Part shown: positions 1 through 42,437 of the stretch, piece by piece
Position numbering within the stretch: the first letter of the stretch is position 1
Layout: each line of letters begins with the position of its first letter
NCBI GenBank assembly: GCA_001821615.1
Contig: MHMS01000025.1
Coordinates: 23,314-65,750, forward strand
Source: Candidatus Niyogibacteria bacterium RIFCSPLOWO2_12_FULL_41_13
GTDB lineage: Bacteria > Patescibacteriota > Minisyncoccia > 2-12-FULL-41-13
Length of the DNA stretch: 42,437 nt
Direction of reading: 5' to 3'
Program-made: the position numbers and the translations under genes
Notes under the pieces: model-generated
Database searches by the model: none
The model's input: the letters and a program-made list of their open reading frames with translations, nothing else
What the model was told of the DNA's origin: nothing

Positions 1-19
1 ATTTTGTCTTACTGGGCAT
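1..19. repeat. Truncated end of a CCCAGTAAGAC-type inverted-repeat element
   Basis: The first 19 bases are the exact reverse complement of bases 36163-36181, the left arm of the element upstream of the UDP-xylose synthase gene. The window therefore probably begins inside the right arm of another copy, whose body lies outside the window. The remaining 40 bases before the next element are A/T-rich with no visible gene. Confidence 0.6.
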
Positions 20-62
20 AATCAATAATTATAATAAAATAATTTTTATTTGCAAATACCCG

Positions 63-185
63 ACCCCGTTAGAAGCCGCGGACGCCTTCCATTATTATCC
101 ACAAATTTATAATTGGACAAAAGAAGGAAATTCATTGTATTATAAGCTTAAAATCGCTAAGTCCGCGTCTTGCTTCTAACGGGGT
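63..185. repeat. Inverted-repeat mini-element, ACCCCGTTAGAAGC type
   Basis: Outer arms ACCCCGTTAGAAGC (63-76) and GCTTCTAACGGGGT (172-185) are perfectly complementary over 14 bp. The stem continues with CGCGGAC (77-83) against GTCCGCG (161-167) after a 4-nt bulge. The interior has no ORF and no clear similarity to the interiors of the other copies. The right end runs into TTGACA (185-190), a perfect -35-like hexamer, so the element could supply part of a promoter for rpoB. A non-autonomous mobile element or a structured RNA are both possible. Confidence 0.75.
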
Positions 186-347
186 TGACAAAGTTTGATA
201 TTTTGCTAAATTAAATACAATATTTCGTGTTAAGCTTTTCTTCTTCAGCAACTCAAAATTAAATAGGTTTTAGGGTCGTTTAAGGCCCCTAGCGCAAACA
301 GGGGGAGGGATTTTTATGTTTTAAATTTAAACATCATTTTTTAAACA
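186..347 (+). promoter_or_regulatory. rpoB upstream leader
   Basis: This A/T-rich stretch has no ORF. TTGACA at 185-190 followed by TAAATT at 207-212 (16-nt spacer) is one possible promoter, and TACAAT at 216-221 is another -10 candidate. Further down, CCCCT and AGGGG (about 285-305) can form a small stem, and a near-palindrome (ATGTTT...AAACAT) lies just before the start codon. There is no Shine-Dalgarno site directly upstream of the rpoB ATG. The promoter assignment is weak. Confidence 0.35.
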
Positions 348-3300
348 ATGGCATCAAAGCTTCCCAAAAAATATTTTACAAAATTTAAAAAACCGCTCGT
401 TGACCTCCCGAATCTGATTGAATTCCAAAAAGATTCATTTAAGTGGTTTCGCGAAAAGGGTTTAAAAGAGCTTTTTGAAGACATTTCGCCGATTAAGGAT
501 TTCACGGAGAAAGAACTGGAACTCCATTTCATTGATTATAGCATCGGCGAGCCGAATTACGACGACCAATACGCGAAAGACCACAATCTTTCTTACGAGG
601 CTCCGTTAAAAACGCGTTTTTCCCTCGTTAATAAAAGAACGAAGGAAAAAAAAGAGCAGGAGGTTTTTTTCGGAAATATTTTTTTAATGACCGAACGGGG
701 AACTTTCGTCATAAACGGCGTTGAGCGAGTCTTGATTTCCCAATTGGCCAGGTCATTCGGCGTTTATTTCAATTCCGTTTTTTACCGCGGCAAAAATTAT
801 TTCGGCGCCAAAATCATCCCCAGCCGCGGCTCCTGGATTGAAATCCAGACAGAACCAAACGGCGTCATCTACGCCCGAATAGACCGCAAAAGAAAATTTC
901 TCGTCACTTCTCTTTTGCGGTTTTTTAATTTGGAAAAAGACCAGGATATTAAAGAATGCTTTAAGGAGCGCGATAGAGGGGAGATAAAATTTATTGACGA
1001 AACAATCAAAGAAGACCCGGCGAAAAGCCAGAGCGAAGGGATTGCGGAAATGTATTCAAAAATAAGGCCGGGCGAGCCGGCGAGCCCCGAAGCGGCGAAA
1101 GAATTCATCTCAAAAATGTTTTCCAAAGAGCGTTACGACCTTTCATTGGCGGGAAGACACCGCTTAAATCGCCGGCTTGGTCTTCCTCTTGAGGGCATTG
1201 AAAAAATGCCGAGAAACCTGAATTTAGAAGATTTAAAAGCCGTTGTCGCAAAAATAATTGAGCTTAATAATAATCCCGAAGCCGTTCCCGACGATATTGA
1301 CCATCTTGGCAACCGGCGGGTCAGGGGAGTGGGAGAAATGTTTCAGCAGAGATTAAGAATCGCAATGATAAAAATACGGGCGATTATTCAGGACAGAATG
1401 GCGGCTTTGGAAAAAGAAGGGCTTGCTCCGCTTCAGCTTGTGAATCCGAGGCCGTTTATTATAGCAATGAGGGAATTTTTTTTGACGGGCCAGCTTTCCC
1501 AATTTATGAGCCAGGAAAATATTCTTTCGGAGGTGGAGCATTTAAGGCGACTTTCCGCTTTGGGTCCGGGGGGATTAAGCAGGGAAAGAGCCGGCATTGA
1601 AGCGAGAGACGTTCATTCTTCCCATTATAACCGAATTTGCCCGATTCAGACTCCCGAAGGCCAGAATGTCGGCTTGGTTGTGAATTTGGCGATTTTTGCC
1701 CGAGTCAACGAGTTCGGCATTTTGGAAACGCCTTATTTGAAAGTTGACAAGGGAAGAATAACTTCCGAAGTAAAATATCTTGACGCTTTTGAAGAGGAAA
1801 ATTACAGCATTGCCGCCGCTTCAACAAAATACGACGAAAAAGGAAAAATTTTAGAGGAATTGATTGAATCAAGAGTCAAAGGCAAACCAGCGGTGATTCA
1901 CAAGGACGAAATTGATTTTATTGATGTTTCTCCCCAGCAGGCTTTTTCCATTTCAACGAGTTTGATTCCGTTTCTTGAGCATGACGACGCGAGCCGGGCG
2001 CTGATGGGAGCGAATATGCAACGTCAGGCGATTCCCTGTTTGAGGCCGGAAGCTCCGTTGGTCGCGACCGGTCTTGAGGAAAAAGCGGCGCTTGATTCCG
2101 GCCGGCTCGTCAGGGCTCCGGAAGAAGGGGTGATTAAATACGCCGACGCCCAAAAAATAATTTTTCAATCAAAGAAAGAAGAAAAAATTTACAATCTTTT
2201 GAATTTTCATCGTTCAAACGATTTTACGCTTGTTCATCAGCGCCCGATAGTGTCTCCCGGGCAAAAAGTAAATAAAGGAGATGTTTTAAACGATTGCGCT
2301 TCAACGCAAAACGGAGAATTGGCGCTCGGCAAAAATGTTTTTGTCGCGTTTTTGTCTTTGGCCGGCTCAACCTACGAAGACTCCATCGTTATTTCCGAAA
2401 AACTGGTTCGCGCCGACACTTACACTTCCGTTCATATTGAAGACCATATTTGCGACGTAAGGGAGACAAAGTTGGGACCGGAAATCACCACTTACGACAT
2501 TCCCAATGTAAGCGAAGAACGGCTGAAAAATCTTGACGAAGACGGAATAGTGCGGATAGGAGCGGAAGTAAGGGCCAACGATATTTTGGTCGGCAAATTA
2601 AGTCCGAAAGGGGAGATTGAACTGACTCCGGAAGAAAAACTTTTGCGGGCTATTTTCGGAGAAAAGGCGAAACAATTCAAAGACACGTCTTACCGTTTGC
2701 CTCACGGAAAAGAGGGAAGGGTGATTGGAATAAAAATTTTTTCCTGGGACAAGGGCGACAAGCTTGAGCCGGGCATAACCAAAAGAATTCAAATAGAAGT
2801 CGCCCAGTTGAGAAAATTGGAAATCGGAGACAAAATTTCCGGCCGGCACGGCAACAAGGGCGTTGTTTCAAAAATTCTTAAGGAGGAAGATATGCCGTTT
2901 CTGGAAGACGGCCGGCCGATTGACATCGTTTTAAATCCTTTGGGCGTGATTTCAAGAATGAATCTGGGGCAGATTCTTGAAACGCACCTTGGTTTGGCCG
3001 CCAAAACTTTGAATTATCAGGCGATAAGCCCGATTTTTCAAGGCGTTTCAGAAGAGGAAATCAAAGAAGAGCTTTTGAAAGCCGGTTATCCTTCTTCCGG
3101 CCAGCTTAAGATTTATGACGGCAGAACGGGCGAATTGATTGAAAACAATGTTACGGTCGGCCATATTTATATGCTCAAGCTTAAACATATGGTGACTGAA
3201 AAAATACATATGAGGTCTATCGGCCCTTATTCCTTGATTACTCAACAGCCCCTCGGCGGAAAGGCGCAAATGGGAGGCCAGAGATTCGGGGAAATGGAAG

Positions 3301-3512
3301 TTTGGGCTTTGGAAGCTTACGGCGCCGCCCACACTCTTCAGGAAATGCTTACGGTTAAATCAGACGATGTGGCTGGCAGGATTGCCGTCCACGAAGCGAT
3401 TATTAGAGGAGAAAAATTCAAAAATCCGAGCCTTCCCGCTTCTTTTAATGTTCTGCTTAACGAATTAAAGGGTTTGTCTTTGGATGTAAAGCTTATTAAG
3501 AAAGACATTTGA
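348..3512 (+). CDS. rpoB: DNA-directed RNA polymerase subunit beta
   Basis: This is the beta subunit of RNA polymerase, which with beta' forms the catalytic cleft and binds DNA and the RNA product. The whole family is recognisable: the N-terminal protrusion and lobe, the RNA-exit/rifampicin region ([20 protein letters not shown], then [19 protein letters not shown]), and the C-terminal clamp-connector region ([20 protein letters not shown]). At 1054 aa it is shorter than the enterobacterial protein (about 1340 aa) and lacks its large lineage-specific insertions, as usual in reduced genomes. The ATG at 348 starts a protein that aligns from its first residues; no Shine-Dalgarno site is seen. 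Neither rplL nor rplJ lies directly upstream. rpoC follows after 21 nt, so the two are co-transcribed. Confidence 0.98.
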
Positions 3513-3525
3513 CATTTGACAAATA
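3504..3525 (+). repeat. 7-bp tandem tract at the rpoB-rpoC junction
   Basis: The unit GACATTT is repeated almost three times across the rpoB stop codon. It resembles, in unit length, the 7-9-bp tracts found inside argS, glyA and the radical SAM gene. Confidence 0.5.
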
Positions 3526-3533
3526 ACAAATAT

Positions 3534-6500
3534 ATGAATGAACGCGAAAAATTATCATTGCTTATAAAATTGGCCTCTCCGGAAGAAATTCTTTCCTGGT
3601 CGCGCGGAGAAGTGACGGAACCGGAGACTATAAATTACCGGACTCAAAGGGCGGAAAAAGACGGTTTGTTTGACGAGAAGATTTTTGGGCCGGAAAAAGA
3701 TTATCATTGTTTTTGCGGCAAATACAGGAAAATCCGCTATAAAGGAATCGTTTGCGACAAGTGCGGAGTGGAAGTGACCAAAGCAATCGTGCGGAGAGAA
3801 AGAATGGGCCATATCGGTTTGGCTTCTCCCGTCACCCATATCTGGTTTTTAAGGAGCGTTCCCTCGCGGCTCGGATTGGTTTTTAATCTGACGCTCTCCG
3901 ACCTTGAAAAAATCATTTATTTCAGCAGTTTTATAATTATTAAAGTCCATAAAGAAGCGAAAGAAGAACTGGAAAAAGAGCTTGCGAAAGAATATGAAAA
4001 GAAATCCAAATCTTCCGTTTCAAAACAAGAGAAAGAATCTTTCAAGCAAAATTTTGACGAAACAAAAAAAGAGTTGGATTTAGTCAGGCCCGGGCAAATT
4101 TTGTCGTCCGCGGAACATCATTCCTTGAGCTTAAAATACGGAAAGATTTTTGAGAGCGGTATCGGAGCCGAAGCTCTTTACAATTTGGCTAAAGGGATAG
4201 ATTTGGAAAAAGTCAAAAACGAATTGGAAAAAGAAATTGAAACTAATTTGGTTGACCAGGATAAAATTCAACGTCGGCTTAAACTTTTCAAATCATTGAT
4301 TAGGGCAAAGATAAGGCCGGAATGGATGTTTTTGACGGTTTTGCCGGTTATCCCGCCGGATTTAAGGCCCATTGTCCAGCTTGACGAAGGTCGCCACGCG
4401 AGCGCCGATGTCAACGACCTTTATCGGAGATTGATAAACCGCAATAATCGGCTCAAATATCTTCTTGAGATAGGCGCTCCGGAAATCATCGTTCGCAACG
4501 AAAAAAGAATGCTTCAAGAGGCGGTTGACGCCTTGATTGACAATTCAATGCGAAAAACCCAGGCGGCGGCGATTTCAAAAGCCCAAAAAAGGCCGCTTCG
4601 CTCTTTGGCGGACATGCTTAAAGGAAAACAAGGGAGATTCAGAAAAAATCTTCTCGGCAAGAGAGTTGATTATTCCGGAAGGTCGGTCATCGTTGTCGGA
4701 CCGGAACTGAAGTTTGACGAGTGCGGCCTCCCCAAACATATGTGCCTTGAGATTTATCGGCCGTTCGTCATCTCCAAGCTTATTCAAAAAGGTTTCGCTT
4801 ACAATATAAAAGGAGCCAACCGGCTGATTGAAGAAGGGAAAGACGAAGTTTGGGAAGTTTTGGAAGATTTGATTAAGGATTCTTATGTTCTTTTGAACAG
4901 AGCTCCGACCTTGCATCGGCTCGGCATTCAGGCGTTCAAGCCGATTTTAATAGAAGGAAAGGCGATTAGGATCCATCCTATGGTTTGTCATGGCTTTAAC
5001 GCGGACTTTGACGGAGACCAGATGGCCGTTCATCTTCCGCTTTCCGAGGAATCCCAGAGAGAAGCGAAAAATCTCATCGCCTCGGTTAATAACCTGACAA
5101 AACCCGGAACCGGCGAGCCGATAGTCAACCCCCAGCAGGACATAGTTTTGGGGTGTTATTGGCTTACCAATATGATTGAAGGAGGAAAAGGAGAGGGGAG
5201 GGCGTTTTCGGATTTTGCCGAGGCGTACGCGGCTTACGAAAAAGGAATCGTGGGATTGCAGTCAAAGATAAAAGTAAGAATAAAAAATGAACTGAAGGAA
5301 ACGAGTTTGGGAAGAATTATTTTTAATCAGGTGTTCCCGGACAGTTTTGGTTTTATCAACCAGCAGGTAAGCCAAAAAACGCTCAGCGATATCGTTAAAA
5401 ACATCATCACTCATTACGGAAAAGAAACAGCCGCCGAGATTTTGGATAAAATAAAGACTCTCGGATTTCGTTATGCCACCCTCTCCGGCATCAGCTTTTC
5501 AATGGATGATGTCAAAGTTCCGAAAGAAAAACCGGAGATTATTGAAAAAGCTAAACAAGAAGCCGAAAAAATCGAGGAAAATTATAAAAAAGAACTCTTG
5601 AGCTTTCACGAGCGTTTTGATTTATTGATTGAACTTTGGCAGGAAGCGAGCCAGAAAATCAATTCTTTGGTGTCCAGTTCGCTTGATCCCTCCGGCTCCA
5701 TTCATTTCATGGTGAATTCCGGCGCCAGAGGAAAATGGCCCCAAGTTTTTCAGATGGCGGGATTAAAGGGTCTGGTTACCAACCCGGCGGGACGGGTTAT
5801 TGAGCTTCCGGCAATCGCGAGTTATAAAGAAGGGCTTAAAGTTTTGGAATATTTCATTTCCACTCACGGCGCGAGAAAAGGAACGGCTGACACCGCTTTG
5901 AAGACCGCTGTCGCGGGCTACCTGACAAGAAAACTCGTGGATGCCGCCCAGTCGGTCGTAGTGGTGGAAAAAGATTGCGGGGACACCGAAGGATTTTTAG
6001 TCAGGCGCGCGGAATCGGAAAATTACGGACGCAAAATCAAGGAAAGAATTTTCGGCCGTTTTTTGGCAAAAGATTTGGCCGACCAGAAAGGAAAAATTTT
6101 ATTTAAAAAAGGACATTTGATAAGTTTTGACGACGCGGAAACGATTGATAATTCCGGCGTGGGGGAACTTGTCATCCGTTCTCCTTTAACCTGTAAAACG
6201 CAAAGAGGAGTTTGTCAAACTTGTTATGGTTATGAATTGGGCAGGAATATCTTGATTGATTTGGGCGAAGCAGTCGGCATTGTCGCCGCCCAGTCAATCG
6301 GAGAGCCGGGCACCCAGCTTACAATGAGGACTTTTCACTTTGGAGGCGTGGCAAGCAAAGAGGACATCACTCTCGGTTTGCCGCAGATTATTGAGATTTT
6401 TGAAACCCAGCTTCCTTCAAACCCGGCTGTTGTGGCTGAGGAAGAAGGCGAGATTTATGACATTCAAGAAAATGAGAGGGAGATTATCATAAAAATAAAA

Positions 6501-7145
6501 CTGGCGATTAAAGGAAAAAAGAAAGAAGACATAAAGGAATATGTCGTTCCCGCAAAAAAAGTCATATTGGTTAAAAAGGGCGACAAAGTGAAACCCGGAG
6601 ACAGATTATCAGTCGGCATTGTCAATGTAAAACATCTTTTTAAACTTGCCGGCCGCGAGGAAACCCAGAGATACATTTTGAACGAAATTGAAAGAATTTA
6701 TCTTTCGCAGGGAGCGCCGATTAACGAGAAACATATTGAAATCATCGTTCGCCAGTTATTTTCTCGGGTGGAAATTTTTGACGAAGGAGAGACTGATTTC
6801 AATAAAGGAGATATAATTGAAGAAGCCGAACTTTTTGAAGAAAACGAAAAAGCGAAAAAACTCGGCAAAAAACAAGCCAAAGGAAAGAAAACGCTTTTGG
6901 GCATTTCCAAAGTCGCCCTTAGTTCCTCCGGATTTCTTTCAGCCGCGTCTTTTCAGGAAACGGCGAAAATTTTCATCAACGCTTCTTTGGCGGGAAAAGA
7001 GGACAAGCTGTTGGGGCTTAAGGAAAACGTGATCATCGGCAAATTGATACCCGCCGGCACCGGCTTCAGAAAAGAAGATATCAAAGAAACCTCGGCGTTA
7101 AGGGAAGAAAAAACAGAATTACAGGAAGCAAGAGAGGAAAGATAA
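3534..7145 (+). CDS. rpoC: DNA-directed RNA polymerase subunit beta'
   Basis: This is the largest catalytic subunit of RNA polymerase. Visible landmarks in order are the N-terminal zinc site (CFCGKYRKIRYKG then CDKCG), the active-site loop NADFDGDQMAVH that binds the catalytic magnesium, and the second zinc site (CKTQRGVCQTCYG) followed by the trigger-loop region (IGEPGTQLTMRTFHFGG). The ORF track begins at a TTG (3516), but the ATG at 3534 gives the usual N-terminus (MNEREKLSLL) and is preferred. The protein has about 1203 aa, without the long insertions of enterobacteria. The C-terminus is rich in Lys and Glu. No hairpin terminator is obvious downstream, where a tandem repeat begins. Confidence 0.98.
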   Translation: MNEREKLSLLIKLASPEEILSWSRGEVTEPETINYRTQRAEKDGLFDEKIFGPEKDYHCFCGKYRKIRYKGIVCDKCGVEVTKAIVRRERMGHIGLASPVTHIWFLRSVPSRLGLVFNLTLSDLEKIIYFSSFIIIKVHKEAKEELEKELAKEYEKKSKSSVSKQEKESFKQNFDETKKELDLVRPGQILSSAEHHSLSLKYGKIFESGIGAEALYNLAKGIDLEKVKNELEKEIETNLVDQDKIQRRLKLFKSLIRAKIRPEWMFLTVLPVIPPDLRPIVQLDEGRHASADVNDLYRRLINRNNRLKYLLEIGAPEIIVRNEKRMLQEAVDALIDNSMRKTQAAAISKAQKRPLRSLADMLKGKQGRFRKNLLGKRVDYSGRSVIVVGPELKFDECGLPKHMCLEIYRPFVISKLIQKGFAYNIKGANRLIEEGKDEVWEVLEDLIKDSYVLLNRAPTLHRLGIQAFKPILIEGKAIRIHPMVCHGFNADFDGDQMAVHLPLSEESQREAKNLIASVNNLTKPGTGEPIVNPQQDIVLGCYWLTNMIEGGKGEGRAFSDFAEAYAAYEKGIVGLQSKIKVRIKNELKETSLGRIIFNQVFPDSFGFINQQVSQKTLSDIVKNIITHYGKETAAEILDKIKTLGFRYATLSGISFSMDDVKVPKEKPEIIEKAKQEAEKIEENYKKELLSFHERFDLLIELWQEASQKINSLVSSSLDPSGSIHFMVNSGARGKWPQVFQMAGLKGLVTNPAGRVIELPAIASYKEGLKVLEYFISTHGARKGTADTALKTAVAGYLTRKLVDAAQSVVVVEKDCGDTEGFLVRRAESENYGRKIKERIFGRFLAKDLADQKGKILFKKGHLISFDDAETIDNSGVGELVIRSPLTCKTQRGVCQTCYGYELGRNILIDLGEAVGIVAAQSIGEPGTQLTMRTFHFGGVASKEDITLGLPQIIEIFETQLPSNPAVVAEEEGEIYDIQENEREIIIKIKLAIKGKKKEDIKEYVVPAKKVILVKKGDKVKPGDRLSVGIVNVKHLFKLAGREETQRYILNEIERIYLSQGAPINEKHIEIIVRQLFSRVEIFDEGETDFNKGDIIEEAELFEENEKAKKLGKKQAKGKKTLLGISKVALSSSGFLSAASFQETAKIFINASLAGKEDKLLGLKENVIIGKLIPAGTGFRKEDIKETSALREEKTELQEAREER

Positions 7146-7160
7146 TTTATTCCGCCATAT

Positions 7161-7200
7161 TACTCGTCATTACTCGTCATTACTCGTCATTACTCGTCAA
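7161..7200. repeat. Four tandem copies of a 10-bp unit
   Basis: TACTCGTCAT occurs three times in perfect tandem, then a fourth time with its last base changed. It lies 15 bp after the rpoC stop and 17 bp before a 77-bp direct repeat. It has no spacers, so it is not a CRISPR array. Confidence 0.9.
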
Positions 7201-7217
7201 CTGATTCGCCGTTTTTA

Positions 7218-7294
7218 TTTTTATTCTCCTATTCGCGCGAATTAGACCATAAGGAATCTATTGTTGAACATTCTGAATATTCTGGCGCGAACAT
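7218..7294. repeat. 77-bp direct repeat, copy 1
   Basis: This segment matches 7920-7996 with one mismatch (C at 7288 against T at 7990). It contains the perfect 12-bp palindrome ATTCGCGCGAAT and a smaller dyad GAACATTCTGAATATTC. Together with copy 2 it brackets about 625 bp that carry one small gene. From 7295 to 7433 I see no gene, only a weak GC-rich stem near 7354-7374. Confidence 0.93.
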
Positions 7295-7433
7295 ATGTAT
7301 ATTTTTGAGTCCGCTCGAACTTACTTTAGCGAAAATTCCGGAGATTGAATAGTGGCGCTCCGTAGGCGCGCCAGCACCGGCTTAAGGTTTAGTAAATATT
7401 AATCTTTTACAACTTTTTAGCTCGAAAATTCTT

Positions 7434-7775
7434 TTATCTCTTTTTTAGAGCGCCAATTACTACTGGAATGTATAGCAGGGTCATATAATATGCAAAATGT
7501 GCCACTCTCTGTTTTATAGTTGGCTCAAAGCCATCATCGGCATATTGCTCGCAACCGCCATACACTGGATCAGATTGTTCTTCACAAGTGGGATTTCCTA
7601 AAGTAAAACTAGCGAATAAAGCTATCCCCGCACACAACAAAAACCCCTTCCATAAAACTGTTTTATATTTACCACCCTCGGCATTATCGCTTGCAGTTTT
7701 CCATGCAAAATAGACTATACCTGCTATAAATAGGTAACCAAGCGCTCTAAAAATTTTATCAAAAATTATTTCCAT
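7434..7775 (-). CDS. Small multi-pass membrane protein, unknown function
   Basis: This 113-aa protein has an N-terminal hydrophobic segment (about 11-25), a second (about 42-60) and a C-terminal one (about 91-108). A short loop with two cysteines (NPTCEEQSDPVYGGCEQY) probably faces the outside and could form a disulfide. I do not recognise a family. The gene is the only content of a segment flanked by 77-bp direct repeats between rpoC and the tRNA gene, suggesting a mobile or duplicated cassette. No Shine-Dalgarno site is seen before the ATG. The coding potential looks real because the hydrophobic segments are regular and the frame is unbroken. Confidence 0.7.
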   Translation of the reverse strand: MEIIFDKIFRALGYLFIAGIVYFAWKTASDNAEGGKYKTVLWKGFLLCAGIALFASFTLGNPTCEEQSDPVYGGCEQYADDGFEPTIKQRVAHFAYYMTLLYIPVVIGALKKR

Positions 7776-7919
7776 ATTATTGAGATAAAAAAAATATTTT
7801 GTCTTAATTACTTTAAATCTATATTTTAAGATTCGCGATTTTAGCTATAAAACTTATCAAAACTCGTTTATATTATAACATAAAATTCTTAAATTTTAAA
7901 AATTCTTTTTTTATTTTAT
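7776..7919. other. A/T-rich gap between the small membrane gene and repeat copy 2
   Basis: The stretch is strongly A/T-rich and contains no ORF of note. It should hold the promoter of the minus-strand gene at 7434-7775, but I could not pick a convincing -35/-10 pair. Confidence 0.4.
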
Positions 7920-7996
7920 TTTTTATTCTCCTATTCGCGCGAATTAGACCATAAGGAATCTATTGTTGAACATTCTGAATATTCTGGCGTGAACAT
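7920..7996. repeat. 77-bp direct repeat, copy 2
   Basis: This is the partner of 7218-7294, with a single mismatch. It ends one base from the discriminator base of the tRNA-Ile gene, the position where attachment sites of tRNA-targeting elements usually lie. It is also directly downstream of the tRNA in the direction of transcription, so it may act in 3'-end processing or termination. Confidence 0.93.
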
Positions 7997-7997
7997 G

Positions 7998-8069
7998 TGG
8001 GCGTGCTAGGGATCGAACCTAGGACCTGTTGTTTATAAGACAACCGCTCTGCCACTGAGCTACACGCCC
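7998..8069 (-). tRNA. tRNA-Ile with anticodon UAU
   Basis: The minus strand folds into a clean cloverleaf: 7-bp acceptor stem (GGGCGTG with CACGCCC), D arm GCTC-AGTGGCA-GAGC, anticodon arm GTTGT-CTTATAA-ACAAC, 5-nt variable loop, and T arm CTAGG-TTCGATC-CCTAG. The anticodon in loop CTTATAA reads UAU, which decodes AUA isoleucine. The discriminator base is A, and CCA is not encoded. The gene starts at the base right after the ftsH stop codon, so it is probably cut out of the ftsH transcript. Most bacteria read AUA with a lysidine-modified CAU tRNA instead, which makes this anticodon notable. Confidence 0.93.
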
Positions 8070-9926
8070 TCAAAGTTGCGCGCTCTGAACGGTTTTTGGT
8101 TTAAAGCCAAAACCAACGATTAGTTTTTCAAATTCCTCCCGTTCAATAGTTTCTTTTTCCATCAGTTTGCCGGCAATAGCGTCAAGGGTTTTTTTGTATT
8201 TTTTCAGGATACTTTCCGCTTGCTTGAGCGCTTCCTTGATGAATCTGGAAATTTCCCGGTCTATAAGTTTCGCGACCTCCTCGGAATAATTTTTTTCATG
8301 CGCTATTTCCCGTCCCAGAAAGATAAGTTCTTCGTGGTTGCCCAGTGTCATCGGCCCGATTTTTTCCGACATTCCGAATTTGGTTACGAGATTTCTTGCG
8401 AGTTCCGTCACTTTTTTTAAGTCGTCGGCCGCGCCGGTGGTTAATTCCCCAAATATTAATTTTTCGGAAGCGTAGCCGCCCAAAGCCACCGCCAGTTCGT
8501 CAAGAAAATATTTTTTACTAAGCAATCTTTTTTCTTCAAGGGGAAGTTTCAAAGTATAGCCGGCCGCCCTTCCTCTCGCAATAATGGAAATTTTGTGCAC
8601 CGGGTCGGCGTTTGGCGAGCCCGCCGCCACCAAAGCGTGTCCAGCTTCGTGATAAGCGGCGATTTTTTTCTCGTTTTTATTCAACATAAAGCTTTTTCTC
8701 TCTGGTCCCAACAAAACCTTTTCAATCGCTTCGTATAAATCAATTTGTCTGATTGCTTTATGTTCGTGGCGCGCCGCCAATATCGCCGATTCATTCATTA
8801 TATTTTTGAGGTCGGCGCCGGAAAATCCCGGAGTTCTTTCGGCAATCCGGCGAAGGTCAACGTCTTTTTCAATAATTTTTCCTCTCGCGTGGATTTTAAG
8901 AATCGCTTCGCGGTCGTTAAGGTCGGGCGGGTCAAGAATGACTCGGCGATCAAATCTGCCCGGCCGGAGCAAGGCTGTGTCCAAAATATCCGGCCTGTTC
9001 GTGGCCGCGAGAACTATGATTCTTTCGTTTGGTTCAAAACCGTCAAGCTCAACAAGAATTTGATTCAATGTTTGTTCTCTTTCGTCATGTCCTCCGCCAA
9101 GGCCAGCTCCCCGCTGTCTTCCAATCGCGTCAATTTCGTCAATAAAGATAATGGCCGGGGCCGATTTTTTCGCCAGACTAAATGTGTCGCGAACGCGCGA
9201 AGCGCCGATTCCCACAAACATTTCCACGAATTCCGAGGCGGACATATAAAAGAACGGCACATTGGCTTCGCCGGCAACCGCGCGGGCAAGCAAGGTTTTT
9301 CCCGTGCCCGGAGCTCCCAATAGCAATACTCCTTTTGGAATTTGAGCGCCGATTGCCAAGAATTTTTGGGGATTTCGCAGAAAATCAACCACTTCTTTCA
9401 GTTCTTCTTTCGCTTCCTTGACTCCGGCGACATCGTTGAAAGTAACGCGATTTTTTTTGTCGCTCGGCAAAACTACTCTTGCTTTTGTCTGTCCGAAAGT
9501 AAACGCCTGGATGTTGGCTCTGGAGACTTGTTTTGCCATCAGCCAAAAGAAAAAGATAATGAAAATAAAAGGAAGCAGAAACGGCAGAATCGCGCCGAGC
9601 CAGAATAAAACGCCGGAGGGCTGTTTTATTTCAACGTTGATTTTTTGGAATTCGTTCGGATTCAAGCCGTAATTGCGGAGAGTTTCAATTAAGCTTGATT
9701 CCGTCTCTTTTTTCGCCAATTGTTCTTTTTTTGAAACAAGCAAAATTTCAAGCCGTTCTCCTTTTACGGATATTTTTTCAACTTCTCCTTTTTTGATTTC
9801 TTCAACCAGCGCGGAGAGAGAAATTTCTTCCAGTTTTATCAATTGTCCGGATAAAATTGAATAAAGCGAAGCCAAGAGAAAGAAAATCAAAATGCCGATA
9901 ACGATGTTTTTGGATAAAAGCTTCAT
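8070..9926 (-). CDS. ftsH: ATP-dependent zinc metalloprotease FtsH
   Basis: FtsH is a membrane-anchored AAA+ protease that extracts and degrades membrane and short-lived proteins. The 618-aa sequence shows a first membrane segment (about 8-25), an extracytoplasmic domain, a second membrane segment (about 107-131), Walker A GAPGTGKT (204-211), Walker B IIFIDEID (about 259-266), the second region of homology ([20 protein letters not shown]) and the zinc site HEAGH (426-430). All catalytic parts are intact and the length is normal. The ATG at 9926 lies 7 nt after an extended -10 box with no Shine-Dalgarno site, so the mRNA is probably leaderless. The tRNA-Ile follows with no gap. Confidence 0.98.
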
Positions 9927-9933
9927 AGAAAAT

Positions 9934-9942
9934 AATATAGCA
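9934..9942 (-). promoter_or_regulatory. Extended -10 box of ftsH (leaderless)
   Basis: On the minus strand TGCTATATT ends 7 nt before the ftsH ATG. A start site 7-8 nt after the box would place the first transcribed base at or next to the A of ATG. The -35 region (TTTATT) is weak. Confidence 0.55.
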
Positions 9943-9952
9943 AAATTTTATG

Positions 9953-9984
9953 AAAAATAAAAGACTCCCGATTCGCATCAGGAG
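9953..9984 (-). terminator. Rho-independent terminator of the 71-aa gene
   Basis: On the minus strand CTCCTGAT-GCGA-ATCGGGAG forms an 8-bp hairpin with one G-T pair, followed by TCTTTTATTTTT. The stop codon TGA is inside the left arm of the stem. Confidence 0.8.
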
Positions 9985-10193
9985 CTTGAAGACAAGACAC
10001 TGGTTAAAGGAACTCGCCACCATCTATAGCATCTTTTATTTGTGCTTTCAATTGGAATTCCGACCAACGCCTCCTCCCCGTATATTTCCAAACAAGACCC
10101 TTTTAAAAATCTTCCTTCTTGTGTTTTGAACGACATTTCAGCGCCTTGTTCAAAAACCCTACCATCGGGCAGACCAACGATATATCTCTCCAT
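9978..10193 (-). CDS. Small soluble protein, unknown function
   Basis: This is a 71-aa protein beginning MERYIVGLPDGRVF. The ORF track extends 20 codons further upstream, but the ATG at 10193 follows a strong GGAGGG site by 4 nt and is chosen. The sequence alternates short beta-like stretches with glycines and ends in a serine-rich tail; there is no membrane segment and no family I recognise. It has its own promoter (TTGCTT-17 nt-TATTAT) and its own terminator, so it is a monocistronic unit between ftsH and secA. Confidence 0.7.
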   Translation of the reverse strand: MERYIVGLPDGRVFEQGAEMSFKTQEGRFLKGSCLEIYGEEALVGIPIESTNKRCYRWWRVPLTSVLSSSS

Positions 10194-10224
10194 ATCACCC
10201 TCCTTTTTTAAAACTTCCATTTTT

Positions 10225-10253
10225 ATAATATCATAAAAACAAAAATAAAGCAA
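10225..10253 (-). promoter_or_regulatory. Promoter of the 71-aa gene
   Basis: On the minus strand TTGCTT (10253-10248), 17 nt, then TATTAT (10230-10225) preceded by TGA form an extended -10 promoter. The transcript would carry a leader of about 25-30 nt containing the GGAGGG ribosome site. Confidence 0.6.
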
Positions 10254-10279
10254 ATAAACTTAAATTTTTCAGTAATTTC

Positions 10280-10288
10280 TGCTATTAT
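10280..10288 (+). promoter_or_regulatory. Extended -10 box of secA (leaderless)
   Basis: TGCTATTAT ends 6 nt before the secA ATG at 10295, with no Shine-Dalgarno site between. The spacing predicts transcription starting at the A of ATG. The -35 hexamer (TTAAAT, 17 nt upstream) is poor. Confidence 0.6.
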
Positions 10289-10294
10289 TTTTAA

Positions 10295-12967
10295 ATGTCT
10301 TTTCTCTCTAAAATTTTCGGAGACTCAAGCGAGAGGTTTGTAAATTCCTTAAAGCCAACGCTTGAAAAAATAAACCAGCTTGAACCAGAGTATGAAAAAT
10401 TTAAACCGGAAGATTTTCCGCAAAAAACGGCTGAATTCAAGGAACGGCTTAAAAAAGGCGAAACGCTGGATGATATTTTGCCGGAAACGTTTGCCTTGGT
10501 TCGTGAAGCGGCAAAAAGAACGCTCAAACAGCGGCATTTTGATGTCCAGCTTTTGGGCGGAATTGTTTTGCATCGGGGAAAAATCAGCGAGATGAAAACC
10601 GGCGAAGGAAAAACTTTGGTCGCCACCTTGCCGGTTTATTTAAACGCACTCTCGGAAAAAGGAGCGCATATCGTCACAGTTAACGATTATTTGGCTCGCA
10701 GAGATGTTGTTTGGATGGGGCCGGTTTATCATTTGCTCGGCCTTAAAGCCACTTGTTTAAATCATGAGACGTCTTATCTTTACGACCCGGAGTTTGGCAA
10801 AGAAGTTCATAAAGAAACGGAGCAGCCCGCAACCGCGGCGTTTTTGGTTCATCATGAGTTTTTAAAGCCGATTTCAAGGCGCGAAGCATACAGAGCCGAT
10901 ATTCTTTACGGCACAAACAACGAGTTTGGTTTTGATTATTTGCGCGATAATTTGGTTTATCGGCCTGAAGATATGGTTCAAAGAACCGAAGAAGAAGGAG
11001 GATTTAATTTTGCCGTTGTTGACGAAATTGATTCAATTTTGATTGACGAGTCAAGGACTCCTCTCATTATTTCCGCGCCTTCGGAAGAGTCGGGCGAGTT
11101 TTATAAAAATTTCGCTTCTGTCGCCGAGCGGCTGGAAGAAGGAAAAGATTATAATCTTGACGAAAAAATGCGGGCGGTGATGATTGCCGACGAAGGAATC
11201 GCGAAAGTGGAAAAAATTCTCGGCGTTGAAAATATTTACACCGAAAAGGGGATTAAATATGTTCACCATATTGAACAGGCGCTGCGGGCGAAAGCCCTTT
11301 TTCACCGCGACAAAGATTACATAATAAAAGAAGGCGAAATAATGATTGTTGACGAATTTACCGGCCGGATGATGCCCGGACGCCGATGGTCGGAAGGGCT
11401 TCATCAGGCGATTGAAGCGAAAGAAGGAGTCAAAATTCAGCAAGAATCGCGAACTTTCGCCACCATCACTTTTCAAAATTATTTTCGGCTGTACAAAAAA
11501 CTGGCGGGAATGACGGGAACCGCCAAAACCTCGGAAGAAGAATTTTACAAAGTCTACGGCTTGGAAGTTTTTTCCATTCCCACGCACCGGCAGATGATAA
11601 GAACGGACAAATCAGACAAAATTTTTCAAAGCGAGAAAGGAAAATTTCAATCTTTGGTTCGCGAAATCAAAGAGCGGCATCAAAAGGGACAGCCGGTTTT
11701 AATCGGCACGATTTCAATTGAAAAAAACGAATACATTTCCGCTCTTTTGCAAAAAGAAGGCATTCCTCATAAATTGTTAAACGCGAAGAATCATGAAAAC
11801 GAAGCAATGGTTATCGCGCAGGCCGGAAAATCGGGAGCGGTGACCGTGGCGACGAACATGGCCGGCCGGGGCGTGGACATTATTTTGGGCGGAAACCCGC
11901 CTGACGCCGGAGAAGCGGAAAAAGTCAGGAAAGCGGGCGGTCTTTTGGTAATCGGAACGGAGCGGCACGAAGCGCGGAGGATTGACAATCAGTTAAGAGG
12001 ACGTTCGGGCCGGCAGGGAGACCCGGGCGAAAGCAATTTTTATGTTTCGTTGGAAGACGATTTGATGAGAATTTTCGGCGGAGAGAGAATAAAGTCGCTG
12101 ATGGGCACTTTCGGCATTCCTGAAGACGAACCGATTGAAAACAGGCTGGTTTCGCGGACCATTGAATCGGCGCAGGAAAAAATTGAAGGGTTCAATTTTG
12201 ACGCGAGAAAACATTTGCTTGAATACGACGATGTGATGAATAAACAGAGGCAGACGGTTTACGGCAGAAGAAGAAAAATTTTATTTTCATCGGATAAAAA
12301 GCTTGAGGAAACCATTTTAGAATTATTAAAAGAAGAAATAAAAACGCTGGTTGAAATTCATACGGCTTCGGATGTAGGGGAAGAATGGAATATTGAAGAA
12401 ATTTTTGAAAATTTAAAAGCGCGGTTTGACGCCAAAGACGAAATTCATCAAAAACTCATTGAGATTAAAGACCATAATCATAGCTCCGACGAAGCGAGAA
12501 ATAAAATTATGGATTATTTAAACGATTTTACGGAGGGATTATTTAACAAGCGAAAACAGGAAAGAGGAGAGGAGATTTTTAAAACTTGGCGGGCTTTGCT
12601 TTTGCAGATTATTGATATGTTGTGGGTGGGGCATTTGGAAACAATGGAATATCTGCGTTCTTCCGTGGGGCTTCGGGCTTACGGACAGCGCGACCCTTTG
12701 GTTGAATATAAAAACGAAGGAGCGCGATTGTTTAAAGAATTTAACGCGCTATTCAAGGCGCAGTTGTCTCATTTGGTTTTTAAAGTCGGCGAGCCGGCAA
12801 AAACAGAGCGTCAGGATTTTCAGGAAAAACATCCCGGTATGAAAATTTTGGGCGGAGCGGCTGGAAACCGGCAACCAAATCAGCCAGCCATAAAAAAAGA
12901 AGTCGGCAGAAATGATCCCTGTTGGTGCGGAAGCGGTAAAAAGTATAAAAAGTGTCATGGGAAATAA
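10295..12967 (+). CDS. secA: Preprotein translocase ATPase SecA
   Basis: SecA is the motor that pushes unfolded preproteins through SecYEG. The 890-aa protein has the Q motif region and Walker A (MKTGEGKT, about 100-107), the DEAD-like box (VVDEIDSILIDESRTPLIIS), the preprotein cross-linking domain, the second RecA domain with GRGVDI and QLRGRSGRQGDPG, the helical scaffold and a C-terminal zinc SEC-C motif (CWCGSGKKYKKCHGK). All catalytic elements are present. The last ten codons are partly duplicated at 13400-13429, as if a gene had been inserted at the secA 3' end and a new tail supplied. The mRNA appears leaderless. Confidence 0.98.
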   Translation: MSFLSKIFGDSSERFVNSLKPTLEKINQLEPEYEKFKPEDFPQKTAEFKERLKKGETLDDILPETFALVREAAKRTLKQRHFDVQLLGGIVLHRGKISEMKTGEGKTLVATLPVYLNALSEKGAHIVTVNDYLARRDVVWMGPVYHLLGLKATCLNHETSYLYDPEFGKEVHKETEQPATAAFLVHHEFLKPISRREAYRADILYGTNNEFGFDYLRDNLVYRPEDMVQRTEEEGGFNFAVVDEIDSILIDESRTPLIISAPSEESGEFYKNFASVAERLEEGKDYNLDEKMRAVMIADEGIAKVEKILGVENIYTEKGIKYVHHIEQALRAKALFHRDKDYIIKEGEIMIVDEFTGRMMPGRRWSEGLHQAIEAKEGVKIQQESRTFATITFQNYFRLYKKLAGMTGTAKTSEEEFYKVYGLEVFSIPTHRQMIRTDKSDKIFQSEKGKFQSLVREIKERHQKGQPVLIGTISIEKNEYISALLQKEGIPHKLLNAKNHENEAMVIAQAGKSGAVTVATNMAGRGVDIILGGNPPDAGEAEKVRKAGGLLVIGTERHEARRIDNQLRGRSGRQGDPGESNFYVSLEDDLMRIFGGERIKSLMGTFGIPEDEPIENRLVSRTIESAQEKIEGFNFDARKHLLEYDDVMNKQRQTVYGRRRKILFSSDKKLEETILELLKEEIKTLVEIHTASDVGEEWNIEEIFENLKARFDAKDEIHQKLIEIKDHNHSSDEARNKIMDYLNDFTEGLFNKRKQERGEEIFKTWRALLLQIIDMLWVGHLETMEYLRSSVGLRAYGQRDPLVEYKNEGARLFKEFNALFKAQLSHLVFKVGEPAKTERQDFQEKHPGMKILGGAAGNRQPNQPAIKKEVGRNDPCWCGSGKKYKKCHGK

Positions 12968-13400
12968 AACCGATATGGATAAGAAATTTTTAGAAGAAAT
13001 TCAGGAGCGAGTCATAATTTTGTTGAAAACCTTATCAAATGATTTACATATTGTAGCTAAGGATCGGTGTAGCGAAGTAGCTAGATTGGTCGGGTGTTGG
13101 ATATCGGATGAATGTTACAAATGTAGAATACAAATTTGTAAAGGAACATTTTCCGATGGATCGGCTCATGATATTTTGGTTGTAGAGAACAACGGGGCAT
13201 TGTCACTGATAGACCCGACAATTTGGCAGATATTTCCAGAAAGCAGCAGTATTTTTATCGGAACCGCTGGCAATATACAAGAGACGTCAAGCTTACTTAC
13301 TGAGAAATATAGTGGATCTTGGAAGATATCAGAGGATTTATACAAATGTAGTGATGATTTCCAAAAGAAACTTCTGGAGATTATCAAGAACAGCAGATAA
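12957..13400 (+). CDS. Orphan protein with Cys/His/Asp spacing of a papain-like or transglutaminase-like enzyme
   Basis: The ORF track starts at 12912, but the ATG at 12957 overlaps the last codons of secA and is a more natural start; 12975 (MDKKFLEE) is also possible. The protein has about 147 aa. It shows a helix carrying a cysteine (KDRCSEVARLVG), then a strand led by histidine (SAHDILVVENN), then an aspartate before a turn (LSLIDPTIWQIFP). This order and spacing resemble the Cys-His-Asp catalytic set of transglutaminase/papain-fold enzymes, but I cannot confirm the family. There is no signal peptide. The base composition is less codon-biased than in the neighbours, and the gene sits between two versions of the secA tail, so it is probably acquired. 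Confidence 0.65.
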   Translation: MGNKTDMDKKFLEEIQERVIILLKTLSNDLHIVAKDRCSEVARLVGCWISDECYKCRIQICKGTFSDGSAHDILVVENNGALSLIDPTIWQIFPESSSIFIGTAGNIQETSSLLTEKYSGSWKISEDLYKCSDDFQKKLLEIIKNSR

Positions 13401-13429
13401 AAAAATATAAAAAGTGCTACGGGGCGTAG
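13400..13429 (+). pseudogene. Remnant of a second secA 3' end
   Basis: These 30 bases read KKYKKCYGA-stop and match the last 30 bases of secA (12938-12967, KKYKKCHGK-stop) at 22 positions, 18 of the first 20 in particular (counted by eye). The reading frame upstream of it does not resemble SecA. It is best explained as the original end of secA displaced by insertion of the 147-aa gene. The remaining bases to 13514 show no gene. Confidence 0.6.
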
Positions 13430-13514
13430 GGACTAGGCCAAAAGCCGAAATAGCCATAGTTGCTTTATCTACTACTATCTGCTATCATCTGATATATACC
13501 CAATAACAGTAATT

Positions 13515-14579
13515 ATGGCCGTAAATACAACAAAATTTGACCATCGAATCAAAACGCTCGATCCGCACATCGTGGCGCTCTTGGCCGCTATTGACGAGAT
13601 AAAAGGCCAGTTTAAGGCAGGCCTCCGGATGACGCCGCAGGCGATCACCAACCTCAAGAGGTCCGTGCTGATCACTTCAGCTGGTTCTTCAACCCGCATC
13701 GAAGGTGCAAAGCTGAACGACGAAGAAGTGCAAAAGATCATGCGGGGACTTTCGGTCTCAAAATTCGCGGATCGCGACTCGCAAGAAGCGCAGGGCTATC
13801 TTGAGACCTTGCAAAACGTATTTGACAGCTACGAAAAACTGCCGCTCCGCGAGAGCATCATTAAGTCGCTCCACAAAGAATTGCTCAAATATTCAACAAA
13901 AAATGAACTTCAACGAGGCGACTACAAGAGAAAAGAAAATACAGTCGGCGTACTCGATGCGCAAGACAACGTGGCTCGTATCATGTTTGAAACCACGAAA
14001 GCGTATCTTACGCCAAAAGAAATGCAGGAGTTGGTGGACTGGACTGCCGAGGCGTTGCAGAAAAATCGATTCCATCCATTGCTTGTTATTGCAAACTTCA
14101 TCGTTGAATTTTTGAAGATCCACCCGTTTGAAGACGGCAACGGGCGTCTTTCGCGCGTTCTCACAAATTTACTTTTACTCCGCGCCGGCTATTCATTTGT
14201 GCAGTATGTCTCGCATGAACAGCTTGTCGAAAAAAGAAAAGATGAATACTACATCGCGCTCCGCAAGTCGCAGGAAACATTCAATACCGAAAAAGATACG
14301 ATTTCTCCGTGGCTCAACTTCTTTCTGTCGGTCATAAAAGAGCAAGCTAATAAAGCTCTGGCGTATCTTGAAGAAGAAAGAGTCGAGGACACGCTTTCGC
14401 CGAAACAATATGAAGTATGGAAGCACATCTCAAGCGTTGGCGAGGCAAGCCCGGGCGAGATCGTAAAGGCAACGGGCGTAGGAATGCCGACTGTTCGGCA
14501 GGCGCTGGACAGGCTTCTTGAACTTGGAAAAGTAAAGCGGAGAGGCCGGGGGCCCGGGACAAGATATGTAAAAATATAA
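13515..14579 (+). CDS. Fic family protein with C-terminal winged helix
   Basis: Fic enzymes usually transfer AMP from ATP to a hydroxyl side chain of a target protein. The 354-aa sequence has the catalytic loop HPFEDGNGRLSR (around residue 203) and, upstream, the inhibitory helix motif SxxxEG (STRIEG, 59-64), whose glutamate keeps such enzymes auto-inhibited; this places it in the class with an N-terminal inhibitory helix. A linker and a winged-helix DNA-binding domain follow (about 290-354, GEASPGEIVKATGVGMPTVR), the usual design of chromosomal Fic/DOC proteins that may regulate their own promoter. Codons are visibly richer in C and G at third positions than in flanking genes, suggesting recent transfer. 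No partner antitoxin gene is adjacent. The start has no clear ribosome site. Confidence 0.93.
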   Translation: MAVNTTKFDHRIKTLDPHIVALLAAIDEIKGQFKAGLRMTPQAITNLKRSVLITSAGSSTRIEGAKLNDEEVQKIMRGLSVSKFADRDSQEAQGYLETLQNVFDSYEKLPLRESIIKSLHKELLKYSTKNELQRGDYKRKENTVGVLDAQDNVARIMFETTKAYLTPKEMQELVDWTAEALQKNRFHPLLVIANFIVEFLKIHPFEDGNGRLSRVLTNLLLLRAGYSFVQYVSHEQLVEKRKDEYYIALRKSQETFNTEKDTISPWLNFFLSVIKEQANKALAYLEEERVEDTLSPKQYEVWKHISSVGEASPGEIVKATGVGMPTVRQALDRLLELGKVKRRGRGPGTRYVKI

Positions 14580-14650
14580 TTTATGGAAAAGCCAGCTCAT
14601 ACTTCAAAGCTGTTATTTTCACAGGTCTCGGCAATGTTTTTGACTTTAAT

Positions 14651-15322
14651 CTAATCTTTTCTTGCGAAAATTATCAACTGGTCTCCCAGGGTGGGAAAAA
14701 CATCTCCCAAAAATCCGAATATTTTGCCAATTCCGGGAATTTTAGTAAAAAGATTGCCTAGCAAATACGACGAAGTTGCTTTAAGAATTTTAAATCCTTC
14801 TTCTTCAAGCAACTTTTTAATCGCATTTCTATTATAAACATGATAATGAAAAGGCGCGGCGGCATGAGAACTCATAGGCATCGCGCCAAATAACATCAAT
14901 AATCTATTCACAAGAGAGACTAAATTCGGAGTTGTTACTATCAAAATGCTTTTGGATTTCAAAGATTTGTAACAATCGCGGATAAATTTTCTGTCGTCGA
15001 ATAAATGCTCAATAATTTCACCGGCGAATATAACATCAAAATCAATCCCAAATTCAGGAATTTCTTTATTTAAATCCGCTTGAATTATTTTCACCCCCTT
15101 AATATCCCTGAGATTTATATCTACACCAAAACAATTTGAACCTTCCGTGGCTAATCTATCGCTAACTCCTCCTTTACTAATGCCGCAGTCCAAAATATCC
15201 AATCCTTTAACTTCGCCAAAGTATTTTCGGATAAACTTAATGGCTTTTTCAATTCTGACAGGATCGGGCGTTTCATAATTTTCAAAGATTTCTTGTTTTT
15301 TGTCCGGAAATTTGAGAAACAT
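14651..15322 (-). CDS. Class I SAM-dependent methyltransferase
   Basis: This 223-aa protein has a Rossmann methyltransferase core: motif I GLDILDCGISKGGVSDRLA (glycine-rich SAM loop), an acidic residue ending strand 2 (CFGVDINLRD), and motif IV DVIFAGEIIEHLFDD followed by TTPNLVSL, the layout of ubiquinone/menaquinone-type methyltransferases of the Methyltransf_11/23 groups. The SAPFHYHVY-like segment (AAAPFHYHVYNRN) and the C-terminal half resemble enzymes in glycan clusters, so the acceptor may be a sugar or lipid; this is an inference. Its -10 box lies 5 nt upstream of the ATG, partly within the T-run of the preceding terminator. The gene overlaps nothing and ends 71 bp from the fic stop (convergent). 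Confidence 0.88.
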   Translation of the reverse strand: MFLKFPDKKQEIFENYETPDPVRIEKAIKFIRKYFGEVKGLDILDCGISKGGVSDRLATEGSNCFGVDINLRDIKGVKIIQADLNKEIPEFGIDFDVIFAGEIIEHLFDDRKFIRDCYKSLKSKSILIVTTPNLVSLVNRLLMLFGAMPMSSHAAAPFHYHVYNRNAIKKLLEEEGFKILKATSSYLLGNLFTKIPGIGKIFGFLGDVFPTLGDQLIIFARKD

Positions 15323-15327
15323 AATTC

Positions 15328-15336
15328 ATTATAGCA
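15328..15336 (-). promoter_or_regulatory. Extended -10 box of the methyltransferase gene (leaderless)
   Basis: On the minus strand TGCTATAAT ends 5 nt before the ATG at 15322. The T-run of the upstream gene's terminator (15336-15344) abuts it. Transcription is predicted to start at the A of ATG or just inside it. Confidence 0.6.
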
Positions 15337-15362
15337 AAAAAAAAGAGGGAATTTCTTCCCTC
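15336..15362 (-). terminator. Rho-independent terminator of the 93-aa gene
   Basis: On the minus strand GAGGGAA-GAAA-TTCCCTC is a perfect 7-bp stem with a 4-nt loop followed by nine T. The first bases of the stem overlap the stop codon TGA (15361-15363). Confidence 0.9.
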
Positions 15363-15642
15363 ACATTAAATCGTGGATAATACAACCAATGCCTGCCAAT
15401 CCACTCAACGCAAGTATCAAAAAACACGCAAACACTACTAGAAAATAACGTCTATGATGCCAATGATGCCAATCCGGCGGGCAATCCTCCCAGTGATTTG
15501 TTTCCCTAAGTTTGCGATCAGCTTCGTAATTAGGCAGATTAAACAAAGTCGTTGCCTTCATTGATAATATCATTCCTCCTATGCCTGCGATAAAAACAAG
15601 AAAACAAAAAGTAAATGAATCAATAGTCACCAGATTATTCAC
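15361..15642 (-). CDS. Small two-pass membrane protein with a His-rich loop
   Basis: This 93-aa protein begins with GTG at 15642, 6 nt after a strong AGGAGG site, which fixes the start. It has two hydrophobic segments (about 10-28 and 66-90) joined by a polar loop containing DCPPDWHHWHHRR, five His/Trp-rich residues close to the second segment that might bind a metal. No family is recognised. It lies 18 bp downstream of the 114-aa gene in the same direction and ends at a terminator that overlaps its stop codon, so the two small genes form a short operon. Confidence 0.75.
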   Translation of the reverse strand: MNNLVTIDSFTFCFLVFIAGIGGMILSMKATTLFNLPNYEADRKLRETNHWEDCPPDWHHWHHRRYFLVVFACFLILALSGLAGIGCIIHDLM

Positions 15643-15660
15643 AAATCTCCTCCTTTCAGG

Positions 15661-16005
15661 TTAGGTTTTTTTTGAATATACTGGTTTTTTTATTTTTCTT
15701 CCCCCTCTTTTTCCGTTCGCAGTAATCTTAAAAGATACCGATTTAGTTCCTTTAGGAACGGGATAATATTTTTTCCCATTATTACCGCTCCTATTGCTTC
15801 CAGTCATCAAGACGAATTGAAACCTGTTTCTTTCTGTCGCTAGATGCGTTGCTCTCGGTATTATTGGATACCTTCCTTTCTTAACAGCGATAATTTCTTT
15901 TCCCAATTTAGAAATTTTTGCGGGAACGGTTTTACTGTCAAAACTCTTGTTCTTTGTTGTCTCACGAGACCCATTACTTCTTGTAAATAGAAGTCTTTTT
16001 CCCAT
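15661..16005 (-). CDS. Basic small protein, unknown function
   Basis: This 114-aa protein is strongly basic (many Lys and Arg throughout, with C-terminal GGRKIKKPVYSKKT), has no membrane segment, and looks suited to binding nucleic acid or another acidic partner; that is only an inference. The ATG follows AAAGGAGA by 5 nt. It is transcribed from a TTGACA-17-TAAATT promoter whose -35 box is shared with the divergent argS promoter. The 93-aa membrane gene follows. Confidence 0.7.
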   Translation of the reverse strand: MGKRLLFTRSNGSRETTKNKSFDSKTVPAKISKLGKEIIAVKKGRYPIIPRATHLATERNRFQFVLMTGSNRSGNNGKKYYPVPKGTKSVSFKITANGKRGGRKIKKPVYSKKT

Positions 16006-16051
16006 CTAATCTCCTTTCGGTAGAATGTTTAAAAATTACAAATCCAATCTA

Positions 16052-16102
16052 AATTTATATCAAATCGCTCAATTTGTCAATTTTAGAATTTTAGATTAAA
16101 TT
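16052..16102. promoter_or_regulatory. Divergent argS / small-gene promoters sharing one -35 box
   Basis: Plus strand: TTGTCA (16074-16079), 17-nt spacer, TAAATT (16097-16102), then 6 nt to the argS ATG. Minus strand: TTGACA (16080-16075), 17-nt spacer, TAAATT (16057-16052), then about 46 nt to the small-gene ATG. The two -35 hexamers overlap by five bases, so polymerase can probably occupy only one at a time. Confidence 0.75.
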
Positions 16103-16108
16103 GTAATT

Positions 16109-17692
16109 ATGATTCGCGATAAAATACGGGAATTATTGAAAAAAAACGCGGAAGCGGAAACAAATTTTTCTCTTGAAAAACCGGAAAGAGCGGAATTCGG
16201 CGATTACGCGGCGAACTTAGCTTTAGTTTTGGCAAAAGAGCGAAAAGAAAATCCGCGAAAAATAGCTGAAGATTTGATTGGAAAAATAAAAGGAAATAGG
16301 GAAGCGGATATTTTTGAAAAAATAGAAATCGCCGGTCCGGGATTTATAAATTTTTTTTTAAACAAAGACGCCGTTCTTGAAGAATTTAAAAAACTCTCAA
16401 AATTAAAAACTCTGCTGAAATTTAAAACCCCAAAAAGTAAAATTCAGATTGAATTTATTTCGGTGAATCCGACCGGAGAACTGCATATCGGCCACGGCAG
16501 AGGAGCGTTTTACGGCGAGGCGCTTTCTCAAGTTTTGAAACTAACCGACTATAAAGTTGAAAAAGAATATTTTATCAACGATTCAAAAGAATCAAGTCAA
16601 ATTAAGGAGCTCGGGAAAACGGTTTTGGACGAGGGGACGAGTTATTTGACGGAAAATCTCAAATCTCAAATCTCAAAATTAAAAACTAAAATTAAAAATT
16701 TAAAGCTAGAAAAACCAAAAAATCTTTACGGCGAGGCCGGTTATTTAATAGCCGAAGAAATTCAGAAAGATAACAAGAAATTTATTGAAAAAGAATTGGG
16801 CATTAAATTTAATAATTGGATTTCAGAAGAAAAAAATTTGAGACAAAAGAATTACTTTAACAAAATTCTGGAAATTTTGAAAAACAAAAATTTAGTTTAT
16901 AAAAAACAAGGGGCGTTTTGGTTGAAAACTTCGCAATTTGGAGACGACGAAGACAGAGTGATTGTCAGAACAAGTGGGGAGCCGACTTATTTTTTGAGCG
17001 ATATTGCTTATCATTTTCAAAAAATTGAAAGGGGGTATAAAAAAATCATTGAGATTTGGGGAGCGGACCATCAGGGACACCAAAAGCGGCTTTTTGCCGT
17101 TAAAAAAGCGCTTGATTGGCAAGTTGATATGGAAATTTTAATCAGCCAAGTTGTGACCATTAAAAAAGGCGAAGAAATCAAGAAAATGTCAAAAAGAAAG
17201 GGCGAAGTAATTTTACTTAAAGACCTTTTGGCCGAAGTCGGCAAAGACGCGGCGCGCTGGTTTTATCTGCAAAAATCTCTTGACACTCATATGGAATTTG
17301 ACATAGAACTTGCCAAAAAAAGAGAAGAAAAAAATCCGGTTTATTATGTTCAATACGGCCACGCCCGAATGGCTTCAATCTTGAGAAAAGCGAAAAGCGG
17401 AAAAATCTCTCCGCCGGCGACTTTTACTTTTGCCGAAGACGCGGAAATTTTACTCATTAAAAAAATTTTGGAAGTTTTTGATGTTTTGGAAGACGCGATT
17501 AAAGATTATCAGGTCCATAGAATTCTAAGTTATATTTACGAACTTGTTTATGTTTTTTCCGTTTTTTACCGCGATATCCGCGTGCTTGATTCAAAACAAG
17601 AGAGAGAGAGATTATTTTTGGTCAAAGAAACAAAAAAGATTTTAGCGAATTTGTTGCGGCTGATTGGCGTGGCCGCGCCGGAGAGGATGTAA
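16109..17692 (+). CDS. argS: Arginyl-tRNA synthetase
   Basis: ArgS charges tRNA-Arg with arginine. The 527-aa sequence has the N-terminal Arg-specific domain (about 1-85, FGDYAANLALVLAK), the HIGH signature as HIGHGRG (near 126), the KMSK loop as KMSKRKG (near 357) and a C-terminal all-helical DALR anticodon-binding domain ending in the typical GVAAPERM. All key parts are intact. Around residues 184-200 an in-frame low-complexity stretch (NLKSQISKLKTKIKNLK) is encoded by tandem AAATCTC-like units, in a position that is variable in the family. No Shine-Dalgarno site is present; a -10 box lies 6 nt upstream of the ATG, suggesting a leaderless mRNA. Confidence 0.97.
   Translation: MIRDKIRELLKKNAEAETNFSLEKPERAEFGDYAANLALVLAKERKENPRKIAEDLIGKIKGNREADIFEKIEIAGPGFINFFLNKDAVLEEFKKLSKLKTLLKFKTPKSKIQIEFISVNPTGELHIGHGRGAFYGEALSQVLKLTDYKVEKEYFINDSKESSQIKELGKTVLDEGTSYLTENLKSQISKLKTKIKNLKLEKPKNLYGEAGYLIAEEIQKDNKKFIEKELGIKFNNWISEEKNLRQKNYFNKILEILKNKNLVYKKQGAFWLKTSQFGDDEDRVIVRTSGEPTYFLSDIAYHFQKIERGYKKIIEIWGADHQGHQKRLFAVKKALDWQVDMEILISQVVTIKKGEEIKKMSKRKGEVILLKDLLAEVGKDAARWFYLQKSLDTHMEFDIELAKKREEKNPVYYVQYGHARMASILRKAKSGKISPPATFTFAEDAEILLIKKILEVFDVLEDAIKDYQVHRILSYIYELVYVFSVFYRDIRVLDSKQERERLFLVKETKKILANLLRLIGVAAPERM
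16653..16702 (+). repeat. In-frame AAATCTC tandem tract inside argS
   Basis: Three near-perfect 7-bp units (AAATCTC) run into AAAATTA-type units. The tract encodes a Lys/Ser/Leu-rich linker in ArgS. Confidence 0.75.
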
Positions 17693-17699
17693 AAAAATA

Positions 17700-17725
17700 A
17701 GGTCCTTTTTAGGACCTCAGGTTTT
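17700..17725. terminator. Bidirectional terminator between argS and the 144-aa gene
   Basis: AGGTCC-TTTTTA-GGACCT is a 6-bp stem with a 6-nt loop. It is followed by CAGGTTTTTTC on the plus strand and by TTATTTTTTTAC on the minus strand, so it can end both convergent transcripts. The stop codon of the minus gene (17717-17719) touches the stem. Confidence 0.82.
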
Positions 17726-18151
17726 TTCTTTGAAAAATATTTTTTCTGTTGTTTCTTCGTCAAGATTGCCTTCTGATAAAATATCAATTATTTCATCTTT
17801 TAAGGCTTTAATTAAAGAAGTCTCTTCTTTTGTCGTCAGCGAAAAATCAGTTCTAAAGGAAAATTTATAAATAATAAATTCTCCTTTTTCTTCCGGTTTC
17901 TGAATCGTTGTTTCTGCGCCATTGACACAAAAAAATGTGTCTTCCATCGCGTCTTTTTTCTTTGCTGAATTTCCGCCGGCGAAAATCTTTATTTCTACCG
18001 TTATTAATGAAGCTATCACCCCCTCATTATTAATTTTTTTGGCAGATATTTTTACTTCGTCGCCGGATATTGTCTTGGCCTCCATAATTGTTTCGCCAAA
18101 TGCCGGATGATTCGCAAGGATTGCAATGATGGCAACTATTAGAAAGAACAT
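17717..18151 (-). CDS. Secreted or membrane-anchored small protein
   Basis: The ORF track begins at 18253, but the ATG at 18151 (MFFLIVAIIAILANH) follows GGAGGAGATAGGA and starts a signal-peptide-like hydrophobic stretch, so it is chosen (144 aa). After the signal (cleavage probably near AFGET) there is a mixed alpha/beta domain with one cysteine, then a C-terminal helix rich in Glu and Lys. No catalytic motif or family is recognised. It probably sits outside the membrane. The gene converges with argS at a shared terminator and has a strong ribosome site, like the other small orphan genes here. Confidence 0.75.
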   Translation of the reverse strand: MFFLIVAIIAILANHPAFGETIMEAKTISGDEVKISAKKINNEGVIASLITVEIKIFAGGNSAKKKDAMEDTFFCVNGAETTIQKPEEKGEFIIYKFSFRTDFSLTTKEETSLIKALKDEIIDILSEGNLDEETTEKIFFKEKT

Positions 18152-18261
18152 TCCTATCTCCTCCTTTCTTGTTTTAAGGTTAAGATTTATTCCATTGAAA
18201 TTATCCGCTATTTTTAATAGTTTGTAAAACTTAAAGCGTTCTTTAAATATCAATGGGAAAA

Positions 18262-18270
18262 TGCTATTTT
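18262..18270 (+). promoter_or_regulatory. Extended -10 box of tsaC (leaderless)
   Basis: TGCTATTTT ends 6 nt before the ATG at 18277, with no Shine-Dalgarno site. The geometry is the same as upstream of secA and ftsH. Confidence 0.5.
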
Positions 18271-18276
18271 TATTGA

Positions 18277-18888
18277 ATGGAAATCGTGTCTCTGGAAAAG
18301 GCGGATGTGGATAACTTAGTCGGCATTCTTAGAAACGACGGAGTCATCGTGGTGCCGACTGATACTGTTTACGGCTTGGCGGCTAACGCTTTGAGCCAAA
18401 AAGCGGTTTCGAAGGTTCTAAGAATTAAAGGAAGAAAAGAAGGGAAACCATTGCCCGTTTTTATTTCTTCTTTAGAAATGCTTGATAAGGTTGCGGTTGC
18501 GAGAGACGAACAAACAAAAGAAATGTTCAAAAAAGTTTGGCCCGGAAAAGCGACCTTGATTCTTTCGGCGCGCGGCTGGTTGCCGATGGAAGTCAGGGGA
18601 AACAATGGTTTAACAACAGGAGTTCGCATTCCCAATTATCCGTGGCTTAGGCAATTGATGGATAAATTCGGCGGGCCGATTACCGGCACTTCGGCGAATG
18701 TTTCGGGTTTTCCGGCGCATACGAAAATTAAAGAACTGATTGAAGAATTCAACAAGCTTCCTTTTAAGCCCGATATTGTTGTTGACGCCGGCGCTCTTCC
18801 GGAGTCCCAGCCCTCGGCCGTGATTGATTGTACGGTTTCGCCGCCGCAAATTTTAAGAAAAGGAGAAATTTTGTTAAATGAATTATAA
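18277..18888 (+). CDS. tsaC: L-threonylcarbamoyladenylate synthase (Sua5/YrdC family)
   Basis: This enzyme makes threonylcarbamoyl-AMP from threonine, bicarbonate and ATP, the first step of the universal t6A37 modification of tRNAs that read ANN codons. The 203-aa protein shows the family pattern: VVPTDTVYGLAANAL, KGRKEGKPLPVFI, the PGKATLIL turn, TTGVRIPNYPWLRQL and TGTSANVSGFPAH. It is the short YrdC-type form without the extra Sua5 C-terminal domain. It is the first gene of a probable tsaC-glyA-acyP unit (18-bp gap to glyA). A link with the AUA-reading tRNA-Ile in this window is possible because t6A37 is normally present on such tRNAs. Confidence 0.95.
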   Translation: MEIVSLEKADVDNLVGILRNDGVIVVPTDTVYGLAANALSQKAVSKVLRIKGRKEGKPLPVFISSLEMLDKVAVARDEQTKEMFKKVWPGKATLILSARGWLPMEVRGNNGLTTGVRIPNYPWLRQLMDKFGGPITGTSANVSGFPAHTKIKELIEEFNKLPFKPDIVVDAGALPESQPSAVIDCTVSPPQILRKGEILLNEL

Positions 18889-18905
18889 ATCATGAATAAA
18901 GAATT

Positions 18906-20174
18906 ATGGGAAATAAAATTAAGAAATTAATTTTTAAAGAAGAAAAACGCCAGCGCGAAACTTTAAACTTAATTGCTTCGGAAAATTATATACCCAAAAA
19001 CATCAGGGATGTTTTGTCTTCGCGTTTGAGCAACAAATATTCCGAAGGTTATCCGGGGAAGCGCTATTACGCCGGCAATGAATATATTGATGAAATTGAA
19101 AAATTGGCGCGGAAAAACGCTTTGGAATTATTCGGCTTAAAAGAAGCGGAATGGAGTGTTAATGTTCAGCCGTTGTCCGGCACGCCGGCAAATTTGGCGG
19201 TTTATTTTGCTTTAGTTCCGCTGAACGGCAAAATAATGGCTCAATGTTTGGATTGCGGAGGACATCTTTCGCACGGTTCCCCCCTAAGTATTACGAGCAA
19301 GTTATGGAAATGGGTGCATTATACTCTTGATAAAAAAACGCAAAAACTTGATTACAACGCGATTTTATCATTAGCCAAAAAAGAAAAGCCGAAACTTATT
19401 GTCGCCGGCGTTTCCGCTTATTCAAGAATTATTGATTTTAAAAAAATAGGCAAAATCGCCGAGAAAATCGGCGCTTATTTAATGGTTGATATGTCTCATA
19501 TCGCCGGACTTGTCGCCGGAAAAGTTTATCCAAGTCCGTTTCCCTGCGCCGATGTCGTTACTACCACCACTCATAAAACATTAAGAGGACCGAGAGGAGC
19601 GATAATTTTCGCAAATCGCAAATCGCAAATCGCAAAACGCGCAGACATAAATATCGTGAATCTTATTGACAAAGCGGTTTTTCCGGGATTGCAAGGGGGA
19701 CCGCATAATCAGCAGACTGCGGCAATCGCCTTATGTTTGGAAGAAGCGAAAAAACCGGCATTTAAAAAATACGCAAAACAAGTGGTTAAAAACGCGAAAA
19801 CATTGGCCGAAGAATTGCGGAAAAAAGATTTTAAAATAGTTTCCGGCGGAACAGATAGTCATCTGTTTTTGATTGATTTAATTTTTTCCGGCCTGGAATT
19901 CGGAGGAAAACAAGCGCAGGAGCGGTTGGAAAAAGGCGGTATTATTTTGAATATGAACATAATTCCGTTTGATGAAAAAAAAGCTCGCGATCCGTCGGGC
20001 ATTAGAATCGGAACGCCGGCAATTACATCAAGAGGAATGAAAGAAAAAGAAATGAAAACAATTGCCGGCTGGATTTCGGAAATTTTAAAATCGCCGGAAA
20101 CAGATTTGCCGATAGTTCAGAGGCGAATCAAAAAAGAAGTTGAAAAACTTTGCCGCGCTTTTCCAATATTATGA
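18906..20174 (+). CDS. glyA: Serine hydroxymethyltransferase
   Basis: GlyA uses pyridoxal phosphate to convert serine and tetrahydrofolate to glycine and methylene-tetrahydrofolate. The 422-aa protein has the N-terminal LIASENY motif, the long conserved core (SNKYSEGYPGKRYYAGNEYI), the PLP-binding lysine in TTTTHKTLRGPRG (near residue 223), and VFPGLQGGPHNQQTAA. Just after the lysine motif, a run of 7-bp units encodes an in-frame NRKSQIAKR segment in a loop region. Length and motifs are normal. acyP follows with an ATGA overlap. Confidence 0.97.
   Translation: MGNKIKKLIFKEEKRQRETLNLIASENYIPKNIRDVLSSRLSNKYSEGYPGKRYYAGNEYIDEIEKLARKNALELFGLKEAEWSVNVQPLSGTPANLAVYFALVPLNGKIMAQCLDCGGHLSHGSPLSITSKLWKWVHYTLDKKTQKLDYNAILSLAKKEKPKLIVAGVSAYSRIIDFKKIGKIAEKIGAYLMVDMSHIAGLVAGKVYPSPFPCADVVTTTTHKTLRGPRGAIIFANRKSQIAKRADINIVNLIDKAVFPGLQGGPHNQQTAAIALCLEEAKKPAFKKYAKQVVKNAKTLAEELRKKDFKIVSGGTDSHLFLIDLIFSGLEFGGKQAQERLEKGGIILNMNIIPFDEKKARDPSGIRIGTPAITSRGMKEKEMKTIAGWISEILKSPETDLPIVQRRIKKEVEKLCRAFPIL
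19610..19640 (+). repeat. In-frame GCAAATC tandem tract inside glyA
   Basis: Three perfect copies of GCAAATC and one degenerate copy lie in tandem, encoding the NRKSQIAKR segment. The unit length matches that of the argS tract. Confidence 0.75.
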
Positions 20175-20440
20175 TAGCCAAGAAAATTCGGGTTTTCGGA
20201 CGGGTTCAGGGAATATTTTTTCGCCATTCCTCAAAAATAAAAGCCAATGAATTGGGGATTCGGGGCTACGCGCAAAACCGGGAAGACGGCTCGGTTGAAA
20301 TTTTTGTTCAGGGAGAAGATGAGGCGATTGAAAATTTCGTCGCTTGGGCAAGAAAAGGTCCGGATTCAGCCGAAGTAAAAGACATAAAAATTGAAACGAT
20401 TGAGTCCGAAAAAAAATTTAACGATTTTTACATTTTATGA
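20171..20440 (+). CDS. acyP: Acylphosphatase
   Basis: Acylphosphatase hydrolyses the carboxyl-phosphate bond of acylphosphates. The start is set at the ATG at 20171, overlapping the glyA stop as ATGA, rather than the upstream ATG of the ORF track. The 89-aa product has the phosphate loop GRVQGIFFRHS with its catalytic arginine and the strand GYAQNREDGSVEI with the catalytic asparagine. Length and both active-site residues are normal. An inverted-repeat element begins at the base right after its stop codon. Confidence 0.93.
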   Translation: MIAKKIRVFGRVQGIFFRHSSKIKANELGIRGYAQNREDGSVEIFVQGEDEAIENFVAWARKGPDSAEVKDIKIETIESEKKFNDFYIL

Positions 20441-20554
20441 ACCCCGTTAGAAGCTCAAAATTAGGTCATTATTATAACAAGACTCAAGGCGAAGCCGCCT
20501 ATCGGCTATTATTATGATTTTTAAAGAGAACAATCTTAAAGCTTCTAACGGGGT
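20441..20554. repeat. Inverted-repeat mini-element, ACCCCGTTAGAAGCT type
   Basis: Perfect 15-bp arms ACCCCGTTAGAAGCT (20441-20455) and AGCTTCTAACGGGGT (20540-20554) bound a 114-bp element that fills the whole gap between acyP and the next gene. Its flanks are GA on both sides, a possible 2-bp target duplication. Inside is a small hairpin (AGCCG...CGGCT). The right arm ends within the GTG start codon of the glycosyltransferase gene. Its arms are identical to those at 63-185 but the interior is different. Confidence 0.88.
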
Positions 20555-21596
20555 GAAATTACTTATTATTACTCAGAAAGTTGATGTCAACGACGATATT
20601 TTGGGATTTTTTCACGGCTGGCTGGAAAAATTCGCGAAGAAATTCAGCAAATTGACGGTGATTTGTTTGGAAAAAGGGGAGTATGTTTTGCCGCAAAACG
20701 TTGAAGTTTTGTCATTGGGCAAAGAAGCCGGAAAATCGCGGCTGAAATATATTTTTAGATTTTATAAATATATCTTTAAATATCGGGACGACTACGATGC
20801 GGTTTTTGTGCATATGAATCCGGAGTATGTTGTTTTGGGAGGATTATTTTGGAAGATAATGAGAAAAAAAATTCTGCTTTGGTATAACCATACTTACGGC
20901 GGTTTATTTGCCAAGCTCGGAATTATTTTTGCCGATATGGTTCTCCATACTTCTCCTTACGCTTTTTCGGCAAACACCAAAAAATCCGTCAGGATGCCGG
21001 CGGGAATTGACACTGAAATTTTCAAAAAAAATCCAGCCGCGGAAAAACTCAAAAATTCCATCTTGTACATCGGAAGATTCTCGCCGGTTAAAAATATTCA
21101 TATTCTTATTGAAGCGGCAAAAATTTTGGACAAGCAAAATTTAGATTTTTCCGTCTATTTATACGGCAAGCCGCCTGCAACGCATATCGGGTATTTCAAG
21201 CTGATTAAAGAATCCGCCCGGGAACTTGAGAAAAAAGGAAAATTATTTTTTAACGAGAGCGCGCCGAATTTTAAAACGCCGGAAATATACAATAAACACA
21301 TTGTTTCAGTTAATCTGACGCCGAGTGGAAACTATGACAAAACCGTTCTTGAATCAATGGCTTGCGAGACATTGGTTCTTGTTTCCAGCAAAGCGTTTGA
21401 GGACGCTTTGCCAAAAGAATTTATATTTAAAGAAAACGATGCGGATGATTTGGCCAAAAAACTTCAATCAGTGTTTAAATTGCCCGAAGACGAAAGAATT
21501 TTATTCGGTCAAAATTTTCGCCGTTATATAATTGAAAATCACAACCTCAATCTTTTGGCGGAGAAAATTTCCTCTGCAGTGGCTGTTCCCATTTAA
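20553..21596 (+). CDS. GT-B glycosyltransferase (GT4-like)
   Basis: This is a predicted sugar transferase of the GT-B fold acting on a nucleotide-sugar donor at the cytoplasmic membrane face. The ORF track starts at 20514, but codons before 20553 come from the inverted-repeat element; GTG at 20553 gives VKLLIITQKVDVND, a typical N-terminus. The roughly 347-aa protein has an N-terminal domain with GMSR-like positions degenerate, the linker GRFSPVKNIHILIEAAKIL that begins the donor-binding domain, and KTVLESMACETLVLVSS, the GT4 E-x7-E region (first Glu replaced by Lys/Thr context). The 3' end overlaps the convergent methyltransferase gene by 50 bp. Substrate unknown. Confidence 0.87.
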   Translation: MKLLIITQKVDVNDDILGFFHGWLEKFAKKFSKLTVICLEKGEYVLPQNVEVLSLGKEAGKSRLKYIFRFYKYIFKYRDDYDAVFVHMNPEYVVLGGLFWKIMRKKILLWYNHTYGGLFAKLGIIFADMVLHTSPYAFSANTKKSVRMPAGIDTEIFKKNPAAEKLKNSILYIGRFSPVKNIHILIEAAKILDKQNLDFSVYLYGKPPATHIGYFKLIKESARELEKKGKLFFNESAPNFKTPEIYNKHIVSVNLTPSGNYDKTVLESMACETLVLVSSKAFEDALPKEFIFKENDADDLAKKLQSVFKLPEDERILFGQNFRRYIIENHNLNLLAEKISSAVAVPI

Positions 21597-22161
21597 TTCC
21601 TTTTTTGTGGACAGTAGAGAGAACCTCAATGTCGTCAACGCCCCCAAACCAGTAGGCGAATATTCTATCGCTGAATGTGACATTTAAATTGAGAAACGCA
21701 TTGATGATTTTATTCGCTAATTTTGTGAACCACTTGCCTTTATATTTTGAATCCGGGTGGGGCGGAATGTCAAATCTCATCCAGGAGAAGCGTATTCGGT
21801 CATAGGTGAATTTCCGAGAATAGCGGTCAAGCAGGCGCATAGGAACAGCTGATTTATGTTTGTCGTTCATTCCAAAACCAGAAGCCAATACCCGGCTGAA
21901 ATGAGGATATTTCAAACTGATTTTAGCGCCGTCCTTGGATATGCGCCATAATTCGCACATAAAAGCGTCCACATCCGACTGATGCTCAATGACATGATGG
22001 GCTTCAATGTATTCAACGCTGTCGTCTTCAAACGGCCACGGGAAAATCTCCATATCCCAAAGCACATCCGGTTTGTATCTCGCGTCAAAATCCACGCAGA
22101 CGAATCCTTGCGATTGCTTTTCATTTGTCCGCGAGCCGCTTCCCAAATAAAGTTTCTTCAT
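21547..22161 (-). CDS. SAM-dependent methyltransferase-like protein
   Basis: This 204-aa protein starts with a methyltransferase motif I (KKLYLGSGSRTNEKQ), has an aspartate closing strand 2 (FVCVDFDARYKPDV) and a motif IV-like stretch (SVEYIEAHHVIEHQSDV). The second half is less typical (YSRKFTYDRIRFSWMRF). It may modify a glycan or lipid precursor, given the flippase upstream in the same operon (4-bp gap) and the glycosyltransferase opposite. It shares 50 bp with the convergent glycosyltransferase gene. Start ATG at 22161; no Shine-Dalgarno site. Confidence 0.8.
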   Translation of the reverse strand: MKKLYLGSGSRTNEKQSQGFVCVDFDARYKPDVLWDMEIFPWPFEDDSVEYIEAHHVIEHQSDVDAFMCELWRISKDGAKISLKYPHFSRVLASGFGMNDKHKSAVPMRLLDRYSRKFTYDRIRFSWMRFDIPPHPDSKYKGKWFTKLANKIINAFLNLNVTFSDRIFAYWFGGVDDIEVLSTVHKKGIKWEQPLQRKFSPPKD

Positions 22162-22165
22162 AAAT

Positions 22166-23416
22166 TTATTTTAATTTTTTTGCGAGAAAAATCAAAACAG
22201 CCAAATTCAAAAAATCAGCGGAAATTCTTGAAACAACCGCGCCAATAATTCCAAAATAATAAATTAGAACAAAGAGAAGAATAATTTGAAAGACCGCTCT
22301 TAGGGCGTTAAACCGATAGAGCTCCTTTATCGCCAGTTTTGATTGGAGAAAGGAAAGGGGTAAAATCGCCGAAGTGAAAATTATTGAAAGAGCGAATATC
22401 CTCGAATAAAAAATTGACTCAAGATATTGAGGAAAGAAAAGTTTGTATAAAAACGGAGCGATGAAAAAGTAAATTAAAACTACTCCAATCAAAATCCCGC
22501 TCATTTTTAAAATTTTGCCCAGAAGGCCCATTTTTATCTCTTCGGTTTCCCTCACGGAAAACCTGAGGAGGATGAGAAGTTTTAAATTTTTAAAAGGAGC
22601 TTTTATTTGCTCCGGAACGGCAATGGCAAAATTATAAACAGCCAATTGGACCGGACCTAAATAGTGAAAAATCAGGATTTTATCCAACTGCTGGGCGATT
22701 AAGGGAAATAAATCCATTAAAGTTAAATGTTTCCCGTAAGAAATGGTTTCTTCGGTTTTTTCTTCTTTTGGCGGAAAGCGCCGAAGAGTAACAATTAAAA
22801 AAAATAGCCGAAACAAAGTCCAGAGAAGAAAATAAGCAAGAGTAATCAGAAAAATGTTTTTGGTTACAAATAAAACTAAAATCAAAAAAACGCTTACTCC
22901 GGTAAAACTGACGATTCCGTAAATAGTGGAAGAGCGAAAGTTTTTTTGTCCTTGGAGAAAATAATTATAGAGTGAGAGCGAATCCATAAAAGGAATAAAG
23001 AAGCCGGGTATCATAAACAGGAGAGCAAGATTATTATTATCGTTTAAATAATAATAGAGAGCCAGAAATAAACTTAATAAACCGCCCAAAAATCCGAATT
23101 GAATTTTTGTTTTCAAAGACGGCATAAATGAACCCTCGTAACCTCTCGCAACCGCCTGAATTATCGCCGTATTAATTCCCGGGAGAGTTGAAATCGCAAG
23201 TATTCCGACAATTGAAAGGACATATTTATAAAGACCGAATGTTTCCTTTGGCAGTAAATTGGCAAAAGCGATTGCCAGAATAAACGAAGAAGCGGCGGAA
23301 ACGATTTGTCCGAGCGTCAGCCAAAAACCGCCGCGAGCCAGATAAATCATATCAGTGGCGGTATGTTGTTCCGACCATTTCAAAAGATTGTAAATTTTGT
23401 TTTTTAATTTTTCCAT
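22166..23416 (-). CDS. Polysaccharide flippase (MOP superfamily, Wzx-like)
   Basis: This is a 416-aa integral membrane protein with about 12 hydrophobic segments and the N-terminal GGFWLTLGQIVSAASSFILA pattern of the oligosaccharide flippase branch of the MOP exporters, which move lipid-linked glycans across the membrane. It begins with a short cytoplasmic segment and contains Lys/Arg residues within loops. It is encoded 11 bp downstream of the giant secreted protein gene in the same direction, and the methyltransferase follows. It may have its own role in decorating the secreted protein or the envelope. Substrate is not deducible. Confidence 0.88.
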   Translation of the reverse strand: MEKLKNKIYNLLKWSEQHTATDMIYLARGGFWLTLGQIVSAASSFILAIAFANLLPKETFGLYKYVLSIVGILAISTLPGINTAIIQAVARGYEGSFMPSLKTKIQFGFLGGLLSLFLALYYYLNDNNNLALLFMIPGFFIPFMDSLSLYNYFLQGQKNFRSSTIYGIVSFTGVSVFLILVLFVTKNIFLITLAYFLLWTLFRLFFLIVTLRRFPPKEEKTEETISYGKHLTLMDLFPLIAQQLDKILIFHYLGPVQLAVYNFAIAVPEQIKAPFKNLKLLILLRFSVRETEEIKMGLLGKILKMSGILIGVVLIYFFIAPFLYKLFFPQYLESIFYSRIFALSIIFTSAILPLSFLQSKLAIKELYRFNALRAVFQIILLFVLIYYFGIIGAVVSRISADFLNLAVLIFLAKKLK

Positions 23417-23427
23417 TTTAATTTATT

Positions 23428-26400
23428 TTACGGACCGAAAATGCCGGCGGGCGAGGAAATTGACGTATTGTTGATAAAAGTTAAATTACTGAATATGACC
23501 GCGGAATTTGCCGGCCAATCGGGCGCGTTAATCGCCAAAGTGTTATCTTCAAAGATAACATTTTCAAGAGTCATATTTGAACCCGTAAGATACAAAGCTG
23601 ATTTTTGTCCGGGATTTGGCGTTCTGTGTTTTGCAAAAGTTGAATTTTTGATCGTTGAAGTGGATGAAATAGAAGCCAATCCGTAGTATTGATTGTTTTC
23701 AAAAATCGCGTTATCTATTTCCAGCCGGCTTTGTTCCAGATAAAGAGCGGCTGAAGTTCCGCCGAAAACAAACTGGCCGGCGGATTTAACAGTAGTGCCT
23801 TTTATTTTGATAAAAGAGCCCGGTTTCCCCCTGATTCCATACCAGTCTCCGGCGTTTGACGGTTCGTAAGATGACGTGAAAATTATATCATTCGGATTTA
23901 TTCCATCGGCGATTAAATTGCCAAAAACATTAATCCCGCTTCCGTTTTTGCCTTTTATGACCGTGTTTGGCTTTATAGTCAGAGTTGAAGAAGCGTTAAT
24001 CTGGCTGAATCCGTCAAGAACATAGGGCAGGGAATTGGCGGAAAGAACGACGGCGCTATTGGTTTGTGTTTGAACGCTGTTCAAAACAATGCCATTGACG
24101 CCGTTTCCCGAACCGGAATTTTGAGAGAAATTTGAAACGACGCCTGTGGCCAAAATTGGCTCTTGCGAATTATTGTTAAAAACATTATTCTCTACATTCC
24201 CAAAATCATTAATAAGATATAATCCCCTTTTGTTATTTTGAAAAGTATTGTTGATTATTGTCGGGTTTCCTCCTTCAAGTTGAATTCCCGACGAATATCC
24301 TTCTGAAATATTATTGTTATTGCGGAAAGTATTATTAGAAATAAGAGAAGGGGAATTTATTAATTTCAGGCCGGAGACATAAGAATATTCAAAGATAGAA
24401 TTTTGAACAGTTGAAATTGCTTGGTCGATTCTTAAGAGAGCCCGGCCGCTAGACTGACCAGAGTAATACATTCCGCCATATCTGAAAATGGCGTGGTTGA
24501 CGGTTGAGGAAGAAGTTGAGCTAAGATAAACTTCTTTCCAGTTGCCCGAAGCGGGCGAAGTTGAAGTAGTGTCGCCGTTTAAATCTCCGCCGTATTCATC
24601 GTCAAGAAAGCTCGTGAAAACCACTGGCGAAGAAGAAGCGCCTTGAACTAAAAGATTGCCGTTTATATTAAGAGAAATTCCGCTTCCAGTTTTGAATTTA
24701 ATCACCACGCCTGAATTTATTGTTAAGGTCTTATCTTGCGATAAAGTTAAAGCGCTCTCAACAAGATAAGGACTTTTGGTTTTAGTTAAAGTAATATCCT
24801 GATTTATTATAGGATTTGTTGAAATCAAATAACTGGCGCTGTTGCGGGCCTTGGGAGTTGCGTTTATTTGATTATTATTAACATCGCGGCCATTTTTAAT
24901 AAGGGTATTGTTGCTTTGCCAGTTGCTGGCTATGTTTCCGGAATTTAGCGAATCAAATCTTTCCATAGAAACATAGGCTGAAATGCCGCCAGCGGGCCAG
25001 GAGCCGCTTGGCGTTGAATCAATCGTTGTCGTGGCATTATTTGATACCATTGCTAATTCTAAAATTTCGCCGGAATTATTTAAGCCATAACTAAAACTTG
25101 TCCATAAATCAGCTGTAATGTCTTTGATCGGACTTTGGGTAGATTCGTCGGTATCGCCGGTGTTTTTTCTTTCAATCAGATAATAGTTCTTTGCCGGAAT
25201 TGCGCCGGATAGCTGAATATAAGGGCTTAAATCAGTTTTTGAATACAAAACCCAGTTGGTCAAAGAGATTGTTTTTGAAGTTCGGTTGTATAACTCAATA
25301 AATTCGTCTGATGGATAATTCGCGCCAGTTCCCATCCAGCCGATTTCATTAATAACAACCGGCAGGGTGTTTATTTCCGCGGAAGTTGTCGCGGCGGACG
25401 ACCAATTTCCGGATTGGTCAATCGCCCGCAAGGAAAAATCGTAGTTGGAATTATCAGCGAGCGTTAATGCGGTTGAAGTGGCGGTGGTGGTGGCGGTGTT
25501 TGAGCCGTAGCTTAATTCATAGTAATCAATGTCTTGATTGGAACTTGACCAAGCGAGATTAAGAGTTGTTGTCGCCGTTAAGCATCCTTCTGGTTCTGGA
25601 GAAAGAGAATTTGAACACTGGGAAATAGAAAATGAAGAAATTTCCGGGCCAACGGAGTCTATAAATAATGTTGCCGCGGTTGAGGAGGAAATATTGTTTG
25701 AAAGGTCAACGGCGTAAAAATCAATCGTGGTTGTTCCTTGATTAAACGATAGATTCAGCGACCAGTTGCCAGACCCGCCAGCAGTAGTCGTGGCAGTCGT
25801 GGTAGAACTATTTAATTGATAGATGACTTTAATGGTTGAAATGGCCTCGGCCGTTCCCTGAAAATCAATACTTGTGGTTGCGAAAGTTTGATTGAAGTTT
25901 GACGGAGAGTTGATGGTTGGCGGGTTAGGCGGCGTGGTGTCGGTGGGCGCGTTAATTGAAACCGCTTTTGTTGAAGTTGCCGACCAATTGTCGGTCTTAT
26001 CTTTGGCGCGCAGGGAAAAAACGTAAGAGGTATTATCAGAAAGAATTAAGGTTGTTGAGGTTGCGATTGTTGTTGAAATATTTCCAGCATAAGAAAGTTC
26101 ATAATAATCAAGATCAATGGCGCTTGAATTCCAGAGAAGATGGAGAGTGGTTGTTGCGACTTGGCAATTTTGGCCGGACGAGCATTCGGCAATTGAAAAA
26201 GTATCAATGGTTGGACCGATTGAGTCAATGAATAATTGAACGCTTATTGTTTGCGATTGATTGCCGGCCAAATCTTCCGCGTAAAAATTAATTGTTGTAG
26301 TTCCCTGATTTAAATTTAAAGACAAAGACCATTCGCCAAGATTTGAAACCGTTGTTGTGGCGGAACTTGCCGTTACTACGGAATTCGCCTCGGCTGTTCC

Positions 26401-28800
26401 CTGAAAAGTTATTTGCGAAGAGGTGAATGTTTGATTAAAACTTGACGGCGAAGTGATAGTCGGAGCATTGGGCGGAGTGGTGTCAGTCGGAGGAGTTTGG
26501 CTTGCTCTGTTTTGGCAATTATTTTCCGTTTTGGGAGTGGCAATAGCCGTGCACCAGGAAGCGTCATTTTTTTGCATTGTTTCTTTGGTGCTATTGTCTC
26601 CGGCTGGCCAGCTGGCGCTTGAATTGAGAACGGTTTGGTCAATGGTCGTGGTGGCGTTATTCGCGACATAAGAGAGAACAAGAATTTCGCCGCTGTTGTT
26701 TAAAGCGCCGGTGTAAATTTTGTCTGCCGCGATGTCGGGAACGGCGTTGTCGTCAGTCCTTTCTAATAAATAATATCCGAACGGCGAAATTAAACTTGTT
26801 AATTTTATATAAGGAGCGAGATTGGTTGAAGAATACAAAACGAAATTTTCCATTTTGATTGTCCGGTTTGTCGGATTATACAATTCAATCCATTCGTCGG
26901 ACGAACTTGTTGCCGTGCCCATCCAGGCAATTTCGTTGATGATTACCGGCTGGGTGTTTATTTCAATTGAGACAGTAGAAGTCGCCGACCAATTGTTTGA
27001 TTTGTCAACCGCTCGGAGCGAAAACGAGTAAGCTGTGTTATTTTGAAGGGTTAATGATGTTGATGTTGCCGTCGTGGTTGAAATGTTTGCGCCATAAGAT
27101 AATTCGTAATAATTTAAATCCGAATCATTGGAATTCCAAAGAAGATTAATGGTTGTAGTCGCGATTAAGCAGTTTTGGGATGAGAGCGAATTTTGGCATT
27201 CAAGAACGGAAAAAAAACTTATTGAGGGTGGCGTTGTATCCGATGGGGTTGTATCTAATAGAATTGTGTTTTGGGAAACCATATTCGGAGTCGGCGATTG
27301 ATTCCCTCCGCCTCCTGCTCCCGGCGCTGAAGGAATTGCGATTAAGCCGTATCGGTCAATAATGGAAGAAGCCGGCTTTTTTGCCGGCGGAATGGCGTAC
27401 ACATAGGTTGGAATATTGGAAGTGGGATTTTCTATCGTTTTAGTATTTGGAAATAGGGTTTCCAAGTTCGTATTTTGTACTGTTGGAGATGCCATCTCCA
27501 ATTGGTCTGACTGAATCCCCAATGATTGAGTTGTTGCCGATTGGAAAGAAGAAGCTTGAGTTTCTGTTCCAAGAGATATAACAGAAGAAGTTTGCGGCTC
27601 TTGTTGAGAAAAAATATTTTTTAGAATATCAGCCGGCTTTAATATAACATCGCGGTAGAATTTTCTGGCTGTGGTTTTAATTATTGCTTGCGCAATTCCG
27701 GATTTTGTTTGTTCATTTAAAAAAGAAATTGTCTGGTCAGATGTATTTGGTTTTGGCGGCGAAGCAAGTTTTTCAGGATTTTGTTTGGCTTTTTCTGTTT
27801 CTTGATGAAAAAGATTGATAATTCCCGCGCCATTGATAATTGCTTGGCGGGAAAGAAGGGCGAAGTAGTCGGATAGGATTGGATAATAGTCATCACTAGA
27901 TTTAATTGTATAAGTTTCGATAATTTTATAACCATCTTTTTTAATATCTTTCATTACTAATTTAAATTTTTTATTGTTTTCATCTATACCATAACAAAAT
28001 TCATTATCACAATTTTGTTTAACGATATTAAGATCGGGTAGCTTATATTTACTATTATCTATCGTATCTTTGCTGAAAAAATTATTATTAGAATATTTAG
28101 CTAAATCAATTAAATATTCATTAATTGTGTTTTTAATGTTTGGCTTAAAGTCTTTGTCCTTTAATTCTTCTGAAATATTAAAATTTTGTCTGTCAAACTT
28201 TGCTGTATAAATTTCATAAGGACTGCCCAGATCCCCAGTAATATTTTGTACTGGTTCTGCATGAGTATCATTTCTTGTGTGTTCTGGCACAGTTGCGTCT
28301 TCTATTAAATGAAGAATAAATCCTAAAGTATAATAAGCTTCTTTTTTGTTATTATTTACAGCTAATTCATAAATGGCTTTTTCCCAAGTATGGTTTCCTA
28401 AAAATTGATGATAAGAAGTTTGTAAGTTTTGATTATGTAGCCATTCTAAAGAAGAGACCGGCGATTTATCAGCGATTAGGGCGTAAGAAACAGATTGAAC
28501 AAGCCAATTCGGCATAATGCCAGTTTTTTCACCAGTCCACCCTTGATTATAAATCGGGTCATAAAAATGATTTATCCATCTTGGTATAGTGTCTTCATCG
28601 TGCGAACCCTGAATAATCCATTCTTTTTCTTCATCTGTGATTTTTGGGTCAAAAAATAAATTGTAAAAATCCATTATCTCATCGGTTAAAGCTGGATGAG
28701 TGGTAGTATCGTTGTAGGCCTTGGAAAAATCTGATAGAAAATAACCAGTTATAATAAAAACTATAAATACAATAAAATAAAATTTATGATATTTTATCAT
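23428..28800 (-). CDS. Giant secreted multidomain protein: PLC/S1-P1-like domain, FN3/Ig-like repeats, lamin-tail domains, beta-helix
   Basis: This is a 1790-aa exported protein. Residues 1-30 form a signal peptide. Residues about 33-300 resemble the zinc-dependent phospholipase C / S1-P1 nuclease fold: THPALTDEI (H35), QGSHDED (H67), HQFLGNH (H131, H137) and HLIEDATVPEHTRNDTH (H164 to H180). A Ser/Gln/Thr-rich linker follows (about 310-520). Then come three similar FN3-like modules (starting near 525, 865 and 1055), two Ig-like modules (near 777 and 958) and two lamin-tail modules (INEIAWMGT near 617, INEIGWMGT near 1150). The C-terminal 460 residues are Asn-rich right-handed beta-helix repeats. 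No C-terminal sorting signal is seen. It probably acts at the cell surface; enzyme activity is an inference. Confidence 0.85.
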   Translation of the reverse strand: MIKYHKFYFIVFIVFIITGYFLSDFSKAYNDTTTHPALTDEIMDFYNLFFDPKITDEEKEWIIQGSHDEDTIPRWINHFYDPIYNQGWTGEKTGIMPNWLVQSVSYALIADKSPVSSLEWLHNQNLQTSYHQFLGNHTWEKAIYELAVNNNKKEAYYTLGFILHLIEDATVPEHTRNDTHAEPVQNITGDLGSPYEIYTAKFDRQNFNISEELKDKDFKPNIKNTINEYLIDLAKYSNNNFFSKDTIDNSKYKLPDLNIVKQNCDNEFCYGIDENNKKFKLVMKDIKKDGYKIIETYTIKSSDDYYPILSDYFALLSRQAIINGAGIINLFHQETEKAKQNPEKLASPPKPNTSDQTISFLNEQTKSGIAQAIIKTTARKFYRDVILKPADILKNIFSQQEPQTSSVISLGTETQASSFQSATTQSLGIQSDQLEMASPTVQNTNLETLFPNTKTIENPTSNIPTYVYAIPPAKKPASSIIDRYGLIAIPSAPGAGGGGNQSPTPNMVSQNTILLDTTPSDTTPPSISFFSVLECQNSLSSQNCLIATTTINLLWNSNDSDLNYYELSYGANISTTTATSTSLTLQNNTAYSFSLRAVDKSNNWSATSTVSIEINTQPVIINEIAWMGTATSSSDEWIELYNPTNRTIKMENFVLYSSTNLAPYIKLTSLISPFGYYLLERTDDNAVPDIAADKIYTGALNNSGEILVLSYVANNATTTIDQTVLNSSASWPAGDNSTKETMQKNDASWCTAIATPKTENNCQNRASQTPPTDTTPPNAPTITSPSSFNQTFTSSQITFQGTAEANSVVTASSATTTVSNLGEWSLSLNLNQGTTTINFYAEDLAGNQSQTISVQLFIDSIGPTIDTFSIAECSSGQNCQVATTTLHLLWNSSAIDLDYYELSYAGNISTTIATSTTLILSDNTSYVFSLRAKDKTDNWSATSTKAVSINAPTDTTPPNPPTINSPSNFNQTFATTSIDFQGTAEAISTIKVIYQLNSSTTTATTTAGGSGNWSLNLSFNQGTTTIDFYAVDLSNNISSSTAATLFIDSVGPEISSFSISQCSNSLSPEPEGCLTATTTLNLAWSSSNQDIDYYELSYGSNTATTTATSTALTLADNSNYDFSLRAIDQSGNWSSAATTSAEINTLPVVINEIGWMGTGANYPSDEFIELYNRTSKTISLTNWVLYSKTDLSPYIQLSGAIPAKNYYLIERKNTGDTDESTQSPIKDITADLWTSFSYGLNNSGEILELAMVSNNATTTIDSTPSGSWPAGGISAYVSMERFDSLNSGNIASNWQSNNTLIKNGRDVNNNQINATPKARNSASYLISTNPIINQDITLTKTKSPYLVESALTLSQDKTLTINSGVVIKFKTGSGISLNINGNLLVQGASSSPVVFTSFLDDEYGGDLNGDTTSTSPASGNWKEVYLSSTSSSTVNHAIFRYGGMYYSGQSSGRALLRIDQAISTVQNSIFEYSYVSGLKLINSPSLISNNTFRNNNNISEGYSSGIQLEGGNPTIINNTFQNNKRGLYLINDFGNVENNVFNNNSQEPILATGVVSNFSQNSGSGNGVNGIVLNSVQTQTNSAVVLSANSLPYVLDGFSQINASSTLTIKPNTVIKGKNGSGINVFGNLIADGINPNDIIFTSSYEPSNAGDWYGIRGKPGSFIKIKGTTVKSAGQFVFGGTSAALYLEQSRLEIDNAIFENNQYYGLASISSTSTIKNSTFAKHRTPNPGQKSALYLTGSNMTLENVIFEDNTLAINAPDWPANSAVIFSNLTFINNTSISSPAGIFGP

Positions 28801-28806
28801 AAATTT

Positions 28807-29283
28807 TTATATATCAGTTAATTTCCAGATACCAGATGGGTATTTAATAAACTCTATCAAAATAGGTTTTCTTATTAAATAAAGATTTTCATTTTGAGAA
28901 TATTTACCTTGATATTGTAGAGATTGTTTTAATAAATTAAGAACATTTTTAATATCTTTTTTTTGAGCATTTTTTAGATCATCTAGCTCCTTTTCTTGTT
29001 TTTCAAGAATAAAATACCTACTCGCCAATTCATAATCTCCTTTTTCCACCGCCTCAATAAACATTTGAAGTGTTTTCTGCGGAGTTTTGCCGCCATAGGT
29101 GTCGGCCATTAGTTTTTGCCTTTCTGTTTCTTCTTGCTTTTTGATTCCTTCTTGAAATTTTTTCAGCGCGCGCTTTTGCTGAAATTTTTTGTAATAAACA
29201 TAGGAATAAACGCCAGCGTTAAATCCGCCGTAAAGAACGCCAAGAGCGACAATTATTAAACCAAAAAATTTTATAACTTTCAT
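28807..29283 (-). CDS. Membrane-anchored protein, unknown function
   Basis: This 158-aa protein has an N-terminal hydrophobic anchor (about 5-30, FFGLIIVALGVLYGGFNAGVY), a charged helical stretch (about 34-60), and a C-terminal domain with TLQMFIEAVEKGDYELASRYF, the helix pattern seen in the NTF2-like DUF4878 group; that similarity is weak. It would be anchored with its main domain outside. It sits 6 bp upstream of the giant secreted protein gene and overlaps the 43-aa gene as ATGA, so the three are one operon and it may help export or anchoring of the giant protein. Confidence 0.75.
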   Translation of the reverse strand: MKVIKFFGLIIVALGVLYGGFNAGVYSYVYYKKFQQKRALKKFQEGIKKQEETERQKLMADTYGGKTPQKTLQMFIEAVEKGDYELASRYFILEKQEKELDDLKNAQKKDIKNVLNLLKQSLQYQGKYSQNENLYLIRKPILIEFIKYPSGIWKLTDI

Positions 29284-29411
29284 ATTATCAAACCCTTTTC
29301 CATATCAAGCCAATAGACGCCGATTAGTCCGATTATAAACCCAACTGCGAAAACAATAATTAAAAATAAAACTACTTTTCGCGTGAAAATTTGTTCAAGA
29401 AAATTGGCCAT
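29280..29411 (-). CDS. 43-aa single-pass membrane peptide
   Basis: This short ORF is absent from the ORF track. It reads MANFLEQIFTRKVVLFLII and continues through one hydrophobic segment to a short tail (YWLDMEKGLII). Its stop overlaps the next gene's ATG as ATGA, and it directly follows a good promoter, so it is the likely first gene of the operon for the giant secreted protein. The positive residues before the membrane segment suggest that the N-terminus is inside. Confidence 0.7.
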   Translation of the reverse strand: MANFLEQIFTRKVVLFLIIVFAVGFIIGLIGVYWLDMEKGLII

Positions 29412-29420
29412 CACAAGAGA

Positions 29421-29450
29421 ATTATACAAGAAATTTATAATCATCGGCAA
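29421..29450 (-). promoter_or_regulatory. Promoter of the giant-protein operon
   Basis: On the minus strand TTGCCG (29450-29445), 18 nt, TATAAT (29426-29421), then 9 nt to the ATG of the 43-aa gene. The transcript would begin within a few bases of the start codon. Confidence 0.6.
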
Positions 29451-29461
29451 ATGTGGATATT

Positions 29462-29592
29462 TTAATATCAGGCGTTGAATCTTAACAAGAGTTTGTCTCG
29501 GACATTCTCTCGGATAAATGTCTAAGACAAATGTCTAAGACAATGTCTGAGACAATGTCTGAAACTATTGAGGTTGAACCTCAATAGTTTGA
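29462..29592. repeat. 131-bp direct repeat, copy A
   Basis: This repeat matches 30165-30295 over 131 bp without gaps, with 9 mismatches by my count (8 of them transitions). It consists of a unique part (about 40 bp), four tandem 12-13-bp units of AATGTCTAAGAC type, and a perfect palindrome at 29562-29590. An earlier TTGTCTCGGACATT is nearly complementary to one of the units. No ORF is visible here. The stretch 29593-29676 also holds no gene. Confidence 0.92.
29562..29590. repeat. Palindrome with core GAGGTTGAACCTC
   Basis: AAACTATTGAGGTT and its exact complement flank a single central G (14-bp arms). It has no T-run and lies in the gap, not at a gene end, so a terminator is unlikely. It belongs to a family of four in 0.75 kb. 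Confidence 0.9.
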
Positions 29593-29676
29593 GTGGTTTG
29601 TGTTCGTTCAACGCTGAGCCAAACACTTTATCAAAAATGACAAACCCAACATCGAAGATAAAAAGTGGAATAAGTA

Positions 29677-30027
29677 TCATAATTTTCTTTTAGAGGTCTT
29701 TATAGTTATCAGAGCGGCTATTACAACCACAGCAACAAAAATTAAAATTGACACAGTTCCGACTTTCATAGTTGAATCATTTAGCACTTGGTCTTGGTTG
29801 GTTTGCTGAGACTTTAGCGCTTCAATTTCTGATTTTAGTTCGTTATTCTCTTGATACAATTTTGAACTAGATTGCTGTTGTTGAAGAATCTGATTTTGCT
29901 GTTTCAAAAAATAAGCTTGCCTACACGACTGAAATGCTACTGGGTCAGAAGAACGACACCCAGTTTCTAAATCTGTTTGCCATCGTGGGGAGAAATTTAC
30001 GAAATCTCGTTTTTTTATTTCCTCCAT
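29677..30027 (-). CDS. Coiled-coil protein with C-terminal membrane anchor
   Basis: This 116-aa protein has an N-terminal soluble part with two cysteines (TGCRSSDPVAFQSCRQAYF), a Gln-rich coiled coil (about 42-80, LKQQNQILQQQQSS) and a single C-terminal hydrophobic helix (about 90-109) ending in KTSKRKL, a tail-anchored layout. It has no family I recognise. It lies between two 131-bp direct repeats and is preceded by a palindrome at 30050-30074, so it looks like an independent cassette. No ribosome site is visible. Confidence 0.7.
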   Translation of the reverse strand: MEEIKKRDFVNFSPRWQTDLETGCRSSDPVAFQSCRQAYFLKQQNQILQQQQSSSKLYQENNELKSEIEALKSQQTNQDQVLNDSTMKVGTVSILIFVAVVVIAALITIKTSKRKL

Positions 30028-30049
30028 ATTGATAGTTTGGTTAATTGAG

Positions 30050-30074
30050 ACTATCGAGGTTCAACCTCAATAGT
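30050..30074. repeat. Palindrome with core GAGGTTCAACCTC
   Basis: ACTATCGAGGTT and AACCTCAATAGT flank a central C, with one mismatch (C against A). It sits about 25 bp upstream of the coiled-coil gene start, where an operator would be expected. Confidence 0.75.
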
Positions 30075-30136
30075 TTGAATTTTTTGTAAATTGGTTTCAT
30101 AGACCTAATTATAAAAAATATAAAAGGAATAAACAA

Positions 30137-30167
30137 TAATCTGCGGAGGTTTAACCTCCGCAGATTA
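30137..30167. repeat. Palindrome with core GAGGTTTAACCTC
   Basis: TAATCTGCGGAGGTT and its exact complement flank a central T (15-bp arms). The inner core equals the other palindromes, but the outer arm changes from CTATT/AATAG to CTGCG/CGCAG while staying fully paired. Confidence 0.9.
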
Positions 30168-30295
30168 ATGTCAGGCGTTGAATCTTAATAAGAATTTGTC
30201 TCGGACATTCTCTTGGACAAATGTCTAAGATAAATGTCTAAGACAATGTCTAAGACAATGTTTGAAACTATTGAGGTTTAACCTCAATAGTTTGA
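30165..30295. repeat. 131-bp direct repeat, copy B
   Basis: This is the partner of 29462-29592, of the same length and direction. It carries the same tandem 12-13-bp units and ends with a palindrome at 30265-30293 (AAACTATTGAGGTT arms around a T). A terminator for the next minus-strand gene follows at once. No gene is present from 30028 to 30334. Confidence 0.92.
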
Positions 30296-30302
30296 TTAAT
30301 AA

Positions 30303-30334
30303 AATAAAAACAGGGGCGATAATTGGGCGCCCCT
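30303..30334 (-). terminator. Rho-independent terminator of the 137-aa gene
   Basis: On the minus strand AGGGGCG and CGCCCCT form a 7-bp stem around a 9-nt loop, followed by GTTTTTATTTT. The hairpin starts at the base after the stop codon (30335-30337). Confidence 0.88.
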
Positions 30335-30748
30335 TTATTTTCCAAGCTGAATTTTTGCAAGTTGCTGACTTAAAGTATCAGCTATTTCTAAATTATTAAA
30401 CTTTGAGCCAGTTGCCGGAGAATAAATATAAAGACCTTTATTTATCTTCGGTTCTAAAAATGGCAATCCGCGAATAAGAGTAGCGGGCCAGAACGATACC
30501 TTGTGTTCGCTTACCATTGCTAAGCAATCAGGGCTGAATTGGTAAATTTCAACTTGGTAAATTTCAACTCGGACGCTTTTTCTGACATCAAGATGCGGTG
30601 TAGGCAAACCCCTTGTTGTTTTTTTGGTCTGTTGCAAAATTTCTAAATAAGCCGCTTTTTGTTTTTCGAATTCGTCCCAGAAAATATACCAATACACATC
30701 CCAAAATCTATCGATGATTTTTTTGCGCATCGGGTTTTCTTGGCTCAT
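30335..30748 (-). CDS. Orphan protein, unknown function
   Basis: This 137-aa soluble protein has an aromatic-rich N-terminus (RFWDVYWYIFWDEFEKQKAA) and a mixed alpha/beta C-terminal part. In the middle, a perfect 15-bp tandem duplication gives VEIYQVEIYQ, a sign of recent slippage or a beta-hairpin repeat. I do not recognise a family. It has its own terminator. The start at 30748 is followed by a second in-frame Met at residue 7; AAAGGGGT upstream is a fair ribosome site. Confidence 0.68.
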   Translation of the reverse strand: MSQENPMRKKIIDRFWDVYWYIFWDEFEKQKAAYLEILQQTKKTTRGLPTPHLDVRKSVRVEIYQVEIYQFSPDCLAMVSEHKVSFWPATLIRGLPFLEPKINKGLYIYSPATGSKFNNLEIADTLSQQLAKIQLGK

Positions 30749-30826
30749 TTTAACCCCTTTCTTTAAAAAGACCTGTTTATTTTCTATCTAAAACTTATCA
30801 AAATCAACAATTTTTGCAAGAATCGG

Positions 30827-30864
30827 CAACTATTCCAATATTCTTAAGAATATTGGAATAGTTG
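30827..30864. repeat. Perfect 38-bp palindrome
   Basis: CAACTATTCCAATATTCTT is followed directly by its exact reverse complement, with no central loop. It lies in the divergent gap (30749-30942), one base upstream of the -35 box proposed for the 121-aa gene and about 80 bp from the start of the minus-strand gene. It could be an operator, a cruciform or a recombination site; it lacks a T-run. Confidence 0.95.
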
Positions 30865-30892
30865 TTTTCAAAAATATTTTTTTTGTGATAAT
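30865..30892 (+). promoter_or_regulatory. Promoter of the 121-aa gene
   Basis: TTTTCA (30865-30870), 16 nt, GATAAT (30887-30892) preceded by TGT. The leader would contain AAAGGAGG 8 nt before the ATG at 30943. Confidence 0.5.
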
Positions 30893-30942
30893 GTTAGGTT
30901 GGATTTGTATTTGCGGAATTTGCCGGAAAGGAGGTTCTATAG

Positions 30943-31308
30943 ATGCGTCCCAAAGAATTATTAGGCGTTCCTTTTATTTTATCAGAAGAAATTTTTTCTT
31001 TATTCCTGGATTCTTTGGACGGATTTAGGGAAAAAGGGAATTTCCACTTGTGTCCGTTTTGCCAAGAAAATACCATGATTAAAATCCATGAGATTCATCC
31101 ATTTTATCGATGTCCGATTGGCCATCCTGAATTGAAATTATTTTTCCCCGGAACGATAGAATTAAGAAAAAAACATGAAGGGTTGGGATTTTTTTGTTTC
31201 TGCTATTATTCAACCAAGGAAGAATTTCTTGAATTGATGGAAAAAGAGCGTTCCGGCGATTTTAAATATCAGTCAAACGCTCACTATATTTGCCTTGACA
31301 AGATTTAA
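30943..31308 (+). CDS. Small zinc-ribbon-like protein
   Basis: This 121-aa protein has CPFCQ (about 37-41) and CPIGH (about 57-61), a spaced Cys pair plus Cys/His that could hold one zinc ion, followed by a C-terminal part with FCFCYYS. No membrane segment is present. It might bind nucleic acid or protein. The start is fixed by a strong AAAGGAGG site. The stop codon lies inside the loop of its own terminator. Confidence 0.75.
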   Translation: MRPKELLGVPFILSEEIFSLFLDSLDGFREKGNFHLCPFCQENTMIKIHEIHPFYRCPIGHPELKLFFPGTIELRKKHEGLGFFCFCYYSTKEEFLELMEKERSGDFKYQSNAHYICLDKI

Positions 31309-31330
31309 ATCAAATCAAGGCGTTTTTTTT
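31292..31330 (+). terminator. Rho-independent terminator overlapping the stop codon of the 121-aa gene
   Basis: GCCTTGA (31292-31298) pairs with TCAAGGC (31315-31321), followed by GTTTTTTTT. The last five codons of the gene form the left arm and loop. Confidence 0.85.
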
Positions 31331-31376
31331 GCAAAAAAACAGGGAAGTTTTTTGCTTCTTTAATTTAGAAAATAAT

Positions 31377-32246
31377 TCAACGGAATAATTTTTTGAGTTC
31401 CAATAATAGCGGGGCGGCTAAAAAAATTGACGAATAGGTGCCCAACACTATTCCCAAAACCAAAGTCAAAACAAAAAATTTAATCGTTTCTCCGCCAAGG
31501 ATGATAATCGGAGTTATTACCAAGAGCGTGCCCATGCCGGTGTTGAGCGACCTTATATAGGTTTGTCTTAAACTTTCCCCGATGATATTTGAAAATTCTT
31601 CCCTGCTGGATTTCATCAGATTTTCTCTAATTCTGTCAAAAATGATGATTCGGTCGTTGATTGAGTAGCCGATAACCGCGAGAATGGCGGCGATAAAAGG
31701 AAGCCCCACTTCAACTTGATGATACCTTCCAAGATAAGCGAATACTCCCAAGACAACAATGATGTCAAAAATTAGAGTGATGATTGTGATAAAACCATAA
31801 CTCCAGGAAGTGAAAATATAAGAAATCTGGCGAAAAGCGATTGCCATATAGATAATCATCAAGACAAGAGAAATTATTATCGCAAGCGCCGCTTTGTTTT
31901 TAAGCTCTTTTCCGATGACCGGGCCGATTGAATCAAATCTTAGTTCTTCTTTCGGGTTTAAATTTTTGACGATTTCTTCGTGGGCGTTCTGGTCAATGTC
32001 CTTGAAGCGAAGAATATAAGTCGCGTTTTCGCTTTTTTTGATTTCAACTTCCCCCAAATTGAAATTTTTTAACTTTTCCCGGATTTCGTTTTCTTGGATT
32101 TCTGAATCAAATTTAATTTCCATTAAACTGCCTCCGGTAAAATCTATCGCCGGACGCACGCCGTAGTTTATAAAGAAAAACAAGGCGGCGATAAAGGTAA
32201 GGCCGGAAAAGATGTAAAATATTTTTCTGTAATTGACCACAAACAT
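31377..32246 (-). CDS. secF: Protein translocase subunit SecF
   Basis: SecF works with SecD to pull translocating proteins outward using the ion gradient. The 289-aa protein has the first membrane segment (about 7-27), the conserved VRPAIDFTGGSLMEIKF motif, an extracytoplasmic domain, and five further membrane segments including YSINDRIIIFDRIREN, the family signature in TM4-5. Length is normal. secD ends 4 bp upstream in the same direction. Confidence 0.96.
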   Translation of the reverse strand: MFVVNYRKIFYIFSGLTFIAALFFFINYGVRPAIDFTGGSLMEIKFDSEIQENEIREKLKNFNLGEVEIKKSENATYILRFKDIDQNAHEEIVKNLNPKEELRFDSIGPVIGKELKNKAALAIIISLVLMIIYMAIAFRQISYIFTSWSYGFITIITLIFDIIVVLGVFAYLGRYHQVEVGLPFIAAILAVIGYSINDRIIIFDRIRENLMKSSREEFSNIIGESLRQTYIRSLNTGMGTLLVITPIIILGGETIKFFVLTLVLGIVLGTYSSIFLAAPLLLELKKLFR

Positions 32247-32250
32247 AATT

Positions 32251-33546
32251 TTATCTGTTTAAAGCGCGAAGATAAATTTTCGTAAGCCAGACCCCGCTTA
32301 ACATGCTCGTTGCCACCCCGATTATTAAAGTCAAGGCAAATCCCTTAATGGCGCTTGTGCCAAGCCAAAACAGCACTATCCCGATAAAAATGGTTGTAAG
32401 GTTGCTGTCAAAAATAGCGTTCCACGCCCGTTTGAATCCGTCTTCAACCGCGATTGTTTTTGTTTTGCCGGCCTTTAATTCTTCTTTGGTTCTTTCAAAA
32501 ATCAAAACATTAGCGTCAAGGGCCATTCCCAAAGACATTAAAAATCCAATCAATCCGGCAAGCGTCAGAGTGACGGGAATGAGTTTAAAGAGCAAAAGCG
32601 TGAAGCCGAAATAAAATAAAAGCGCGAAGAGAGCGATTAATCCGAGGAGCCGGTAGTATGCCAGGAAATACAAAGATAAAAGCGAAAGGCCGATTAATCC
32701 CGCTTTAATTGAATCATTGATTGAATCTTGGCCGAGCGTCGGTCCAACCCTTTCTTGACTTACGAGTTTTATTGGAATCGGAAGGGCGCCGGAATTTAGC
32801 CGTTGGACGAGAAGTTTAGCTTCTTTTGGCGTGAATTTTCCCGTAATTTGGGCTTTGCCGCCGATTATTTCTTCGCGCACAACCGGAACGCTTATTGGAA
32901 CTCCATCCAGATAAATCGCAACCGGTTTTCCGACATTTTCTTTTGTTATTTTTGCGAAAATTTCCTTGCCGGTTTCGTCAAATTCCAAAGAAATAATCGG
33001 TTCAAAAGTCGTCTCATCAAATTGCAGAGTTGATTTTTTCAAAAATCGGCCGGTTAGCGCCGCGCTTATGAAATACGGGTCTTCGTTTAATCTCTGGTTT
33101 TGTTTTTGCGATTCTAAAATTATTTTTGTTTCTTCTTCGGTTCTTTGGGTTTTGAATTCAAGATAAGGTGTCTCACCGATCATTTTTATCGCTTCGTCAA
33201 TATTATAGACGCCGGCAAGCTCAACAATCAGCCGCCGTTCTTTGTCTTTTTTCTGGACCTGGACAATCGGTTCGCGCACGCCGAACAAATTAACTCTTCT
33301 TTCGATGACATCTCGCAGTCCGCTCATCGCCGAGTCAATTTCTCTTCCTTTTACAACGGATAAATCCGCTTGATAGATCAGATGGCTTCCGCCTTGCAAA
33401 TCAAGCCCGAGTTTGAAAGGAAATTTGGCGAATTTGCCCGCCAAAAATTGGTTTTTTAACAAAAATGGAGAAAGATGAAAATAAAGAAGAAAAACGGTCA
33501 ACAACAGAAAAGCGGCTGATAGAAAATAGTATTTTCTTTTTGGCAT
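32251..33546 (-). CDS. secD: Protein translocase subunit SecD
   Basis: SecD is the large partner of SecF in the post-translocation motor. The start is placed at ATG 33546 (MPKRKYYFLSAAFLLL); the ORF track adds 14 codons that overlap the promoter. The 431-aa protein has the first membrane segment, the conserved FKLGLDLQGGSHLIYQADL motif, the P1-like extracytoplasmic domain (shorter than in E. coli) and five membrane segments with LGMALDANVLIFERTKEEL. It is compact but shows all family parts. No Shine-Dalgarno site is seen despite a leader of about 16 nt. Confidence 0.95.
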   Translation of the reverse strand: MPKRKYYFLSAAFLLLTVFLLYFHLSPFLLKNQFLAGKFAKFPFKLGLDLQGGSHLIYQADLSVVKGREIDSAMSGLRDVIERRVNLFGVREPIVQVQKKDKERRLIVELAGVYNIDEAIKMIGETPYLEFKTQRTEEETKIILESQKQNQRLNEDPYFISAALTGRFLKKSTLQFDETTFEPIISLEFDETGKEIFAKITKENVGKPVAIYLDGVPISVPVVREEIIGGKAQITGKFTPKEAKLLVQRLNSGALPIPIKLVSQERVGPTLGQDSINDSIKAGLIGLSLLSLYFLAYYRLLGLIALFALLFYFGFTLLLFKLIPVTLTLAGLIGFLMSLGMALDANVLIFERTKEELKAGKTKTIAVEDGFKRAWNAIFDSNLTTIFIGIVLFWLGTSAIKGFALTLIIGVATSMLSGVWLTKIYLRALNR

Positions 33547-33569
33547 AAGGCGAAAAATTGGATATTCGC

Positions 33570-33598
33570 AATATATCATAAAAACCAAAAAGTTTCAA
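33570..33598 (-). promoter_or_regulatory. secDF promoter
   Basis: On the minus strand TTGAAA (33598-33593), 17 nt, TATATT (33575-33570) preceded by TGA. On the plus strand the flippase gene may use TAAATT at 33617-33622, 9 nt before its GTG, with the same -35 region read the other way (weak). Confidence 0.65.
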
Positions 33599-33631
33599 AA
33601 TTTTCAAGATTTGTGATAAATTATTCAAATC

Positions 33632-34933
33632 GTGATAGCGCGATTTTTGAAGGACAAATTTTTTCAGAACAGTTTTATTTATGTAAGCGGCACTCTTTTT
33701 GCCGGTTCGCTCGGATATCTTTTTCATTTTTTGATTTCCAGAAAGCTTTCAGTGGCGGAATACGGCGAACTTCAGGGTCTTTTGGCTCTTCTGGGCATTG
33801 TCGGAGTCTTTTCTTCGTCTCTTTCTTATTTTGTCATTAAGTATTCGTCGGCTTTCGCGAAGCAAAACGATTTTGGCGCCACCCGGGCGTTCATTGAATG
33901 GGTGAATTCCCAAATTCACAAATTAGTTATCGCTTTTTTGGTTTTGTTCGTTTTAGCAAGCCCGTTTATTCACAATTATCTCAAACTTTCCGATTTTGTC
34001 GGCATCATTGCCGTCGGCTTTGCGATTGTTTTTGGCATTTTAACGACTGTTTACGCCGCCGCTTTCGCCGGCTGGCAGGATTTTTTGCTTGTCAATGTCA
34101 TTGGCGCTTTCGGTTCTCTTTTAAAACTGTTTTTCGGCTTGCTTATCGCGATTTTTTTGGCAAAAGCGTCGTTCGTGATTTTTTCCGTTTTTATCGCCGC
34201 CGCGGGCGGATGGTTTTTGGCGAGGTTTTTCGCTAAAAAAAAATTTTTCAAAGGACCGGCGGAAAAAATTGATTGGAAAGAAAAATATTTTCCGGATTTA
34301 AAAATCAGAGAAATAGTTTTTCCGATTTTTATTTTTTCATTGATGATTGCCTTATTGAGCGACCTTGATGTGCTTCTTGTCAAAAATCTGACCTCGCCGG
34401 AAATTACGGGTTATTTCGGCGCTCTTAAAATTTTAGGAAAAATAATTTTATGGATTAATTTGGCGATTGTGGCCGTGGTTTTACCGGAGGCCTGCGCCGA
34501 AGGACATGCGGGGCAAAATATAAGTTTGAAAAAATTATTAGGCGCTTACGGATTAATTGTTTTTACGAGCGCGTGCGCCACTTTGATTTATTTTTTCTTT
34601 CCGGAATTCACAATCAAGCTTTTCTTTGGAGCCAAATACGCGGTTTTCGGGCCGGACCTGTGGCTCTTCGGAATTATAGCGCTGATTCTTTCTTTATTAA
34701 TGTTTGAGGCGAATATCGCTTACGCCCGCCATGATTTTAAAATTTCTTACATTCTCGGATTTTCAGCCTTACTGATGACAATCTTTATATATTTATTTCA
34801 CGAAACGATTCGCCAGACGGCGCTCGGCATTATTTTCGCGGTTTTTATCGGCTATTTTTTCGCCCTTATTTTGAATTTGATTCACAGAAAAAGAGAAGAA
34901 GTTGACAGATTTGTCGCCCTTGATATTCCGTAA
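33632..34933 (+). CDS. Oligosaccharide flippase (MOP superfamily)
   Basis: This 433-aa membrane protein has about 12 hydrophobic segments. The N-terminal pattern (FIYVSGTLFAGSLGYLFHF then RKLSVAEYGELQGLLA) is typical of the RfbX/Wzx-like branch that flips lipid-linked glycans. It starts with GTG at 33632, 9 nt after a -10-like TAAATT, so the mRNA may be nearly leaderless. It is the first gene of the glycan operon running to the end of the window. Compared with the flippase at 22166-23416 it is only distantly similar, so the two probably handle different glycans. Confidence 0.88.
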   Translation: MIARFLKDKFFQNSFIYVSGTLFAGSLGYLFHFLISRKLSVAEYGELQGLLALLGIVGVFSSSLSYFVIKYSSAFAKQNDFGATRAFIEWVNSQIHKLVIAFLVLFVLASPFIHNYLKLSDFVGIIAVGFAIVFGILTTVYAAAFAGWQDFLLVNVIGAFGSLLKLFFGLLIAIFLAKASFVIFSVFIAAAGGWFLARFFAKKKFFKGPAEKIDWKEKYFPDLKIREIVFPIFIFSLMIALLSDLDVLLVKNLTSPEITGYFGALKILGKIILWINLAIVAVVLPEACAEGHAGQNISLKKLLGAYGLIVFTSACATLIYFFFPEFTIKLFFGAKYAVFGPDLWLFGIIALILSLLMFEANIAYARHDFKISYILGFSALLMTIFIYLFHETIRQTALGIIFAVFIGYFFALILNLIHRKREEVDRFVALDIP

Positions 34934-34959
34934 ATAAAAGTTTATAAAGTTGTAAAGTT

Positions 34960-35937
34960 ATGGCAAAAGGAAAAAAATTAATTTCCGTGATAATACCGGT
35001 TTATAATGAAGAAAAAAACATTCTTTTGATTTATAACGAGATTAAAAAAGTTTGGGAAAATTTAGCGGAAAATTACGATTACGAGCTGATTTTTGTCAAT
35101 GATTGCAGTCAAGATAAAAGCGGAGAGGAGATAGAAAAAATCGCGGAGGGCGATAAACAAGTGAAGCATTTGGAATTTTCGCGGAATTTCGGAAAAGAAA
35201 TCGCCACTTCGGCCGGATTGCATCACGCGCTTGGCGAGGCGGCGATTATGATTGACGCCGACCTTCAGCATCCCTCGGAATTTATTCCCGAATTCGTTGA
35301 AAAATGGGAAAACGGCGCTCCGGTGGTCGTAGGCATAAGGGAAAAAAATAAAGGAGAAGAATTGTTTAAACGAATCGGCTCGGCGTTGTTTTATAGAATA
35401 ATGAATCTTATCGGCGAAACTCAAATTATTCCCAACGCCACCGATTTCAGATTGCTTGACAGAAAAGTCATTGAAGAATTTAAAAAATTCACGGAAAGAA
35501 ACAGGATTACAAGAGCGCTTGTGGATTGGCTCGGATTTGAAATAGCGCGCGTTTATTTCCGCGCCAACGAAAGAAAATCGGGAAAAGCGGGATACAACTA
35601 TTTAAAATTGATTAAACTCGCGCTTTCGTCTTTTGTTTCCCATAGCTTATTTCCGCTGAAATTAGCCGGCTATCTCGGAATTTTTATTACCGTTTTTTCA
35701 ACATTTCTGGGATTATTTGTTATAATTGAACAAATTATTTTAAAAGACCCTCTTGGCGTAAGGTTTTCCGGCACAGCCATGCTTGCGGTGATGATTTTGT
35801 TTTTAGTCGGCGTTATGTTAAGTTCGCTTGGTTTAATCGCCCTGTATATTGCTCATATTCACGACGAAGTGATTAACCGGCCGATGTATGTCATTAAAAA
35901 TCAAAAATCAAAAATAAAAAATCAAAATTATGATTAA
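34960..35937 (+). CDS. GT2 glycosyltransferase with two C-terminal membrane helices (polyprenyl-phosphate hexose synthase-like)
   Basis: This 325-aa protein has the GT-A core of family 2: SVIIPVYNEEKNI, the first Asp in VNDCSQDKSGE, and the metal site MIDADLQHP. Two membrane helices follow at the C-terminus (about 230-260 and 268-300), the layout of GtrB/ArnC/DPM-like enzymes that load a sugar onto undecaprenyl phosphate. The last residues (KNQKSKIKNQNYD) come from a low-complexity repeat tract. It overlaps the ferredoxin gene by 8 bp. Confidence 0.9.
   Translation: MAKGKKLISVIIPVYNEEKNILLIYNEIKKVWENLAENYDYELIFVNDCSQDKSGEEIEKIAEGDKQVKHLEFSRNFGKEIATSAGLHHALGEAAIMIDADLQHPSEFIPEFVEKWENGAPVVVGIREKNKGEELFKRIGSALFYRIMNLIGETQIIPNATDFRLLDRKVIEEFKKFTERNRITRALVDWLGFEIARVYFRANERKSGKAGYNYLKLIKLALSSFVSHSLFPLKLAGYLGIFITVFSTFLGLFVIIEQIILKDPLGVRFSGTAMLAVMILFLVGVMLSSLGLIALYIAHIHDEVINRPMYVIKNQKSKIKNQNYD
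35893..35932 (+). repeat. AAAAATC tandem tract at the 3' end of the GT2 gene
   Basis: Units of AAAAATC and AAAAATA type repeat across the last codons of the gene and into the start of the ferredoxin gene. Confidence 0.65.
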
Positions 35938-36157
35938 AATTATTCACAAAAAGAAAGAATGCATCAGTTGCGGAAGTTGCGCCGTTCTTTGTCCGCAATA
36001 CTTTGAAATGGGAGGGGATAATTTCGCGGAATTAAAAGGAAGCAGATTAAACGGCGCGACCGGAAACCAAGAACTCGAAATTTCGGAAAAAACAAAAGAA
36101 CTTGAGGACGCCGCGCAAAGCTGTCCGGTTCAGATTATTATTTTGGAAGAGAAGTGA
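35930..36157 (+). CDS. Small ferredoxin, single 4Fe-4S cluster
   Basis: This 75-aa protein has one cluster motif CISCGSCAVLCP (residues 11-22) and a distant CPV near the C-terminus (about 66), which together supply the four ligands of one 4Fe-4S cluster. It is cytoplasmic. In this genome it may donate electrons to the radical SAM protein at 39560-41101, but that is only an inference from co-location. It overlaps the upstream gene and is followed by an inverted-repeat element. Confidence 0.88.
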   Translation: MIKIIHKKKECISCGSCAVLCPQYFEMGGDNFAELKGSRLNGATGNQELEISEKTKELEDAAQSCPVQIIILEEK

Positions 36158-36164
36158 TTTTTAT

Positions 36165-36305
36165 GCCCAGTAAGACAAAATCAAATGCTAAATCTAATTT
36201 CTTGCCGAGCATAAACATGTATTATTGCCAAATCATATTTAAACATAATAGTCGGATGTTTATTTGCGGATTTAGCAAGAAATATTCGATTTAGTCTTAC
36301 TGGGT
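36165..36305. repeat. Inverted-repeat mini-element, RCCCAGTAAGAC type
   Basis: CCCAGTAAGAC (36166-36176) is perfectly complementary to GTCTTACTGGG (36294-36304). Additional inner pairs are GCTAAATC with GATTTAGC and ATAAACAT with ATGTTTAT. The element fills the gap between the ferredoxin and UXS genes, and its right end abuts the ATG of UXS. AT flanks both ends, a possible 2-bp duplication. Its tips match the ACCCCGTTAGAAGC tips at CCC-GT-AGA, so the two types are probably one family. Confidence 0.8.
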
Positions 36306-37244
36306 ATGCCAAAAAGAATTTTAGTTACGGGTGGGGCCGGTTTTATCGGCTCGCATTTATGCGAAAGATTGTTGAGCGAAGACAATGAAGTTTTATGTTT
36401 GGATAATTTTTATACAGGAGCGAAAAGAAATATTGAAGAGTTGATGGACAGCAAAAAATTTGAATTGATTCGCCACGATATCACCCTGCCGATTTTGCTT
36501 GAAGTTGACCAGATTTATAACTTAGCTTGTCCGGCCTCGCCGGTTCATTATCAATATAATCCGGTAAAGACGATTAAAACCAATGTTATCGGCGCTTTGA
36601 ATATGCTGGGGCTCGCGAAAAGAGTCAAGGCAAAGATTTTACAAGCGTCAACTTCGGAAGTTTACGGAGACCCGGAAGAGCATCCTCAAAAAGAGAGCTA
36701 TTGGGGACGGGTTAATCCGGTCGGAATCAGGAGTTGTTACGACGAGGGCAAACGTTGCGCCGAAACGCTTTGTATGGATTTTCATCGGCAAAATAAAGTT
36801 GATGTCCGAATTGTCAGAATTTTTAACACCTACGGGCCGAATATGAATCAAAACGACGGCCGGGTTGTGTCTAATTTTATAGTTCAGGCGCTGAAGAATC
36901 AGCCGCTCGCGGTTTATGGCAATGGCAATCAGACAAGGTCATTTCAGTATATTGATGATTTAATTGAGGGAATGATAAGAATGATGGAAAATGAAAGTGG
37001 TTTTATCGGGCCGGTAAATCTCGGCAATCCTGACGAATTTTCTATAAAAGAACTCGCCGAGAAAATATTAAAATTAATTCCTGAAAGCGAAAGCAAAATT
37101 ATTTATAAGCCGCTTCCGCAGGACGACCCAAAGCAAAGACAGCCGGATATAACTTTAGCCAAACAAATGCTTGATTGGGAGCCAAAAATCAAGCTTGAAG
37201 AAGGCCTTAAAAAAACAGTAGAGTATTTCAGGAAAATTTTATGA
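36306..37244 (+). CDS. UDP-glucuronate decarboxylase (UDP-xylose synthase)
   Basis: This short-chain dehydrogenase/reductase family enzyme converts UDP-glucuronate to UDP-xylose with NAD. The 312-aa protein has the NAD loop [15 protein letters not shown], the catalytic serine/threonine in [11 protein letters not shown], and the UXS-specific active site SCYDEGKR (Tyr and Lys). The motifs match UXS better than general NAD-epimerases. The ATG lies directly at the edge of the inverted-repeat element, with only TACTGGGT as a possible ribosome site. Its stop overlaps ugd as ATGA, and Ugd makes its substrate. Confidence 0.95.
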
Positions 37245-38563
37245 AATTATCGATTTTCGGCGTTGGTTATGTCGGCTTGGTAAGCGGAGCTTGTTTTGCT
37301 GAATTGGGAAACGAGGTTTTATGTTGTGACATTGACGAAGAAAAAATCAAAATTTTGAACAAGGGCGAAGTTCCGATTTACGAGCCGGGACTGAAGGAAT
37401 TAGTTGAAAGAAATGTCGGAGAAAAAAGACTTTTTTTCACGAGTGACCCGGAAGAAGCAGTAAGATTGGGAGAGATATTGTTTATCGCGGTGGGCACGCC
37501 TCAAAAAGATTACGGCGCGCCCGATTTGAAATATGTGCATGATGTTGCCAAAATCATCGGCGAAAATTTGGACAAAGAAAGAAAAATTATCGTCAATAAA
37601 TCAACTGTTCCGGCGGGAACAGCGGGAGAGGTAAAAAGCATTATCGCCGAAGAATTAAAAAAAAGAGGAGCGAATTTTGATTTTGCCGTTGTTTCCAATC
37701 CGGAGTTTTTGAAAGAAGGGGACGCTATAAACGATTTTATGAAGCCCGACAGAGTGGTGGTTGGCGTTGACGAAGAATGGGCGAGAAAAATAATGGAAGA
37801 GCTTTATTTGTCCCTGACAAAGAACGGACACCCGATATATTTTATGGACACGGCTTCTTCGGAAATGTCAAAATACGCGGCAAACGCCCTGCTTGCCGCC
37901 AAGATTTCTTTCATCAATCAGATAGCGAATTTATGCGAGATTGTCGGAGCAGATGTTGAAGAAGTTCGCAAAGCAGTTTGCGCCGACAAAAGAATAGGGC
38001 ATCATTTTTTATATCCCGGCATTGGCTACGGAGGAAGTTGTTTTCCCAAAGATGTTCAGGCGCTCTCCGCCCTTGCCAAAAAATTCGGCTATACCGCCAA
38101 TCTAATAGAAGCGATTGAAACGGTAAATAACGAACAAAAAGAGAAATTTGCCAAAAAAATAATTCAGGAATTGGGAGATTTAGACGGCAAAAAAATTGCC
38201 ATTTGGGGATTGTCTTTCAAGCCAAACACCGACGATATGCGAAGCGCGCCCTCCATAAATATTATTGAAAGATTGTTGGCTAAGGGCGCGAGAATTTCCG
38301 CTTACGACCCGGCGGCCCTTTCCGAAGCGCGCAAGATTTTCAACAATCGCGTGGAATACGTTTCCGATATGTATGAGTGTTTGCGGAGCGCCGGAGCCCT
38401 TGTTTTGGCGACAGAATGGCCGCAATTTAAAGAGCCGGATTTTGCTCGCATGAAAAAATTGCTCAAAAGTCCGATTATTTTTGACGCTAGAAATATTTAT
38501 TCGCTCCAAAGAATGAAAGAATTAGGGTTTAAATATATCAGCGTTGGAAGGCAAGCGGTATGA
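37241..38563 (+). CDS. ugd: UDP-glucose 6-dehydrogenase
   Basis: Ugd oxidises UDP-glucose to UDP-glucuronate with two NAD. The 440-aa protein has the NAD motif [17 protein letters not shown], the conserved KSTVPAGTA segment, the catalytic cysteine in [12 protein letters not shown], and the C-terminal UDP-binding domain ([16 protein letters not shown]). Length and motifs are typical. It forms an overlapping pair with the UXS gene, giving UDP-glucose to UDP-xylose in two steps, and overlaps the next glycosyltransferase as ATGA. Confidence 0.97.
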
Positions 38564-39537
38564 TTAAATACAGCCTTATTGTTCCCGTTAAGGAAATTAA
38601 CGATTATATCCGCGAAACAATTCAAAAAATTTTAGAAATTAAAAGAGATGATTTTGAGATAATTGTTTATCCCGATAAAGCTACTCGAGAAATCTGGGAC
38701 AAAACTCGTCAAATTTCAACCGGTCGCGTCGGCCCGGCTCAAAAAAGAAATTTGGCGATTCGCGACAGCTTAGGCGAAATTCTGGTTTTTATTGACGATG
38801 ACGCTTATCCGGAGAAAAATTTTCTTGACATTCTTGATGAAAATTTTAACGACCCGAATGTAACGGCGGTCGGAGGTCCCGCGATTACTCCGCAAACCGA
38901 TTCTTTTTTTCAGAAAGTTTCAGGCGCGGTTTTTTTAAGCAGATTGTCCCATAGCCACCCCGAAAGATATTGGTCTCTCGGCAGGAAAAGGTTTGTTGAC
39001 GACTGGCCGAGCGTAAATCTCTCAATAAGAAAAAAAAGTTTTACAGAAATCAACGGATTTGATTCTGAATACTGGCCGGGAGAGGATACAAAATTATGCT
39101 TGGATATAATTAAAAAAATAAACGGCAAGATATTGTACGAACCGGAATTGATTGTTTATCATCATCGCCGCTCGGGTTTGATAAATCATTTAAAACAAGT
39201 TGGCGGCTATGGATTGCATCGCGGTTTTTTCGCCAAAAAATTTCCAGAAACTTCTTTTAAGCTGAAATATTTTATTCCTTCCGGATTTTTTATTTTTGTT
39301 GTTTTCGGCTGGGTTCTTTTATTTTTTCCGTTGTTTTTTAAATTTTTATATTTTAGCGTTTGGATTTTATATTTATTCGCTCTGATTTTCGCCATTTTTG
39401 ATATTTATGTAAAAATTAAAGACGCTAAAATCAGCCTTGTTTCCATTTTTTATATTTTTTTAACTCATATTTATTACGGCTTCAGATTTATCCAAGGCTT
39501 TGTTTTTACAAAGAATTTGAAAAGCAAGCTGAAATAA
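38560..39537 (+). CDS. GT2 glycosyltransferase
   Basis: This 325-aa protein has a GT-A domain with the donor motif FIDDDAYPEKNF (DXD-like), a WPGEDTKLCLDI stretch with the acceptor-side acidic residues (ED), and HHRR later. Two or three membrane helices follow (about 237-290), suggesting attachment to the cytoplasmic membrane face. It may use UDP-xylose or UDP-glucuronate made by the two genes before it; that is inferred from operon position. The overlap with ugd is ATGA. Confidence 0.88.
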   Translation: MIKYSLIVPVKEINDYIRETIQKILEIKRDDFEIIVYPDKATREIWDKTRQISTGRVGPAQKRNLAIRDSLGEILVFIDDDAYPEKNFLDILDENFNDPNVTAVGGPAITPQTDSFFQKVSGAVFLSRLSHSHPERYWSLGRKRFVDDWPSVNLSIRKKSFTEINGFDSEYWPGEDTKLCLDIIKKINGKILYEPELIVYHHRRSGLINHLKQVGGYGLHRGFFAKKFPETSFKLKYFIPSGFFIFVVFGWVLLFFPLFFKFLYFSVWILYLFALIFAIFDIYVKIKDAKISLVSIFYIFLTHIYYGFRFIQGFVFTKNLKSKLK

Positions 39538-39559
39538 TTTAAAGTTTACAAATCAGCTT

Positions 39560-41101
39560 ATGAAAATCGCCATTTCTTATCCGCCATTAAAAGATATAAA
39601 AGGAACACCTATGATTAGCCAAAATAGGCAATATCAGGTTTTTTCTAACCCTACTTATATCTATCCAATGGTTCCGGCTTACGCGGCCACTTTGCTTAAG
39701 AAAAACGGCTATGAAGTTTTTTGGGACGACGCCATTGCCGAAGAATTGACTTACGGAGAATGGATTGGGAGGATTTGCGAAGAAAAGCCGGATGTTATCG
39801 CCATTGAGACAAAAACGCCGGTCATAAAAAGGCATTGGAGAATTATTGATGAAATAAAAGAATTAGTGGAATTAGAAAACAAGCAAAGATGCGAGTCTTG
39901 TTCTCAGGCGGAATTTTGCGGCGATAAAGAAGAAAAATTGAAAATTGAAAATTGGAAATTGAAAATTGTTCTGATGGGCGACCATATAACGGCCTTGCCG
40001 GAAGAATCTTTGGCAAATTCAAAAGTTGATTACGCGCTTACCGGAGGCGATTATGATTTTATGCTTTTGAATCTGGCGAATCACTTGGCGAAAAGCGAGC
40101 CTCTTGAACCGGGTTGGCATTTTAGAGATGAAAAAGGCGAAATCAAAAATACCGGAAAATTTCAACTAAATCACAATTTGGACGACTTGCCTTTTATTGA
40201 CAGGGAATTAACCAAATGGAAATTATACGCTTATGAAAACGGCAATTATAAATATCGTCCCGGCACCTATACAATGGTTTCGCGCGATTGCTGGTGGCGG
40301 AAAAACGGCGGATGCGCTTTTTGCGCCTGGACAACGCTTTATCCTCAATGGCGAACTCAAAAACCGGAAAAACTTTTGGACGAAATCGGCCATTTGATTA
40401 AAAAATATCAAGTAAAGGAAATTTTTGACGACTCCGGCACTTTTCCGGTCGGCAAATGGCTGGAAGATTTTTGCAAAGGAATGATTGAGCGCGGCTACAA
40501 TAAAAAAATAAAATTCAGCTGCAATATGCGGGTTGGCGCGTTGAGCATGGAACAATATAAATTGATGGGTGAAGCTAGCTTCCGTTTTATCCTCTATGGC
40601 TTGGAATCAGCCAACCAAAATACTTTGGACAGATTAAACAAAGGAATCAAAATAGACGGCTACGAAGAAGAAATGAGAATCGCAAAAAAAGCCGGTTTAG
40701 AGCCGCATGTAACCTGTATGATTGGTTATCCTTGGGAAAGTTATGAAGACGCGAAGCGCACTGTTGATTTCACGAGCAAGCTATTCAACAGAGGTTATAT
40801 TGATTCGCTTCAGGGAACAATTGTTATTCCTTACCCGGGAACGGCGTTATATAAATACTGTAAAGAAAATAACCTCCTGCTTTTTGACGATTACGACAGA
40901 TATGACCAGCGGGAGCGGGTGATGAAAAGCGAATTGACTGATGAACAAGCGAAAGAATTGGTGCAGGGCCTTTATAAATCTTTTATTACGCCAAAATTTA
41001 TTTTAAAAAAATTGGTTTCAATAAGAAAAATTGACGACATTAAATTTTTCTGGCGGGCGGGTTTTAAAGTCTTAGGACACCTAACGGATTTTAGAAAATG
41101 A
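39560..41101 (+). CDS. B12-binding-domain radical SAM protein
   Basis: This 513-aa protein has an N-terminal Rossmann-like domain of the cobalamin-binding type (ISYPPLKDIKGTP, then LMGDHITALPEESL) and a radical SAM core. The cluster cysteines read CWWRKNGGCAFCAW, i.e. C-x7-C-x2-C, wider than the usual C-x3-C-x2-C. Later features of the TIM-barrel are intact (GLESANQNTLDRLNKG, MIGYPWESYEDA). Near residues 110-135 there is an extra Cys cluster (CESCSQAEFCGD) followed by a low-complexity in-frame repeat (EEKLKIENWKLKI). Family members often perform methylation or C-C bond chemistry on lipids or sugars; the substrate here is unknown. Confidence 0.88.
   Translation: MKIAISYPPLKDIKGTPMISQNRQYQVFSNPTYIYPMVPAYAATLLKKNGYEVFWDDAIAEELTYGEWIGRICEEKPDVIAIETKTPVIKRHWRIIDEIKELVELENKQRCESCSQAEFCGDKEEKLKIENWKLKIVLMGDHITALPEESLANSKVDYALTGGDYDFMLLNLANHLAKSEPLEPGWHFRDEKGEIKNTGKFQLNHNLDDLPFIDRELTKWKLYAYENGNYKYRPGTYTMVSRDCWWRKNGGCAFCAWTTLYPQWRTQKPEKLLDEIGHLIKKYQVKEIFDDSGTFPVGKWLEDFCKGMIERGYNKKIKFSCNMRVGALSMEQYKLMGEASFRFILYGLESANQNTLDRLNKGIKIDGYEEEMRIAKKAGLEPHVTCMIGYPWESYEDAKRTVDFTSKLFNRGYIDSLQGTIVIPYPGTALYKYCKENNLLLFDDYDRYDQRERVMKSELTDEQAKELVQGLYKSFITPKFILKKLVSIRKIDDIKFFWRAGFKVLGHLTDFRK
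39934..39969 (+). repeat. In-frame GAAAATT tandem tract inside the radical SAM gene
   Basis: Units of TGAAAAT and TGGAAAT type repeat with a period of 7-8 bp and encode EEKLKIENWKLKI. It resembles the argS and glyA tracts. Confidence 0.7.
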
Positions 41102-41592
41102 GCGCAGAATTAGCTCTTCATTTATCGGCGCATTTTTTTGCCAGCATTTTTGCCGGTTATCTTATTTGGAAAATTTGGCAAAAACCGGCCGCTTCTTTTT
41201 TAGCGGCAATCGCCGGCGGGGTTTTTGTTGATTTAGATCATTTTATTGACTACTATTTTGTTTTTGGTTTTGATTTGAGATGGGATTATTTTTTCAACGG
41301 CTATCAGTTTTTAAAAAGCGGAAAAGATTACATATTTTTTCACGGCTGGGAATATGTCCTTATTTTATTTTTTTTGCTGTTCGTGTTTAAAAACAAATCG
41401 GCGAAATCAGTTGTCTTGGGATTGGCGTTGGGAATGTTTTTTCATTTGTCTCTTGATTCGGCGCTAAACGGACTTCCCGTGAGATCCTATTCAATAATTG
41501 AAAGAGCGAAGAATAATTTTGAAGCCGAAAAATTGGTTGAACCGGAGCGCAAAGCCGAGTATTTGCTTAAAAGACAAATAATTAAATTTTAA
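41098..41592 (+). CDS. Membrane-bound metal-dependent hydrolase-like protein (YdjM-related)
   Basis: This 164-aa protein has three to four hydrophobic segments with conserved acidic and His residues at their ends: HLSAHFFASIFAGY, VDLDHFIDYYF, FFHGWEY and FFHLSLDSALNG. This pattern of HxxxH, DxDH, H and HxxxD is that of the YdjM/PF04307 membrane hydrolases. Its substrate is not known. It overlaps the radical SAM gene as ATGA. Confidence 0.75.
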   Translation: MSAELALHLSAHFFASIFAGYLIWKIWQKPAASFLAAIAGGVFVDLDHFIDYYFVFGFDLRWDYFFNGYQFLKSGKDYIFFHGWEYVLILFFLLFVFKNKSAKSVVLGLALGMFFHLSLDSALNGLPVRSYSIIERAKNNFEAEKLVEPERKAEYLLKRQIIKF

Positions 41593-41594
41593 AT

Positions 41595-42437
41595 ATGGTT
41601 AGTCTGGTTTCAGTTATTATTACCACGAAAAACGAAGAAAAAAATATAGAAAATTGCCTAAAATCAATCAAAAATCAAACTTACTCCCCGGACAAGATTG
41701 AAATTATTATTGTTGATAATAATTCGTCAGATAAAACAAAAGAAATAGCCGGAAAATACACTGATTTAATTTTTGATAAGGGACCGGAAAGAAGCGCTCA
41801 AAGAAATTTTGGCGTCAGACAGTCAAAAGGCGAATATTTTTTGTATCTGGACGCCGATATGATTTTACATCCCGAAGTGATAAGCGAATGCGTTGAATTA
41901 GCGGAAAAAAATCCTAAAATCACCGGTTTATACATTCCGGAGATTATTACGGGAAACAGTTTTTGGAGCAAAGTCAGGCGGTTTGAAAGAAGTTTTTATA
42001 ACGCCACCGCCATTGATTGCGTCCGCTTTATAAAGAAAGAAAAATTTTTGGAAGTCGGCGGTTTTGATGAATCAATGACCGGACCGGAAGACTGGGATTT
42101 TGACAAGAAAATAAAGATGGCGGGACAAGTTGCCTTGATAAAAAATCCCGTTTATCATAATGAAGCGGAATTTAATTTGGCGAAGTATTTAAACAAAAAA
42201 GCGTATTACGCCAAAAGTTTTGACAGATATGCGGATAAATGGGGCAAAGATGATTCAGACATCAAAAAGCAATTAGGTTTTTATTACAGATTTTTTGGAG
42301 TTTTTATTGAGAACGGCAAGTGGAAAAAATTATTAAGCCACCCGATTTTGGCTCTGGGAATGTATTTCTTGAGATTTATGGTCGGAATTAAATTTTTAAT
42401 GAGAAACATATATAATAAATCAAAAACCAGAGCACAA
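41595..42437 (+). CDS. GT2 glycosyltransferase, 3' end beyond the window
   Basis: This gene is missing from the ORF track because it has no stop inside the window; 281 codons are open from the ATG at 41595 to the last base. It has the GT-A motifs SVIITTKNEEKNI, VDNNSSDKTKE, YLDADMILHPE (DXD) and GPEDWDFDKKI (ED acceptor site). A hydrophobic stretch starts near the end (about 255-270). It continues the glycan operon, 2 nt after the upstream stop. It is a partial feature. Confidence 0.9.
   Translation, partial: MVSLVSVIITTKNEEKNIENCLKSIKNQTYSPDKIEIIIVDNNSSDKTKEIAGKYTDLIFDKGPERSAQRNFGVRQSKGEYFLYLDADMILHPEVISECVELAEKNPKITGLYIPEIITGNSFWSKVRRFERSFYNATAIDCVRFIKKEKFLEVGGFDESMTGPEDWDFDKKIKMAGQVALIKNPVYHNEAEFNLAKYLNKKAYYAKSFDRYADKWGKDDSDIKKQLGFYYRFFGVFIENGKWKKLLSHPILALGMYFLRFMVGIKFLMRNIYNKSKTRAQ

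What the first reader, a model, noticed from the sequence alone, without database searches (positions are those of the whole stretch)
23428..28800. Giant secreted protein joining a PLC/S1-P1-like zinc domain to lamin-tail and beta-helix modules
The N-terminal His/Asp pattern ending HLIEDATVPEHTRNDTH resembles zinc phospholipase C / S1-P1 nucleases, while the rest is a modular surface stalk. For a cell that presumably depends on a host for lipids and nucleotides, a surface-displayed phospholipase or nuclease on a long adhesive stalk would be a direct means of attack or feeding. The combination is not one I know as described.
Basis: partly seen in the sequence, partly recalled or inferred. Interest (0 to 1): 0.7.

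Follow-up and report, generated by a model that had tools for sequence, protein, structure and literature searches.

The report
Giant secreted phospholipase-C-like protein, Parcubacteria
A tiny, probably host-dependent bacterium encodes a very large exported protein whose head has the fold and most of the zinc-binding residues of bacterial phospholipase C and whose tail is built of lamin-tail, Ig-like and beta-helix modules; the same gene, nearly always next to a small membrane-protein gene, recurs across many Parcubacteria and is a candidate for how they break down lipids, which they cannot make.

Summary
The ORF at 23428-28800 (-) encodes 1790 aa: signal peptide, a phospholipase C/P1-fold domain (residues 29-345), linker, Ig-like domains, two lamin-tail domains and a beta-helix tail. 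AlphaFold2 on 69 homologues is confident (pLDDT 96, pTM 0.93); its best PDB matches are zinc phospholipases C (E 3e-4, probability 1.00), with S1/P1 nucleases far behind. Six residues that align with zinc ligands of Bacillus cereus PC-PLC (D70, H78, H164, D168, H174, E196), plus H35 and H180, are invariant at 32-58% identity. Two features differ: the predicted mature N-terminus is Tyr/Phe, not Trp, and the His142 position is not His (invariant H180 may replace it). The gene is not unique: 60 of 188 same-class genomes carry it, and in 76 of 80 fetched loci it follows a gene for a membrane-anchored, probably NTF2-like protein. The genome lacks fatty-acid and phospholipid synthesis markers, but also diacylglycerol-kinase hits, which argues against simple feeding on the PLC product. 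Fold and zinc site are well supported; phospholipase activity is likely but unproven; surface display is not shown.

The parts
23428..28800 (-). Giant secreted protein, 1790 aa (includes stop codon)
   Evidence: ORF; homologues of 1100-1900 aa in many Parcubacteria
28717..28800 (-). Signal peptide, residues 1-28, predicted signal peptidase I site SKA|Y
   Evidence: Sequence; the same A/G/S | Y/F pattern 5-6 residues before the first invariant His in 89 of 90 homologues
27766..28716 (-). Phospholipase C/P1-fold zinc domain, residues 29-345
   Evidence: AF2 pLDDT 96.2, pTM 0.93; Foldseek top hits PC-PLC; profile hits to PC-PLC
28696..28698 (-). H35 (mature position 7), invariant, candidate counterpart of PC-PLC His14
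   Evidence: Invariant in 69; equivalence inferred from order, not from an alignment
28591..28593 (-). D70, counterpart of PC-PLC Asp55
   Evidence: Invariant; weak low-scoring HMMER segment pairs it
28567..28569 (-). H78 in NHFYDP, counterpart of PC-PLC His69 (SHFYDP)
   Evidence: Invariant; HMMER segment identical HFYDP, low score on its own
28309..28311 (-). H164, counterpart of PC-PLC His118
   Evidence: Invariant; profile alignment
28297..28299 (-). D168, counterpart of PC-PLC Asp122
   Evidence: Invariant; profile alignment
28279..28281 (-). H174, counterpart of PC-PLC His128
   Evidence: Invariant; profile alignment
28261..28263 (-). H180, invariant, proposed substitute for PC-PLC His142
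   Evidence: Invariant in 69; the His142-aligned position (G192) is not His
28213..28215 (-). E196 (SPYE), counterpart of PC-PLC Glu146 (HSKYE)
   Evidence: Invariant; profile alignment
27244..27765 (-). Low-complexity linker, residues 346-519
   Evidence: Sequence; no family above cut-off
26959..27123 (-). Ig-like (OmpL47-type) domain, residues 560-614
   Evidence: NCBIfam NF047446
26653..26955 (-). Lamin tail domain 1, residues 616-716
   Evidence: PF00932 1.3e-6, below gathering score on its own
26239..26460 (-). Ig-like domain, residues 781-854
   Evidence: PF09136/PF17936
25669..25887 (-). Ig-like domain, residues 972-1044
   Evidence: PF17936 Big_6
25033..25362 (-). Lamin tail domain 2, residues 1147-1256
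   Evidence: PF00932
23431..25032 (-). Beta-helix tail, residues 1257-1790
   Evidence: TIGR03804 repeat at 1509-1545; no Pfam hit
28807..29283 (-). Upstream partner gene, 158 aa: N-terminal membrane helix plus probable NTF2-like (DUF4878-type) domain, 6 bp before the giant gene
   Evidence: Adjacent in 76 of 80 fetched loci plus the window; AF2 pLDDT 97; DUF4878 in 34 of 68 members

Best explanation
The protein is exported by Sec. Signal peptidase I cuts before Tyr29, and the new N-terminus together with H35, D70, H78, H164, D168, H174, H180 and E196 forms a zinc cluster like that of bacterial phospholipase C. The head then hydrolyses phosphodiester bonds outside the cell, most probably phospholipid head groups of neighbouring or host cells, while the lamin-tail, Ig-like and beta-helix modules bind it to a surface. 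Shown by computation: fold, conservation, architecture, gene linkage. Inferred: zinc occupancy, N-terminal ligation, lipid substrate, surface binding, host.
For: Fold: all matches with E <= 0.001 are PC-PLC or a clostridial alpha-toxin, and S1/P1 nucleases come only at E 0.28 and worse. The sequence profile finds PC-PLC chains at 1.2e-5 and no S1/P1 chain at E <= 1. E196 matches the Glu of PC-PLC (Zn2: His128, His142, Glu146; PMC10420013); S1/P1 nucleases have Asp there (own knowledge). All putative ligands are invariant across 69 sequences. Mature aromatic N-terminus in 89 of 90, as S1 nuclease and PC-PLC put their N-terminal Trp in the zinc cluster. Lamin-tail domain in 31 of 36 full-length relatives. 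The genome has no hit to ketoacyl synthase, CTP_transf_1 (CdsA) or CDP-alcohol phosphotransferase, so its lipids probably come from outside.
Against: No biochemistry. Global similarity to PC-PLC is modest (TM 0.6 by target length, 10-15% identity, rmsd 6-7 A). His142 and Trp1 are not conserved as such. No hit to two diacylglycerol-kinase families, so the lipid product of a PLC could not be recycled by a known route; an acyltransferase of the PlsC family is present. No membrane anchor is seen, so surface display is unproven. No coordinates were available to measure ligand distances.
Confidence: 0.58

Rival explanations
1. The head is an extracellular nuclease/nucleotidase of the same fold, supplying nucleotides to a cell that imports DNA.
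For: S1/P1 nucleases share the fold and appear next in the fold search. Lamin-tail domains occur in the extracellular nuclease ExeM (PMC6085458). One relative also carries SNase and helix-hairpin-helix domains. ComEC is encoded.
Against: Sequence profile and fold both favour PLC over S1/P1 by orders of magnitude in E-value. The Zn2 acid is Glu as in PLC, not Asp. Only 1 of 29 members hits PF02265, weakly (0.055).
Confidence: 0.2
2. A zinc phosphoesterase of the PLC fold acting on another substrate (for example wall or capsule polymers, phosphorylated glycans, or general phosphate scavenging).
For: In this window the gene is followed 11 bp downstream by a polysaccharide flippase-like gene and then a methyltransferase-like gene. 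No DAG-kinase hit. Substrate-pocket residues were not compared.
Against: The flippase did not appear as a conserved neighbour in other loci. No close relative of known substrate.
Confidence: 0.14
3. The PLC-fold head has lost catalysis and serves only as a binding head of an adhesin.
For: Altered ligands (no Trp1, no His142). Large adhesive-type tail.
Against: Strict invariance of ten His/Asp/Glu residues over 32-58% identity, against rapid change elsewhere, is the pattern of an active site.
Confidence: 0.08

Closest known systems
Bacterial zinc phospholipase C (B. cereus PC-PLC 1ah7/2fgn, L. monocytogenes broad-range PLC 8cqm)
   Same: Fold, HFYDP and HxxxDx5H motifs, Glu146 and Asp55 counterparts, secretion, mature N-terminus close to first His
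   Different: Tyr/Phe instead of Trp at the predicted N-terminus; His142 position not His; extra C-terminal beta element and long helix; fused to about 1450 aa of surface-type modules; 10-15% identity
Clostridial alpha-toxin (C. absonum, C. perfringens)
   Same: PLC-fold catalytic head followed by a C-terminal module
   Different: No PLAT/C2-like membrane-binding domain was found here; tail is LTD/Ig/beta-helix
S1-P1 nucleases
   Same: Fold, zinc cluster using mature aromatic N-terminus, His near position 6
   Different: Far weaker match; Zn2 acid is Glu, not Asp
ExeM-type lamin-tail extracellular nucleases
   Same: Secreted phosphoesterase joined to a lamin-tail domain
   Different: ExeM's catalytic domain belongs to the exonuclease-endonuclease-phosphatase superfamily; unrelated fold
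Secreted phospholipase of Vampirococcus lugosii (PMC8080830)
   Same: Predicted secreted phospholipase in a predatory CPR bacterium without phospholipid synthesis
   Different: Its sequence was not compared; no modular giant architecture described for it in the passage read

Membership tests
Phospholipase C/P1 nuclease fold superfamily | All-helical PLC/P1 fold | tested here: met
   AF2 model pLDDT 96, Foldseek probability 1.00 to PC-PLC
Phospholipase C/P1 nuclease fold superfamily | Zn1 ligands (Asp55, His69, His118, Asp122) | tested here: met
   D70, H78, H164, D168 invariant; aligned by profile, the first two in a low-scoring segment
Phospholipase C/P1 nuclease fold superfamily | Zn2 ligands (His128, His142, Glu146) | tested here: inconclusive
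   H174 and E196 met; His142 position is Gly/Asp/Pro/Ser; invariant H180 nearby may substitute
Bacterial PC-PLC and S1-P1 nuclease (typical members) | Mature N-terminal Trp ligating zinc | tested here: not met
   Predicted N-terminus is Tyr in 82, Phe in 7 and Trp in 1 (probably a mis-call) of 90; ligation by the Tyr amine itself not testable
Pfam PF00882 Zn_dep_PLPC | Score above gathering cut-off 26.8 | tested here: not met
   18.8-21.5 bits for the window protein
S1-P1 nuclease (PF02265) | Family score; Asp as last Zn2 ligand | tested here: not met
   No hit for the window protein; Glu196 invariant
Bacterial PC-PLC | Hydrolysis of phosphatidylcholine | not testable with these tools
   Needs assay
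Lamin tail domain proteins (PF00932) | Score above cut-off | tested here: met
   48.6 vs 34.3 bits for the whole protein, two stretches
NTF2-like/DUF4878 (upstream gene) | Score above cut-off or fold match | tested here: inconclusive
   17.3 vs 24.1 bits; 34 of 68 members hit weakly; designed NTF2 proteins at E 0.004; Foldseek gave nothing significant

The most novel reading that the evidence does not exclude
A new clade of zinc phospholipase C, with a Tyr-capped and rearranged zinc site, built into giant modular exoproteins and inherited with a membrane-anchored NTF2-like partner, is a lipid-breakdown tool of many Parcubacteria, a function that a recent review says has not been identified in the group.
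Probability: 0.4. Interest if true: 0.8.

Novelty: new variant of a known kind. Interest (0 to 1): 0.6.

Why it matters
[quoted passage not shown] A conserved exported enzyme candidate with a short, foldable catalytic domain makes the question directly testable at the bench, and gives a marker gene for the trait across Parcubacteria.

Tried and rejected
Viral contigs: no relatives. Single-sequence PDB search: nothing; the profile was needed. PADLOC: nothing, so no sign of a defence system. Foldseek of the small partner: no significant match. A tiny membrane ORF overlapping the partner's start (about 29284-29411): not conserved in other loci. Partner as a dedicated immunity protein: weakened, because paralogues sit elsewhere, beside alaS, ribosomal, secA or murB-like genes, without a PLC domain in the stretches fetched (gene names from my reading of the translations). 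Conserved downstream gene: none; the recurrent one (SpoU methylase, 15 loci) is absent here.

Full report
Observation. The window holds a single uninterrupted ORF on the - strand, 23428-28800, 1790 aa. Residues 1-28 look like a signal peptide ending SKA|Y. Family scans place two lamin-tail domains (about 616-716 and 1147-1256), several Ig-like domains between 560 and 1140, and a parallel beta-helix repeat in the last 530 residues. The N-terminal region hits Pfam Zn_dep_PLPC only below the curated cut-off, so on its own the window sequence gives a hint, not proof.

Homologues. A search of 188 genomes of the same class finds the N-terminal domain in 60, mostly in open frames of 1100-1900 aa. A scan of 85,462 species genomes with the alignment returns 130 relatives; of the 80 fetched, every record with a lineage name belongs to Parcubacteria/Patescibacteria (Wolfebacteria, Magasanikbacteria, Azambacteria, Jorgensenbacteria, Yonathbacteria, Sungiibacteriota and others), the rest being titled only 'bacterium'. 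An even sample of the phylum gives 11 of 380, eight of them strong, so the family is concentrated in this class. No viral copy was found. Of 36 full-length proteins (window included) 31 carry lamin-tail domains; the rest of the tail varies (beta-helix, PKD, fibronectin III, PQQ propeller, one with SNase and helix-hairpin-helix).

Zinc site. In 69 mature domains (the window's and 68 homologues at 32-58% identity to it), 22 columns are invariant. They include H35, E69, D70, H78, D81, H164, D168, H174, H180 and E196. The family profile aligns to B. cereus and L. monocytogenes phospholipase C (E 1e-5): H164/D168/H174 fall on His118/Asp122/His128, SPYE on HSKYE (Glu146), and in a weak second segment EED and HFYDP fall on AD (Asp55) and HFYDP (His69). 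These are the published zinc ligands (PMC10420013). The draw of six such positions from 22 invariant columns of 317 has probability about 6e-8. Two differences are consistent across the family. The predicted mature N-terminus is Tyr or Phe in 89 of 90, preceded by a signal peptidase I motif and followed 5-6 residues later by the invariant His; PC-PLC and S1 nuclease have Trp there. And the His142 position is Gly, Asp, Pro or Ser, while H180, six residues after H174, is invariant; I infer that it takes that role.

Fold. AlphaFold2 on the 69-row alignment gives pLDDT 96.2 and pTM 0.93, with the first ten residues at 97, that is, a confidently placed N-terminus. Foldseek against the PDB puts zinc phospholipases C and clostridial alpha-toxins in the first 14 places, probability 1.00, then S1/P1-type nucleases at E 0.28 and above. 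No PLAT domain, the membrane-binding tail of alpha-toxins, was found.

Neighbourhood. The gene directly upstream (28807-29283, 6 bp gap) encodes a 158-aa protein with an N-terminal membrane helix and a compact alpha/beta domain (AF2 pLDDT 97), by profile probably NTF2-like. Its relatives are adjacent in the same orientation in 76 of 80 fetched loci plus the window. In 188 genomes 55 have both, 5 the giant only, 9 the small only (odds ratio 145; shared ancestry inflates this). Charge bias suggests the domain faces outward. Paralogues without a PLC domain nearby exist, so the family is not exclusively dedicated to this enzyme. Tether, chaperone and inhibitor of the enzyme are all open.

Biology. 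The draft genome (562 kb, 95.7% complete) has no hit to ketoacyl synthase, CdsA-type CTP transferase or CDP-alcohol phosphotransferase families, each of which rings in 13 or 14 of 14 control genomes, supporting dependence on outside lipids. It also has no hit to either diacylglycerol-kinase family, while a PlsC-type acyltransferase is present. A phospholipase C would release diacylglycerol that this cell has no known way to re-phosphorylate, so membrane damage, head-group phosphate or release of other nutrients are better guesses than lipid recycling. [quoted passage not shown]

Literature. No held paper combines 'phospholipase C' with Parcubacteria, and none describes this architecture among those found. 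The library is limited to open-licence papers, so this is weak evidence of novelty. Lamin-tail domains joined to other secreted phosphoesterases are known (PMC6085458).

Verdict. Ordinary parts, unusual whole: a divergent PLC-fold subfamily with a shifted zinc site, fused to lamin-tail modules, in a conserved two-gene locus. My estimates: PLC/P1 fold about 0.97, active zinc phosphodiesterase about 0.85, phospholipid as main substrate about 0.58.

Noticed in passing
window 28807-29283 (-): Small membrane-anchored, probably NTF2-like protein; genomes of this class carry several paralogues, some beside alaS, ribosomal protein, secA or murB-like genes.
   Followed up: partly
window 29284-29411 (-), approximate: Tiny single-membrane-helix ORF (about 43 aa) whose stop overlaps the start of the partner gene (ATGA); not found upstream in most other loci.
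   Followed up: yes
window 31377-33588 (-): secD and secF genes upstream of this cluster.
   Followed up: no
window 21547-23416 (-): Polysaccharide flippase-like gene 11 bp downstream and a methyltransferase-like gene after it, probably co-transcribed with the giant gene here; not seen as a conserved neighbour elsewhere.
   Followed up: partly
window 30137-30167 (-): Strong 14-pair hairpin upstream of the cluster, terminator-like.
   Followed up: no
L041 6621-9545: Two partner genes and two PLC-domain reading frames in a row, apparently a tandem duplication.
   Followed up: no
one row of alignment A4, locus not identified: A relative of the giant protein that also has SNase and helix-hairpin-helix domains (possibly in different members), hinting at DNA as a substrate in some relatives.
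   Followed up: no
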